32,856 bases of DNA from a virus. The notes beneath the pieces were generated by a model, which made no database searches, was not told where the DNA came from, and saw only the letters and a program-made list of their open reading frames with translations. Made by a program: the position numbers and the translations under genes. The stretch is from positions 1-32,856 of the IMG/VR virus record IMGVR_UViG_3300050138_000561, one strand, 5' to 3'. Below are positions 1-32,856 of this stretch, piece after piece (the first letter of the stretch is position 1; the number at the start of each line of letters is the position of its first letter).

Positions 1-94
1 TAGGCGCTGCGGGAAAACAGCATTGCGTGTCCCGCCTACCCGGCACGGCAGCCGTCACCGTCAAGCGGCGGGCGACCGTTGCGAAGCCAGGGTG

Positions 95-131
95 TAGAAA
101 GAAAAGCCCCCTCGGAGAAATCCGGGGGGGC
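95..131 (-). terminator. Intrinsic terminator of the packaging/head operon
   Basis: Read on the minus strand, a 10-bp stem (122-131 pairing with 106-115, one G-T wobble) with a 6-nt loop is followed at once by TTTTCTTTCTA. This is the standard layout of a rho-independent terminator. It lies about 45 bp after the last minus-strand gene (stop at 176) and would end transcripts of the terminase-portal-head operon. I see no convincing gene in 1-94. Confidence 0.8.
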
Positions 132-175
132 CTCTTATCCTTGGCGGTTTGCTGGCGCTAGGAAAGGTCCACGTC

Positions 176-394
176 TCATGTTCCGTCCGTTACGCCCGGC
201 TGCACCGCAAGACCGACGAGCTCCTCGCTGCCGCTCTTGAACATCAAGTTCAGCGTCCACGGCTCGCCCGGTTTGTCCGCGCGTTCGATCGGCACCGAGA
301 CGAACTTCTGCGGTTCGGGACCTTCACCGTATCCGGTCTCGGGCGTCTTGCCTGCGTTCTGCAGCGCGAACACGACGGCGGCGTAATCGGTCAT
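176..394 (-). CDS. Hypothetical protein, 72 aa, last gene of head operon
   Basis: A small soluble protein with no family I recognise. It starts MTDYAAVVFALQNAGK and has no membrane segment or Cys motif. The case for a real gene is positional: its ATG overlaps the TGA of the preceding gene by 4 bases (ATGA at 391-394), the coupling used throughout this phage, and a strong terminator follows it. In this position it could be a minor head or head-completion component, but nothing in the sequence shows that. Confidence 0.6.
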   Translation of the reverse strand: MTDYAAVVFALQNAGKTPETGYGEGPEPQKFVSVPIERADKPGEPWTLNLMFKSGSEELVGLAVQPGVTDGT

Positions 395-810
395 GCGCGC
401 CGACGCTTCTCCGGTTTGGCTGCGACACCGAACTCGGCAAGGAGAACAGCGACGGCGGCTTTACGCAATGCGTCATCGGCGTCGGTCACGAGCTTGAGGA
501 CCTCGATCGCCGCAGCCGCACGTTGCGACATCGGAGAGGTCAGCGACGGGAACATCGGCACGTAGTACGGCACCGGCTGCCACCACGGTTGGAACTGAAT
601 CGCCGGATACGGGTACGGCTGCCACGGATACCAGCAACCTTGCATGCCGGTCGTCGAGCCGCTGACGAAGCCGCTCCCTCCGAGGCTCACCGTTGAACAG
701 CCGCTTGGCACTTCGTAGGTGCCGCTGAGAACGGGACCTGCGCCTGGGCCTCCGCTTCCGGTCGTCGCCAGCGCGCTACCTGTTCCGAGATTGCTCGACG
801 CTTCGTACAT
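391..810 (-). CDS. Hypothetical protein, 139 aa, Gly/Ser-rich then Pro/Trp/Tyr-rich
   Basis: I start it at the ATG at 808-810 because AAGGGAG lies 7 nt upstream. An in-frame ATG at 837 has no such site. Residues 1-55 are Gly/Ser/Thr-rich. Next comes a short aromatic Pro-rich stretch (WYPWQPYPYP and similar), then a predicted helical C-terminal third rich in Ala, Leu and Asp and ending in basic residues (EKRRRA). No known domain is recognised. It follows the Mu F-like gene and is coupled to the next gene by an ATGA overlap, so a head-associated role is plausible but unproven. Confidence 0.6.
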   Translation of the reverse strand: MYEASSNLGTGSALATTGSGGPGAGPVLSGTYEVPSGCSTVSLGGSGFVSGSTTGMQGCWYPWQPYPYPAIQFQPWWQPVPYYVPMFPSLTSPMSQRAAAAIEVLKLVTDADDALRKAAVAVLLAEFGVAAKPEKRRRA

Positions 811-841
811 GTTCGATCTCCCTTTGTCGGCGGCCATTCGT

Positions 842-2980
842 CTACGCGAACGCCGGTTCCCACCGTTTGAATTCTTCGACCGTCAGCTCGCGCACGCCAC
901 CGATCCGCTTGCTTCCCATCCCGTCGCTGAACCCGAGCGAATAGATCGAAAGCGCCTCGGCGCGCGAGTTGAACCCGATCATCGCCTTATGCTCGTCGAA
1001 TTCTCCCGTCCGCGCATCGAGTTGGTCGACGACCCAAACCATCGGCGCGTCGACGTTCGGGCCGATATAGCAGTCGAGCTGCTCCGAATCGGCGCCGACC
1101 GTGCGCTTCACGTATCCGTAATGCGCAGGCATGGCGACCGACCACGGCCGGCCATCGGCCCCGACGCCGCGGCGCAGCGCGTTGCGAGGCGTTTCGATCG
1201 CAACGTCGACGCCGGCGATGCGCACGTGCCCCTTGCGATAGTTGCCCGACTCGAGTTGCGCCGGCGTTGGATTGAGCTCGACGTCCGCACCGGCGGCGTC
1301 CGGGTCGGCGCGCACGGCGCTATCGTGGCGCGCGCTCTGCGGGCCGATCCCGGCGACCCAGCCGCGACCGTCAACCCAGGCCCGGCCCTTGGCCGTCAGC
1401 AGTTCGGGCGGGACGTTGCGCGGCGAGGTCACGTACTCGTACCAGCACGAGCAGTTATGTGATATAATTCCCTCGGCGGCATAATAGCCGGTCGCCGTTT
1501 GGAGATTGTACACGTGCCCCGTAAAATCAAGCCGCTTGACGCTGACGATCTTCGACGGCGCCACGAGGCCGGCGAGTCCGTGAAGTCGCTCGCCACCGAA
1601 CTCGGCGTCGGCCGATTCGCGATTGCCGCTCGGATCAAATCCGCTGGTGGCTCGATTCGAAGCATGAAAGATGCTACCCGAGTTCATCTGCAACGTAGCA
1701 CTCCCGAATGGAGACGCGATCGCGTTCAAGCCGCCCACGAAGCGCGCAGCAAGAAGGGTGCTGGCCTCGATGAGAAATTGAAGCGCGCGCGTCGCCGCTC
1801 GACGCAGATAGGACTCGGCGAGCGAGAGTTGATAGCCGCCCTTCGCGCGCGCGGTTACGAAGTCGAAGGTCAGCGGCCGGTCGGCATCTACAATGTCGAC
1901 GTCGCATTCGGAACCATCGCCGTGGAATTGATCACGGCGACCGCTGACCTCGCGCGCCTTCCCGGCTTTCTCAAGCGCACCAAATACCTCGGCGATTGTG
2001 GGTACTGCGTCGTCGTTTGCCGTTTTCGCCACACTGCCGTCGATGCGTTCCTCGCGAACCTCGATGAGATCGTCGGATTCCTTGAGAGCGCCGCAGGCGA
2101 CCCAGCCATGCGGCGTAAGCATTGGGTGATTTGGAGTCGCGCGCAGCGTTTTACCCGAGGCCGTAACGATCTCGGTCAGCTCGCCGCTATACCAACGCCG
2201 GTATCCTACTCGTACACCCGCAGCGAGTGGAACCCGGGTTGAGCCCGGGAAACAGAACGGCAGCTCCGCGACCCCTTCGATCTCGTCGGTGTACTTGAGC
2301 CCGCCCTTCTTGACGAGGCCCTCATTCATCGCCCACGAGTCGCGCACGAGAAAGATTTTGCCCGAACGCGCGATGTGCTCGGGCCGAGCATCGTACCCGC
2401 GATCATACTCGCCGCGGTCGTGCCAGATGCAGGCGATCGCACCCTGGCCCTGCGCGACCACGTGCGCGACGGCCGCGCTCAGCTTGTGCCCCTGATCGAT
2501 CGCAACGCGGCGCCGTTCAAACTTGAGCTGCGCGACCGACTTCATGACGTCGCCGGCGGCCTCGCGAATGTTCGTTGTCGCGCTGCCGCCTCGAGGAACG
2601 GACGTCACCCATCCGGAGAATCGCTGCAGCGTCTTTTGGGTCGCCGCTGCCTTGTTGAGTTTGATTAGGTCCGCACTTGCCCAAATACGACGGTCTAATT
2701 CAGCTCGGAGACTGGGCGCAATTCTATCAAGTGTATACCTGCTTATTCCGGGCACCTTTTTGGCTATACCGCCGTGTAGGACATCGCGGTTAAATACTGC
2801 GCTGAGAATGACCGTAATCTGTCGGCGCTCTTCCGAATCGGTTGGAAGTTCTGCTTCGAGTGAGCGATGTAAGCGCAAGAGCCATTCTTCCAAATCGGCT
2901 TCGCTCGTAAATCCAGCATCGGCAAAATACTTCAAAGCCTCCTTCAACAATTCTCGAAAGCGCGGCTGCGATCTTCTCAT
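842..2980 (-). CDS. Mu F-like minor head protein interrupted by an intein, with C-terminal InPase-like domain
   Basis: 712 codons give a precursor expected to splice to 445 residues. Residues 1-120 are helical. The Mu F / SPP1 gp7-type head morphogenesis domain follows, with a YDARPEHIARSGK stretch (about 196-208) and the terminal Cys motif F-C-S-C-W. The intein occupies residues 243-509, exactly before the first Cys of that motif (ELPF / C-S-C-W after joining). Residues about 579-708 match the inorganic-pyrophosphatase-like domain found at the C-terminus of phage polyvalent proteins and MuF toxins (KGHVRIAG, PAHYGYVKRTVGAD, DCYIGPN, EFDEHKAMIGF). Mu F-family proteins are minor virion components linked to portal and head assembly. 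The ATG overlaps the stop of the upstream gene. The domain assignments rest on motif recognition. Whether the last domain hydrolyses pyrophosphate, acts as an ejected effector or is structural cannot be told. Confidence 0.85.
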   Translation of the reverse strand: MRRSQPRFRELLKEALKYFADAGFTSEADLEEWLLRLHRSLEAELPTDSEERRQITVILSAVFNRDVLHGGIAKKVPGISRYTLDRIAPSLRAELDRRIWASADLIKLNKAAATQKTLQRFSGWVTSVPRGGSATTNIREAAGDVMKSVAQLKFERRRVAIDQGHKLSAAVAHVVAQGQGAIACIWHDRGEYDRGYDARPEHIARSGKIFLVRDSWAMNEGLVKKGGLKYTDEIEGVAELPFCFPGSTRVPLAAGVRVGYRRWYSGELTEIVTASGKTLRATPNHPMLTPHGWVACGALKESDDLIEVREERIDGSVAKTANDDAVPTIAEVFGALEKAGKAREVSGRRDQFHGDGSECDVDIVDADRPLTFDFVTARAKGGYQLSLAESYLRRAATRALQFLIEASTLLAARFVGGLNAIASPFGSATLQMNSGSIFHASNRATSGFDPSGNRESADAEFGGERLHGLAGLVAPSKIVSVKRLDFTGHVYNLQTATGYYAAEGIISHNCSCWYEYVTSPRNVPPELLTAKGRAWVDGRGWVAGIGPQSARHDSAVRADPDAAGADVELNPTPAQLESGNYRKGHVRIAGVDVAIETPRNALRRGVGADGRPWSVAMPAHYGYVKRTVGADSEQLDCYIGPNVDAPMVWVVDQLDARTGEFDEHKAMIGFNSRAEALSIYSLGFSDGMGSKRIGGVRELTVEEFKRWEPAFA
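1460..1468 (+). promoter_or_regulatory. Extended -10 promoter element for the antisense homing endonuclease
   Basis: TGATATAAT is a perfect TGnTATAAT extended -10 in otherwise GC-rich DNA. It lies 33 bp upstream of a GGAG ribosome site (1501-1504). No good -35 hexamer is visible at 17-bp spacing, which extended -10 promoters tolerate. The element sits inside the antisense of the intein block G codons (ATT ATA TCA CAT AAC TGC). ATA and TCA are unusual choices for this genome. Promoter activity is inferred from sequence only. Confidence 0.5.
1514..2242 (+). CDS. Putative homing endonuclease (HTH + Vsr/PD-(D/E)xK-like), encoded antisense inside the intein
   Basis: A 242-aa protein starting at GTG 1514, chosen because GGAG (1501-1504) lies 9 nt upstream; an in-frame TTG at 1499 is the alternative. 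Residues 9-50 form a helix-turn-helix of the resolvase/MarR-like kind (DDLRRRHEAGESVKSLATEL followed by GVGRFAIAARIKSAG). A basic linker follows. Residues about 100-205 read as a very-short-patch-repair-like nuclease fold: GLGERELIAALRARGYEV, then GQRPVGIYNVDVAFGTIAVE, then a basic helix and a beta strand (GYCVVVCRF). Likely catalytic acids are Glu103 or Glu105, Asp129 and Glu138. The His seen after this in many relatives is absent. This architecture is known from free-standing phage homing enzymes, including those lying between split-intein genes. The gene starts 60 bp inside one intein edge and stops 12 bp before the other. A GC-rich hairpin (CCCGGGTTGAGCCCGGG, 2233-2249) covers the stop codon. 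Confidence 0.75.
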   Translation: MPRKIKPLDADDLRRRHEAGESVKSLATELGVGRFAIAARIKSAGGSIRSMKDATRVHLQRSTPEWRRDRVQAAHEARSKKGAGLDEKLKRARRRSTQIGLGERELIAALRARGYEVEGQRPVGIYNVDVAFGTIAVELITATADLARLPGFLKRTKYLGDCGYCVVVCRFRHTAVDAFLANLDEIVGFLESAAGDPAMRRKHWVIWSRAQRFTRGRNDLGQLAAIPTPVSYSYTRSEWNPG

Positions 2981-3159
2981 GATGCGCGGTCAAAAAGTGA
3001 CGGATGGGCATATTTAAGAAGTTTTGCGTGCTTAGCCGAATTGCACGCTTTGCGCACGCGCCGGCGGTTCGCGCGCAGCTTCAGCCGGCACGACGTCTTG
3101 CCGCAGATCCCGTCCGCGTTGACCGTGTGCGCGCTACAGAAGCGGCAGTTACGATTCAT
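2977..3159 (-). CDS. Small Cys-rich (zinc-binding-like) protein, 60 aa
   Basis: The N-terminal part carries C-x2-C-x10-C-x4-C (Cys5, Cys8, Cys19, Cys24), suggesting one zinc knuckle. The rest is strongly basic (RLKLRANRRRVRKACNSAK). The stop overlaps the ATG of the Mu F-like gene by 4 bases, and the start overlaps the end of the DUF6527-like gene by 11 bases. This makes it a genuine operon member. The function is unknown; a nucleic-acid or assembly role would be guesswork. Confidence 0.65.
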   Translation of the reverse strand: MNRNCRFCSAHTVNADGICGKTSCRLKLRANRRRVRKACNSAKHAKLLKYAHPSLFDRAS

Positions 3160-3469
3160 ACCCGGCGCTCGAGTCGGGGTGAATGTTGAATACGCCGTTC
3201 GTCAGCGTCCAATGACATGTCGGCCCTTCGCCCTTGAGCGTGGGATACGTGACTCGAACAGATGGCGAGAGCGTCAGCGTCTCTTGATTCCAGGACCACG
3301 ACGGCCCGCTTCCGCCTTCGTCGTTAATCCTGACGACGTGCAAGCGCTCGCAGCACGGGCACAGCACCATAAAGTGCGCGTGATAGTTCGCCGCGCCTAT
3401 TGCGATGTCGCCGACCTGCGTGAGTTTATCCGACTCGCCGATATCGGTTCCGATCCAGCGTGCGTTCAC
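3149..3469 (-). CDS. DUF6527-like small protein, 106 aa
   Basis: The protein contains LCPCCERLHVV (residues 36-46), a W-x-W pair, the phrase TLSPSV, and then a late TCHWTLTNG. This order (CPxC...H, W.W, PTxxPS, CH...xDG) is the pattern of the DUF6527 family, common small phage proteins probably binding one zinc through the Cys and His residues. No enzymatic role is established for that family. Its ATG overlaps the portal stop codon (ATGA). Confidence 0.65.
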   Translation of the reverse strand: MNARWIGTDIGESDKLTQVGDIAIGAANYHAHFMVLCPCCERLHVVRINDEGGSGPSWSWNQETLTLSPSVRVTYPTLKGEGPTCHWTLTNGVFNIHPDSSAGYES

Positions 3470-4938
3470 GATCGCGCGGCGAACGTCGCAGGCTCACTGG
3501 GCTCTTCATCTTCCCCTGGTTCCGGCTTCGCCGCCTGCTCCTCGAGGTATGCGCGCAGCGCGTCCTCGTCGATGTCGAGCTTCGAAGCGAACAACTCCTC
3601 GCGCTCGTTTGCGTTCTCGGCCGCCCACACAAAGAGCTTCATCTTGTTTTCGGGATCGAGCATCGGGCCGAGGGTTTCGATCAATGCCACGACGGCCTTC
3701 ATCTGCACATCTTGGGTCTTGCTCTTCTCGGACTCCGGTTCGATCAAGACGTTCGGCCAGATCGCAGAGAACGCGCGCATCCATTCGTACAGCGCCGTCT
3801 CGTAAGGCCGGTCGCGATATTCGGGATAATCCGACTTCAGCGAGTCGTAAAACTCCGAGGTCCAGGCAGTTTTTTGCACGAGCCGATCGAGGAACGCGTA
3901 CGCGGGTTCCATCGCCTCGCGCACATCGTTCAGATACGCGGCCTCTTTCTTCGCGTCTTCCGATCCTTCACCGAAGCCCTCGGTCAGCGTCTCCTGAGCG
4001 ATGATCGAGGCCGGCATACCGGCGGCACTTGCGATGTTCTTGAGGATGTTCTGACGCGCCATTTCAGCCGCGGGGGCGAGGTGCTCGAGCTTGAGCGCTT
4101 CGATATCTTCGTCGATCCCGATCTGCAGCACCTGATTCGTCACACCGGATTTTATCGCTTGACGCTTCGCGCCGAACATCGAGCCCATGATGTTGTCGAT
4201 AAAGCTACCCGGCGTTTTCAGTTTGGCGACGAGCAGGCCGGCCTTCTTCGTGACCATATCGTCCGTTACCATCGACTGCAGGTACGACTTGAGCGGGTAG
4301 AGCGCGCGCTGATACACCGACCGGCCCACGAATCCGAAAGCCGAATTCGTCCACTCGATGTAGAGCGGCTCCTCGTTCATCGTCGCCATCGTGCGACTTG
4401 GATGCCACTTCACGCCGTTCACGAAAAGCGCGCCTTGTTTGAGAAATAAGGGCGAATTCGGATCCTGATTGAGGACCAAACTCCCGGCGGTGTTGAGCGG
4501 ATCGAGCACGTTGAAGTAGAGTTTCTCGGCGTCGAGCGTCGCCATATCGAGCGGCGTTGAAGGATCGCCGCCCTGCTCGCCGACGGCAATCGATGCGATG
4601 CCGTAGGCGCGAGCGAGCGTCATCAGGTTCCGAATGATCTGCGTCGCGCCGACCTTGCCGATCGTCTTCCAGGTTTCTTCGAATTGCTTGATGATGCGCT
4701 TTTCGCCGAGCACCGGGATGCTCAGAATGCGCGCTTGGCCTTGCGCGCGTTTGATCGGCGCCTGAGCGAGAATCAACCCCAATGGATGGTACGACAGTAG
4801 CGTTTTGCAGAGTTGGTAAGACGGCGCCGTGCCCGGCACGATCTCTTGGGCCATGAGGAGCTGGATCAGTTGCGATCCGAGCCCGCCATCGATGCCAATG
4901 GTCGCGAAAGTCGAGTCCGTTTCGCCGGAGTTGAACAC
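3466..4938 (-). CDS. Portal protein, DUF1073 (Phage_portal_3-like) family
   Basis: 490 aa, normal for this family. The portal forms the dodecameric ring at the head vertex through which DNA is packaged and ejected. Family features include an N-terminal segment rich in Ile/Leu/Gln, the stretch ARAYGIASIAVGEQGGD (about 108-124) and a C-terminal half with LTEGFGEGSEDAKKEA (about 323-338), which matches the GxGE/D region typical of DUF1073 portals. The tail is acidic and Pro/Glu-rich (KPEPGEDEEPSEP). The start is GTG at 4938, one base after the stop of the preceding gene. Position between TerL and the Mu F-like gene is the classical packaging order. Confidence 0.85.
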   Translation of the reverse strand: MFNSGETDSTFATIGIDGGLGSQLIQLLMAQEIVPGTAPSYQLCKTLLSYHPLGLILAQAPIKRAQGQARILSIPVLGEKRIIKQFEETWKTIGKVGATQIIRNLMTLARAYGIASIAVGEQGGDPSTPLDMATLDAEKLYFNVLDPLNTAGSLVLNQDPNSPLFLKQGALFVNGVKWHPSRTMATMNEEPLYIEWTNSAFGFVGRSVYQRALYPLKSYLQSMVTDDMVTKKAGLLVAKLKTPGSFIDNIMGSMFGAKRQAIKSGVTNQVLQIGIDEDIEALKLEHLAPAAEMARQNILKNIASAAGMPASIIAQETLTEGFGEGSEDAKKEAAYLNDVREAMEPAYAFLDRLVQKTAWTSEFYDSLKSDYPEYRDRPYETALYEWMRAFSAIWPNVLIEPESEKSKTQDVQMKAVVALIETLGPMLDPENKMKLFVWAAENANEREELFASKLDIDEDALRAYLEEQAAKPEPGEDEEPSEPATFAARS

Positions 4939-4939
4939 T

Positions 4940-5134
4940 TTAGGCGTCGCTCATGTTCGCGGAGATATACGTGCGCTCGCCGCAAAACATCCTGATCGTA
5001 TCGAGCGCGTCCAGGATTCGTTCGGAGTTGCAGCCGTGCCGCGCGGCAAGCTGGCCGATGGTCAAGTTCGCCTTGACGTCCTCAGGTTCCGAGTCGGCGA
5101 GCTCGCGGACCAGCTTCTCGAACGGCTTGCGCAT
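4940..5134 (-). CDS. Small HTH-like protein, 64 aa
   Basis: Residues 25-45 (LTIGQLAARHGCNSERILDAL) read as a helix-turn-helix. Upstream is an acidic helical segment. It sits between the membrane protein after TerL and the portal gene, one base from the portal start. It could be a regulator or a packaging accessory. No family is recognised beyond the HTH resemblance. Confidence 0.5.
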   Translation of the reverse strand: MRKPFEKLVRELADSEPEDVKANLTIGQLAARHGCNSERILDALDTIRMFCGERTYISANMSDA

Positions 5135-5141
5135 CGGCCGG

Positions 5142-5342
5142 CTAGAGTCCGCTAACGTGCCCGGTGAGCAGCGGAAGCAGTCGCTGGATCAGCACGAGCA
5201 CGATGATCAGCGCCAGGATGAGGTATGCGATCTGTTTGATGCGCGCGTCCATCGGCACCATGTCTAGCAGCACCTTGACGATGAGAAACACGATGCCCGC
5301 GATCACGAGCCAGATCAGGAGCGAGATGAGAATCGAGATCAT
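5142..5342 (-). CDS. Small membrane protein, 66 aa, two transmembrane helices
   Basis: It begins at the ATG 5340-5342, which shares its last base with the TerL stop (TAATG). Two hydrophobic helices are clear: residues about 3-26 (ILISLLIWLVIAGIVFLIVK) and about 38-57, with a short loop between. It resembles the small two-helix proteins annotated as Thivi_2564 family. A holin-like role is possible, but the lysis genes are elsewhere (21869-23518), so I leave the function open. Confidence 0.6.
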   Translation of the reverse strand: MISILISLLIWLVIAGIVFLIVKVLLDMVPMDARIKQIAYLILALIIVLVLIQRLLPLLTGHVSGL

Positions 5343-6844
5343 TAGATGCCTTTTCTTTCTCCGGAGTTCGAGCCGAGCGTGACGCTCACGAGGTAGCAAA
5401 AAGTGTCCAAGAGGTCCAATCCGTCCGTCTCCTTGCTCCCGAGCCGGAAGTTTGAGACCTGCGAGATGAGATGGTTCGCCGAATGCCCTTTGTGTACCGT
5501 TACCTTGTCGAACGCTTCCTGCGTGATCTTGACTCCCTGGGCAATCACGTAGGGGCTGGCCATGATGGCCCGCTCGTCCTTACCCATCGCCGTCAGCTTC
5601 GAGTCGATTGCGTACGCCGGAGCGTGCTTCCCCTGCGCGCGCAGGTTTTCGGCCTGCTGGATGAGGACCGTGCCCGTCGCCTTGTCTTCGATGAACGCCC
5701 CCGCAACGCCCCGGCGCGCTCCGCATATCCGGGAGAGTTCCTCAAGCCGAACGTAGACATTCTCAAGCCAGCCCGCCTGCGCGGCGCCCTCGATCTGGAG
5801 TATGTCCCAGTCAATAATCAGCGTCGGCGTCGGTTTCGTGAGTGAGTTGTAGCTGAAATAGGTTACCGCCGTCGCGTTATGCTGCTTGCCGGACTTGATC
5901 GAGGTGTCGATCATGGCGCCGACCGTATCGCACCGATCGGGCATCGGTACCGGCTGGCCGTCGACCAAGAGATCGTCGATGTTGAAGAACGAGGCACCGC
6001 GCGGGCGGGGATCCTGCTGGAACAACGCGCCCCACACGTACTCGCCGACGTTGGCACGGATGCGCGCGAGCGCTTCCTCGTCCTGCCATGCCGGCCACAG
6101 GGCGGCGCCGAGCGGGCGACCGAGCGGATCGCTGAGTGAATCGCACAGCGCCGGCAACTTGAGAACGGTCCACTGGTCGCCACCCGCGTTCGCAGCTTGT
6201 AGGAGACGGCCGCCGAGATCGTCGGGGTGCCATCTCGTCATAATTAAAACGATCCATGCGCCCGGCTTCAACCGTGTGTAGAAGTCGGCTTGATACCAGT
6301 CCCATTGTGTCTGCCGTTTCGTTTCGGATTCCGCATCAGCTGCGCCGCGCAGCGGATCGTCGATCAGTCCACCGTCCGCACGCCGCCCGGTTATCGTGCC
6401 TCCAACACCGGCCGCACGATAAAATCCGCCGTTCGTCGTGCGCCAGCGTTGCACGTTTTCGCTTTGCAGCGTGTAGCCTAACGTGCTTGAATGCTGACGG
6501 ATGTAACTTTGAATGCGCCCGCTAAAATCTTCGGCCAGATCGCTCGTGTTACTGGCTCCAATGAGATCGAGGTTCGGGCGCTGCGCGAAGAACCACGCCG
6601 GGAACAGCATGGACGAGTACGTGCTTTTCGCGCTGCCAGGCGGCATTAAAACCATGAGCCGCTTGATCTCGCCGCGCGCAACCTTTTCGAGGTGTGATAA
6701 CAGAAGACGATGATGCCGCGCGGGCGTCTGGTCGTACGGGGCGAGCGCCTCGACAACCCAGTCAATCAGATTGTGACGAGCTTCGTCTTCGCGGAGCGAT
6801 AACTCAAGGGCGAGTTCGTCGTCCAGATCGGTGTACGCAATCAA
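5342..6844 (-). CDS. terL: Terminase large subunit
   Basis: 500 aa: the ATPase-nuclease motor that cuts concatemeric DNA and drives it through the portal. The Walker A-type loop is MPPGSAKST (residues 67-75; Ser-Ala-Lys in place of the usual Gly-Lys). Walker B with catalytic acids is GGLIDDP (158-164). The coupling motif is MTRWHPDDL (202-210). The C-terminal third is the RNase H-like nuclease (aspartates in MIDTSIKSG, in LIIDWD and in FIEDKATG). The start is TTG at 6844, overlapping the TGA of the small-subunit gene; no better start is nearby. The family is Terminase_6-like. Neighbours on both sides agree. Confidence 0.93.
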   Translation of the reverse strand: MIAYTDLDDELALELSLREDEARHNLIDWVVEALAPYDQTPARHHRLLLSHLEKVARGEIKRLMVLMPPGSAKSTYSSMLFPAWFFAQRPNLDLIGASNTSDLAEDFSGRIQSYIRQHSSTLGYTLQSENVQRWRTTNGGFYRAAGVGGTITGRRADGGLIDDPLRGAADAESETKRQTQWDWYQADFYTRLKPGAWIVLIMTRWHPDDLGGRLLQAANAGGDQWTVLKLPALCDSLSDPLGRPLGAALWPAWQDEEALARIRANVGEYVWGALFQQDPRPRGASFFNIDDLLVDGQPVPMPDRCDTVGAMIDTSIKSGKQHNATAVTYFSYNSLTKPTPTLIIDWDILQIEGAAQAGWLENVYVRLEELSRICGARRGVAGAFIEDKATGTVLIQQAENLRAQGKHAPAYAIDSKLTAMGKDERAIMASPYVIAQGVKITQEAFDKVTVHKGHSANHLISQVSNFRLGSKETDGLDLLDTFCYLVSVTLGSNSGERKGI

Positions 6845-7329
6845 GCGTCGCCCTTAGCAGCCTTCCGCCTCGCCCGAATCCGCGCAATCTCGGCCCGCTT
6901 TTCTTCAGGCGTCATCATCGCGAACTTATGGGTCATTTCCGTCACGGTCTTGGCGATCGGCATACCTTCGATCCGATTGATGAGGTGCGTCGCGGACGAC
7001 AGTTGGTTGCCGCTCACTTTCTTTCCCATCATCACGGCGTAATAGAATTGCAGTATTTCCTCGACCCAGCGCTCGTTCCGCGCCTGCCGTTCCTCGTTGA
7101 CGTGGCCTCGGCCAGGACCGCCTCGTTGAAGCGGGCGATCAGCGTCCTCCGCCGACGCGCCCTTCGCCGGTCCACCCCAGCCTTCGCCGCTCGCTTCGCC
7201 GCTGCCAGCTCCGTTGCCGCGCCGCGTTCCCGAGGTAGCGCCGCCGCGCTTTTTCTTGCCGCCGACTTTGGCCGCGCGCGCGCGCGGGATTTTGGCGCTC
7301 GGCTCGGATTCCTTACTCGATGGTGCCAT
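6841..7329 (-). CDS. Putative terminase small subunit (DUF5681-like)
   Basis: 162 aa. Residues 1-75 are a basic, Gly/Ser/Ala-rich low-complexity region (KVGGKKKRGG and similar). The C-terminal half is helical and includes NQLSSATHLINRIEGMPIAK, the kind of helix seen in DUF5681/small-terminase proteins next to TerL. It should recognise phage DNA and load the large subunit. The identification depends on position immediately before TerL (stop and start overlap) and on this segment. A well-defined DNA-binding domain is not obvious. Confidence 0.6.
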   Translation of the reverse strand: MAPSSKESEPSAKIPRARAAKVGGKKKRGGATSGTRRGNGAGSGEASGEGWGGPAKGASAEDADRPLQRGGPGRGHVNEERQARNERWVEEILQFYYAVMMGKKVSGNQLSSATHLINRIEGMPIAKTVTEMTHKFAMMTPEEKRAEIARIRARRKAAKGDA

Positions 7330-7382
7330 TCAGACGACCAGGCTTCCGCCCTACAGGGGAGCGTTACCTCTAGCGCGCCCAC

Positions 7383-7568
7383 TCACAGGGTGTGATCCGG
7401 GGGCGGCGCGTGCCGATGCGTTTGCGGCTGCGATAGGCGAAAGAGCGCCCAGAATGCCGCGGCCCATAAGACGAGCGTCCACGGTGCGAGCAAGGCGCTT
7501 TCGACGATCAGCGCGCCGACCGGGATCCAGAACGTGAGATTGCGGCGGCCTTGCGGCGTTACGCGCAC
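7383..7568 (-). CDS. Small membrane protein, 61 aa
   Basis: Starts at GTG 7566-7568 with AGGGA 5 nt upstream, overlapping the end of the previous small gene. Residues about 13-45 are hydrophobic (FWIPVGALIVESALLAPW then LVLWAAAFWALF), giving one long or two short membrane helices. The tail is polar, with His and Pro. No family is recognised. Confidence 0.5.
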   Translation of the reverse strand: MRVTPQGRRNLTFWIPVGALIVESALLAPWTLVLWAAAFWALFRLSQPQTHRHAPPPDHTL

Positions 7569-7717
7569 GCCGATCCCTTGCGCTTGGAGCCTTCGTGCGT
7601 GAGCAGCGTTCCGTCCTGACAGAATACGCCGTAGCCATTGCCGACGAGAATCTTCAGCGTGCGACCGAGCATCGTATAGGTGCGGCCGCAGTTCGGGCAG
7701 GCGAGCAAGTGCATCAT
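7559..7717 (-). CDS. Small zinc-ribbon-like protein, 52 aa
   Basis: Begins at ATG ATG (7717 or 7714), overlapping the stop of the upstream gene. The start MMHLLACPNCGRTYTML gives one CPxCG knuckle. Two more Cys follow (GVFCQDG and the C-terminal SACA), so a single zinc site is possible. It is a member of the late operon upstream of the terminase. Function is unknown. Confidence 0.5.
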   Translation of the reverse strand: MMHLLACPNCGRTYTMLGRTLKILVGNGYGVFCQDGTLLTHEGSKRKGSACA

Positions 7718-8211
7718 GCGTCCAGCGCTCCTCTGCATTCCGGGTAGCGGGTACATCCCCAAAACGGACCATTCTTGCCTTCGCGCTTTTGCATCGGGCA
7801 ACCGCACAACGGACAGAAGGGAGCGGAGCGATCGAGGTATCGACCGCCGCCGCTCGCATCCGCCTGCAAGTCCCGGCGCGAACCACGACGTACCGGCGCG
7901 GAACCAGGCATGGAAAACTCCCGTTCGTCAGGGGAGGACTTTTGCCCCTCGCGGTCACAAGAACCGCTCACGACGTACTGATCGAACCCTGGGAGCGCGC
8001 GTTCGCAGTCAAAGTGTCCGCGCTGCAATGAGACCGCTCCCGAGGCGCTAGATGTGGGCACGCCTTCGAGCCTCTGCCAATTCCGATCCCACGCCACTTT
8101 CCTCGGTCTAGAGGGGGTGGGGGAGGAGGACGGTCGCGTGCGGGGGCTACTACGGCCACCGGACGCAGTACGACCCTTCTTCGCCGTCCTGGGATTGTTT
8201 CCGCCTCTCAT
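7714..8211 (-). CDS. Protein with C-terminal topoisomerase-type zinc finger, 165 aa
   Basis: Residues 128-160 carry C-x2-C-x16-C-x5-C (FCPLCGCPM ... FWGCTRYPEC), the zf-C4_Topoisom pattern that binds single-stranded DNA in type I topoisomerases. There is no topoisomerase catalytic domain: residues 1-125 are low-complexity and basic at first. I use the ATG at 8209-8211. Longer in-frame starts would overlap the divergent early gene. It is the first gene of the minus-strand operon, so its promoter should lie in 8212-8303. Confidence 0.5.
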   Translation of the reverse strand: MRGGNNPRTAKKGRTASGGRSSPRTRPSSSPTPSRPRKVAWDRNWQRLEGVPTSSASGAVSLQRGHFDCERALPGFDQYVVSGSCDREGQKSSPDEREFSMPGSAPVRRGSRRDLQADASGGGRYLDRSAPFCPLCGCPMQKREGKNGPFWGCTRYPECRGALDA

Positions 8212-8212
8212 C

Positions 8213-8241
8213 TTGGAGAGTCTTTTCGTGCCCGGTAAACT
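8213..8241 (+). promoter_or_regulatory. Weak candidate promoter for the early (plus-strand) operon
   Basis: TTGGAG (8213-8218) and TAAACT (8236-8241) are separated by exactly 17 bp, in the 92-bp divergent gap between the late (minus) and early (plus) operons. The match to consensus is only 3/6 and 4/6, so this is a placeholder. Some promoter is needed in this gap for both directions. Confidence 0.25.
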
Positions 8242-8303
8242 TTGCTCCTCGTCGTTTCTCGTCGGGGGAGGAATCTCCACAACCGGGGCGAAAAGCCGCC
8301 TAC

Positions 8304-9080
8304 ATGACAGAACCAAACGACGTCCTCGTGCCACGCGCGAGCCCATTTCGATGGGACCCGGCTAAGGCTATCGAGGACCTACGCTCAAACGTCACGGCGG
8401 CGGCCGACGTGCTTCCTCCGACGTCCGTGGCCGGACGCGCGTCGGGGATACAGCTTCGCGCCGCCGCCGAAGCCGTCATCGCTCTCGTTCCCGGCATCGA
8501 TCCCCAGCCCAAAGCCGAGCCACTCGCGCTTCGACTCAGCATACAGAACTCGGTCCTTGCGAACGTCGCAGCGCTCGACGATTCCACGATCGCCAGTCTC
8601 TACGCGGAAAACCGCGCCGACAGTTCGGACATTCGCGATCGCCATGCGCAGGAGCTGGCGCCGTTCGCGCATTTGGAGAACGCGCTCACCATTGAGATCG
8701 AACGTCGCCTCAAGGAACGGCGCACCGATCCGGACTCGAAGGTCGCGATTCCGCACCCCCAACTCATCATCGAACTCGAACCGCAGTTCGGTTCGTACAT
8801 CTTCAACGTGGACGGATTACGTCGCGCGGCCGCGATGCTCGCACCCGAGGAAGCGAGGAAGCTCGTTCGGTACACGCCGGCGCACACGGATCCGGTCCCC
8901 GAGAAGTGGGAGCCGGGACCAACGGCGAGCATCAAGGCGATTCGCGATAAGTACCCGGGCTCCGATATTGCGAAGATCCTGGGCGAGTCGATGGACCGGC
9001 CGAGGGTCGGCGATCGCTTAACGATCAAGCCGCGCGAGGTCGCGCCGAAGAACGTGACTCCGACCGAGGAACTGGAATGA
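8304..9080 (+). CDS. Hypothetical protein, 258 aa, first early gene
   Basis: A soluble protein of mixed helix and strand. No catalytic motif or known family is evident. Notable stretches are a long charged helix (about 115-143, ending IEIERRLKERR) and a C-terminal region with WEPGPTASIKAIRDKYPGSD followed by LGESMDRPRVGDRL. The ATG at 8304 has no strong Shine-Dalgarno site. It heads the early operon and overlaps the next gene by ATGA. Confidence 0.6.
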   Translation: MTEPNDVLVPRASPFRWDPAKAIEDLRSNVTAAADVLPPTSVAGRASGIQLRAAAEAVIALVPGIDPQPKAEPLALRLSIQNSVLANVAALDDSTIASLYAENRADSSDIRDRHAQELAPFAHLENALTIEIERRLKERRTDPDSKVAIPHPQLIIELEPQFGSYIFNVDGLRRAAAMLAPEEARKLVRYTPAHTDPVPEKWEPGPTASIKAIRDKYPGSDIAKILGESMDRPRVGDRLTIKPREVAPKNVTPTEELE

Positions 9081-9304
9081 ACGGCCTCGTGGTCCTGCCA
9101 GCCATCATTGCCGTCGTGGTCGTGCCCATGCTTGTGTGGTATCGGGTGCAGGGCTGGCTAGAAAAGAGGGGGCGTGCGCGGGGCGCGACCGTGACCGATG
9201 CGCAGCGGTTCCGCCGGCAGCACGCCTACCTGCTCGAAGGGCTCGACCGGTTCGATGCCGACCTTCCGCAACCGCCGCGCGAGTACTTCGAGCGGCACCG
9301 ATGA
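9077..9304 (+). CDS. Small single-pass membrane protein, 75 aa
   Basis: Residues 3-21 (GLVVLPAIIAVVVVPMLVW) form one N-terminal transmembrane helix. A basic turn (EKRGRARG) and a soluble charged tail follow, suggesting an N-out/C-in or membrane-anchored cytoplasmic protein. ATGA overlaps on both sides tie it into the operon. Function is unknown. Confidence 0.55.
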   Translation: MNGLVVLPAIIAVVVVPMLVWYRVQGWLEKRGRARGATVTDAQRFRRQHAYLLEGLDRFDADLPQPPREYFERHR

Positions 9305-9597
9305 TCCGCGATTCCGTCAAGTCTACGAACATCGCCGCGATCGGGTACGACGCTGCGAACGGCGTTCTCGAAGTCGAATTCCATCCCAACCGCGAGGGCG
9401 TCGTGAGCGTTTGGCGATACTCGCCCGTCGACGCGGCAGACTACGCCTCCCTCATCGGCGCACCGTCGATCGGTGCGCGCTTCAACGCGATCCGGCGCAC
9501 CGCCGGCCTACGGGCCGAGCTGGTCGAACGATACGCTCGCGAAGCCAAGACCGAGATTCCCGTCGCCGACGATGCCGCGGCGAACGGGCAACCCTAA
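9301..9597 (+). CDS. KTSC domain protein, 98 aa
   Basis: Residues 1-66 follow the KTSC pattern: VKSTNIAAIGYDAANGVLEVEF, then VWRYSPVDAADYASLIGAPS, then IGARFNAIRR. KTSC domains are short single-domain modules, some associated with lysyl-tRNA synthetase-like or phage proteins. Their role is not settled. The ATG at 9301 overlaps the preceding stop. Confidence 0.75.
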   Translation: MIRDSVKSTNIAAIGYDAANGVLEVEFHPNREGVVSVWRYSPVDAADYASLIGAPSIGARFNAIRRTAGLRAELVERYAREAKTEIPVADDAAANGQP

Positions 9598-9639
9598 CTC
9601 GGCATCGCACAACGCAAGTCTGAAAGGAACCGAAAACAC

Positions 9640-10026
9640 ATGGGCAGTCTGAACGATGCTCTCCCTCGCGAAAACGCCACCGCAAGCGCAGAACACGCCG
9701 TCAAGTCCGATCGAGGACTCTACAAGGCATTCTTTCTCGGCATCACCGCACCGTACCAATGGGTCCCGGCAGCGCTCGACGCATGGTATTCGAGCCTACC
9801 GACTCCGATCAAGGTTCCGTGCTTCGTGGTGATCCAGGACAACCGCTCAGGCACGGCGCTGAAGATCACGGACGTTCTGCCTCGCGCAAAGGGCGCAGCA
9901 ACCCCCGCCGCGGGGGCGGCTCCAGCGGAACGCGTGCCGTTCACTGAAGACGAGCCGTCGCCGGCCGAACGAGCACGCGCTGCCGTCGACGAGCTGTTCC
10001 CCGACGACTCGGAGCTGCCTTTTTAG
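9640..10026 (+). CDS. Putative DNA-metabolism protein with SSB-like acidic C-terminal tip, 128 aa
   Basis: A strong ribosome site (AAGGAA, 7-9 nt before ATG) suggests high expression. The body (residues 25-85) is compact with several beta-like stretches. A Pro/Ala-rich linker (about 85-108) is followed by an acidic tail ending DELFPDDSELPF. Bacterial SSB proteins end in an acidic tip with a terminal Pro-Phe (DDDIPF) that recruits repair enzymes. The architecture of small folded body, flexible linker and acidic LPF tip is the same here. I do not recognise a canonical OB fold, so this may be an SSB, a divergent ssDNA-binding protein or a mimic of the SSB tail. Confidence 0.5.
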   Translation: MGSLNDALPRENATASAEHAVKSDRGLYKAFFLGITAPYQWVPAALDAWYSSLPTPIKVPCFVVIQDNRSGTALKITDVLPRAKGAATPAAGAAPAERVPFTEDEPSPAERARAAVDELFPDDSELPF

Positions 10027-10272
10027 ATGGCTGACGAAACAGGGGGCGGCGCGCAGGCGCCGCTCCCTCTGACAGCAGCTGCGTGGCGGGAACTCGCTCG
10101 CGTTTACGAGCAACGCATTGACGGCGTGTGGCAATGTCCGCAACGCGATGAGTACGCCGCTGTTCGGCGCGCGCTTCTGGTCGCCGCCATCATAATCACT
10201 GTGTACGATTCTGGCAAAGGGACCGACCACGACCGCGAGGTTTTTAGGAAACTTGCTGAAGTGTTAAAGTGA
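10027..10272 (+). CDS. Hypothetical protein, 81 aa
   Basis: The ATG follows the previous TAG directly (TAGATG). Small and mainly helical (AAWRELARVYEQRIDG, YAAVRRALLVAAIIITVYDS), with one moderately hydrophobic helix. No family is recognised. It is part of the coupled run between the SSB-tail protein and the GIY-YIG gene. Confidence 0.5.
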   Translation: MADETGGGAQAPLPLTAAAWRELARVYEQRIDGVWQCPQRDEYAAVRRALLVAAIIITVYDSGKGTDHDREVFRKLAEVLK

Positions 10273-10475
10273 AATACTGCATGCGCCACCGCGACTACAA
10301 AGCGGTCTGCGAAGTCTGGCATTGGCCGCTACGACCGTTCACCCTGCTCGCTGGAGCGATCGCGCGAGTCGGGTGGGCGATCGAGCACTTCGGCCACGAC
10401 ATCATCCGCGAGGGCGCGATCCTGGCGTGCGCCGACTGCCGCTCCGCGTTTTGGTTCGAGGAACCGAGCCGATGA
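10269..10475 (+). CDS. Hypothetical protein, 68 aa, Cys/His-containing
   Basis: Starts at GTG within a GTGA overlap. It contains Cys4, Cys14 and a C-terminal CADC, together with several His residues, so metal binding is possible. A weakly hydrophobic segment lies at about 24-37. No family is recognised. Confidence 0.45.
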   Translation: MKYCMRHRDYKAVCEVWHWPLRPFTLLAGAIARVGWAIEHFGHDIIREGAILACADCRSAFWFEEPSR

Positions 10476-10687
10476 GTGGCGCTCTCGACCAGGCCGAAAG
10501 AATAGTGCGGGAGGCTTGCCCGTATATCTTCATCGTGCTATGCCGGCTCCATCAAGCATACGGCCCGTACAAAACATACCGCACTGCGCGCAAAGCGGCG
10601 AAGTGCTACGAACGGCACTCAGGCGAAGCCGTTGCGGTCATGCGCCTTCAGATCCCGATCACGCCTTGTAAGAGACACCCAGCGTGA
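10472..10687 (+). CDS. Hypothetical protein, 71 aa
   Basis: I start it at the ATG 10472, which overlaps the preceding TGA. The protein is basic (YKTYRTARKAAKCYERHSG) with an N-terminal helix. No family or motif is recognised. Coupling on both sides supports it. Confidence 0.5.
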   Translation: MSGALDQAERIVREACPYIFIVLCRLHQAYGPYKTYRTARKAAKCYERHSGEAVAVMRLQIPITPCKRHPA

Positions 10688-11208
10688 GCGCCCTCGTGAG
10701 AAATGATCGTAAGCCGTGCTACGGCGAAGAAGGACTTGCCAAGTACGGCATCAGTAACGCTGACGCTTGCGTTCGGGCCGCGATAGACTGTCTCTACGCG
10801 GTTAGCAAGCCAGCCCGTCAAAGGCCATCCATCAAAGAGGTCCGAGAGATACTAACGCGCCTCGGGATGAGCTTTAGAACAAGTGAGATCGGACGGGTGC
10901 TGCGCGAGGAGTTCCCTCGGCTACCAAGGCTAGGGCGCACCGTTGAGAAACCGCAACGTAAGGGCTGGCACATCGGCAGCCTCGTTCACGATCACGCGGG
11001 CGTCTACGCCATTTACGACGAGCAGGGTTTGCAGTACATAGGTTCCAGCGAGCGGCTAGGGGCGAGACTGTCGAGCCATCCGCACCTTCGATCCATGAAG
11101 AACGCATGGCTGAAGATTCGGTACACGCGGGTTCCGGGCGAGCACCTGGCGGCAGAGTTTCGGTTAATACGTCGCTTAAGGCCGCCTCTGAACGTGGCAC
11201 TCCTGTGA
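10684..11208 (+). CDS. GIY-YIG nuclease domain protein, 174 aa
   Basis: The C-terminal 70 residues are a GIY-YIG nuclease: GVY (106-108), YIG (118-120), Arg128 after a glycine, Glu158 as the metal ligand and Asn170 near the end. All catalytic positions are present. Residues 48-80 (SIKEVREILTRLGMSFRTSE onward) look like a small helical DNA-binding domain. The GTG start overlaps the previous stop. It lies directly upstream of the candidate origin and could be a replication/repair nuclease or a free-standing homing enzyme. The sequence does not decide which. Confidence 0.75.
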   Translation: MSALVRNDRKPCYGEEGLAKYGISNADACVRAAIDCLYAVSKPARQRPSIKEVREILTRLGMSFRTSEIGRVLREEFPRLPRLGRTVEKPQRKGWHIGSLVHDHAGVYAIYDEQGLQYIGSSERLGARLSSHPHLRSMKNAWLKIRYTRVPGEHLAAEFRLIRRLRPPLNVALL

Positions 11209-11395
11209 AGCCCTGTGCACAACCTGCGAGTAACCTGTGGACAACCACTGCCGGTTTCACTAGGCGGAAGTGCCGCCGCCGTTCTCCACACTACTCACAA
11301 TTCTATCCACAGGTTAATCACGCGCGCCATATAAAGAGGGCGGCGACTTATCCCCGTTACTCACCGCGTTATTACGATTACGAGTCTTTATATAT
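11209..11395 (+). other. Candidate replication origin: DnaA-box cluster plus AT-rich stretch
   Basis: This 187-bp gap has no gene. Nine-mers fitting TTNTNCACA occur at 11214-11222 (minus), 11236-11244 (minus, TTGTCCACA) and 11282-11290 (plus, TTCTCCACA). CTATCCACA at 11303-11311 is one base off the E. coli consensus TTATCCACA. The second and fourth share TCCACAGGTTA and form a perfect 10-bp inverted repeat (11231-11240 with 11307-11316). AT-rich DNA follows (11369-11398, TTATTACGATTACG and TTTATATATAT), as in a DNA-unwinding element. The next gene encodes a DnaA domain IV-like protein. The origin call is inference. An operator for that protein is the main alternative. Confidence 0.55.
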
Positions 11396-11830
11396 ATGAC
11401 TACGGGCAAAACCGCGGGCCACTTCGGTCTGTGGGCAACCACCTATTTCTCGGGCAAGAAGAAACCCCAGCCTCCGCCATCACGCCCAAAGGACGGCAAG
11501 CCGCCCACCGAGTTCGTCGTCGCTCACCTCGAAGGAATCTTCGGTATGCCGCTGACCGACATCATGCGCCGACGCGGGAACGGACGGCCACCGGATCGGC
11601 ATTCCCTCCAAGTCAAGAGCTACGCGATCTGGCTCGCAACCGAAGTGACCGCCGACTCGCTGACCGAAATCGGACTCGCCTTCGGATACAAGGACCACAC
11701 GACGGCAATGTACTTTCGCGACCGCGTGCGCAAGCAAATTAAGAGCGGCTACGATCGTGATCGGCTTGAGGCGGCCAAACTCACGATCCGCACTTCCTGG
11801 GAGCAATTTGTGAAGAACGGAGCATCATGA
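11396..11830 (+). CDS. DnaA domain IV-like DNA-binding protein, 144 aa, without AAA+ domain
   Basis: Residues about 38-135 match the C-terminal DNA-binding domain of DnaA: a helix ending DIMRRRGNGRPP, then SYAIWLATEVTADSLTEIGL, then the signature AFGYKDHTTAMYFRDRVRK (95-113; DnaA has GRDHTTV). That HTH binds DnaA boxes. The AAA+ ATPase and N-terminal domains are missing: residues 1-37 are a short basic, Pro-rich leader. It may act as an initiator, an origin-marking protein or a competitor of host DnaA. The ATG at 11396 lies at the end of a TATATAT run with no Shine-Dalgarno site, so translation may be leaderless or weak. Its own upstream gap holds DnaA-like boxes. Confidence 0.8.
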   Translation: MTTGKTAGHFGLWATTYFSGKKKPQPPPSRPKDGKPPTEFVVAHLEGIFGMPLTDIMRRRGNGRPPDRHSLQVKSYAIWLATEVTADSLTEIGLAFGYKDHTTAMYFRDRVRKQIKSGYDRDRLEAAKLTIRTSWEQFVKNGAS

Positions 11831-12105
11831 AATTCTTTTCGACGCAAACGCCGAGTGAATCAGCGGCATGGTTTCGCGAAGCTGCGAAACACTTTCGCAA
11901 TGTCCCGCACTATGCGGCTGCGTTTGAATTGGCGGCTGACATTAGGGAATGGGCCGTGAGTCGGCCAACGACGCACGCGGACGCAATGGAATCTTTGACC
12001 AAAATTATACTCGCGTTCGTCGAACGACTCGCGGCGCCGACAGTCACGGACGAGGAGTTCTTCGACTCGTTCGCAGGCATCACGGGTGAGACGGTTTCCG
12101 AATGA
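11827..12105 (+). CDS. Hypothetical protein, 92 aa
   Basis: A small all-helical acidic protein (SESAAWFREAAKHFRNVPHY, FELAADIREWAV). The start overlaps the stop of the DnaA-like gene and the end overlaps the RusA start. No family is recognised. The position suggests a replication or recombination accessory role. Confidence 0.55.
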   Translation: MKFFSTQTPSESAAWFREAAKHFRNVPHYAAAFELAADIREWAVSRPTTHADAMESLTKIILAFVERLAAPTVTDEEFFDSFAGITGETVSE

Positions 12106-12551
12106 GTATTCGTCTCGAAGTGTTCGGCGTCGCGCAACCGCAGGGATCGAAAACCGCGTTCGTGCGAAACGGGCGAGCCGTTCTCGTCGAAGGAAGGCGC
12201 GGAGCCGCGCGCGAGGCGTTCGCCGGTTGGCGCGCGTCAGTTGCGACGGCTGCCCGCGATTGGCAGGCGCAGCAGCACGCCCCGCTCCTTGACGGCCCGC
12301 TCGCGCTAAACATCGCGTTCTATCTGCCGCGGCCCAAGTCGCTGCCGAAGCGCGTTCTCTACCCGGCGACGCGCCCCGACCTCTCGAAGTTGATTCGGTG
12401 CGTGGAGGACGCGCTGACCGGCGTCGTGATCGTTGACGACGCTCGGATCGTATACCTCAGCGCGAGCAAGTATTTCGCGGTAGAAGGCCCGCCCCGCGCC
12501 GTCATCATGATCGATAAAGTCTTTACTTTAGAACCGAAGGAGCACCCGTGA
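12102..12551 (+). CDS. rusA: RusA-type Holliday junction resolvase
   Basis: 149 aa, close to the usual RusA length. It resolves four-way junctions made during phage recombination and replication as a dimer. The N-terminus has the typical strand and GxPxxQGSK-like start (VFGVAQPQGSKTAF). The catalytic region is RPDLSKLIRCVEDALTG (91-107) followed by IVDDARIVYLSASK. Asp93, Lys96, Asp104 and Asp112/113 fit the acidic/Lys site. One Asp of the usual DxD pair is Ser95 here. ATGA overlaps join it to both neighbours. Confidence 0.88.
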   Translation: MSIRLEVFGVAQPQGSKTAFVRNGRAVLVEGRRGAAREAFAGWRASVATAARDWQAQQHAPLLDGPLALNIAFYLPRPKSLPKRVLYPATRPDLSKLIRCVEDALTGVVIVDDARIVYLSASKYFAVEGPPRAVIMIDKVFTLEPKEHP

Positions 12552-12724
12552 CCAAACGCCAGGCAAACGCAATCGCCGCACAGCTGCGACGCGCCGGCTC
12601 TCTACTCGAAATGGCCGAAGGCGAGCCATCTTCTACCGTTCTTCTCGCTGCGGCTGAACTCGCAAGTGAAGCAACGGCGAAGATCGTGTCTGACCTCTAC
12701 GCAAAACCGGAGGAGAAGAAATGA
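12548..12724 (+). CDS. Hypothetical protein, 58 aa
   Basis: Begins with GTG in a GTGA overlap with rusA and ends in an ATGA overlap with the next gene. It is one amphipathic helical protein (AIAAQLRRAGSLLEMAEGE, AELASEATAKIVSDLYAK). No family is recognised. The double coupling makes it credible despite its size. Its end carries the GGAGGAG ribosome site of the next gene. Confidence 0.55.
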   Translation: MTKRQANAIAAQLRRAGSLLEMAEGEPSSTVLLAAAELASEATAKIVSDLYAKPEEKK

Positions 12725-13035
12725 GACGTGGCATGTTCTTACGGCTTGCCGGGCTTGCGCCGTTGGCTCCGCTCGCCGCTCCGATTCAGAAGGTAACGCA
12801 AGCCGTAACTCCGAGAGTTGTATTCGTTGCCCACGGATTCGATGGCGTTACGTTCAAGAGCAGCGCCCCGATGCGTTCGCTTGCACAGACGGGACAAGTA
12901 GCACAACTCGTTGCTCGCGGATATGATCGCATCGAAATGTGGGTCAACGGCGTTTGCCATTGGCAGGATACGCTCATCCCCGGCAAGGTGCCGTTGGGAT
13001 GGCGCGACCTTAGCGTCGCCGGGCACCTTCGTTGA
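12721..13035 (+). CDS. Hypothetical protein with N-terminal signal-like segment, 104 aa
   Basis: A strong Shine-Dalgarno site (GGAGGAG) precedes the ATG. Residues 1-21 (MRRGMFLRLAGLAPLAPLAA) resemble an export signal with basic residues then a hydrophobic core. The remainder is a small beta-rich domain with HWQDTLIPGKVPLGWRDL. No family is recognised. It could be exported, or the hydrophobic start may simply pack internally. Confidence 0.5.
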   Translation: MRRGMFLRLAGLAPLAPLAAPIQKVTQAVTPRVVFVAHGFDGVTFKSSAPMRSLAQTGQVAQLVARGYDRIEMWVNGVCHWQDTLIPGKVPLGWRDLSVAGHLR

Positions 13036-13081
13036 CTTGAATGCGAGCGCTAGAACTTTTCATCCTGGCCTACGAAGCCAG

Positions 13082-13318
13082 CTAGGCGCGCGCGCGCCGA
13101 TCCGCCGCCCACGCGGCGCGCAGCTTCGCAAGCGGCGTCCGCGTCACGCGAGCCAGCACCGGCAACTGCTCCAACTTGGGAAGATTGTCGTTCGCCCCGG
13201 TCCCCCCGGAGCGCCAGCGTTGGGCCGTCCTGACCGTTACCCCGCACCGGCGAGCCAGAAGGGCGCTCGGGTAGGGGAGGAGGATGGCGGCGATCTTGGA
13301 GCCGGGTTTCTGGGCCAT
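13082..13318 (-). CDS. Cro/C1-type HTH regulator, 78 aa
   Basis: The only minus-strand gene in the early region. Residues 17-38 (PSALLARRCGVTVRTAQRWR) form a clear helix-turn-helix, followed by a helical dimer-like region (LEQLPVLARVTRTPLAKLRA). I start it at the ATG 13316-13318, giving MAQKPGSK. No Shine-Dalgarno site is seen, so it may be translated from a leaderless message. It diverges from the gene at 13399, with a short repeat at its start suggesting autoregulation. It is a candidate lysogeny or early repressor, but no integrase is present in the window. Confidence 0.65.
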   Translation of the reverse strand: MAQKPGSKIAAILLPYPSALLARRCGVTVRTAQRWRSGGTGANDNLPKLEQLPVLARVTRTPLAKLRAAWAADRRARA

Positions 13319-13333
13319 ACGACACAATACGAC
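13317..13333. promoter_or_regulatory. Possible operator: ATACGAC direct repeat at 10-bp spacing
   Basis: ATACGAC occurs at 13317-13323 and again at 13327-13333, one helical turn apart and covering the start codon of the divergent HTH regulator. Same-face direct repeats at a repressor start are typical of autoregulatory operators. Seven-base repeats can also be chance. Confidence 0.3.
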
Positions 13334-13398
13334 GAGGGGGAGGTTAAATCTTTGCCGGACCCCTTGCGTTGCGGTATCCGATGCTGTAACGTAAGGGC

Positions 13399-13599
13399 AT
13401 GAAACAAAAGTACGCCGACTGCGATGCGACCCTGGTGCTCGGGACCGACTCTGGAATCGTTCTCCTCTGCCACCGTTTCGCGCACCCCGCGTCCGCGACG
13501 CACTGCTGCTACGACGAACGGATGCCTCCGACCGAAGGCTGGGAGTATCACTTCGCTCCCCAAAACTTTGTCCAACTAGACGAGACGCACGTCGGCTGA
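13399..13599 (+). CDS. Hypothetical Cys/His protein, 66 aa
   Basis: First plus-strand gene after the regulator, with its promoter expected in 13334-13398. AAGGG lies only 1 nt before the ATG, too close for good initiation. Cys8, Cys24, a CC pair at 36-37 and several His residues suggest metal binding. No family is recognised. Its stop shares a base with the next ATG (TGATG). Confidence 0.5.
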   Translation: MKQKYADCDATLVLGTDSGIVLLCHRFAHPASATHCCYDERMPPTEGWEYHFAPQNFVQLDETHVG

Positions 13600-13790
13600 T
13601 GAACGATGCGTCCGTGGGGTGCGACGATCATGACATTTGCCGGGGCGGTCCCTGTCGTCGTTGCAAGGTCTGCGGCCTTATCTGTTCGGTTGTTATCGAA
13701 GAAGCTGAAAGAGCGCGATTCTGCTCGGCGTGCGGTCGGCCTGAATGGGACCATAGCACCTGGAAAGAGGGACATGTCTACCGAACTTAA
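13599..13790 (+). CDS. Small zinc-ribbon-like protein, 63 aa
   Basis: Eight Cys: CRRCKVCGLIC (19-29) and FCSAC (41-45), with Cys8 and Cys14 before them. This is enough for one or two zinc sites. The tail is PEWDHSTWKEGH. Function is unknown. It belongs to a run of Cys-rich miniproteins in this part of the early operon. Confidence 0.55.
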   Translation: MNDASVGCDDHDICRGGPCRRCKVCGLICSVVIEEAERARFCSACGRPEWDHSTWKEGHVYRT

Positions 13791-14088
13791 CTATGACGGG
13801 ATAGCCCTCCAAATTGAGGCGCAACTCTCTGATCTAAAGTTTACAGGCGGAGCGCTCGCTGAGACGATAAAGCTGTCTAATCTCGGCCTCTTTGTGCAGG
13901 ACTATAAAGACGAGATTCTTTTGGCCTTGCGTGCGATGAAGAACTACAACGCTATGGCCGATGTGCGTGTGTACTGTGAATCTTTAGAGCGGCGGATTGC
14001 GCGCGTGAGTGCAGCTTGCGACCGTGCTGAAGGCGAACGTGGTGGCATTAGTGAGGTCATTCGAGCCGCCCTCAAAGCCAACGCATGA
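13774..14088 (+). CDS. Hypothetical helical protein, 104 aa
   Basis: The start is the ATG at 13774, with AGAGG about 5 nt upstream inside the preceding gene. Mostly helical and charged (LQIEAQLSDLKF, YCESLERRIARVSAACDRAE), probably with a short coiled coil near the C-terminus. No family is recognised. Confidence 0.55.
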   Translation: MSTELNYDGIALQIEAQLSDLKFTGGALAETIKLSNLGLFVQDYKDEILLALRAMKNYNAMADVRVYCESLERRIARVSAACDRAEGERGGISEVIRAALKANA

Positions 14089-14327
14089 GCGCGCAGATGC
14101 GGCGAGTCGGCGATTCTGATATTCCATGCTCGGGTGAGACCAGCAACCACATTTTCGATTATTCGGGTGACGAGCGAACCGAGACGGTTTGCGGCCATCC
14201 CGAGAGATCGCACTATGCACGCGAGGATGGGTCGCAATCCTGCGGCACCATCATCGGCGACGGCTGCGATATCGGCGAAGAGCACGGCGGCCGCCACTGC
14301 AACTGTAAAGAATTCGTGAGACCATGA
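14085..14327 (+). CDS. Cys/His-rich small protein, 80 aa
   Basis: Contains a His/Cys series (CGHPERSHYARED, then HGGRHCNCKEF) compatible with a zinc finger. It is coupled by ATGA overlaps to both neighbours. No named family is recognised. Confidence 0.5.
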   Translation: MSAQMRRVGDSDIPCSGETSNHIFDYSGDERTETVCGHPERSHYAREDGSQSCGTIIGDGCDIGEEHGGRHCNCKEFVRP

Positions 14328-14503
14328 GCGCGCAAACGGAACGCCGTCAATGCCGTCCCTGGTACTGCCACGCCTGGCTTGCGTCGTGCATGACAAACCC
14401 GGAACAACCGTTTCAATGCCAGGGTCACCATAGCGAGTGTGATGCGTACGCGCCGTGTCGTGCTGGAAGCGGCTGCGAGCCCTCAGGAACAGGTCCAGCA
14501 TGA
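14324..14503 (+). CDS. Cys-rich small protein, 59 aa
   Basis: Starts MSAQTERRQCRPWYCHAW, very like the MSAQMRR start of the preceding gene, so the two may be related. Eight Cys in 59 residues (10, 15, 22, 32, 39, 45, 51 and flanking His residues) suggest metal binding or a disulfide-rich fold. ATGA overlaps at both ends. Confidence 0.45.
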   Translation: MSAQTERRQCRPWYCHAWLASCMTNPEQPFQCQGHHSECDAYAPCRAGSGCEPSGTGPA

Positions 14504-14724
14504 GCGGCACCTGCCAGCGAGCGCGCATCAGCGGCCCGAAGCGCTGCCAACGAAAATCCGTCGTCACGCGCACAACCCTGGGCGGCGTTCGCGTCTCCCT
14601 CTGCGAGCGCTGCGACAAGCGAGTCGGCTGGATGTTCAATCAGGTTGAGCGCGCGTTTGCGATCGAACCGAAAGAGCCGATGGCGAGCGGATACTGCCGA
14701 CTACCGACCGCGAGCCCGGCATGA
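14500..14724 (+). CDS. Small zinc-finger-like protein, 74 aa
   Basis: Begins at ATG 14500 (MSGTCQRARISGPKRCQRKS). A CERC knuckle follows at about 35-38 (VSLCERCDKRVGW), consistent with a zinc ribbon whose other half is Cys5/Cys16. The N-terminus is basic. No family is recognised. Confidence 0.5.
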   Translation: MSGTCQRARISGPKRCQRKSVVTRTTLGGVRVSLCERCDKRVGWMFNQVERAFAIEPKEPMASGYCRLPTASPA

Positions 14725-15059
14725 TCTATATGTTCACGTCTGGAGAATACGAACAGTACGGTGTCGGTAGGCACATTGAAGGACCGGACGACATTAACAT
14801 CGAGCCCTTCCTGTTGCAAGCGGATTCAGAAACTAAGGCTCTTTGGTCGGCGTACGCGGCGCGTGAAAGAAAAGAAGCGCCATATTGCGTGTACACCGAT
14901 TGGCCCCGTTCTGAGGCGCTTGACCGATGGCAGAAATGGCGCGAAGAGAATCCGATCCCGCCGTTCACAGAAGATCGCCTTCTTGAGTTGCTAAAGCCCC
15001 TCGGTTTCAGGGAAGTCGCGGTGACGGAAATCTACGATTATAAGTTGCCGGCATCATGA
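14721..15059 (+). CDS. Hypothetical protein, 112 aa
   Basis: A soluble acidic/aromatic protein (YMFTSGEYEQYGVGRHIEGP, LDRWQKWREENPIPPFTEDR) with a C-terminal helix-strand unit (LLELLKPLGFREVAVTEIYD). No family is recognised. It is coupled to both neighbours. Confidence 0.55.
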   Translation: MIYMFTSGEYEQYGVGRHIEGPDDINIEPFLLQADSETKALWSAYAARERKEAPYCVYTDWPRSEALDRWQKWREENPIPPFTEDRLLELLKPLGFREVAVTEIYDYKLPAS

Positions 15060-15211
15060 CTTCAACCGAGCGAAGCCGCAAGCGGCGCGCGATCCTCAAG
15101 GCGAAGAAGCGCTGCCTGTGCGGCGCCAAGCCGAAGCGCGGGCTCAAAACCTGCGCCACCTGCATCGAGCAGGGCGTTGTGCGCGTACGAGCATGGCGCG
15201 CGAGACAATGA
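15056..15211 (+). CDS. Small basic zinc-ribbon-like protein, 51 aa
   Basis: The N-terminus is highly basic (RSRKRRAILKAKKR), followed by CLCGAKPKRGLKTCATC, a compact C-x-C-x10-C-x2-C ribbon. Such peptides often bind nucleic acid or ribosomes, but that is inference. ATG overlaps the preceding stop and TGA overlaps the next ATG. Confidence 0.5.
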   Translation: MTSTERSRKRRAILKAKKRCLCGAKPKRGLKTCATCIEQGVVRVRAWRARQ

Positions 15212-15357
15212 AAAAGGCCGACCGCGCTTCGATCCGACCCGGCTCCTTCCCGACAGGAATAATCTCCGGCGAGGCGACGCAATGCGTGGCGGGCGCTGGG
15301 ACAAAACGTGCGTCCCATTACAAACTTTCACCTTTCACAACAGGAGCGAAACCATGA
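15208..15357 (+). CDS. Hypothetical peptide, 49 aa
   Basis: Starts MKKADRASIRPGSFPTGI and ends in an ATGA overlap with the next gene. There is little sequence character beyond a basic C-terminus. The only support is the perfect pair of start/stop overlaps, so the call is tentative. The alternative is untranslated leader for the next gene. Confidence 0.35.
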   Translation: MKKADRASIRPGSFPTGIISGEATQCVAGAGTKRASHYKLSPFTTGAKP

Positions 15358-15614
15358 AGGCGTTCTGGATTACGTTTGCCGATGGGCTGAAGCCCGGATG
15401 TTGCGAGGGCGAAAGCGCGCTCGACGCCCAGGCCCGCGCTCAAGAAAAGACGGGTCGCACGGTGGCGAATGCGGAGATTCTTCCGTACCCCGCGAGCCCC
15501 ATCATCTGGCAGGACCCAACGCATCCCTGGGGTCCATGCCCGCCATTCTGCTACACGCCGAATGAGTGCAAGGGCAAAAGTGCGTGCCCGAAGATGAAGG
15601 CATGCGATGATTAA
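15354..15614 (+). CDS. Hypothetical Cys-containing protein, 86 aa
   Basis: The ATG at 15354 is preceded by AGGAG at good spacing. The body has a short beta-helix start (KAFWITFADGLKPGCCEGES), then a helix with TGRTVANAEILPYPASPI. The C-terminus is Cys/Pro-rich (GPCPPFCYTP, CKGKSACPKMKAC). It is probably metal-binding at the tail. Function is unknown. Confidence 0.6.
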   Translation: MKAFWITFADGLKPGCCEGESALDAQARAQEKTGRTVANAEILPYPASPIIWQDPTHPWGPCPPFCYTPNECKGKSACPKMKACDD

Positions 15615-15888
15615 CCGCGAGTCCGAGGCGACCACGATCCGCCATACCCGCCGCTGCGACGAAGCGCGATCGTGCGGGCACCCGAACGCCTTCTGCGTAT
15701 GCTCGGCCGCCGAGCGGCTCCACGAAACGTGGAAGGAAGCCAAGAGCGGCATGCTCGTATGGGTGCCGCACTCGTTCGAGTTGCGGCGCATGCACGACGC
15801 CGCCGCGGCACTTGCGCGCCACGAACGCGAGTATACGAACGTCGACGAGGACGTCTGCCCGATCTGCCGCGACGAGGACGGACCATGA
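15607..15888 (+). CDS. Hypothetical Cys/His protein, 93 aa
   Basis: Cys17, Cys23, Cys30 and Cys32 form an N-terminal cluster (RRCDEARSCGHPNAFCVC). A C-terminal CPICRDEDG gives a second knuckle. A helix lies between (RRMHDAAAALARHEREY). This could be one split zinc site. No named family. Confidence 0.55.
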   Translation: MINRESEATTIRHTRRCDEARSCGHPNAFCVCSAAERLHETWKEAKSGMLVWVPHSFELRRMHDAAAALARHEREYTNVDEDVCPICRDEDGP

Positions 15889-16214
15889 TCACGCGCGTCA
15901 TCGAAATCCGCGACGAAGGCACGCGCATCATGGCGCTCGCCATCAAGATGGAAGCAGCCAACCGACTCGAAGAACAGGCGCTCCGTTGCTACGGCTACCC
16001 ACGAGACGGAAGCGCGATCGTCCTCATGAACCTGAACGATCAGAAGGCGTCAAGCGATCCATACTCCGAGGTTTGGAACGGCAGCCGCACGATGCGCGCC
16101 GCTCACGCTTGGATCACCGAGCATTGGGACGATTTCCGCGAGGGCGATGTGATCGACTGCCGCTTTATCGCGGGCACGGCTTCGGCTCCAGCGCGGAGCG
16201 AGGTATTCGTATGA
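15885..16214 (+). CDS. Hypothetical protein, 109 aa
   Basis: A mixed alpha/beta soluble protein (MITRVIEIRDEGTRIMALAI, then a helix, then SAIVLMNLND). The C-terminal part is WITEHWDDFREGDVIDCRFI. No motif or family is recognised. ATGA overlaps at both ends. Confidence 0.55.
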   Translation: MITRVIEIRDEGTRIMALAIKMEAANRLEEQALRCYGYPRDGSAIVLMNLNDQKASSDPYSEVWNGSRTMRAAHAWITEHWDDFREGDVIDCRFIAGTASAPARSEVFV

Positions 16215-16396
16215 GGCACACCGTGTACGATACGGCCCTCGAAGCGAGGGACGGTGGAGAACGCCTCCCGCTCACCACCTACCGCCGGCGCAAACGCTCT
16301 TTCTCGGCGCGCGCACGCCGGATCCTGACCTCGAACGGGGCGCTCTGCGTGTACGCGATCGCGCTCTGGATCCTCGGCGAGCTCTGGCTCCAATGA
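16211..16396 (+). CDS. Small membrane-anchored protein, 61 aa
   Basis: The N-terminal two thirds are polar and very basic (YRRRKRSFSARARR), followed by one C-terminal transmembrane helix (LCVYAIALWILGELWL). This gives a tail-anchored, N-cytoplasmic topology by the positive-inside rule. Function is unknown. Confidence 0.5.
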   Translation: MRHTVYDTALEARDGGERLPLTTYRRRKRSFSARARRILTSNGALCVYAIALWILGELWLQ

Positions 16397-16728
16397 CTCG
16401 GCCGTTGATTGCGGATCGAAAGCGCGACTCGGAAGCGGCACGATGGCATCGCGAGGTGTTCGAAGCGCACGGCCGGGTCTGCCATTTTTGCCCGAAGAAC
16501 GCGACCGACGCGATGCACGTCATCCCACGAGCCTCGCTCGGGAAACTACGATACACGATGCCCAAAGAAAACGGTCGGCCGGGGTGCCGCGACTTCAAGT
16601 TCCCCGCAGACGGCATAACCGACACCGGGCGCATCCACAGCGCAAGCGCATGGAATAAAATCGGCGCGGACTTCATTGAGCGCATCGAAGCCGCCATCCA
16701 AGAGCCAGGCAGCGGGAGCAAAGAATGA
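16393..16728 (+). CDS. HNH-type endonuclease-like protein, 111 aa
   Basis: Residues 30-65 show a Cys pair (VCHFC), then TDAMHVIPR with His42 in the D-x-x-H position of an HNH motif. The third part is ENGRPGC. A C-terminal helix follows (WNKIGADFIERIEAAI). The order Cys-x2-Cys, D-x-x-H, N-x-R-P-x-C resembles HNH phage proteins of the NinG-like kind. The final catalytic His/Asn is not certain, so activity cannot be asserted. Confidence 0.6.
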   Translation: MTRPLIADRKRDSEAARWHREVFEAHGRVCHFCPKNATDAMHVIPRASLGKLRYTMPKENGRPGCRDFKFPADGITDTGRIHSASAWNKIGADFIERIEAAIQEPGSGSKE

Positions 16729-16889
16729 GCCGTCGGGGACTGGTTTGCGCGGCGATAAACCTCGTTCTCGTATTCGCGTTCGCGATTCTGACCGTTCGCT
16801 ACACCGGGCCGGTTGGTCCGCAGTTCTTGATTGGCGCAGCGTTTGGGTTCATCACCGCCGTTCTCGCGCACGAAGGGACAAAGCCATGA
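16725..16889 (+). CDS. Small two-helix membrane protein, 54 aa
   Basis: Two hydrophobic segments, about 6-24 (LVCAAINLVLVFAFAILTV) and about 34-48 (FLIGAAFGFITAVLA), with a Gly/Pro turn between. It overlaps both neighbouring genes by ATGA. Unknown function. Its early-operon position argues against lysis. Confidence 0.5.
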   Translation: MSRRGLVCAAINLVLVFAFAILTVRYTGPVGPQFLIGAAFGFITAVLAHEGTKP

Positions 16890-17431
16890 GCGACCTCAAC
16901 CTCGACGCGCTCGCTGAGAAGGCGAAGGCGGCAACGCCTGGGCCGTGGCGACTCGTAGATTACGCTGGCAGTTTGCTACGACATAGCGGCGCTCCGCCTT
17001 GCGTGTCCGTCATCGCTGCCGACGAGAATCCGATATACCAAAATATCGAACCAGAGGAAGGCGATTATGAGAACGCTCGTTTCATCTCCGCCCTCTCACC
17101 GGACGTTGCGCTGGCACTCATCGCGCGGATACGGGAAGCGGAGAAACGTGTTTTGCTTCTCGCGGCTGGTGACCTGGCAAGTGAAGAGGAGTTGGGATTG
17201 TACGCTTTCGCAAGTGACGCGAAGCACCAACGCGAACGCGCCGAGAAAGCCGAAGCCGAGCGCGACCGACTTGCGGCCACCGTTGCGAGAGTGCGGGCGG
17301 TAGGTTCTTCTCCACTCACGCAAGGACTTGGCTTCCAAGACCAATCGTTTATCGAAGGTTACGAAATGGCACACGCCGCCATCCACGCCGCCCTCGAAGC
17401 CGACGCCGCGCCTGCGGGAGACGAGAAGTGA
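16886..17431 (+). CDS. Ead/Ea22-like protein, 181 aa
   Basis: The N-terminus (LDALAEKAKAATPGPWRLVD) and ENARFISALSPDVALALIAR (residues about 63-82) are the recurring signature of Ead/Ea22-like phage proteins. A coiled coil (AEKAEAERDRLAATVARVRA) follows, then a C-terminal HAAIHAALEADAAPAG tail. The family is common in lambdoid accessory regions and its role is not established. The coiled coil and tail are nearly identical, at DNA level too, to the gene at 17936-18529. Confidence 0.7.
   Translation: MSDLNLDALAEKAKAATPGPWRLVDYAGSLLRHSGAPPCVSVIAADENPIYQNIEPEEGDYENARFISALSPDVALALIARIREAEKRVLLLAAGDLASEEELGLYAFASDAKHQRERAEKAEAERDRLAATVARVRAVGSSPLTQGLGFQDQSFIEGYEMAHAAIHAALEADAAPAGDEK
17238..17301 (+). 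repeat. 64-bp dispersed direct repeat, copy 1
   Basis: Matches 18345-18408 at 62 of 64 positions. It encodes the coiled-coil EKAEAERDRLAATVARVRAV of the Ead/Ea22-like genes. A shorter relative, encoding ERDRLAAIV, lies in the gene at 19602-19865. Confidence 0.85.
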
Positions 17432-17652
17432 AGGCCAGGAAGGTCATAGTGAATGGGTGTGAGCATCGCGTCGAAACCGACAGGCTGAGTTACGCCGACG
17501 TTGCTGCCCTCGCCGGAAAGCCGGGCGCGAAAGAACTAACGATGACGTACGACAGGGCTGCGTACAAGAAACAAGGTTTGCTAAGTCCGGGCGAATCTAT
17601 AAAGGTTGTGGATGGCACCATCTTCTGTGCCGTCTACACGGGCAACGCATGA
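17428..17652 (+). CDS. Stand-alone multiubiquitin-type (beta-grasp, ubiquitin-like) domain protein, 74 aa
   Basis: The whole protein follows the multiubiquitin domain pattern: KVIVNGCEHRVETDRLSYAD, then VAALAGKPGAKELTMTYDRA, then LLSPGESIKVVDGTIFCAVY. Conserved points are VNG near the start, the LSYxxVxxLAG strand-helix, the PGExIKVxDGxxF end and the overall length. The C-terminus is TGNA rather than the GG used for conjugation, so it is probably not a modifier as it stands. No E1, E2 or JAB-like gene is seen nearby. Function in phages is unknown. Confidence 0.7.
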   Translation: MKARKVIVNGCEHRVETDRLSYADVAALAGKPGAKELTMTYDRAAYKKQGLLSPGESIKVVDGTIFCAVYTGNA

Positions 17653-17939
17653 CCGACGACACGTTACGCGAGGCCGAGCGGCTTTACGCCGAGGCGTTCG
17701 GCGCTTACCGCAAGTGGGACCAGGCTGGCGTTGAGCATAGCGTGGCACACGTTGCGTTCGATGCAGGATACCGTGCCGTACACGCCGCCCACGAAGCCTG
17801 TTACACGGAAGCCCCTCGTGATGCTTCGATTGGCTTAGAGACATCGCCACATAAGCACGATTGGATAAACCATTCGCAAGAGAACGGCGCAACATTCGCG
17901 ACTTGTTCGTTCTGCCTGACCTGCGTGCAACTTCGATGA
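17649..17939 (+). CDS. Hypothetical protein, 96 aa
   Basis: Helical N-terminus (LREAERLYAEAFGAYRKWDQ), a repeated-looking AFDAGYRAVHAAHEAC, then a C-terminal Cys/His part (HKHDWINHS, CSFCLTC) that could bind zinc. No family is recognised. It overlaps both neighbours. Confidence 0.55.
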   Translation: MTDDTLREAERLYAEAFGAYRKWDQAGVEHSVAHVAFDAGYRAVHAAHEACYTEAPRDASIGLETSPHKHDWINHSQENGATFATCSFCLTCVQLR

Positions 17940-18529
17940 CGCGGGAAATGAAACTCCACAATCGCATTGTCGCCCTCGAAGCAGAGATTCGCCGCCTGAC
18001 CGCCGAGAACGACGAGTTGCGGGCGAGCGTTACGCGCTACGGCGACGAAGGCGCGCTGGCCGCGCTGCGCGATGCCAACGCTCGCGCCGAGAAAGCCGAA
18101 GCCGAGAACGCGGAGTTGCGGGCTCGCGTGACAAGAGCGAACAACGCGGAGAGCGATGCGGTCGAAGCGATGGACCGCCTGGGCGACTTGATTTCTTCCA
18201 CGAACGAACTGACCGCCGAGGGAATTGTTGCCCTGACGTTTCGCGGATGCATGCATGGAGCGCACGAGGACCCGGCTCTTTTCGGCGACCGCTGCCCTTC
18301 GTGCAAATGGATCGCGAAAGACCCGACCTTGCTCGTTCAAGACCGCGCCGAGAAAGCCGAAGCAGAGCGCGACCGTCTTGCGGCCACCGTTGCGAGAGTG
18401 CGGGCGGTCGCTAAGGATTGGCTTGCGCTCGCACCCACCACAGACGACGCCGACCACCGTTTCGTCAACGCCGACGACCTCGACGCCGCCCTCGAAGCCG
18501 ACGCCGCGCCTGCGGGATACGAGAAGTGA
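17936..18529 (+). CDS. Coiled-coil Ead/Ea22-like paralogue, 197 aa
   Basis: Residues 1-75 are an almost continuous coiled coil (ALEAEIRRLTAENDEL, RAEKAEAENAELRARV). The middle carries CMHGAHEDPALFGDRCPSC, a Cys/His insert that may bind zinc. The C-terminal AERDRLAATVARVRAV and ALEADAAPAGYEK segments copy those of the gene at 16886-17431. The two probably arose by duplication and segment exchange. Function is unknown. Confidence 0.6.
   Translation: MTREMKLHNRIVALEAEIRRLTAENDELRASVTRYGDEGALAALRDANARAEKAEAENAELRARVTRANNAESDAVEAMDRLGDLISSTNELTAEGIVALTFRGCMHGAHEDPALFGDRCPSCKWIAKDPTLLVQDRAEKAEAERDRLAATVARVRAVAKDWLALAPTTDDADHRFVNADDLDAALEADAAPAGYEK
18345..18408 (+). repeat. 64-bp dispersed direct repeat, copy 2
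   Basis: Second copy of 17238-17301 with two mismatches. A further 47-bp pair (17385-17431 and 18483-18529, one mismatch) ends both genes, so the C-terminal coding ends are duplicated. Confidence 0.85.
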
Positions 18530-18801
18530 GCGACGATGCGCGCGATATTTACTGCGCGAGCAAGCCGGGATGGCCTGGCTTCGTTGCGGCAACGGTTGAC
18601 GACACGGACGACAAGAAGCACAAGAAATGGGTGGCCGATACGCTGCGCGATTGGATAAGGAGCGGCTATAAAGTGGTTGGGAAGTTCACGCGCGCCGAGT
18701 CCGTTGCTGGCCTCGGCGAATACGCCGACGAACGAAAACGGCGAGCCCAAAACCCACAAAGCGTTCCCGGACTTCCGCTTTTCGCGGATGTGAAGCCATG
18801 A
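18526..18801 (+). CDS. Hypothetical protein, 91 aa
   Basis: Starts at GTG in a GTGA overlap (VSDDARDIYCASKPGWPGFV). A basic helix (KKHKKWVADTLRDWIRSGYK) is followed by a polar tail ending VPGLPLFADVKP. No named family. Real by coupling and composition. Confidence 0.55.
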   Translation: MSDDARDIYCASKPGWPGFVAATVDDTDDKKHKKWVADTLRDWIRSGYKVVGKFTRAESVAGLGEYADERKRRAQNPQSVPGLPLFADVKP

Positions 18802-18877
18802 CCGTCACCCCTCTCCAAGAGGCCAATCGCCGGAAACTGATTGCGGCGTTCGAGGCACCGGAAAACCAGGCGCGGCA
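18795..18877 (+). repeat. 83-bp direct repeat flanking the methyltransferase cassette, copy 1
   Basis: Identical to 19873-19955 at 81 of 83 positions. It includes the start codon and first 26 codons of the gene at 19876-20166. The copies lie 1,078 bp apart and bracket the adenine methyltransferase and two small genes. Confidence 0.9.
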
Positions 18878-18881
18878 ATGA
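18798..18881 (+). pseudogene. Truncated 27-codon copy of the gene at 19876-20166
   Basis: It encodes MTVTPLQEANRRKLIAAFEA and seven more residues, then stops where the DNA joins the methyltransferase start codon. The downstream full copy begins MIVTPLQEANRRK and continues for 96 residues. It is thus a 5' remnant left by a duplication or cassette insertion. Its TGA overlaps the methyltransferase ATG, so it may still serve for translational coupling. Confidence 0.8.
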
Positions 18882-19408
18882 AGGCGACGCTTGCGCCGAT
18901 GATGTCCTCGGATCGCATGGATTGGGAAACGCCCGCGTCTGTGTTCGACCCGCTCGACCGAGAGTTCGGCTTCACGTTGGACGTGTGCGCCACGGCAGAG
19001 AACGCAAAGTGTACGCGCTTCTACTCGCCCAAAGACAACGGCCTCGAACGCTCTTGGGACAACGAAACGTGTTGGATGAACCCGCCGTATGGTCGCGAGA
19101 TTGGCAAGTGGATTCGCAAGGCGGCACAGTCCGCGCTCCACGAAAACGCGACGGTGGTTTGCCTCATCCCTGCGCGCACCGATACATCGTATTGGCACGA
19201 CTACTGCATGAAGGGCGAGATCCGGTTCCTGCGCGGAAGAATCACCTTTGTCGGTGCCCCTGCGCCGGCGCCATTCCCGAGCGCCGTTGTCATCTTCAGG
19301 CCAAGACAAACCCATGACTTATGGATTCGCGAGATGCAGGATGTACTTGAGGAGGACTCCGGCTTGCTTGACAAAGATCGCGAGAGAATGCGAAGGGGTC
19401 TGCCATGA
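18878..19408 (+). CDS. Phage N6-adenine DNA methyltransferase (Dam-like, PF05869 type)
   Basis: 176 aa, the normal size of this family. It transfers a methyl group from S-adenosylmethionine to adenine in DNA, typically shielding phage DNA from restriction. Signature points are WETP (16-19), FTLDVCATAENAKC (32-45), the catalytic MNPPY (67-71), CLIPARTDTSYWHDYC (95-110) and FLRGRITFVG. It lies inside an 83-bp direct repeat, suggesting acquisition or duplication as a unit. No partner restriction enzyme is present, so it acts as an orphan enzyme. The target site cannot be read from the sequence. Confidence 0.9.
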   Translation: MKATLAPMMSSDRMDWETPASVFDPLDREFGFTLDVCATAENAKCTRFYSPKDNGLERSWDNETCWMNPPYGREIGKWIRKAAQSALHENATVVCLIPARTDTSYWHDYCMKGEIRFLRGRITFVGAPAPAPFPSAVVIFRPRQTHDLWIREMQDVLEEDSGLLDKDRERMRRGLP

Positions 19409-19605
19409 ATGGACGCGCTGAGGCGTCGTTAATGATCGCCGCTAAAAAACTTGGAAGGCTATCGTTTCACGTGGTGATCGACCCAGGCCCGCCAACCGCT
19501 GCGGACGCGAACGATTATGAGTTACCCTACGGCGAGGGTGACACGCTTGCCGAGGCGCTAAAAGAGGCAATCGCTCATGCCAAGACGATGGGGCGACCAA
19601 TATGA
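19405..19605 (+). CDS. Hypothetical protein, 66 aa
   Basis: A small alpha/beta protein (ASLMIAAKKLGRLSFHVVID, then TLAEALKEAIAHAKTM). No family is recognised. It is coupled to the methyltransferase and to the next gene, and lies within the repeat-bracketed cassette. Confidence 0.5.
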   Translation: MNGRAEASLMIAAKKLGRLSFHVVIDPGPPTAADANDYELPYGEGDTLAEALKEAIAHAKTMGRPI

Positions 19606-19865
19606 ACATTGCTGACGTTCGGGAGAGATACGAAGCCAAAAGATACTTTACGAGGACCGACCTCGGCCTCGCCTTAGCAGAAGTAGATCGTCTTGCGGGC
19701 ATAATCGCACATCTTGAAACCCTGAGAGAAGCCGATGGGCAAGTCATACTCGACACAAGAACCGAACGCGACCGTCTTGCGGCCATCGTGTCGGCGGTTG
19801 AAGATGAGCGGGCCTGGTTCGACAGGACTTGTGAACGCAATCCTCGGCAGAGCGGCCTCCGATGA
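19602..19865 (+). CDS. Small coiled-coil protein, Ead/Ea22-like fragment, 87 aa
   Basis: A helical protein (ALAEVDRLAGIIAHLETLRE) whose RTERDRLAAIVSAVEDE segment is related to the coiled coil of the Ead/Ea22-like genes at 16886 and 17936. It is probably a shortened relative. Function is unknown. Confidence 0.5.
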   Translation: MNIADVRERYEAKRYFTRTDLGLALAEVDRLAGIIAHLETLREADGQVILDTRTERDRLAAIVSAVEDERAWFDRTCERNPRQSGLR

Positions 19866-19872
19866 GTAACAC

Positions 19873-19955
19873 GCCATGATCGTCACCCCGCTCCAAGAGG
19901 CCAATCGCCGGAAACTGATTGCGGCGTTCGAGGCACCGGAAAACCAGGCGCGGCA
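19873..19955 (+). repeat. 83-bp direct repeat flanking the methyltransferase cassette, copy 2
   Basis: This copy belongs to the intact gene at 19876-20166. Recombination with 18795-18877 would delete 1,078 bp and restore one intact gene without the methyltransferase. Confidence 0.9.
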
Positions 19956-20166
19956 GTTGTTTGGTTCGGGCCGCACTCTTGGCGGGGCGCGTTTGTGCGC
20001 CTTCACGCTTCGCTGCGACATAGTTGACTGGCGCGGCGTTGGCGAGGAACAAACGTATCTCGTGTCATGGAACGACGCCGAGAAACTGACCTTCGCACAG
20101 ATAGGCGCGAGGCTGCGAGAACGATGGGGGATACCGAAGTGCCGGATCGGCAACTCGACCTCCTGA
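19876..20166 (+). CDS. Hypothetical protein, 96 aa (parent of the truncated copy at 18798)
   Basis: Starts MIVTPLQEANRRKLIAAFEA. The C-terminal two thirds have a beta-rich part (ARLCAFTLRCDIVDWRGVGE, TYLVSWNDAEKLTF) and a helix (IGARLRERWG). No named family. It begins 10 nt after the previous stop, the first small break in the row of overlapping genes. Confidence 0.6.
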   Translation: MIVTPLQEANRRKLIAAFEAPENQARQLFGSGRTLGGARLCAFTLRCDIVDWRGVGEEQTYLVSWNDAEKLTFAQIGARLRERWGIPKCRIGNSTS

Positions 20167-20480
20167 CGCCGCTCGTCGCCCCACCGAAACGGCGCGGCAC
20201 GATCGACGAACGCTTCGCCGAATTCCACGCCAGTAACCCGCAAGTCTACCGCAACCTCGTCGCGCTCGCACACCGCGCCTTCGCCGCCGGCCGGGACCGC
20301 CTCGGCATGAAGCAACTGTGGGAGGTGCTGCGATGGGAATACGCGCTCGGAACGACCGGCGATACCTACAAGCTCAATAACGATTACACTGCGCTCTACG
20401 CGCGGCTTTTGGCCGCGAACGAGCCGGAGCTGGCGCATGTCTTCGAGACGCGCGCGCGCAAGCCGCGCCGGGCCGCGTGA
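20124..20480 (+). CDS. Conserved phage hypothetical protein, 118 aa
   Basis: The central part (IDERFAEFHASNPQVYRNLV, AFAAGRDRLGMKQLWEVLRW, KLNNDYTALYARLLAANEPE) matches a family of small phage proteins often found near RusA and Dam-type genes. The function of that family is unknown to me. The ATG at 20124 overlaps the previous gene by 43 bases. A GTG at 20139 preceded by GGGGAT is an equally possible start. Confidence 0.6.
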   Translation: MGDTEVPDRQLDLLTPLVAPPKRRGTIDERFAEFHASNPQVYRNLVALAHRAFAAGRDRLGMKQLWEVLRWEYALGTTGDTYKLNNDYTALYARLLAANEPELAHVFETRARKPRRAA

Positions 20481-20746
20481 AGGCGCGTGCCGAAAAGCCC
20501 TTCTCGCCGGCGATCACCCTCTGCAAGATGTGCCGCGAGCGCTGCTTCTGGGCGAAGGTCGATCGGGCTTCGCGCGAGGTCGTCTTGCTCGAACGCGATC
20601 CGAACCCGGCCGGCGCGTTCACGTTCGTGCGCATGGAGAAGCGCACACCGATCGTGATTTTCGCCTACGCTGCGGGGGCACCGGAAGGCTCCGAGGCCGG
20701 GCCACGCTACAGCGCCCACTCCGGCCGCTGCCCCGGACCGCGGTAA
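20477..20746 (+). CDS. Small zinc-binding-like protein, 89 aa, last early gene
   Basis: GTG start in a GTGA overlap. CKMCRERC (16-23) and a C-terminal HSGRCPGP would form one Cys/His metal site around a beta-rich core (REVVLLERDPNPAGAFTFVR, TPIVIFAYA). It resembles short phage and plasmid proteins of unknown role. It ends the plus-strand operon. The 190 bp after it hold a palindrome and the opposing terminator. Confidence 0.55.
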   Translation: MKARAEKPFSPAITLCKMCRERCFWAKVDRASREVVLLERDPNPAGAFTFVRMEKRTPIVIFAYAAGAPEGSEAGPRYSAHSGRCPGPR

Positions 20747-20801
20747 GCCGGGGCCGACCGCTCAGAACGGCGGGAACCTGGCCGCATTTTAGGCGCTCGG
20801 G

Positions 20802-20819
20802 GCGAAACGGCCGTTTCGC
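20802..20819. repeat. 18-bp perfect palindrome between convergent operons
   Basis: GCGAAACGG directly followed by CCGTTTCGC, 56 bp after the last early gene. It could be a site for a dimeric protein or a loopless hairpin slowing plus-strand transcription. No T-run follows, so it is not a standard terminator. Confidence 0.6.
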
Positions 20820-20864
20820 GTGACAGAAGGCTCCGAAGGGCGCTAAGCTCGCTGTAGGCCCTAG

Positions 20865-20906
20865 AAACGCAAAACCCCGGCCACCGCCGCGAAGCAGGAC
20901 CGGGGT
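20865..20906 (-). terminator. Intrinsic terminator of the tail/lysis operon
   Basis: On the minus strand ACCCCGG (20900-20906) pairs with CCGGGGT (20874-20880) around a 19-nt loop, followed by TTTTGCGTTTC. It lies about 30 bp after the last minus-strand stop (20938) and fits a rho-independent terminator. Confidence 0.7.
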
Positions 20907-20937
20907 CCTCGAACCACCCTGACGGGATGATCGAGAC

Positions 20938-21186
20938 TTAGGCGGGCGGGGCGACCGCCGCAGCGGCTGCCGGGGCTGCCGGCGCCGCAACCGGATTGAC
21001 GGCTGCGAGAGCGGTTGCCAGGGAGGCGCTCGCCGATGCGACTTTCGCATCTTCGGCCGACAGGTCGATTTGAGGAGCCGCTGCCTTCGCGGCAGCGAGT
21101 GCTGCGGTCGACGCGGCGACGTAGCCCGTGATTCCGGTGACGAGCGCGTCGAGATCGGCGTCGAACGCCGCTTCGTTGATGGCCAT
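20938..21186 (-). CDS. Ala-rich small protein, 82 aa, last gene of tail/lysis operon
   Basis: Start at ATG 21184-21186 with AAGGAT 7-8 nt upstream. N-terminal half helical (NEAAFDADLDALVTGITGYV). The rest is nearly all Ala/Pro/Val, with DLSAEDAKVASASASLATAL and an APAAPAAAAAVAPPA tail. Low-complexity Ala-rich proteins like this occur near phage lysis or decoration genes, but no function can be assigned. The frame stays open upstream to a GTG at 21273, which would add a 29-residue hydrophobic leader. The ribosome site favours the shorter form. Confidence 0.55.
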   Translation of the reverse strand: MAINEAAFDADLDALVTGITGYVAASTAALAAAKAAAPQIDLSAEDAKVASASASLATALAAVNPVAAPAAPAAAAAVAPPA

Positions 21187-21264
21187 AGTTTTTATCCTTG
21201 CTGCAAGCAAAAAGTGAGAAATGAAGATCGCGAGCACCACGATGCCACAGGCGATCCAGAGTTG

Positions 21265-21270
21265 ATTATA
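21265..21270 (-). promoter_or_regulatory. Candidate -10 element for the 82-aa gene
   Basis: A perfect TATAAT on the minus strand lies in the 108-bp gap before the gene at 20938-21186, about 80 bp from its ATG. No clear -35 is seen. It may give this Ala-rich protein its own transcript. Confidence 0.35.
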
Positions 21271-21294
21271 CACGATTGCGCTGCTCGAAACCCG

Positions 21295-21714
21295 CTACCC
21301 GCCCGCGGGGCCGGCGAGACCGAGCGCAACGGCTGCGGGGCCGTCCAACGTGAACGCCGCGAGGTAGCCGACGTTCCCTTCATACGAGAACTTGTCGGAG
21401 AGGATCGCGGCTTGCCCGCTCGTGTAGTTTTTGACCTGCGCCGCGTACTTGCCGATGCCGGCGGTCACGTCGGCTAAGAGCTGCGCGTCGGTTCCGGTCA
21501 CGACGCCCGTCGCTTGCAGCGCAGTGAGGGCGACGCCGGCGTCGGCAACGGCCGCGCCGATGCTGTGGACCGGTTGCAGGGTTGCGATCGCATCGGCAAC
21601 GGCTCCGACCTTCGTGATGATCGGCTGAATGTGCGTGGTGTCGACGCCTTTGAGTCCTCCGACGACGCCGAGGATCTGCGAGATGATCGAAATGGCGCTA
21701 AGGATTCCTGGCAT
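21295..21714 (-). CDS. Hypothetical protein, 139 aa, Ala/Gly/Val-rich
   Basis: A hydrophobic-leaning helical protein: an N-terminal segment (ILSAISIISQILGVVGGL) that might insert in or lie on a membrane, then long Ala/Thr/Val helices (VGAVADAIATLQPVHSIGAA). It ends LGLAGPAGG. No family is recognised. It sits in the lysis part of the minus operon. Confidence 0.5.
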   Translation of the reverse strand: MPGILSAISIISQILGVVGGLKGVDTTHIQPIITKVGAVADAIATLQPVHSIGAAVADAGVALTALQATGVVTGTDAQLLADVTAGIGKYAAQVKNYTSGQAAILSDKFSYEGNVGYLAAFTLDGPAAVALGLAGPAGG

Positions 21715-21716
21715 GG

Positions 21717-21872
21717 CTATGCTTCTTTCTTCGGTGGTTTTGCTGATTCGGCCGGTGACTCTTCGGCGGCGACGATCGCCTGCGCTGCCTCAGCGGCTTC
21801 GATCGAAGCGCGGCGCCCAGCGAAGCGGGCATCGAGGGCGGCCTGGACGGGATTGGGAGGCTGTGGCATCAT
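21717..21872 (-). CDS. Hypothetical small protein, 51 aa
   Basis: Starts at ATG 21870-21872 with AAAGGGAC 6 nt upstream; a second ATG follows directly. Short helical protein (NPVQAALDARFAGRRASIEA) with an acidic/Lys tail (ESPAESAKPPKKEA). It overlaps the end of the preceding gene. Function is unknown. Confidence 0.5.
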   Translation of the reverse strand: MMPQPPNPVQAALDARFAGRRASIEAAEAAQAIVAAEESPAESAKPPKKEA

Positions 21873-22294
21873 GGTCTTGTCCCTTTCGGCGGAGGCAGTT
21901 TTATCCTTGATTTCGTAACCGGCTGCGTCGCCTTTGGGCACGACTCGAATGCGTGCGTCTCAAATGAGTAAGCCTCGGCCGAACGCGGCTGCTCGACCTG
22001 GATGAACCAGGGCCTGCCGGTGGCGCCGCTTCGCTTGGCAACGTTCCTGTTGCTCACCGCGAGTTGTTGCGCGATGAAGCGCAGGTCGTCGCAAAGGGAA
22101 GCGAGCTTGGCTCGATCGGCGTCGGCCGCGTCTTTGGCGTGCTTGACACTAACGGCGGCGGTCGTGTATTGCTGCGACCATAGCCAACCGACCACGAAGA
22201 TCAGTACGATGGCGACGGCGATGAGAATCGGGCTCTGGGATTTTTCTAGGTTCGCCTTGCTCACCGAGAACGTGATCTTGTCGTCGGGAATCAT
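21869..22294 (-). CDS. Membrane-anchored protein, 141 aa, possible spanin-like
   Basis: Residues 23-39 (ILIAVAIVLIFVVGWLW) are one N-terminal transmembrane helix. A helical stretch follows (VKHAKDAADADRAKLASLCD) and then a Pro/basic C-terminus. One inner-membrane anchor plus a periplasmic helix next to the holin and endolysin is the layout of an inner-membrane spanin (Rz). No outer-membrane lipoprotein partner is evident, so this is only a possibility. Confidence 0.5.
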   Translation of the reverse strand: MIPDDKITFSVSKANLEKSQSPILIAVAIVLIFVVGWLWSQQYTTAAVSVKHAKDAADADRAKLASLCDDLRFIAQQLAVSNRNVAKRSGATGRPWFIQVEQPRSAEAYSFETHAFESCPKATQPVTKSRIKLPPPKGTRP

Positions 22295-22515
22295 GGTTTA
22301 AGCGCAACGTGCGTTGCGAGGTAGAGTTGCCCGGCCAAGACGACGAGCGCGATGATGAGCGGTCCAGCGAGAGTCTTCACCCAGAAGTCGAATGACCGTT
22401 CGTTGGCTTTTGCGATCCCGAGTTCGATCTTATCGAGACGCTTGTCGATCTGTTCTAATCGCCAGCGGATAAGGGTTCCGTTGCCGTCGCCTGTGTATTT
22501 GTCGGGCTCGGCCAC
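22291..22515 (-). CDS. XhlA-like lysis protein, 74 aa
   Basis: GTG start at 22515. An N-terminal helix (WRLEQIDKRLDKIELGIAKA) is followed by a single C-terminal transmembrane helix (LAGPLIIALVVLAGQLYLAT). This matches XhlA-type hemolysin/holin partners: a short coiled coil plus one membrane span. It lies directly after the holin-like gene. It probably helps membrane disruption at lysis. Confidence 0.6.
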   Translation of the reverse strand: MAEPDKYTGDGNGTLIRWRLEQIDKRLDKIELGIAKANERSFDFWVKTLAGPLIIALVVLAGQLYLATHVALKP

Positions 22516-22517
22516 TC

Positions 22518-22847
22518 CTAGTGTCCCGAGGGGGTCGCTGGTTCGGCCGCGAGACTAGGCGAGGTCAGCGCCACCGCTGGAGCCGTTTCAGGCGCAACGT
22601 GGGCAACGTCTCCTGACGAAACCTTCGGAGCAACAAGCCATTGCGTTCCTGCGGGCGGTGACGATCCGATGATTTGCAGAAGGAGCGTCGCGCCAAACGA
22701 GACGAGCGTGATATACGCGATCACCTTCACGCCCCAACCCGGAGTCGCCGCGTCGATGAGCGGAGCGGCACCGATGAGGATGCCGGAGCCCGCGAGGCCC
22801 GCGATCCCAGAAATGATCTTGACGATCTTCGATTGCGCGCTGTTCAT
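22518..22847 (-). CDS. Holin-like protein, 109 aa, two transmembrane helices
   Basis: Start at ATG 22845-22847, overlapping the endolysin stop (ATGA). Two hydrophobic helices, about 10-32 (IISGIAGLAGSGILIGAAPL) and about 42-63 (VIAYITLVSFGATLLLQII), are followed by a Pro/Ala/Val-rich tail. Size, topology and coupling to the endolysin fit a holin that releases the lysin by permeabilising the membrane. Family membership is not certain. Confidence 0.65.
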   Translation of the reverse strand: MNSAQSKIVKIISGIAGLAGSGILIGAAPLIDAATPGWGVKVIAYITLVSFGATLLLQIIGSSPPAGTQWLVAPKVSSGDVAHVAPETAPAVALTSPSLAAEPATPSGH

Positions 22848-23518
22848 GCGATGCCTTTGAGCGTGAGCGCCGCGAGTTCTTCGGCGCTGCCGAGGAAGCG
22901 ATCGCGGTCCACCTCGCCCGTGATGCCGGGCACCGTACCAGATCCCGAGTATTGCCAGAAGGTCGCCTTCGTCCACGTGCACGGAATCGACGGCTCAGGC
23001 GAACTGTTGTACTCCGCGATGAACAGGAGGTGCCCGGCGAAGTTGTCCGTCGTGAAGCGCTGCTCTTGCAGATTGGCGTAGTTCGCGTACAGCAAGCAAC
23101 GCGAGCCGCCAAGTCGCGGTTCGACGACGGCATTGAAGCCAGCCATGACGGCATCCGCCTGCGCGCGCCAGGCTGCCTTCTGCGCGTCCGACGCCTTCGC
23201 GAACTCCGAGTCCGGACCATCGCCGCCGGGGAACGCTTCGCAGTCGATCATGGGCGGGAGGTCGCCGTTTTTCGGCGTGTAGACCGAGAGAAAATGCTCG
23301 GCCTGCGCGACTGGATCGGCGTCCCACGAGAGAAAGTGGTACGCGCCGAAAATCATCGAGATCGAACGCGCCCGGTCGCGGTTGCCGGCGAAGGTGTCTT
23401 GGACGTTTCCGGTGCCTTCGGTGGCCTTGGAGATCGCGAATCCAATGCCATCCGCCTGCATTGCGTGGAAAGAATCTACGCTTTGGAAATCGGAGAGATC
23501 AACGCCTTCGATGCTCAT
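22844..23518 (-). CDS. Endolysin, GH25 muramidase
   Basis: 224 aa with a full GH25 barrel: GVDLSDFQ (5-12), IGFAISKATEG (25-35), FGAYHFLSW (57-65), MIDCE (90-94) and the closing WQYSGSGTVPGITGEVDRDRF. Asp7, Asp92 and Glu94 are the expected catalytic/active-site acids. It cleaves between N-acetylmuramic acid and N-acetylglucosamine in peptidoglycan. No signal peptide or wall-binding repeat is present, so release should depend on the holin genes downstream. Confidence 0.92.
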   Translation of the reverse strand: MSIEGVDLSDFQSVDSFHAMQADGIGFAISKATEGTGNVQDTFAGNRDRARSISMIFGAYHFLSWDADPVAQAEHFLSVYTPKNGDLPPMIDCEAFPGGDGPDSEFAKASDAQKAAWRAQADAVMAGFNAVVEPRLGGSRCLLYANYANLQEQRFTTDNFAGHLLFIAEYNSSPEPSIPCTWTKATFWQYSGSGTVPGITGEVDRDRFLGSAEELAALTLKGIA

Positions 23519-23559
23519 AGTCCCTCACTACTAGGGTTCCGGCGTTTTCGCCTTCCACG

Positions 23560-23889
23560 CTAGAGCTTGATGGGGGCTTTCTTCGGGTCTACGATCAGAA
23601 AACGGCTATGGGTACAGGTGACCGTAACGGGGTAGACCGGCGCATCCGTCTTGCCGTTGAGCGCTATCGAGGCAATCTTGTCCCCTGGTTCGCAGTACGG
23701 CGCGAAGATCGCAAAGAGCAGATTCGTGTAGGACGCCTGCAAAACGTTCGTGCGATAGGTGAGCTCATCGCTCGAGGGCGGCGGCTGCGTCGGCACGGGA
23801 AGCGGGATCCAAGGCGCGAGCGCAGTCGGACTCGGCGAGGCTGCCCCGAGCAGCGCGAGCACCAGAACCGCCATCCCTACAGCGCGCAT
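23560..23889 (-). CDS. Hypothetical exported protein, 109 aa
   Basis: Residues 1-24 (MRAVGMAVLVLALLGAASPS) form a typical signal peptide. A Pro-rich stretch (APWIPLPVPTQPPPSSDE) and a small domain with two Cys (YCEPGD, TVTCTHSRF) follow, possibly disulfide-linked. It precedes the endolysin and follows another signal-bearing gene. It could be a lysis accessory or a host-surface modifying protein. No family is recognised. Confidence 0.5.
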   Translation of the reverse strand: MRAVGMAVLVLALLGAASPSPTALAPWIPLPVPTQPPPSSDELTYRTNVLQASYTNLLFAIFAPYCEPGDKIASIALNGKTDAPVYPVTVTCTHSRFLIVDPKKAPIKL

Positions 23890-23892
23890 GCC

Positions 23893-24654
23893 TTACTGGT
23901 TCGTCCACAACGTCAGTACGCATCCGGCCGCGCCGTTCCCACCCGGCGTAACGATGCGTTCGGTGAGCTCAGAGCCGGCCGGCCAGATCGCTGTAACCGA
24001 GGCATCCGGCGTATACACCGTGACCGTGCCAGCAGCCGGGAGGGCTTGGTCCGAGACGAACAGCGACTGCCCCGCGGTGGCAGTACTTGAGCCGCTAGGG
24101 ACCGTACCGGTCTCAGATACCTCTCCGAGCGTGACGTTGAACGACGATGAGGTCGACGCCGTACAGACGGCACTAACGGCGACGACCCGCACGCTGAGAG
24201 GGAGGCCATAGCGTTGGACGATCGCCGTATTGGCATTGCTCGCACCGACGTTTGAAACATCGAAACCGATCTGCGAAGTAAGTGCTCCCGCTAGGAACGC
24301 GCCTGCTGGAATACCCGTGAAGTTCGTTGCGAGAAACGTGGGCGCGGCGCCGCTATTGATCGACTGAGGCAACGAGAGTACGCAAGGCACACTGATGACA
24401 ATAGGAGTGCAGCCGGACGTGAGGATCTGATTTGTCGTTCCGTTGATCGTTGTGCTGGCCGCATAGATCGCAGCAGCGAGTTGCGTGATCGTGACCTTCT
24501 TCGTCGTTCCACCATCGACGATCGGAAGAACGTCGCCCGTTGCGGGCGTTCCGATGACAGCCGGGAGCCCGCTAATCGGCACGCCCTGCGCGAAAACGAT
24601 GCTTGGCAGCGCCAGAAGTGCAGCGGAGAGGACGGCGAGCGCGATGCTTTTCAC
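23893..24654 (-). CDS. Fibre-like protein with N-terminal signal peptide, 253 aa
   Basis: GTG start at 24654 with AGGAGG 8 nt upstream. Residues 1-22 (MKSIALAVLSAALLALPSIV then FAQG) read as a cleavable signal peptide. Next comes ISGLPAVIGTPATGDVLPIV with DGGTTKKVTITQLAAAIYA, a module common at the start of phage fibre and appendage proteins. The rest is beta-rich, Ser/Thr/Gly-rich. A signal peptide on a virion fibre is unexpected (see findings). Confidence 0.6.
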   Translation of the reverse strand: MKSIALAVLSAALLALPSIVFAQGVPISGLPAVIGTPATGDVLPIVDGGTTKKVTITQLAAAIYAASTTINGTTNQILTSGCTPIVISVPCVLSLPQSINSGAAPTFLATNFTGIPAGAFLAGALTSQIGFDVSNVGASNANTAIVQRYGLPLSVRVVAVSAVCTASTSSSFNVTLGEVSETGTVPSGSSTATAGQSLFVSDQALPAAGTVTVYTPDASVTAIWPAGSELTERIVTPGGNGAAGCVLTLWTNQ

Positions 24655-24666
24655 GAAAGATACCTC

Positions 24667-25632
24667 CTAGAACCCGGTGCGAATTGCCTCGATACGAAGA
24701 TATGTCGTGCCGGAAAGAGGCGAGCCTGTCCACGTCAACGTGAGCACCGGCTGTTGCCCGCCGTTTGCGGTGTCGCTCAGTTGGATGTACGACAATCCCA
24801 TATTTGCGGTGCTTATCGTGTTGTTGCTCACGGTGCTCGTGAACGTGAGCACGATGTTTCCGCTTCCGCCGGCGCCAAGGAATCCGTAGACGGCGCCGTA
24901 GATTTTCCACGTCCCCGTTGGCAGCACGATTGGAATAGTAACGGCTTGAGTCGTCCCTGTAGGAGTTGACCCTTCGGCGACGACGAGGGCGCCGATCCAC
25001 GATACTGGGGTTGCCGTGAGCTTAATATCCGGCGACGAGGTTGCGTCGACGGTGATGGAACTGTCCGGAGACTCAATCACCACGGCGCCGACGAGCCCGT
25101 TCAGCGAAGCCACCACGTCTACTGCGAGAGATTCGAGCGGGATCGAGTCGTCCGTAATGGAGGCGCCCGACATAACCGGGGCCGATGCGAAAATCTTTAC
25201 GCCAGCGATCGTTTGACCGTTGACCAGATCGACGAAGCCGTCTGGAAGCACCGGCGCATCGACGAACGTCTTGATGCCGCCGATCGTCTGATTCGTCGTC
25301 AGATCGACAAACGCGCCCCCCGACGAGAAGTTCGCGAGTTCTCCAGCCGTTAGCGCGCCATAGGCGAAGTCGCCACTGAGCCAGGTCGTCGCGGCCGTGC
25401 CTTCTTGCCCGCGTACGACGGTGAGACTTGCTCCCGCGATCGCCGTGACGTAGACGATCTCGAAAACGGCCTGCGTCGCAGCGTCGTTTAGCGTGAGCAC
25501 AAAGACCTGCCCGGCAGTAAGCGTCGGCAGATTCGCGCTCGACGTCAGTACGATCGTCGTTTGCCCCGTCGTCGTGATCGGGGCGCTGAGCGTCGTGTTG
25601 ACGTTGTTCGCGTAGACGAAATTCGTACTCAT
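24667..25632 (-). CDS. Tail fibre-like protein, 321 aa
   Basis: Rich in Thr, Ser, Ala, Val and Gly with predicted beta structure throughout. An N-terminal domain (GQTTIVLTSSANLPTLTAGQ, FEIVYVTAIAGASLTVVRGQ) is of a type seen at the start of tail-associated proteins. Two repeats of the form VDLxxxQTIxGxKxF (residues about 109-123 and 134-148) are followed by a jelly-roll-like C-terminal half (PTGTWKIYGAVYGFLGAGGS). Probably a receptor-contact appendage. ATGA overlap with the preceding adhesin gene. Confidence 0.65.
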   Translation of the reverse strand: MSTNFVYANNVNTTLSAPITTTGQTTIVLTSSANLPTLTAGQVFVLTLNDAATQAVFEIVYVTAIAGASLTVVRGQEGTAATTWLSGDFAYGALTAGELANFSSGGAFVDLTTNQTIGGIKTFVDAPVLPDGFVDLVNGQTIAGVKIFASAPVMSGASITDDSIPLESLAVDVVASLNGLVGAVVIESPDSSITVDATSSPDIKLTATPVSWIGALVVAEGSTPTGTTQAVTIPIVLPTGTWKIYGAVYGFLGAGGSGNIVLTFTSTVSNNTISTANMGLSYIQLSDTANGGQQPVLTLTWTGSPLSGTTYLRIEAIRTGF

Positions 25633-27464
25633 GAAGTAATCACCACCGAAAAACTAAGTTGGAAAGGAAACGCGAGGAGACCCTGCCCGAGTGCTTGCTT
25701 TAAATACTGCGATGCGGTTCCGGGCGGCACCACAATAATGTAGTTGCCTGGCGTATTGGACGTATTCTGACTCGGCAGCGCGGCTCCCACGATGAGGCCG
25801 GAAGTCGGCTCGGTCCAATTCGTCCCGATCGGGATCGGAGCAAGGTTCTGCCGTGTTGGGGGCGAGACCGGCGCTTTATTGGTGCCGTCGACAGCGCAGC
25901 CATTGACCGGCATGGAATTGAGGCCGGCGATGAATTTTCCGGGGTTCGTCGATAAGATGTTGACATAAGAGTCGTAGGCAACGGCCCCGCTCTCGGGCGG
26001 TGGACTATCGACGATGAGCAGGTGATTGATGAGAACCGTAAGGCTGGAGGGCGCACTGGGGAGTGTCTCGCCAAGCGCGGTGACATAGGTAATCTGAGCG
26101 CCGTATTTCCGCGCGGCGATCGTTCCGCCGCTCGTCGACGTAAGCGTCGGGGCCGGAGGCGATGCTAAGGTTTGCGGCTGGATATGGACGGCCTCGGCTT
26201 GCGTGAGCGTGACATCGGTTCCGCCCACGCCAAAGAGAAAGCGCGCGACTTTCAGCCGGAGCAGCTCGACGTTGAAATAGCGGCCGTTGCCGGCGTAGAG
26301 CCACCACGTCAGCACCCGCTTGTAGTAATCATCGGTCGCGATCGTCGCCGTCCCGCTCTGGAAGAATTCATGCCCGTTTAGGGCAGTGCTATTGAGCGGC
26401 AGGGAATTGAGGCCGGCAACATACTTCGTCGTTTGTGATGAAAAGACGGGGCGTTCGATCCCGTAGATGCCTGTAGCGATCCAATCCAAAAGCGCTCCTG
26501 AGATATTCGGACTGGTGTACACGGCAAGCGGAGTCTGGTTGAACCAGTCTAGATACGACTGTGCGATCTCGTTGAGCGCCGTGAAGAACGCGACGATGTT
26601 CGGGTCGTCCGCATATTCCTGATAGGGATAGGCCGGGATAATGTCCTGGAGCGGGAGGGGCCCCGGTTCGTATGTGATGACAATGAGGCCGCCCGTTCCG
26701 GCGCCGCCAACGGTTCCGAATCCAAGGTGGGTTCCGCCTCCGCCGCCTCCCGCTCCGTAGATGCCTCCGGCAGCACCTGAGATGGCACCCCCGCTGCCGT
26801 TCCCGCCGGCGCCGCCGCCGCCGGAACCGTGCGATGCGTCGTATTCCGTTCCGTTTCCGCCTACACGCGCAGGGGAGACCCCTTCGATGAGGATGTCCGA
26901 GCTCGACTCCGTGAGGATCGGGACGCCGCCCTCGGTGGTAAGCCAGAGACTCGCAAGGCCGCCAATGCCCCCGAAGCCGTTATCACCGCTTCCCCCCGCT
27001 TGCGTCGTTGCGGTCGTACCGGCTCCATTAGGCCCCGCAGCTCCGCCGCCGCCGCCGCCGGCGAAACCGTCTGGGCTTTGTGAACCAGCGCCGCCCGGCG
27101 AACCCCCACTCGATCCGCCCGCGCCACCGACGCCACCACTTCCAATTCCACCCGCTCCGCCTGCAGACCCAACGGATGCGTCTTCCAGCGTAACGCCGTT
27201 GAAATACGTTGGGGTGCCATCGCGTCCGTTCGGACTCCCACTATTACTTCCAGGAGCTCCGCCAATTCCAATCGCGTAGGAAATCAACGCGCCGGGCTTC
27301 AGCGAAAGATTCGCTATGACCGAGTGTTCGCCGCCTCCGCCCCCACCGCCGGCGAAAAAGCCGCCGCCCGCTCCACCACCAATGCACTCAATGGTATTGC
27401 GCTCGCTGAAGTCTGAGGGAACCTCCCACAACGTTCCGCGCGCGAGGAAGATAACGATCGCCAT
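25629..27464 (-). CDS. Tail protein I-like protein with N-terminal Gly-rich adhesin domain, 611 aa
   Basis: Residues 1-275 start with MAIVIFLARGTLWEVPSDF, then a dense Gly-rich domain (GGGAGGGFFAGGGGGGGEHS and many similar runs), the pattern of polyglycine-II-type receptor-binding domains. Residues about 280-420 resemble tail protein I (DDPNIVAFFTALNEIAQSYL, ALLDWIATGIYGIERPVF), which links baseplate to fibres. A motif occurs twice (YVAGLNSLPLNSTALNG and FIAGLNSMPVNGCAVDG), indicating internal duplication. The C-terminus is beta-rich. Position after the J-like gene is right for tail protein I. The Gly-rich domain in front is unusual. Confidence 0.65.
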   Translation of the reverse strand: MAIVIFLARGTLWEVPSDFSERNTIECIGGGAGGGFFAGGGGGGGEHSVIANLSLKPGALISYAIGIGGAPGSNSGSPNGRDGTPTYFNGVTLEDASVGSAGGAGGIGSGGVGGAGGSSGGSPGGAGSQSPDGFAGGGGGGAAGPNGAGTTATTQAGGSGDNGFGGIGGLASLWLTTEGGVPILTESSSDILIEGVSPARVGGNGTEYDASHGSGGGGAGGNGSGGAISGAAGGIYGAGGGGGGTHLGFGTVGGAGTGGLIVITYEPGPLPLQDIIPAYPYQEYADDPNIVAFFTALNEIAQSYLDWFNQTPLAVYTSPNISGALLDWIATGIYGIERPVFSSQTTKYVAGLNSLPLNSTALNGHEFFQSGTATIATDDYYKRVLTWWLYAGNGRYFNVELLRLKVARFLFGVGGTDVTLTQAEAVHIQPQTLASPPAPTLTSTSGGTIAARKYGAQITYVTALGETLPSAPSSLTVLINHLLIVDSPPPESGAVAYDSYVNILSTNPGKFIAGLNSMPVNGCAVDGTNKAPVSPPTRQNLAPIPIGTNWTEPTSGLIVGAALPSQNTSNTPGNYIIVVPPGTASQYLKQALGQGLLAFPFQLSFSVVITS

Positions 27465-27467
27465 GCG

Positions 27468-28667
27468 CTACCCTTGCGTGCTGGTTGCGCCGGTAGCAGA
27501 GATGAAGAACCAACTTTCCGGATCACTTGGGATGACCGACGTACCGGCAGACGGAGAAACCGGCACGCCATTGATCTTCACGGCGAACTGTAGAGTTGTG
27601 AGATTTTGCGGAGCGAGCACCGGCGCGACCGCCGCTTGTATCTGATCCTGCATGACCAGTAGATTGATCGGCTGGCCGACCACGATCGAATTGATGTACG
27701 CCTGTATGGACCCGATGATGTACTGATTTACCGCGGCCGATGCAGTGAAATTCAGTTGCGTCGTATTCCAAAGCGCGGCCACGGTAACGATCTGCTGTGG
27801 CGGATTCACGTAGACGACCGTATAGGTATCGGGCGCATCGAACAGGCTGACCTTGACGTTACGCAGGCTACTCACCGACGATCCGGTCATGACCGGCAGG
27901 ATCGTGCTTGCATAGATTGCGCCCGCGACCTGGTACGGATCCCCACCACCGCAGATGACTTGCCATGCCGATCCGACTTGCCGCACCGAAACCAATCGCG
28001 GCGAAACCCCGGGGACGGCAAGGAGGAGCGTCTTCGTGTACGTCCCTGCTCCCTGGATCGAGACTTGGAACGCCCCAAGAATTCTGCTCCGGTACGCCTG
28101 TGTCGTCTCGGCGGCCATCGCTGGAACGCCGGCGAGCGGGTTCGTTACCGTGAGCGTGTACGGAGTCGGCACTGAGGTGACGACCGTCGTGATCGTGTTG
28201 GCCGGAATCGCAAAGGTCCCCGAATTCGTCGCGACGACGTAGAGCGGCTGCGAACTGCCTCCGCTCCCGATCGTGCCTCCGTCTTGCACGAGGTACTGAT
28301 TGGTCCCATCCCCGACGATGAAGCTGGGCGGAATGACGTAGCCAGGCGAGCCCGAGAACACGACGTTCGCGTTCCCGTTGGCCGAGACGCCCTCCGGAAG
28401 GCCAAACATCGCACCGAGCTGCGCGAGGATGTACGGATTGGCGCCGTATGGCGTGACGCTGTTGATAGCGTCGACGCGCGACTGATCTATTGTGACCAGC
28501 GCACCGACGGAGGTGCTGGTCATGTCTTCGATCATCGAGGCCGGAAGCACGGCCGTGTAGCCGGGCACCCATCCAGCGACGAGCGCAATGAGCGCCTGCC
28601 GCAGCGTCGCCGGCGGGGTAGCTACCGGTCCCGCAGATGAGAAGAGGAGTGGTGTTGGTCCGCTCAT
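27468..28667 (-). CDS. Baseplate J-like protein
   Basis: 399 aa. A P2 gpJ / T4 gp6-type wedge component that forms the ring around the hub in contractile tails. Typical landmarks: N-terminal LVTIDQSRVDAINSVTPYGA, LGAMFGLPEG, then the insert with EYLVxDGGTIGxxG-like text (NQYLVQDGGTIGSGGSSQPL), NPLAGVPAMAAETTQAYRSR and VPGVSPRLVSVRQVG. ATG overlaps the wedge gene's stop. Confidence 0.85.
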   Translation of the reverse strand: MSGPTPLLFSSAGPVATPPATLRQALIALVAGWVPGYTAVLPASMIEDMTSTSVGALVTIDQSRVDAINSVTPYGANPYILAQLGAMFGLPEGVSANGNANVVFSGSPGYVIPPSFIVGDGTNQYLVQDGGTIGSGGSSQPLYVVATNSGTFAIPANTITTVVTSVPTPYTLTVTNPLAGVPAMAAETTQAYRSRILGAFQVSIQGAGTYTKTLLLAVPGVSPRLVSVRQVGSAWQVICGGGDPYQVAGAIYASTILPVMTGSSVSSLRNVKVSLFDAPDTYTVVYVNPPQQIVTVAALWNTTQLNFTASAAVNQYIIGSIQAYINSIVVGQPINLLVMQDQIQAAVAPVLAPQNLTTLQFAVKINGVPVSPSAGTSVIPSDPESWFFISATGATSTQG

Positions 28668-29035
28668 GATGGTAGCACCATTTGGCCGGTTGCGATTTGC
28701 ACGCCAATGATCGCGCCGGAGTGGCAGACGGCCTGCACCTTGTAGACGGGCGGGAAGGAACCTTGCACGCGCGTGATCGCAAGCGAGGCGAAGTGGGGCG
28801 CGAATTGAGTCTGCGTCAACCCGGCGTAGTAGTCGGGAAAAGTTTGAGTAACAACGCTGGGGCGTGCGGGGATGCCGTAGTTGCTATAAAAAGGCGACTC
28901 GCCAAGATTTAGGCGAAGCGATTGTATAAGCGTCGTCAGCCAAACGGCCGAGTCATCGCCGTTCGCATCCGTCTGGACGACGACCCAAGTTCCGCCGATT
29001 CCATTGGTTTGCGATATTCGCCCGTAAGTTCTAAT
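28664..29035 (-). CDS. Baseplate wedge protein (gp46/W-like), 123 aa, apparent ATT start
   Basis: The part LIQSLRLNLGESPFYSNYGI followed by PARPSVVTQTFPDYYAGLTQ and FAPHFASLAITRVQ is characteristic of small baseplate wedge proteins (T4 gp25/Mu gp46-type) of myoviruses. No ATG, GTG or TTG exists between the upstream stop and this domain at a usable distance. AAGGGAGG followed 7 nt later by ATT (29033-29035) is the best start, giving (M)RTYGRISQTNG. The spike gene's stop lies 14 bp upstream. Confidence 0.75.
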   Translation of the reverse strand: MRTYGRISQTNGIGGTWVVVQTDANGDDSAVWLTTLIQSLRLNLGESPFYSNYGIPARPSVVTQTFPDYYAGLTQTQFAPHFASLAITRVQGSFPPVYKVQAVCHSGAIIGVQIATGQMVLPS

Positions 29036-29048
29036 GAGACGCCCTCCC

Positions 29049-29675
29049 TTAGCTCTCCGGCGGTCCCGAAACGCCGGTGCCGGTTTGCACCTCGCCGTGG
29101 ATGTGCGTCTCAGCGACGATGCCCGTCGACATCGTGAAGCCATCTGGCCCAAAAGTCCATGTGAGAGCGCCGGCCTGAATAGTCACGATGCCTGTTTCGA
29201 CATCGCAGTCAATAAAAACCGCCTGGGCGGTATCCCCGAGGACCGCGCCCTTCGGGCCGTTGACCCACACCTTGTCAGGATCCGGCGCGGCGCCGAAGCC
29301 CTGCGAACCGATCGGCACCCAGAGCAGCGTCGACATATTGCCATACTGGACCGTGAGGTCGGCAACCCCACCGTAGCCGCTCACGCCGCCGAGATAGGTA
29401 TCCGCCGGCACGGTGACCCCAAAGTCGCCCTTCTGCGTCGGCGCGCGCAGCCATTGGCTTTCAGACTTCGGGAGAATGAGGGGCGGAAGGGTCCAGGGTC
29501 CTCCCTGAACCTCAAACTTTACCTTCACGAACGAGTAGCCCAGCCCGTCCGGGTTGACCTCGATAACGCTGCACGGCAGCGCTTTCCCGGTGCGCTCGAT
29601 CGCCGCGATCGCGCGGTTCGTCGCCATCGCGTTGAGGCTCTGCTGAAGCGGTAGCTTTTGGTAATTGTCGGGCAT
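29049..29675 (-). CDS. Baseplate spike protein (gpV/Gp138-like), 208 aa
   Basis: An N-terminal OB-like region (SVIEVNPDGLGYSFVKVKFE), a middle with APTQKGDFGVTVPADTYLGG, and a C-terminal beta-helix-like end (VTIQAGALTWTFGPDGFTMS). It closes with THIHGEVQTGTGVSGPP. The HxH followed by tGvSGPP is the common metal-binding tip of contractile-tail spikes. It would puncture the host envelope on contraction. Neighbours (hub and wedge) agree. Confidence 0.8.
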   Translation of the reverse strand: MPDNYQKLPLQQSLNAMATNRAIAAIERTGKALPCSVIEVNPDGLGYSFVKVKFEVQGGPWTLPPLILPKSESQWLRAPTQKGDFGVTVPADTYLGGVSGYGGVADLTVQYGNMSTLLWVPIGSQGFGAAPDPDKVWVNGPKGAVLGDTAQAVFIDCDVETGIVTIQAGALTWTFGPDGFTMSTGIVAETHIHGEVQTGTGVSGPPES

Positions 29676-29676
29676 A

Positions 29677-30669
29677 TTAGCTCGCCTTCAGCGGCACAGC
29701 CTGGAAAACCGTGCACCAACTAGAGCCATTACTGTCCCTGAAGTTGCCGATTTGCCGCACGGACTGCACGATGAACGGCTGCGTGAACGAAATCTGGTAC
29801 TTGAGTTTCGACGGGAAGGATGCTGCGCTCGTCGTCACGCTCCCGGGCACGTCCTGAAGTCCCTGCGGCATCACAATAACGCTCCCGACTCCGATGTCCG
29901 CGCGCATGACCGTTGTGAATTGCATGACGTTCACGTCGACCCAGGTCGGCTGACCGATCAGATCGGTGAACTGAAGCTGCGTCGGAGTCACCTGGCCTCC
30001 GCTATCGAAGACCAGAATCGTATTGCCCGTGTTGAGGAGAGCGATTTGGACGCCATCGCCGCGGGGACTCGCCGCTTTCGTCATCGACTGTACCGCATCG
30101 GAAAGATTGGAGAGCGTCGAATACGTCGCGAGGTGCCCACTTGGGATTGCGGCGTACTGGCCCTCAAGCTGAAACACAGGAGCCGGAACCTTCGACGCCT
30201 TCGCATACGCGGATGCGAACGTGATCGCAAGCGCATCCTCGAGTTTCTGCCCCGGCTTCCATTCGAAGACGAAGTTGCCGGGGTTGGCTTGCGTGAACAG
30301 CGACGGGATGACAACGAAGTCGAGCGTCATTTCCGTACCGACCCAATTCCCAAAGCTCTGGAATATCTGGCCTTCGAGAATGAGCCCGGCTTGCGTTGGC
30401 TTGTATGCCGGCGGTGAGGTTAGTGGGAAGCCGGGGGACATGCCAGCCTTCATGCTCAACTGCTGACCGGCGAATTGCGCGGACGCCTGGAGGTCTTCGA
30501 GGGAGACGCCCTCGATCGTTAACGTCGAGTTACCCATCGGAATCGCATAGACGTATTCGAAGAAGTCGAATGAGATATTCAGCGCTCCGGGATTGTCGGC
30601 GGGATTCTGCTCGTTGCGCGATCTCCAAGTCTTGTAAGCACCTACGGATATTTCGTAAAATCTCGACAT
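29677..30669 (-). CDS. Baseplate hub protein (gp27/gp44-like), 330 aa
   Basis: A beta-rich protein in the usual hub place between plug and spike. Landmarks: LNISFDFFEYVYAIPMGNST near the start, FNWVGTEMTLDFVV-like region and LVFDSGGQVTPTQLQFTDLIGQPTW in the middle, and FIVQSVRQIGNFRDSNGSSW near the end. The hub is the trimer carrying the spike. Assignment rests mainly on synteny and general resemblance to hub proteins of Pam3/P2-like baseplates. Confidence 0.7.
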   Translation of the reverse strand: MSRFYEISVGAYKTWRSRNEQNPADNPGALNISFDFFEYVYAIPMGNSTLTIEGVSLEDLQASAQFAGQQLSMKAGMSPGFPLTSPPAYKPTQAGLILEGQIFQSFGNWVGTEMTLDFVVIPSLFTQANPGNFVFEWKPGQKLEDALAITFASAYAKASKVPAPVFQLEGQYAAIPSGHLATYSTLSNLSDAVQSMTKAASPRGDGVQIALLNTGNTILVFDSGGQVTPTQLQFTDLIGQPTWVDVNVMQFTTVMRADIGVGSVIVMPQGLQDVPGSVTTSAASFPSKLKYQISFTQPFIVQSVRQIGNFRDSNGSSWCTVFQAVPLKAS

Positions 30670-30944
30670 TAGGGCGATTGCTCAAAGTTGCCGCTCGACG
30701 GCCTGTACACCAGCGTCGATGTCTTGAATAATCCTGGAAAGAGCGGGATGTTCGCGTTCGGCGGCGAGCCGATCAGAGGTTGGTTCATGACCAAGTTGCC
30801 GGATTGATCCGTCAGCGCGACGTACCATCCGCCGCGGTAGATATTCCACCGTGCGGCGATGCTGTACGGAGTGCCGTCCAGGATGAGTTGCGCCACAAAG
30901 GGCGGGGACGATGCGTTGTTAGGTAGGAACGGCACGGTCACCAT
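30669..30944 (-). CDS. Baseplate plug protein (Pam3 gp18-like), 91 aa
   Basis: Starts at ATG 30942-30944 just after the preceding stop. The pattern FLPNNASSPPFVAQLILDGT, YSIAARWNIYRGGWYVALTD, QPLIGSP and STLVYRPSSGNFEQSP matches the small baseplate plug family known from cyanophage Pam3 (DUF6983-type). It plugs the hub channel at the tube tip. Confidence 0.75.
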   Translation of the reverse strand: MVTVPFLPNNASSPPFVAQLILDGTPYSIAARWNIYRGGWYVALTDQSGNLVMNQPLIGSPPNANIPLFPGLFKTSTLVYRPSSGNFEQSP

Positions 30945-30945
30945 G

Positions 30946-31674
30946 TCATTGCCCTCGTCTGCTGCCTGCGCCCGGGAGCGCGATCGGCGCACCGGATACG
31001 CCAAGCCCTGCCGTGATCCCAGTCGTGACATCCGAATTCTGTGCTTGCGGGTTCCCGGACCATCTGATCGGGCCGGCCGGGAACGAGGCCCCGCTCGAGA
31101 ACTTCGACATGAGATTCGACTGCGCGGCCGTGGTGTCCGCAAGCGTTAGGAGCGGCTGGATGAAGTCGAGCTGCCACTGAATCTGCTGCTGCTGATTATC
31201 TCCGTGCGTTACGTCCGTCATCCCGGTCAGGATCAGGTTGTTATAGATATATGACGGCGTCGAGACGTTGAACGTTCCGGCTGCGATGCAGTGCTGGTAG
31301 AGCGAGTTCTGCAGGCTCGTGAACTGCGAGAGTTTCGTGAGATACCCGCCTGGGTTTTTCACCGGAGCAAGCATCAACATCGAGAGCGTGAGTGGCTGCA
31401 CGATGATTGCGTTCGCTGCGACCTGCTGATTGGCGAAGGGATACATGCCGACTTGATTGCTGATAAGCGTACTACCGGGAAGCGGGAGGAAGCGTGCAAA
31501 GAAGTCTTGAGTGTCGGCGTTCGGGTTGTTAAAGAGATCGAAGTCTCCGGTGAAGTAGATGATCGGCATCTGCCCGCCTTGCGCGGCAGAGACGATCCCG
31601 CCGACCAGCATGATCGGCGAGACTTGATACGCGAGATCGTATCGAGCGATCTCCGACTGGCTCGGATCAGCCAT
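30946..31674 (-). CDS. Dit-like tail protein, 242 aa
   Basis: The stretches YDLAYQVSPIMLVGGIVSAA, FFARFLPLPGSTLISNQVGM, YPFANQQVAANAIIVQPLTL and WQLDFIQPLLTLADTTAAQS follow the N-terminal domain of Dit-like myovirus proteins. These lie between tape measure and plug genes and form part of the tube-baseplate junction. The C-terminus is Gly-rich. Stop and start are adjacent to both neighbours. Confidence 0.65.
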   Translation of the reverse strand: MADPSQSEIARYDLAYQVSPIMLVGGIVSAAQGGQMPIIYFTGDFDLFNNPNADTQDFFARFLPLPGSTLISNQVGMYPFANQQVAANAIIVQPLTLSMLMLAPVKNPGGYLTKLSQFTSLQNSLYQHCIAAGTFNVSTPSYIYNNLILTGMTDVTHGDNQQQQIQWQLDFIQPLLTLADTTAAQSNLMSKFSSGASFPAGPIRWSGNPQAQNSDVTTGITAGLGVSGAPIALPGAGSRRGQ

Positions 31675-31675
31675 A

Positions 31676-32856
31676 CTACTGTGAACTCAAAGCGTTAGCA
31701 GCGTCGTACACATTCGCTCCGGTCGCGGTTCTGACATGAATCTGCACAGGTTTTTGATTGCTCGCCCTAACGGCGTTGACGATTGCCTTCGTGTGCTTTG
31801 CCATTGAGTCCGGGTACGCACTCGCGTGGATATGCGTCGTTTCCTCGTTCCAGATCGGACGACTGCCCATTGCCGCGCGAATCTGCGCCATCGTTCCGGG
31901 CTGGCTGCGCATCCAGGGATCGAGTCCGAGGCTGCTCGTTCCGGGGTCGCGAGCGAGCGCGAGCGCAGCCATCTTGCCGGCCCACGAATCGACGCTCTGG
32001 CCTTTGATGAACTCCAGGTCAACTGCGTTCCCACCCGCGTGCTGAAGCGGGCCGTCTGGGGTAGTATGGCCGGTCTTTGCCCATCCGATCGACGGCGTTA
32101 GTCCCTTCCGCCCAAGCCGGTACATAAGCGCGATGAGATTGTTGCCGGTGACGAGCGGATTGAGCAAGTCCGCCGCCGCAAATCCCGATGAATATTCGGG
32201 ATGGCCGCCAGGCAGACCGTACCCCGAGACGACCTCGCGCATCTTTTTCCACGCGCCTTGTCCAAGATTCTTCATCTTGTCAACGCCGTCAAGAACGCCA
32301 TAGATCGTATCCACGGCAGTCCCCATAACGGGGATTATCCCGCCCGCGGCTTCGGTGTCACTCAAACTTCTGTGTTTTCCGTTACGGAAGTCAGCCTCAC
32401 TCGTGTCGCTCTGTGCCGGTATCAGCCACTTGAGTTTGTCAGCGACGGCCATGATCTCAGCGCCGACCAAGTGCAGGTCGCTGCCCAGGTCTTTCAGGTC
32501 GTTTTTCAGTTCCGGGCTTTGGAGCCAGGAAACGAAGTCGTGAAGGCCCGTTTTGAAGGCGTCGATGTCGATCCCATGCACGAAAGCCGCGATGTTCTCC
32601 GTGACGATCGCCGATAGTTTCGTGAACTCGGGAACGAGCGGCGCGAGCTTGTTGATGAAGACCGTCTCGATCGTCATCCCCGCGCGCTCGAGCTGAACCT
32701 GGAACTTCGTCCACGCCTCCGCCGTCCCATACCCGAACCCGAGCACGCCGATGTCCCGCTTGTAATCGGCCGCGGACTTGTTGAGGCCCGCGCCCTTATT
32801 GGTCGCGAGGTCGCCCGCCGCCCTTCGCGCCTCTTCAGCCGTTCCACCGAGAGCCA
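31676..32856 (-). CDS. Tape measure protein, C-terminal part (N-terminus beyond window), with LAS-peptidase-like C-terminal domain
   Basis: The frame is open to the right edge; at least 392 residues are visible. The outer part (LGGTAEEARRAAGDLATNKG, helical repeats, FTKLSAIVTENIAAFVHGID) fits a tail tape measure. Counting from the GTG at 32746, residues 220-312 look different: LQHAGGNAVDLEF has the H-x2-G-x-A-x-D of LAS (M15/VanY/Hedgehog-type) metallopeptidases (His236, Asp243). Later TTHIHASAYP provides H-x-H (His305, His307). Such domains on tape measure proteins cut peptidoglycan peptides during DNA entry. The peptidase assignment is inference from the motif pair. Confidence 0.7.
   Translation of the reverse strand, partial: ALGGTAEEARRAAGDLATNKGAGLNKSAADYKRDIGVLGFGYGTAEAWTKFQVQLERAGMTIETVFINKLAPLVPEFTKLSAIVTENIAAFVHGIDIDAFKTGLHDFVSWLQSPELKNDLKDLGSDLHLVGAEIMAVADKLKWLIPAQSDTSEADFRNGKHRSLSDTEAAGGIIPVMGTAVDTIYGVLDGVDKMKNLGQGAWKKMREVVSGYGLPGGHPEYSSGFAAADLLNPLVTGNNLIALMYRLGRKGLTPSIGWAKTGHTTPDGPLQHAGGNAVDLEFIKGQSVDSWAGKMAALALARDPGTSSLGLDPWMRSQPGTMAQIRAAMGSRPIWNEETTHIHASAYPDSMAKHTKAIVNAVRASNQKPVQIHVRTATGANVYDAANALSSQ

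Follow-up and report, generated by a model that had tools for sequence, protein, structure and literature searches.

Does a phage that encodes a bare DnaA domain IV beside a cluster of DnaA-box-like sites use the pair to mark its own replication origin, and does it thereby help, replace or exclude host DnaA? We addressed this question in IMG/VR virus record IMGVR_UViG_3300050138_000561, whose full 32,856 nt, read on one strand, make up the window. The window is fragmentary, ~63% as long as its syntenic relative G001 (IMGVR_UViG_3300037155_000078, IMG/VR, 51.7 kb), which a 127-bp terminal direct repeat indicates to be a complete genome. Late genes (terminase, portal, MuF-like, tail, baseplate) occupy the minus strand at both ends of the window, and early genes the plus strand from 8.3 to 20.7 kb. 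Judging from the sequence comparisons below, we put at about even chances that the array of boxes in this early region (~190 bp) is a DnaA-box phage origin, or the core of one, marked by the phage DnaA domain IV protein and working via host DnaA and DnaB.

We first consider the protein, which is 144 aa long and encoded at 11,396–11,830 (+). Pfam Bac_DnaA_C (PF08299; curated cut-off 31.5 bits) matched it at 33.4 bits and its G001 counterpart, 72% identical, at 39.2 bits. This was the sole domain found, and no Pfam AAA+ model (ATPase domain III) matched, in agreement with the first-pass annotation, which had described a DHTT helix in the absence of AAA+. When a profile built from the two sequences was compared with the PDB, significant E-values were obtained for DnaA chains only, with domain IV of E. 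coli (1j1v) ranking first (1.1e-5) and the Aquifex (2hcb) and M. tuberculosis (3pvp) chains also matched. An AlphaFold model of low confidence (pLDDT 51.5) had a helix pattern that fits six helices, and its top three Foldseek matches were all DnaA, none of them reaching E 0.001: 3pvp (M. tuberculosis DnaA-DBD with box DNA, probability 1.00), 1j1v and 8btg. The phage protein has the D-H-T-T helix in common with bacterial DnaA domain IV and differs from full bacterial DnaA in lacking domains I–III and in its longer minor-groove loop. Substitutions between window and G001 show purifying selection on the gene (dN/dS 0.24, dS 0.85).

Base-contact residues of E. coli DnaA are R399, P423, 432–435 and 438–439 (PMC5043019). 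In both phage proteins the recognition helix K/R-D-H-T-T-[A/V]-M-Y matches that of M. tuberculosis DnaA, G001 being identical to it across the seven residues DHTTVMY. D433–T435 are kept, the R432 position is K or R and the P423 position T or M; at H439 both phages have Y, as does M. tuberculosis DnaA. Both phages have a minor-groove loop that exceeds those of host DnaA and of other aligned phage domain IV proteins by five residues. Because of this insertion the equivalent of E. coli R399, which sits in a KRR motif, cannot be placed; window Q72 corresponds to E. coli R405. These residues suggest DnaA-like reading of the core CCAC(A) and possibly another mode of recognition for the 5′ part of the box, in keeping with the variability of the TTN half in the phage boxes.

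The gap upstream of the gene (11,209–11,395) holds the candidate binding sites. Box 1 (TTGTGCACA, 11,214–11,222) and box 2 (TTGTCCACA, 11,236–11,244) lie on the minus strand as a direct repeat with 22-bp spacing, and box 3 (TTCTCCACA, 11,282–11,290) and box 4 (CTATCCACA, 11,303–11,311, followed by GG) lie on the plus strand 21 bp apart. Box 3 is joined by a head-to-tail half-box, CTACTCACA (unit 11,282–11,299), as is a degenerate box 5 (TTATCCCCG, 11,348–11,356, +) by TTACTCACC (unit 11,348–11,365), so that sites 3 and 5 form a 17-bp repeat 66 bp apart. Both TTGTCCACA and TTCTCCACA fit the actinobacterial consensus TT(G/C)TCCACA. The three plus one boxes that had been claimed within 100 bp are present where they were placed: boxes 1–4 are four DnaA-box-like 9-mers inside 98 bp (11,214–11,311), and the whole window has only seven sites of their quality. 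The 10-bp inverted repeat reported to include two of them is equally real (AACCTGTGGA at 11,232–11,241, TCCACAGGTT at 11,306–11,315) and lies within 14-nt arms at 93%.

Single boxes depart from TTATCCACA, and the 17-bp repeat alone arose in 20 of 100 shuffles and is therefore not rare by itself, as would be expected if the sites were chance look-alikes in GC-rich DNA. Four sites in 100 bp, however, occurred in none of 400 dinucleotide-preserving shuffles, and the array is conserved in a second, diverged genome. The box cluster exceeds chance, and we regard an artefact as very improbable. The 22-bp spacing of the box pair was discarded as a signature: an IMG/VR scan for it returned five other contigs, none with a DnaA domain IV gene, so it is not diagnostic.

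The diverged genome is G001, where the array stands directly before the gene at a similar distance. Alignment of the two gaps required 11- and 22-base indels, and because these are not multiples of three we consider the gap noncoding. Extended box positions were 84% identical between the phages versus 54% for the remainder of the gap, and of 186 circular shifts of the box mask one alone matched the observed conservation. Set against a synonymous-site identity of ~49% in the domain IV gene, these values show constraint at the box positions and near-neutral drift in the rest of the gap. Window and G001 have one architecture: two minus-strand boxes 22 bp apart; a plus-strand box carrying a half-box head to tail; after another 21 bp, a TCCACAGG box; and, ahead of an AT-rich stretch, a second such box/half-box repeat. 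Box 1 has its G001 equivalent at the matching place (TGTTCACA), box 2 falls within the invariant block TAACCTGTGGACAACC, the box 3 unit corresponds to TTGTCCACTTTACTCACA, and box 5 with its half-box to TTATCCACT and TTGCTCACC. G001 has extra boxes, one of them a perfect TTATCCACA. The window gene starts with ATG; since no ATG, GTG or TTG stands there in G001, the start of that copy is uncertain, although its N-terminal residues are conserved. Whether relatives keep boxes and gene together had been proposed as a check, and G001, the sole relative with the protein, does so, in the same order and with boxes better conserved than the gap.

AT-rich DNA had also been described after the boxes, and 30 bp at 11,368–11,397 are indeed 77% AT; among all 30-bp segments of the record, 0.009% are as AT-rich. 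On sequence composition only, we treat this stretch as a candidate unwinding element. The corresponding G001 stretch ranks in the top 0.2% for AT, and in both phages the element adjoins the last tandem site.

If the array is an origin, the 144-aa protein would be the phage's own factor binding its boxes. With DHTT kept and the AAA+ domain absent, this protein cannot form an ATP-dependent melting filament, and alone it would mark and bend the array. It would occupy the sites jointly with host DnaA, the 21–22 bp spacing putting them on one helical face and the tandem half-boxes leading toward the AT-rich stretch. Host DnaA would melt the DNA at 11,368–11,397 and then load host DnaB. The sequences show gene and array, their joint conservation and constraint, and no recognisable phage helicase; that the boxes are bound, that host DnaA cooperates, that the DNA melts and that a helicase is loaded are steps that we infer. 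The P1 oriR and pSC101 origins likewise place initiator repeats, DnaA boxes and AT-rich DNA next to their initiator gene. They rely on a dedicated Rep initiator with iterons, whereas here the putative initiator would itself be the domain IV protein. Iteron-like repeats (CCTGTGGACAGGGG) were seen separately at ~5375–5480 of record L104, within the gene for a 302-aa replication-type protein that lies beside a ParA-like ORF.

GC skew was set aside as origin evidence. The cumulative minimum, at 13.2 kb in the window and 14.9 kb in G001 (1.2–1.9 kb from the arrays), is suggestive, but third-position skew of same-strand genes, with no sign change at the array in the window and a weak difference in G001, does not confirm it.

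The position of the array, ending ~30 bp before the start codon, would be ideal for autoregulation, and it raises the strongest rival to the origin, namely an operator through whose boxes the domain IV protein or host DnaA represses or activates an early promoter, replication starting elsewhere from an unrecognised initiator. DnaA itself acts as a transcription factor, and both phages keep the sites in front of the gene. We nevertheless hold an operator in place of an origin to be rather unlikely: no sigma70-type promoter was found in the gap of the window or of G001, no phage initiator was recognised, and the ~7 sites across roughly 150–180 bp, tandem half-boxes included, exceed the needs of a simple operator. 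Many plasmid replicons combine an origin with an autoregulatory operator, and both functions could hold here at once.

We then evaluated how far gene and array occur together. No DnaA domain IV gene was found in 77 other related viral records (sets of 12, 26 and 40, in which the sole match was G001 itself), many of which are fragments, so that not all absences are firm. Profile scans of IMG/VR with the 144-aa protein and with a 258-aa early protein returned G001 only, a GTDB scan with the 144-aa protein found no relatives, and plasmid and phage searches yielded only real DnaA or distant domain IV matches. Box clusters under the strict definition were found neither in related loci L109–L202 nor in G012, a phage with 68% TerL identity that lacks the domain IV gene; relaxing the definition gave 3–4 weak sites in 200 bp in two more distant records.

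This joint distribution bears on the idea that the array is a sink for host DnaA, or an origin used by host DnaA only, and that the domain IV gene is an unrelated DNA-binding regulator adjacent by accident. Arrays do occur elsewhere: in L102 (~900–1230) and L107 (~9680–10010), both from IMG/VR, ~17 DnaA-box-like sites fill ~330 bp, and a terminase-like gene follows after a few hundred bases; neither record has a PF08299 match. Gene and array are, however, both present in two phages and both absent from the related records searched, and the intact DHTT[A/V]MY helix leads us to expect box binding by the phage protein. An accidental pairing is thus decidedly improbable.

A DnaA-related protein may also act on the host. 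Work by Frandi and Collier from 2020 is said to show that HdaB of Caulobacter, a stand-alone DnaA domain IV-like protein, acts on RIDA. HdaB resembles the phage protein in standing alone and differs in being chromosomal, and we know of no box array reported next to it. A possibly HdaB-like DNA-binding protein of MW462191 (L077) has DRST in place of DHTT. That record (MW462191.1) is filed as phage and looks chromosomal, with metabolic genes; L027 (CAKLQH020000026.1), also filed as phage, looks chromosomal as well, with rpmH-dnaA-dnaN-recF-gyrB.

By analogy, the phage protein might bind host oriC boxes and block or re-time initiation in the manner of HdaB or of a DnaA inhibitor, leaving the array as a decoy or autoregulatory readout. 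Phage and prophage proteins acting on host DnaA exist: YfdR binds domain I and lambda P binds domain III (PMC4776307). HdaB is called a DnaA-related protein that stimulates initiation in the title of a reference in PMC7561715. A pure anti-host factor would have no need of an array selectively maintained beside its gene, and related phages without the gene also lack such an array. We consider host interference improbable, if less so than an accidental pairing.

We next compared the pair with other phages. At least eight deposited phages encode a stand-alone DnaA domain IV (C72C1, RHph_N28_2, RHph_TM3_3_3, ppBeUSDA76-2, ppBjS10J-1, Mae-JY35, ctOK67 and ctNMl277), and most of these genes belong to replication modules, with DUF1376, replisome organizer, SSB, RusA or GIY-YIG genes as neighbours, a setting that favours the origin reading. 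Their proteins are short like that of the window, but only marginally similar to it in sequence. No box cluster lay within 1 kb of the gene in any of the other cases examined. This counts against an origin, as does the occurrence of the pair in two known phages only. The protein type is already known from annotation, and the pairing of gene and array is the particular feature here. We found no report of the role of these recurrent genes. Window and G001 are the one case found of a DnaA domain IV gene with likely binding sites, measurable selection and no recognised replication enzymes. With one protein and one 190-bp fragment, whether the phage helps, replaces or excludes host DnaA becomes directly testable.

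No helicase, primase, polymerase, loader or initiator was recognised in the early regions of the window and G001 or among the scanned ORFs of the rest of G001; an initiator could hide in unannotated ORFs such as 8,304–9,080. Both phages seem to need host replication machinery. G012, which has neither gene nor array, is the complementary case, for it encodes a DnaB-type helicase (8e-35). The missing helicase is nevertheless weak evidence, because such a helicase is missing from most related phages too: one was recognisable in only 4 of 37 related records. This count weakened the argument that DnaA is needed because there is no helicase, which we dropped as a strong one. Matches to phrog_16 (“helicase”) proved to be methyltransferase proteins, and two members matched phrog_864 (“primase”), presumably two C5-methylase ORFs. 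Searches of the window, G001 and G012 turned up no tyrosine integrase. Upstream of its terminase, G012 (L024) encodes at 6007–7245 a protein in which ParB_N and N6_N4 methyltransferase domains seem to be joined, each model matching once among the scanned G012 ORFs.

Among TerL relatives in GTDB genomes, 15 of 20 were labelled Rhodospirillales, Acetobacteraceae or Acidocella (45–54% identity), and the host is probably an alphaproteobacterium. Each host genome searched had one PF08299 match, in a DnaA-sized frame where the frame was complete. A more far-reaching version of the origin reading, itself rather less likely than not, would make the pair a viral mimic of oriC, in which a domain-IV-only DnaA whose minor-groove loop is altered serves as a dedicated origin marker and directs host ATP-DnaA and DnaB toward the viral array. 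DNA recognition would then be supplied by the virus and the motor by the host, a division of labour that, to our knowledge, has been described for no replicon.

GIY-YIG and RusA genes had been named as flanking the module. The RusA-type Holliday junction resolvase at 12,102–12,551 (+) is solid (PF05866, 4.4e-13), but is separated from the domain IV gene by a 92-aa ORF of no known function and no G001 match (11,827–12,105, +), which overlaps the gene's end by 4 bp. The GIY-YIG-like endonuclease at 10,684–11,208 (+) falls below the Pfam cut-off (PF01541, 0.0015, 19.2 versus 22.6 bits) with PHROG support (phrog_16880 “endonuclease”, 1.3e-4). We rejected both as module parts, neither lying beside the G001 gene; a PHROG-190-type Holliday-junction resolvase is found just downstream there. 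A small protein at 9,640–10,026 (+), without family match, has by sequence a tentatively SSB-like acidic tail (...DDSELPF), and a G001 small protein at a similar position has a different one (...DDDPDSIPF). SSB identity was not retained for either, the acidic tip being its sole support and the fold search uninformative.

Further from the array, an 81-aa HTH repressor-like protein encoded at 13,082–13,327 (−) of the window is 97.5% identical to one at 16,356–16,601 (−) of L021. Most genes shared by these two phages are ~60–79% identical, which suggests recent exchange. Among the late genes, the MuF/gp7-like head protein at 842–2980 (−) has ~711 aa versus 318 aa in G001. Its insertion, which opens with CFPGSTRVPL... 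and closes with ...GIISHN ahead of a C, resembles an intein, here within a minor head protein.
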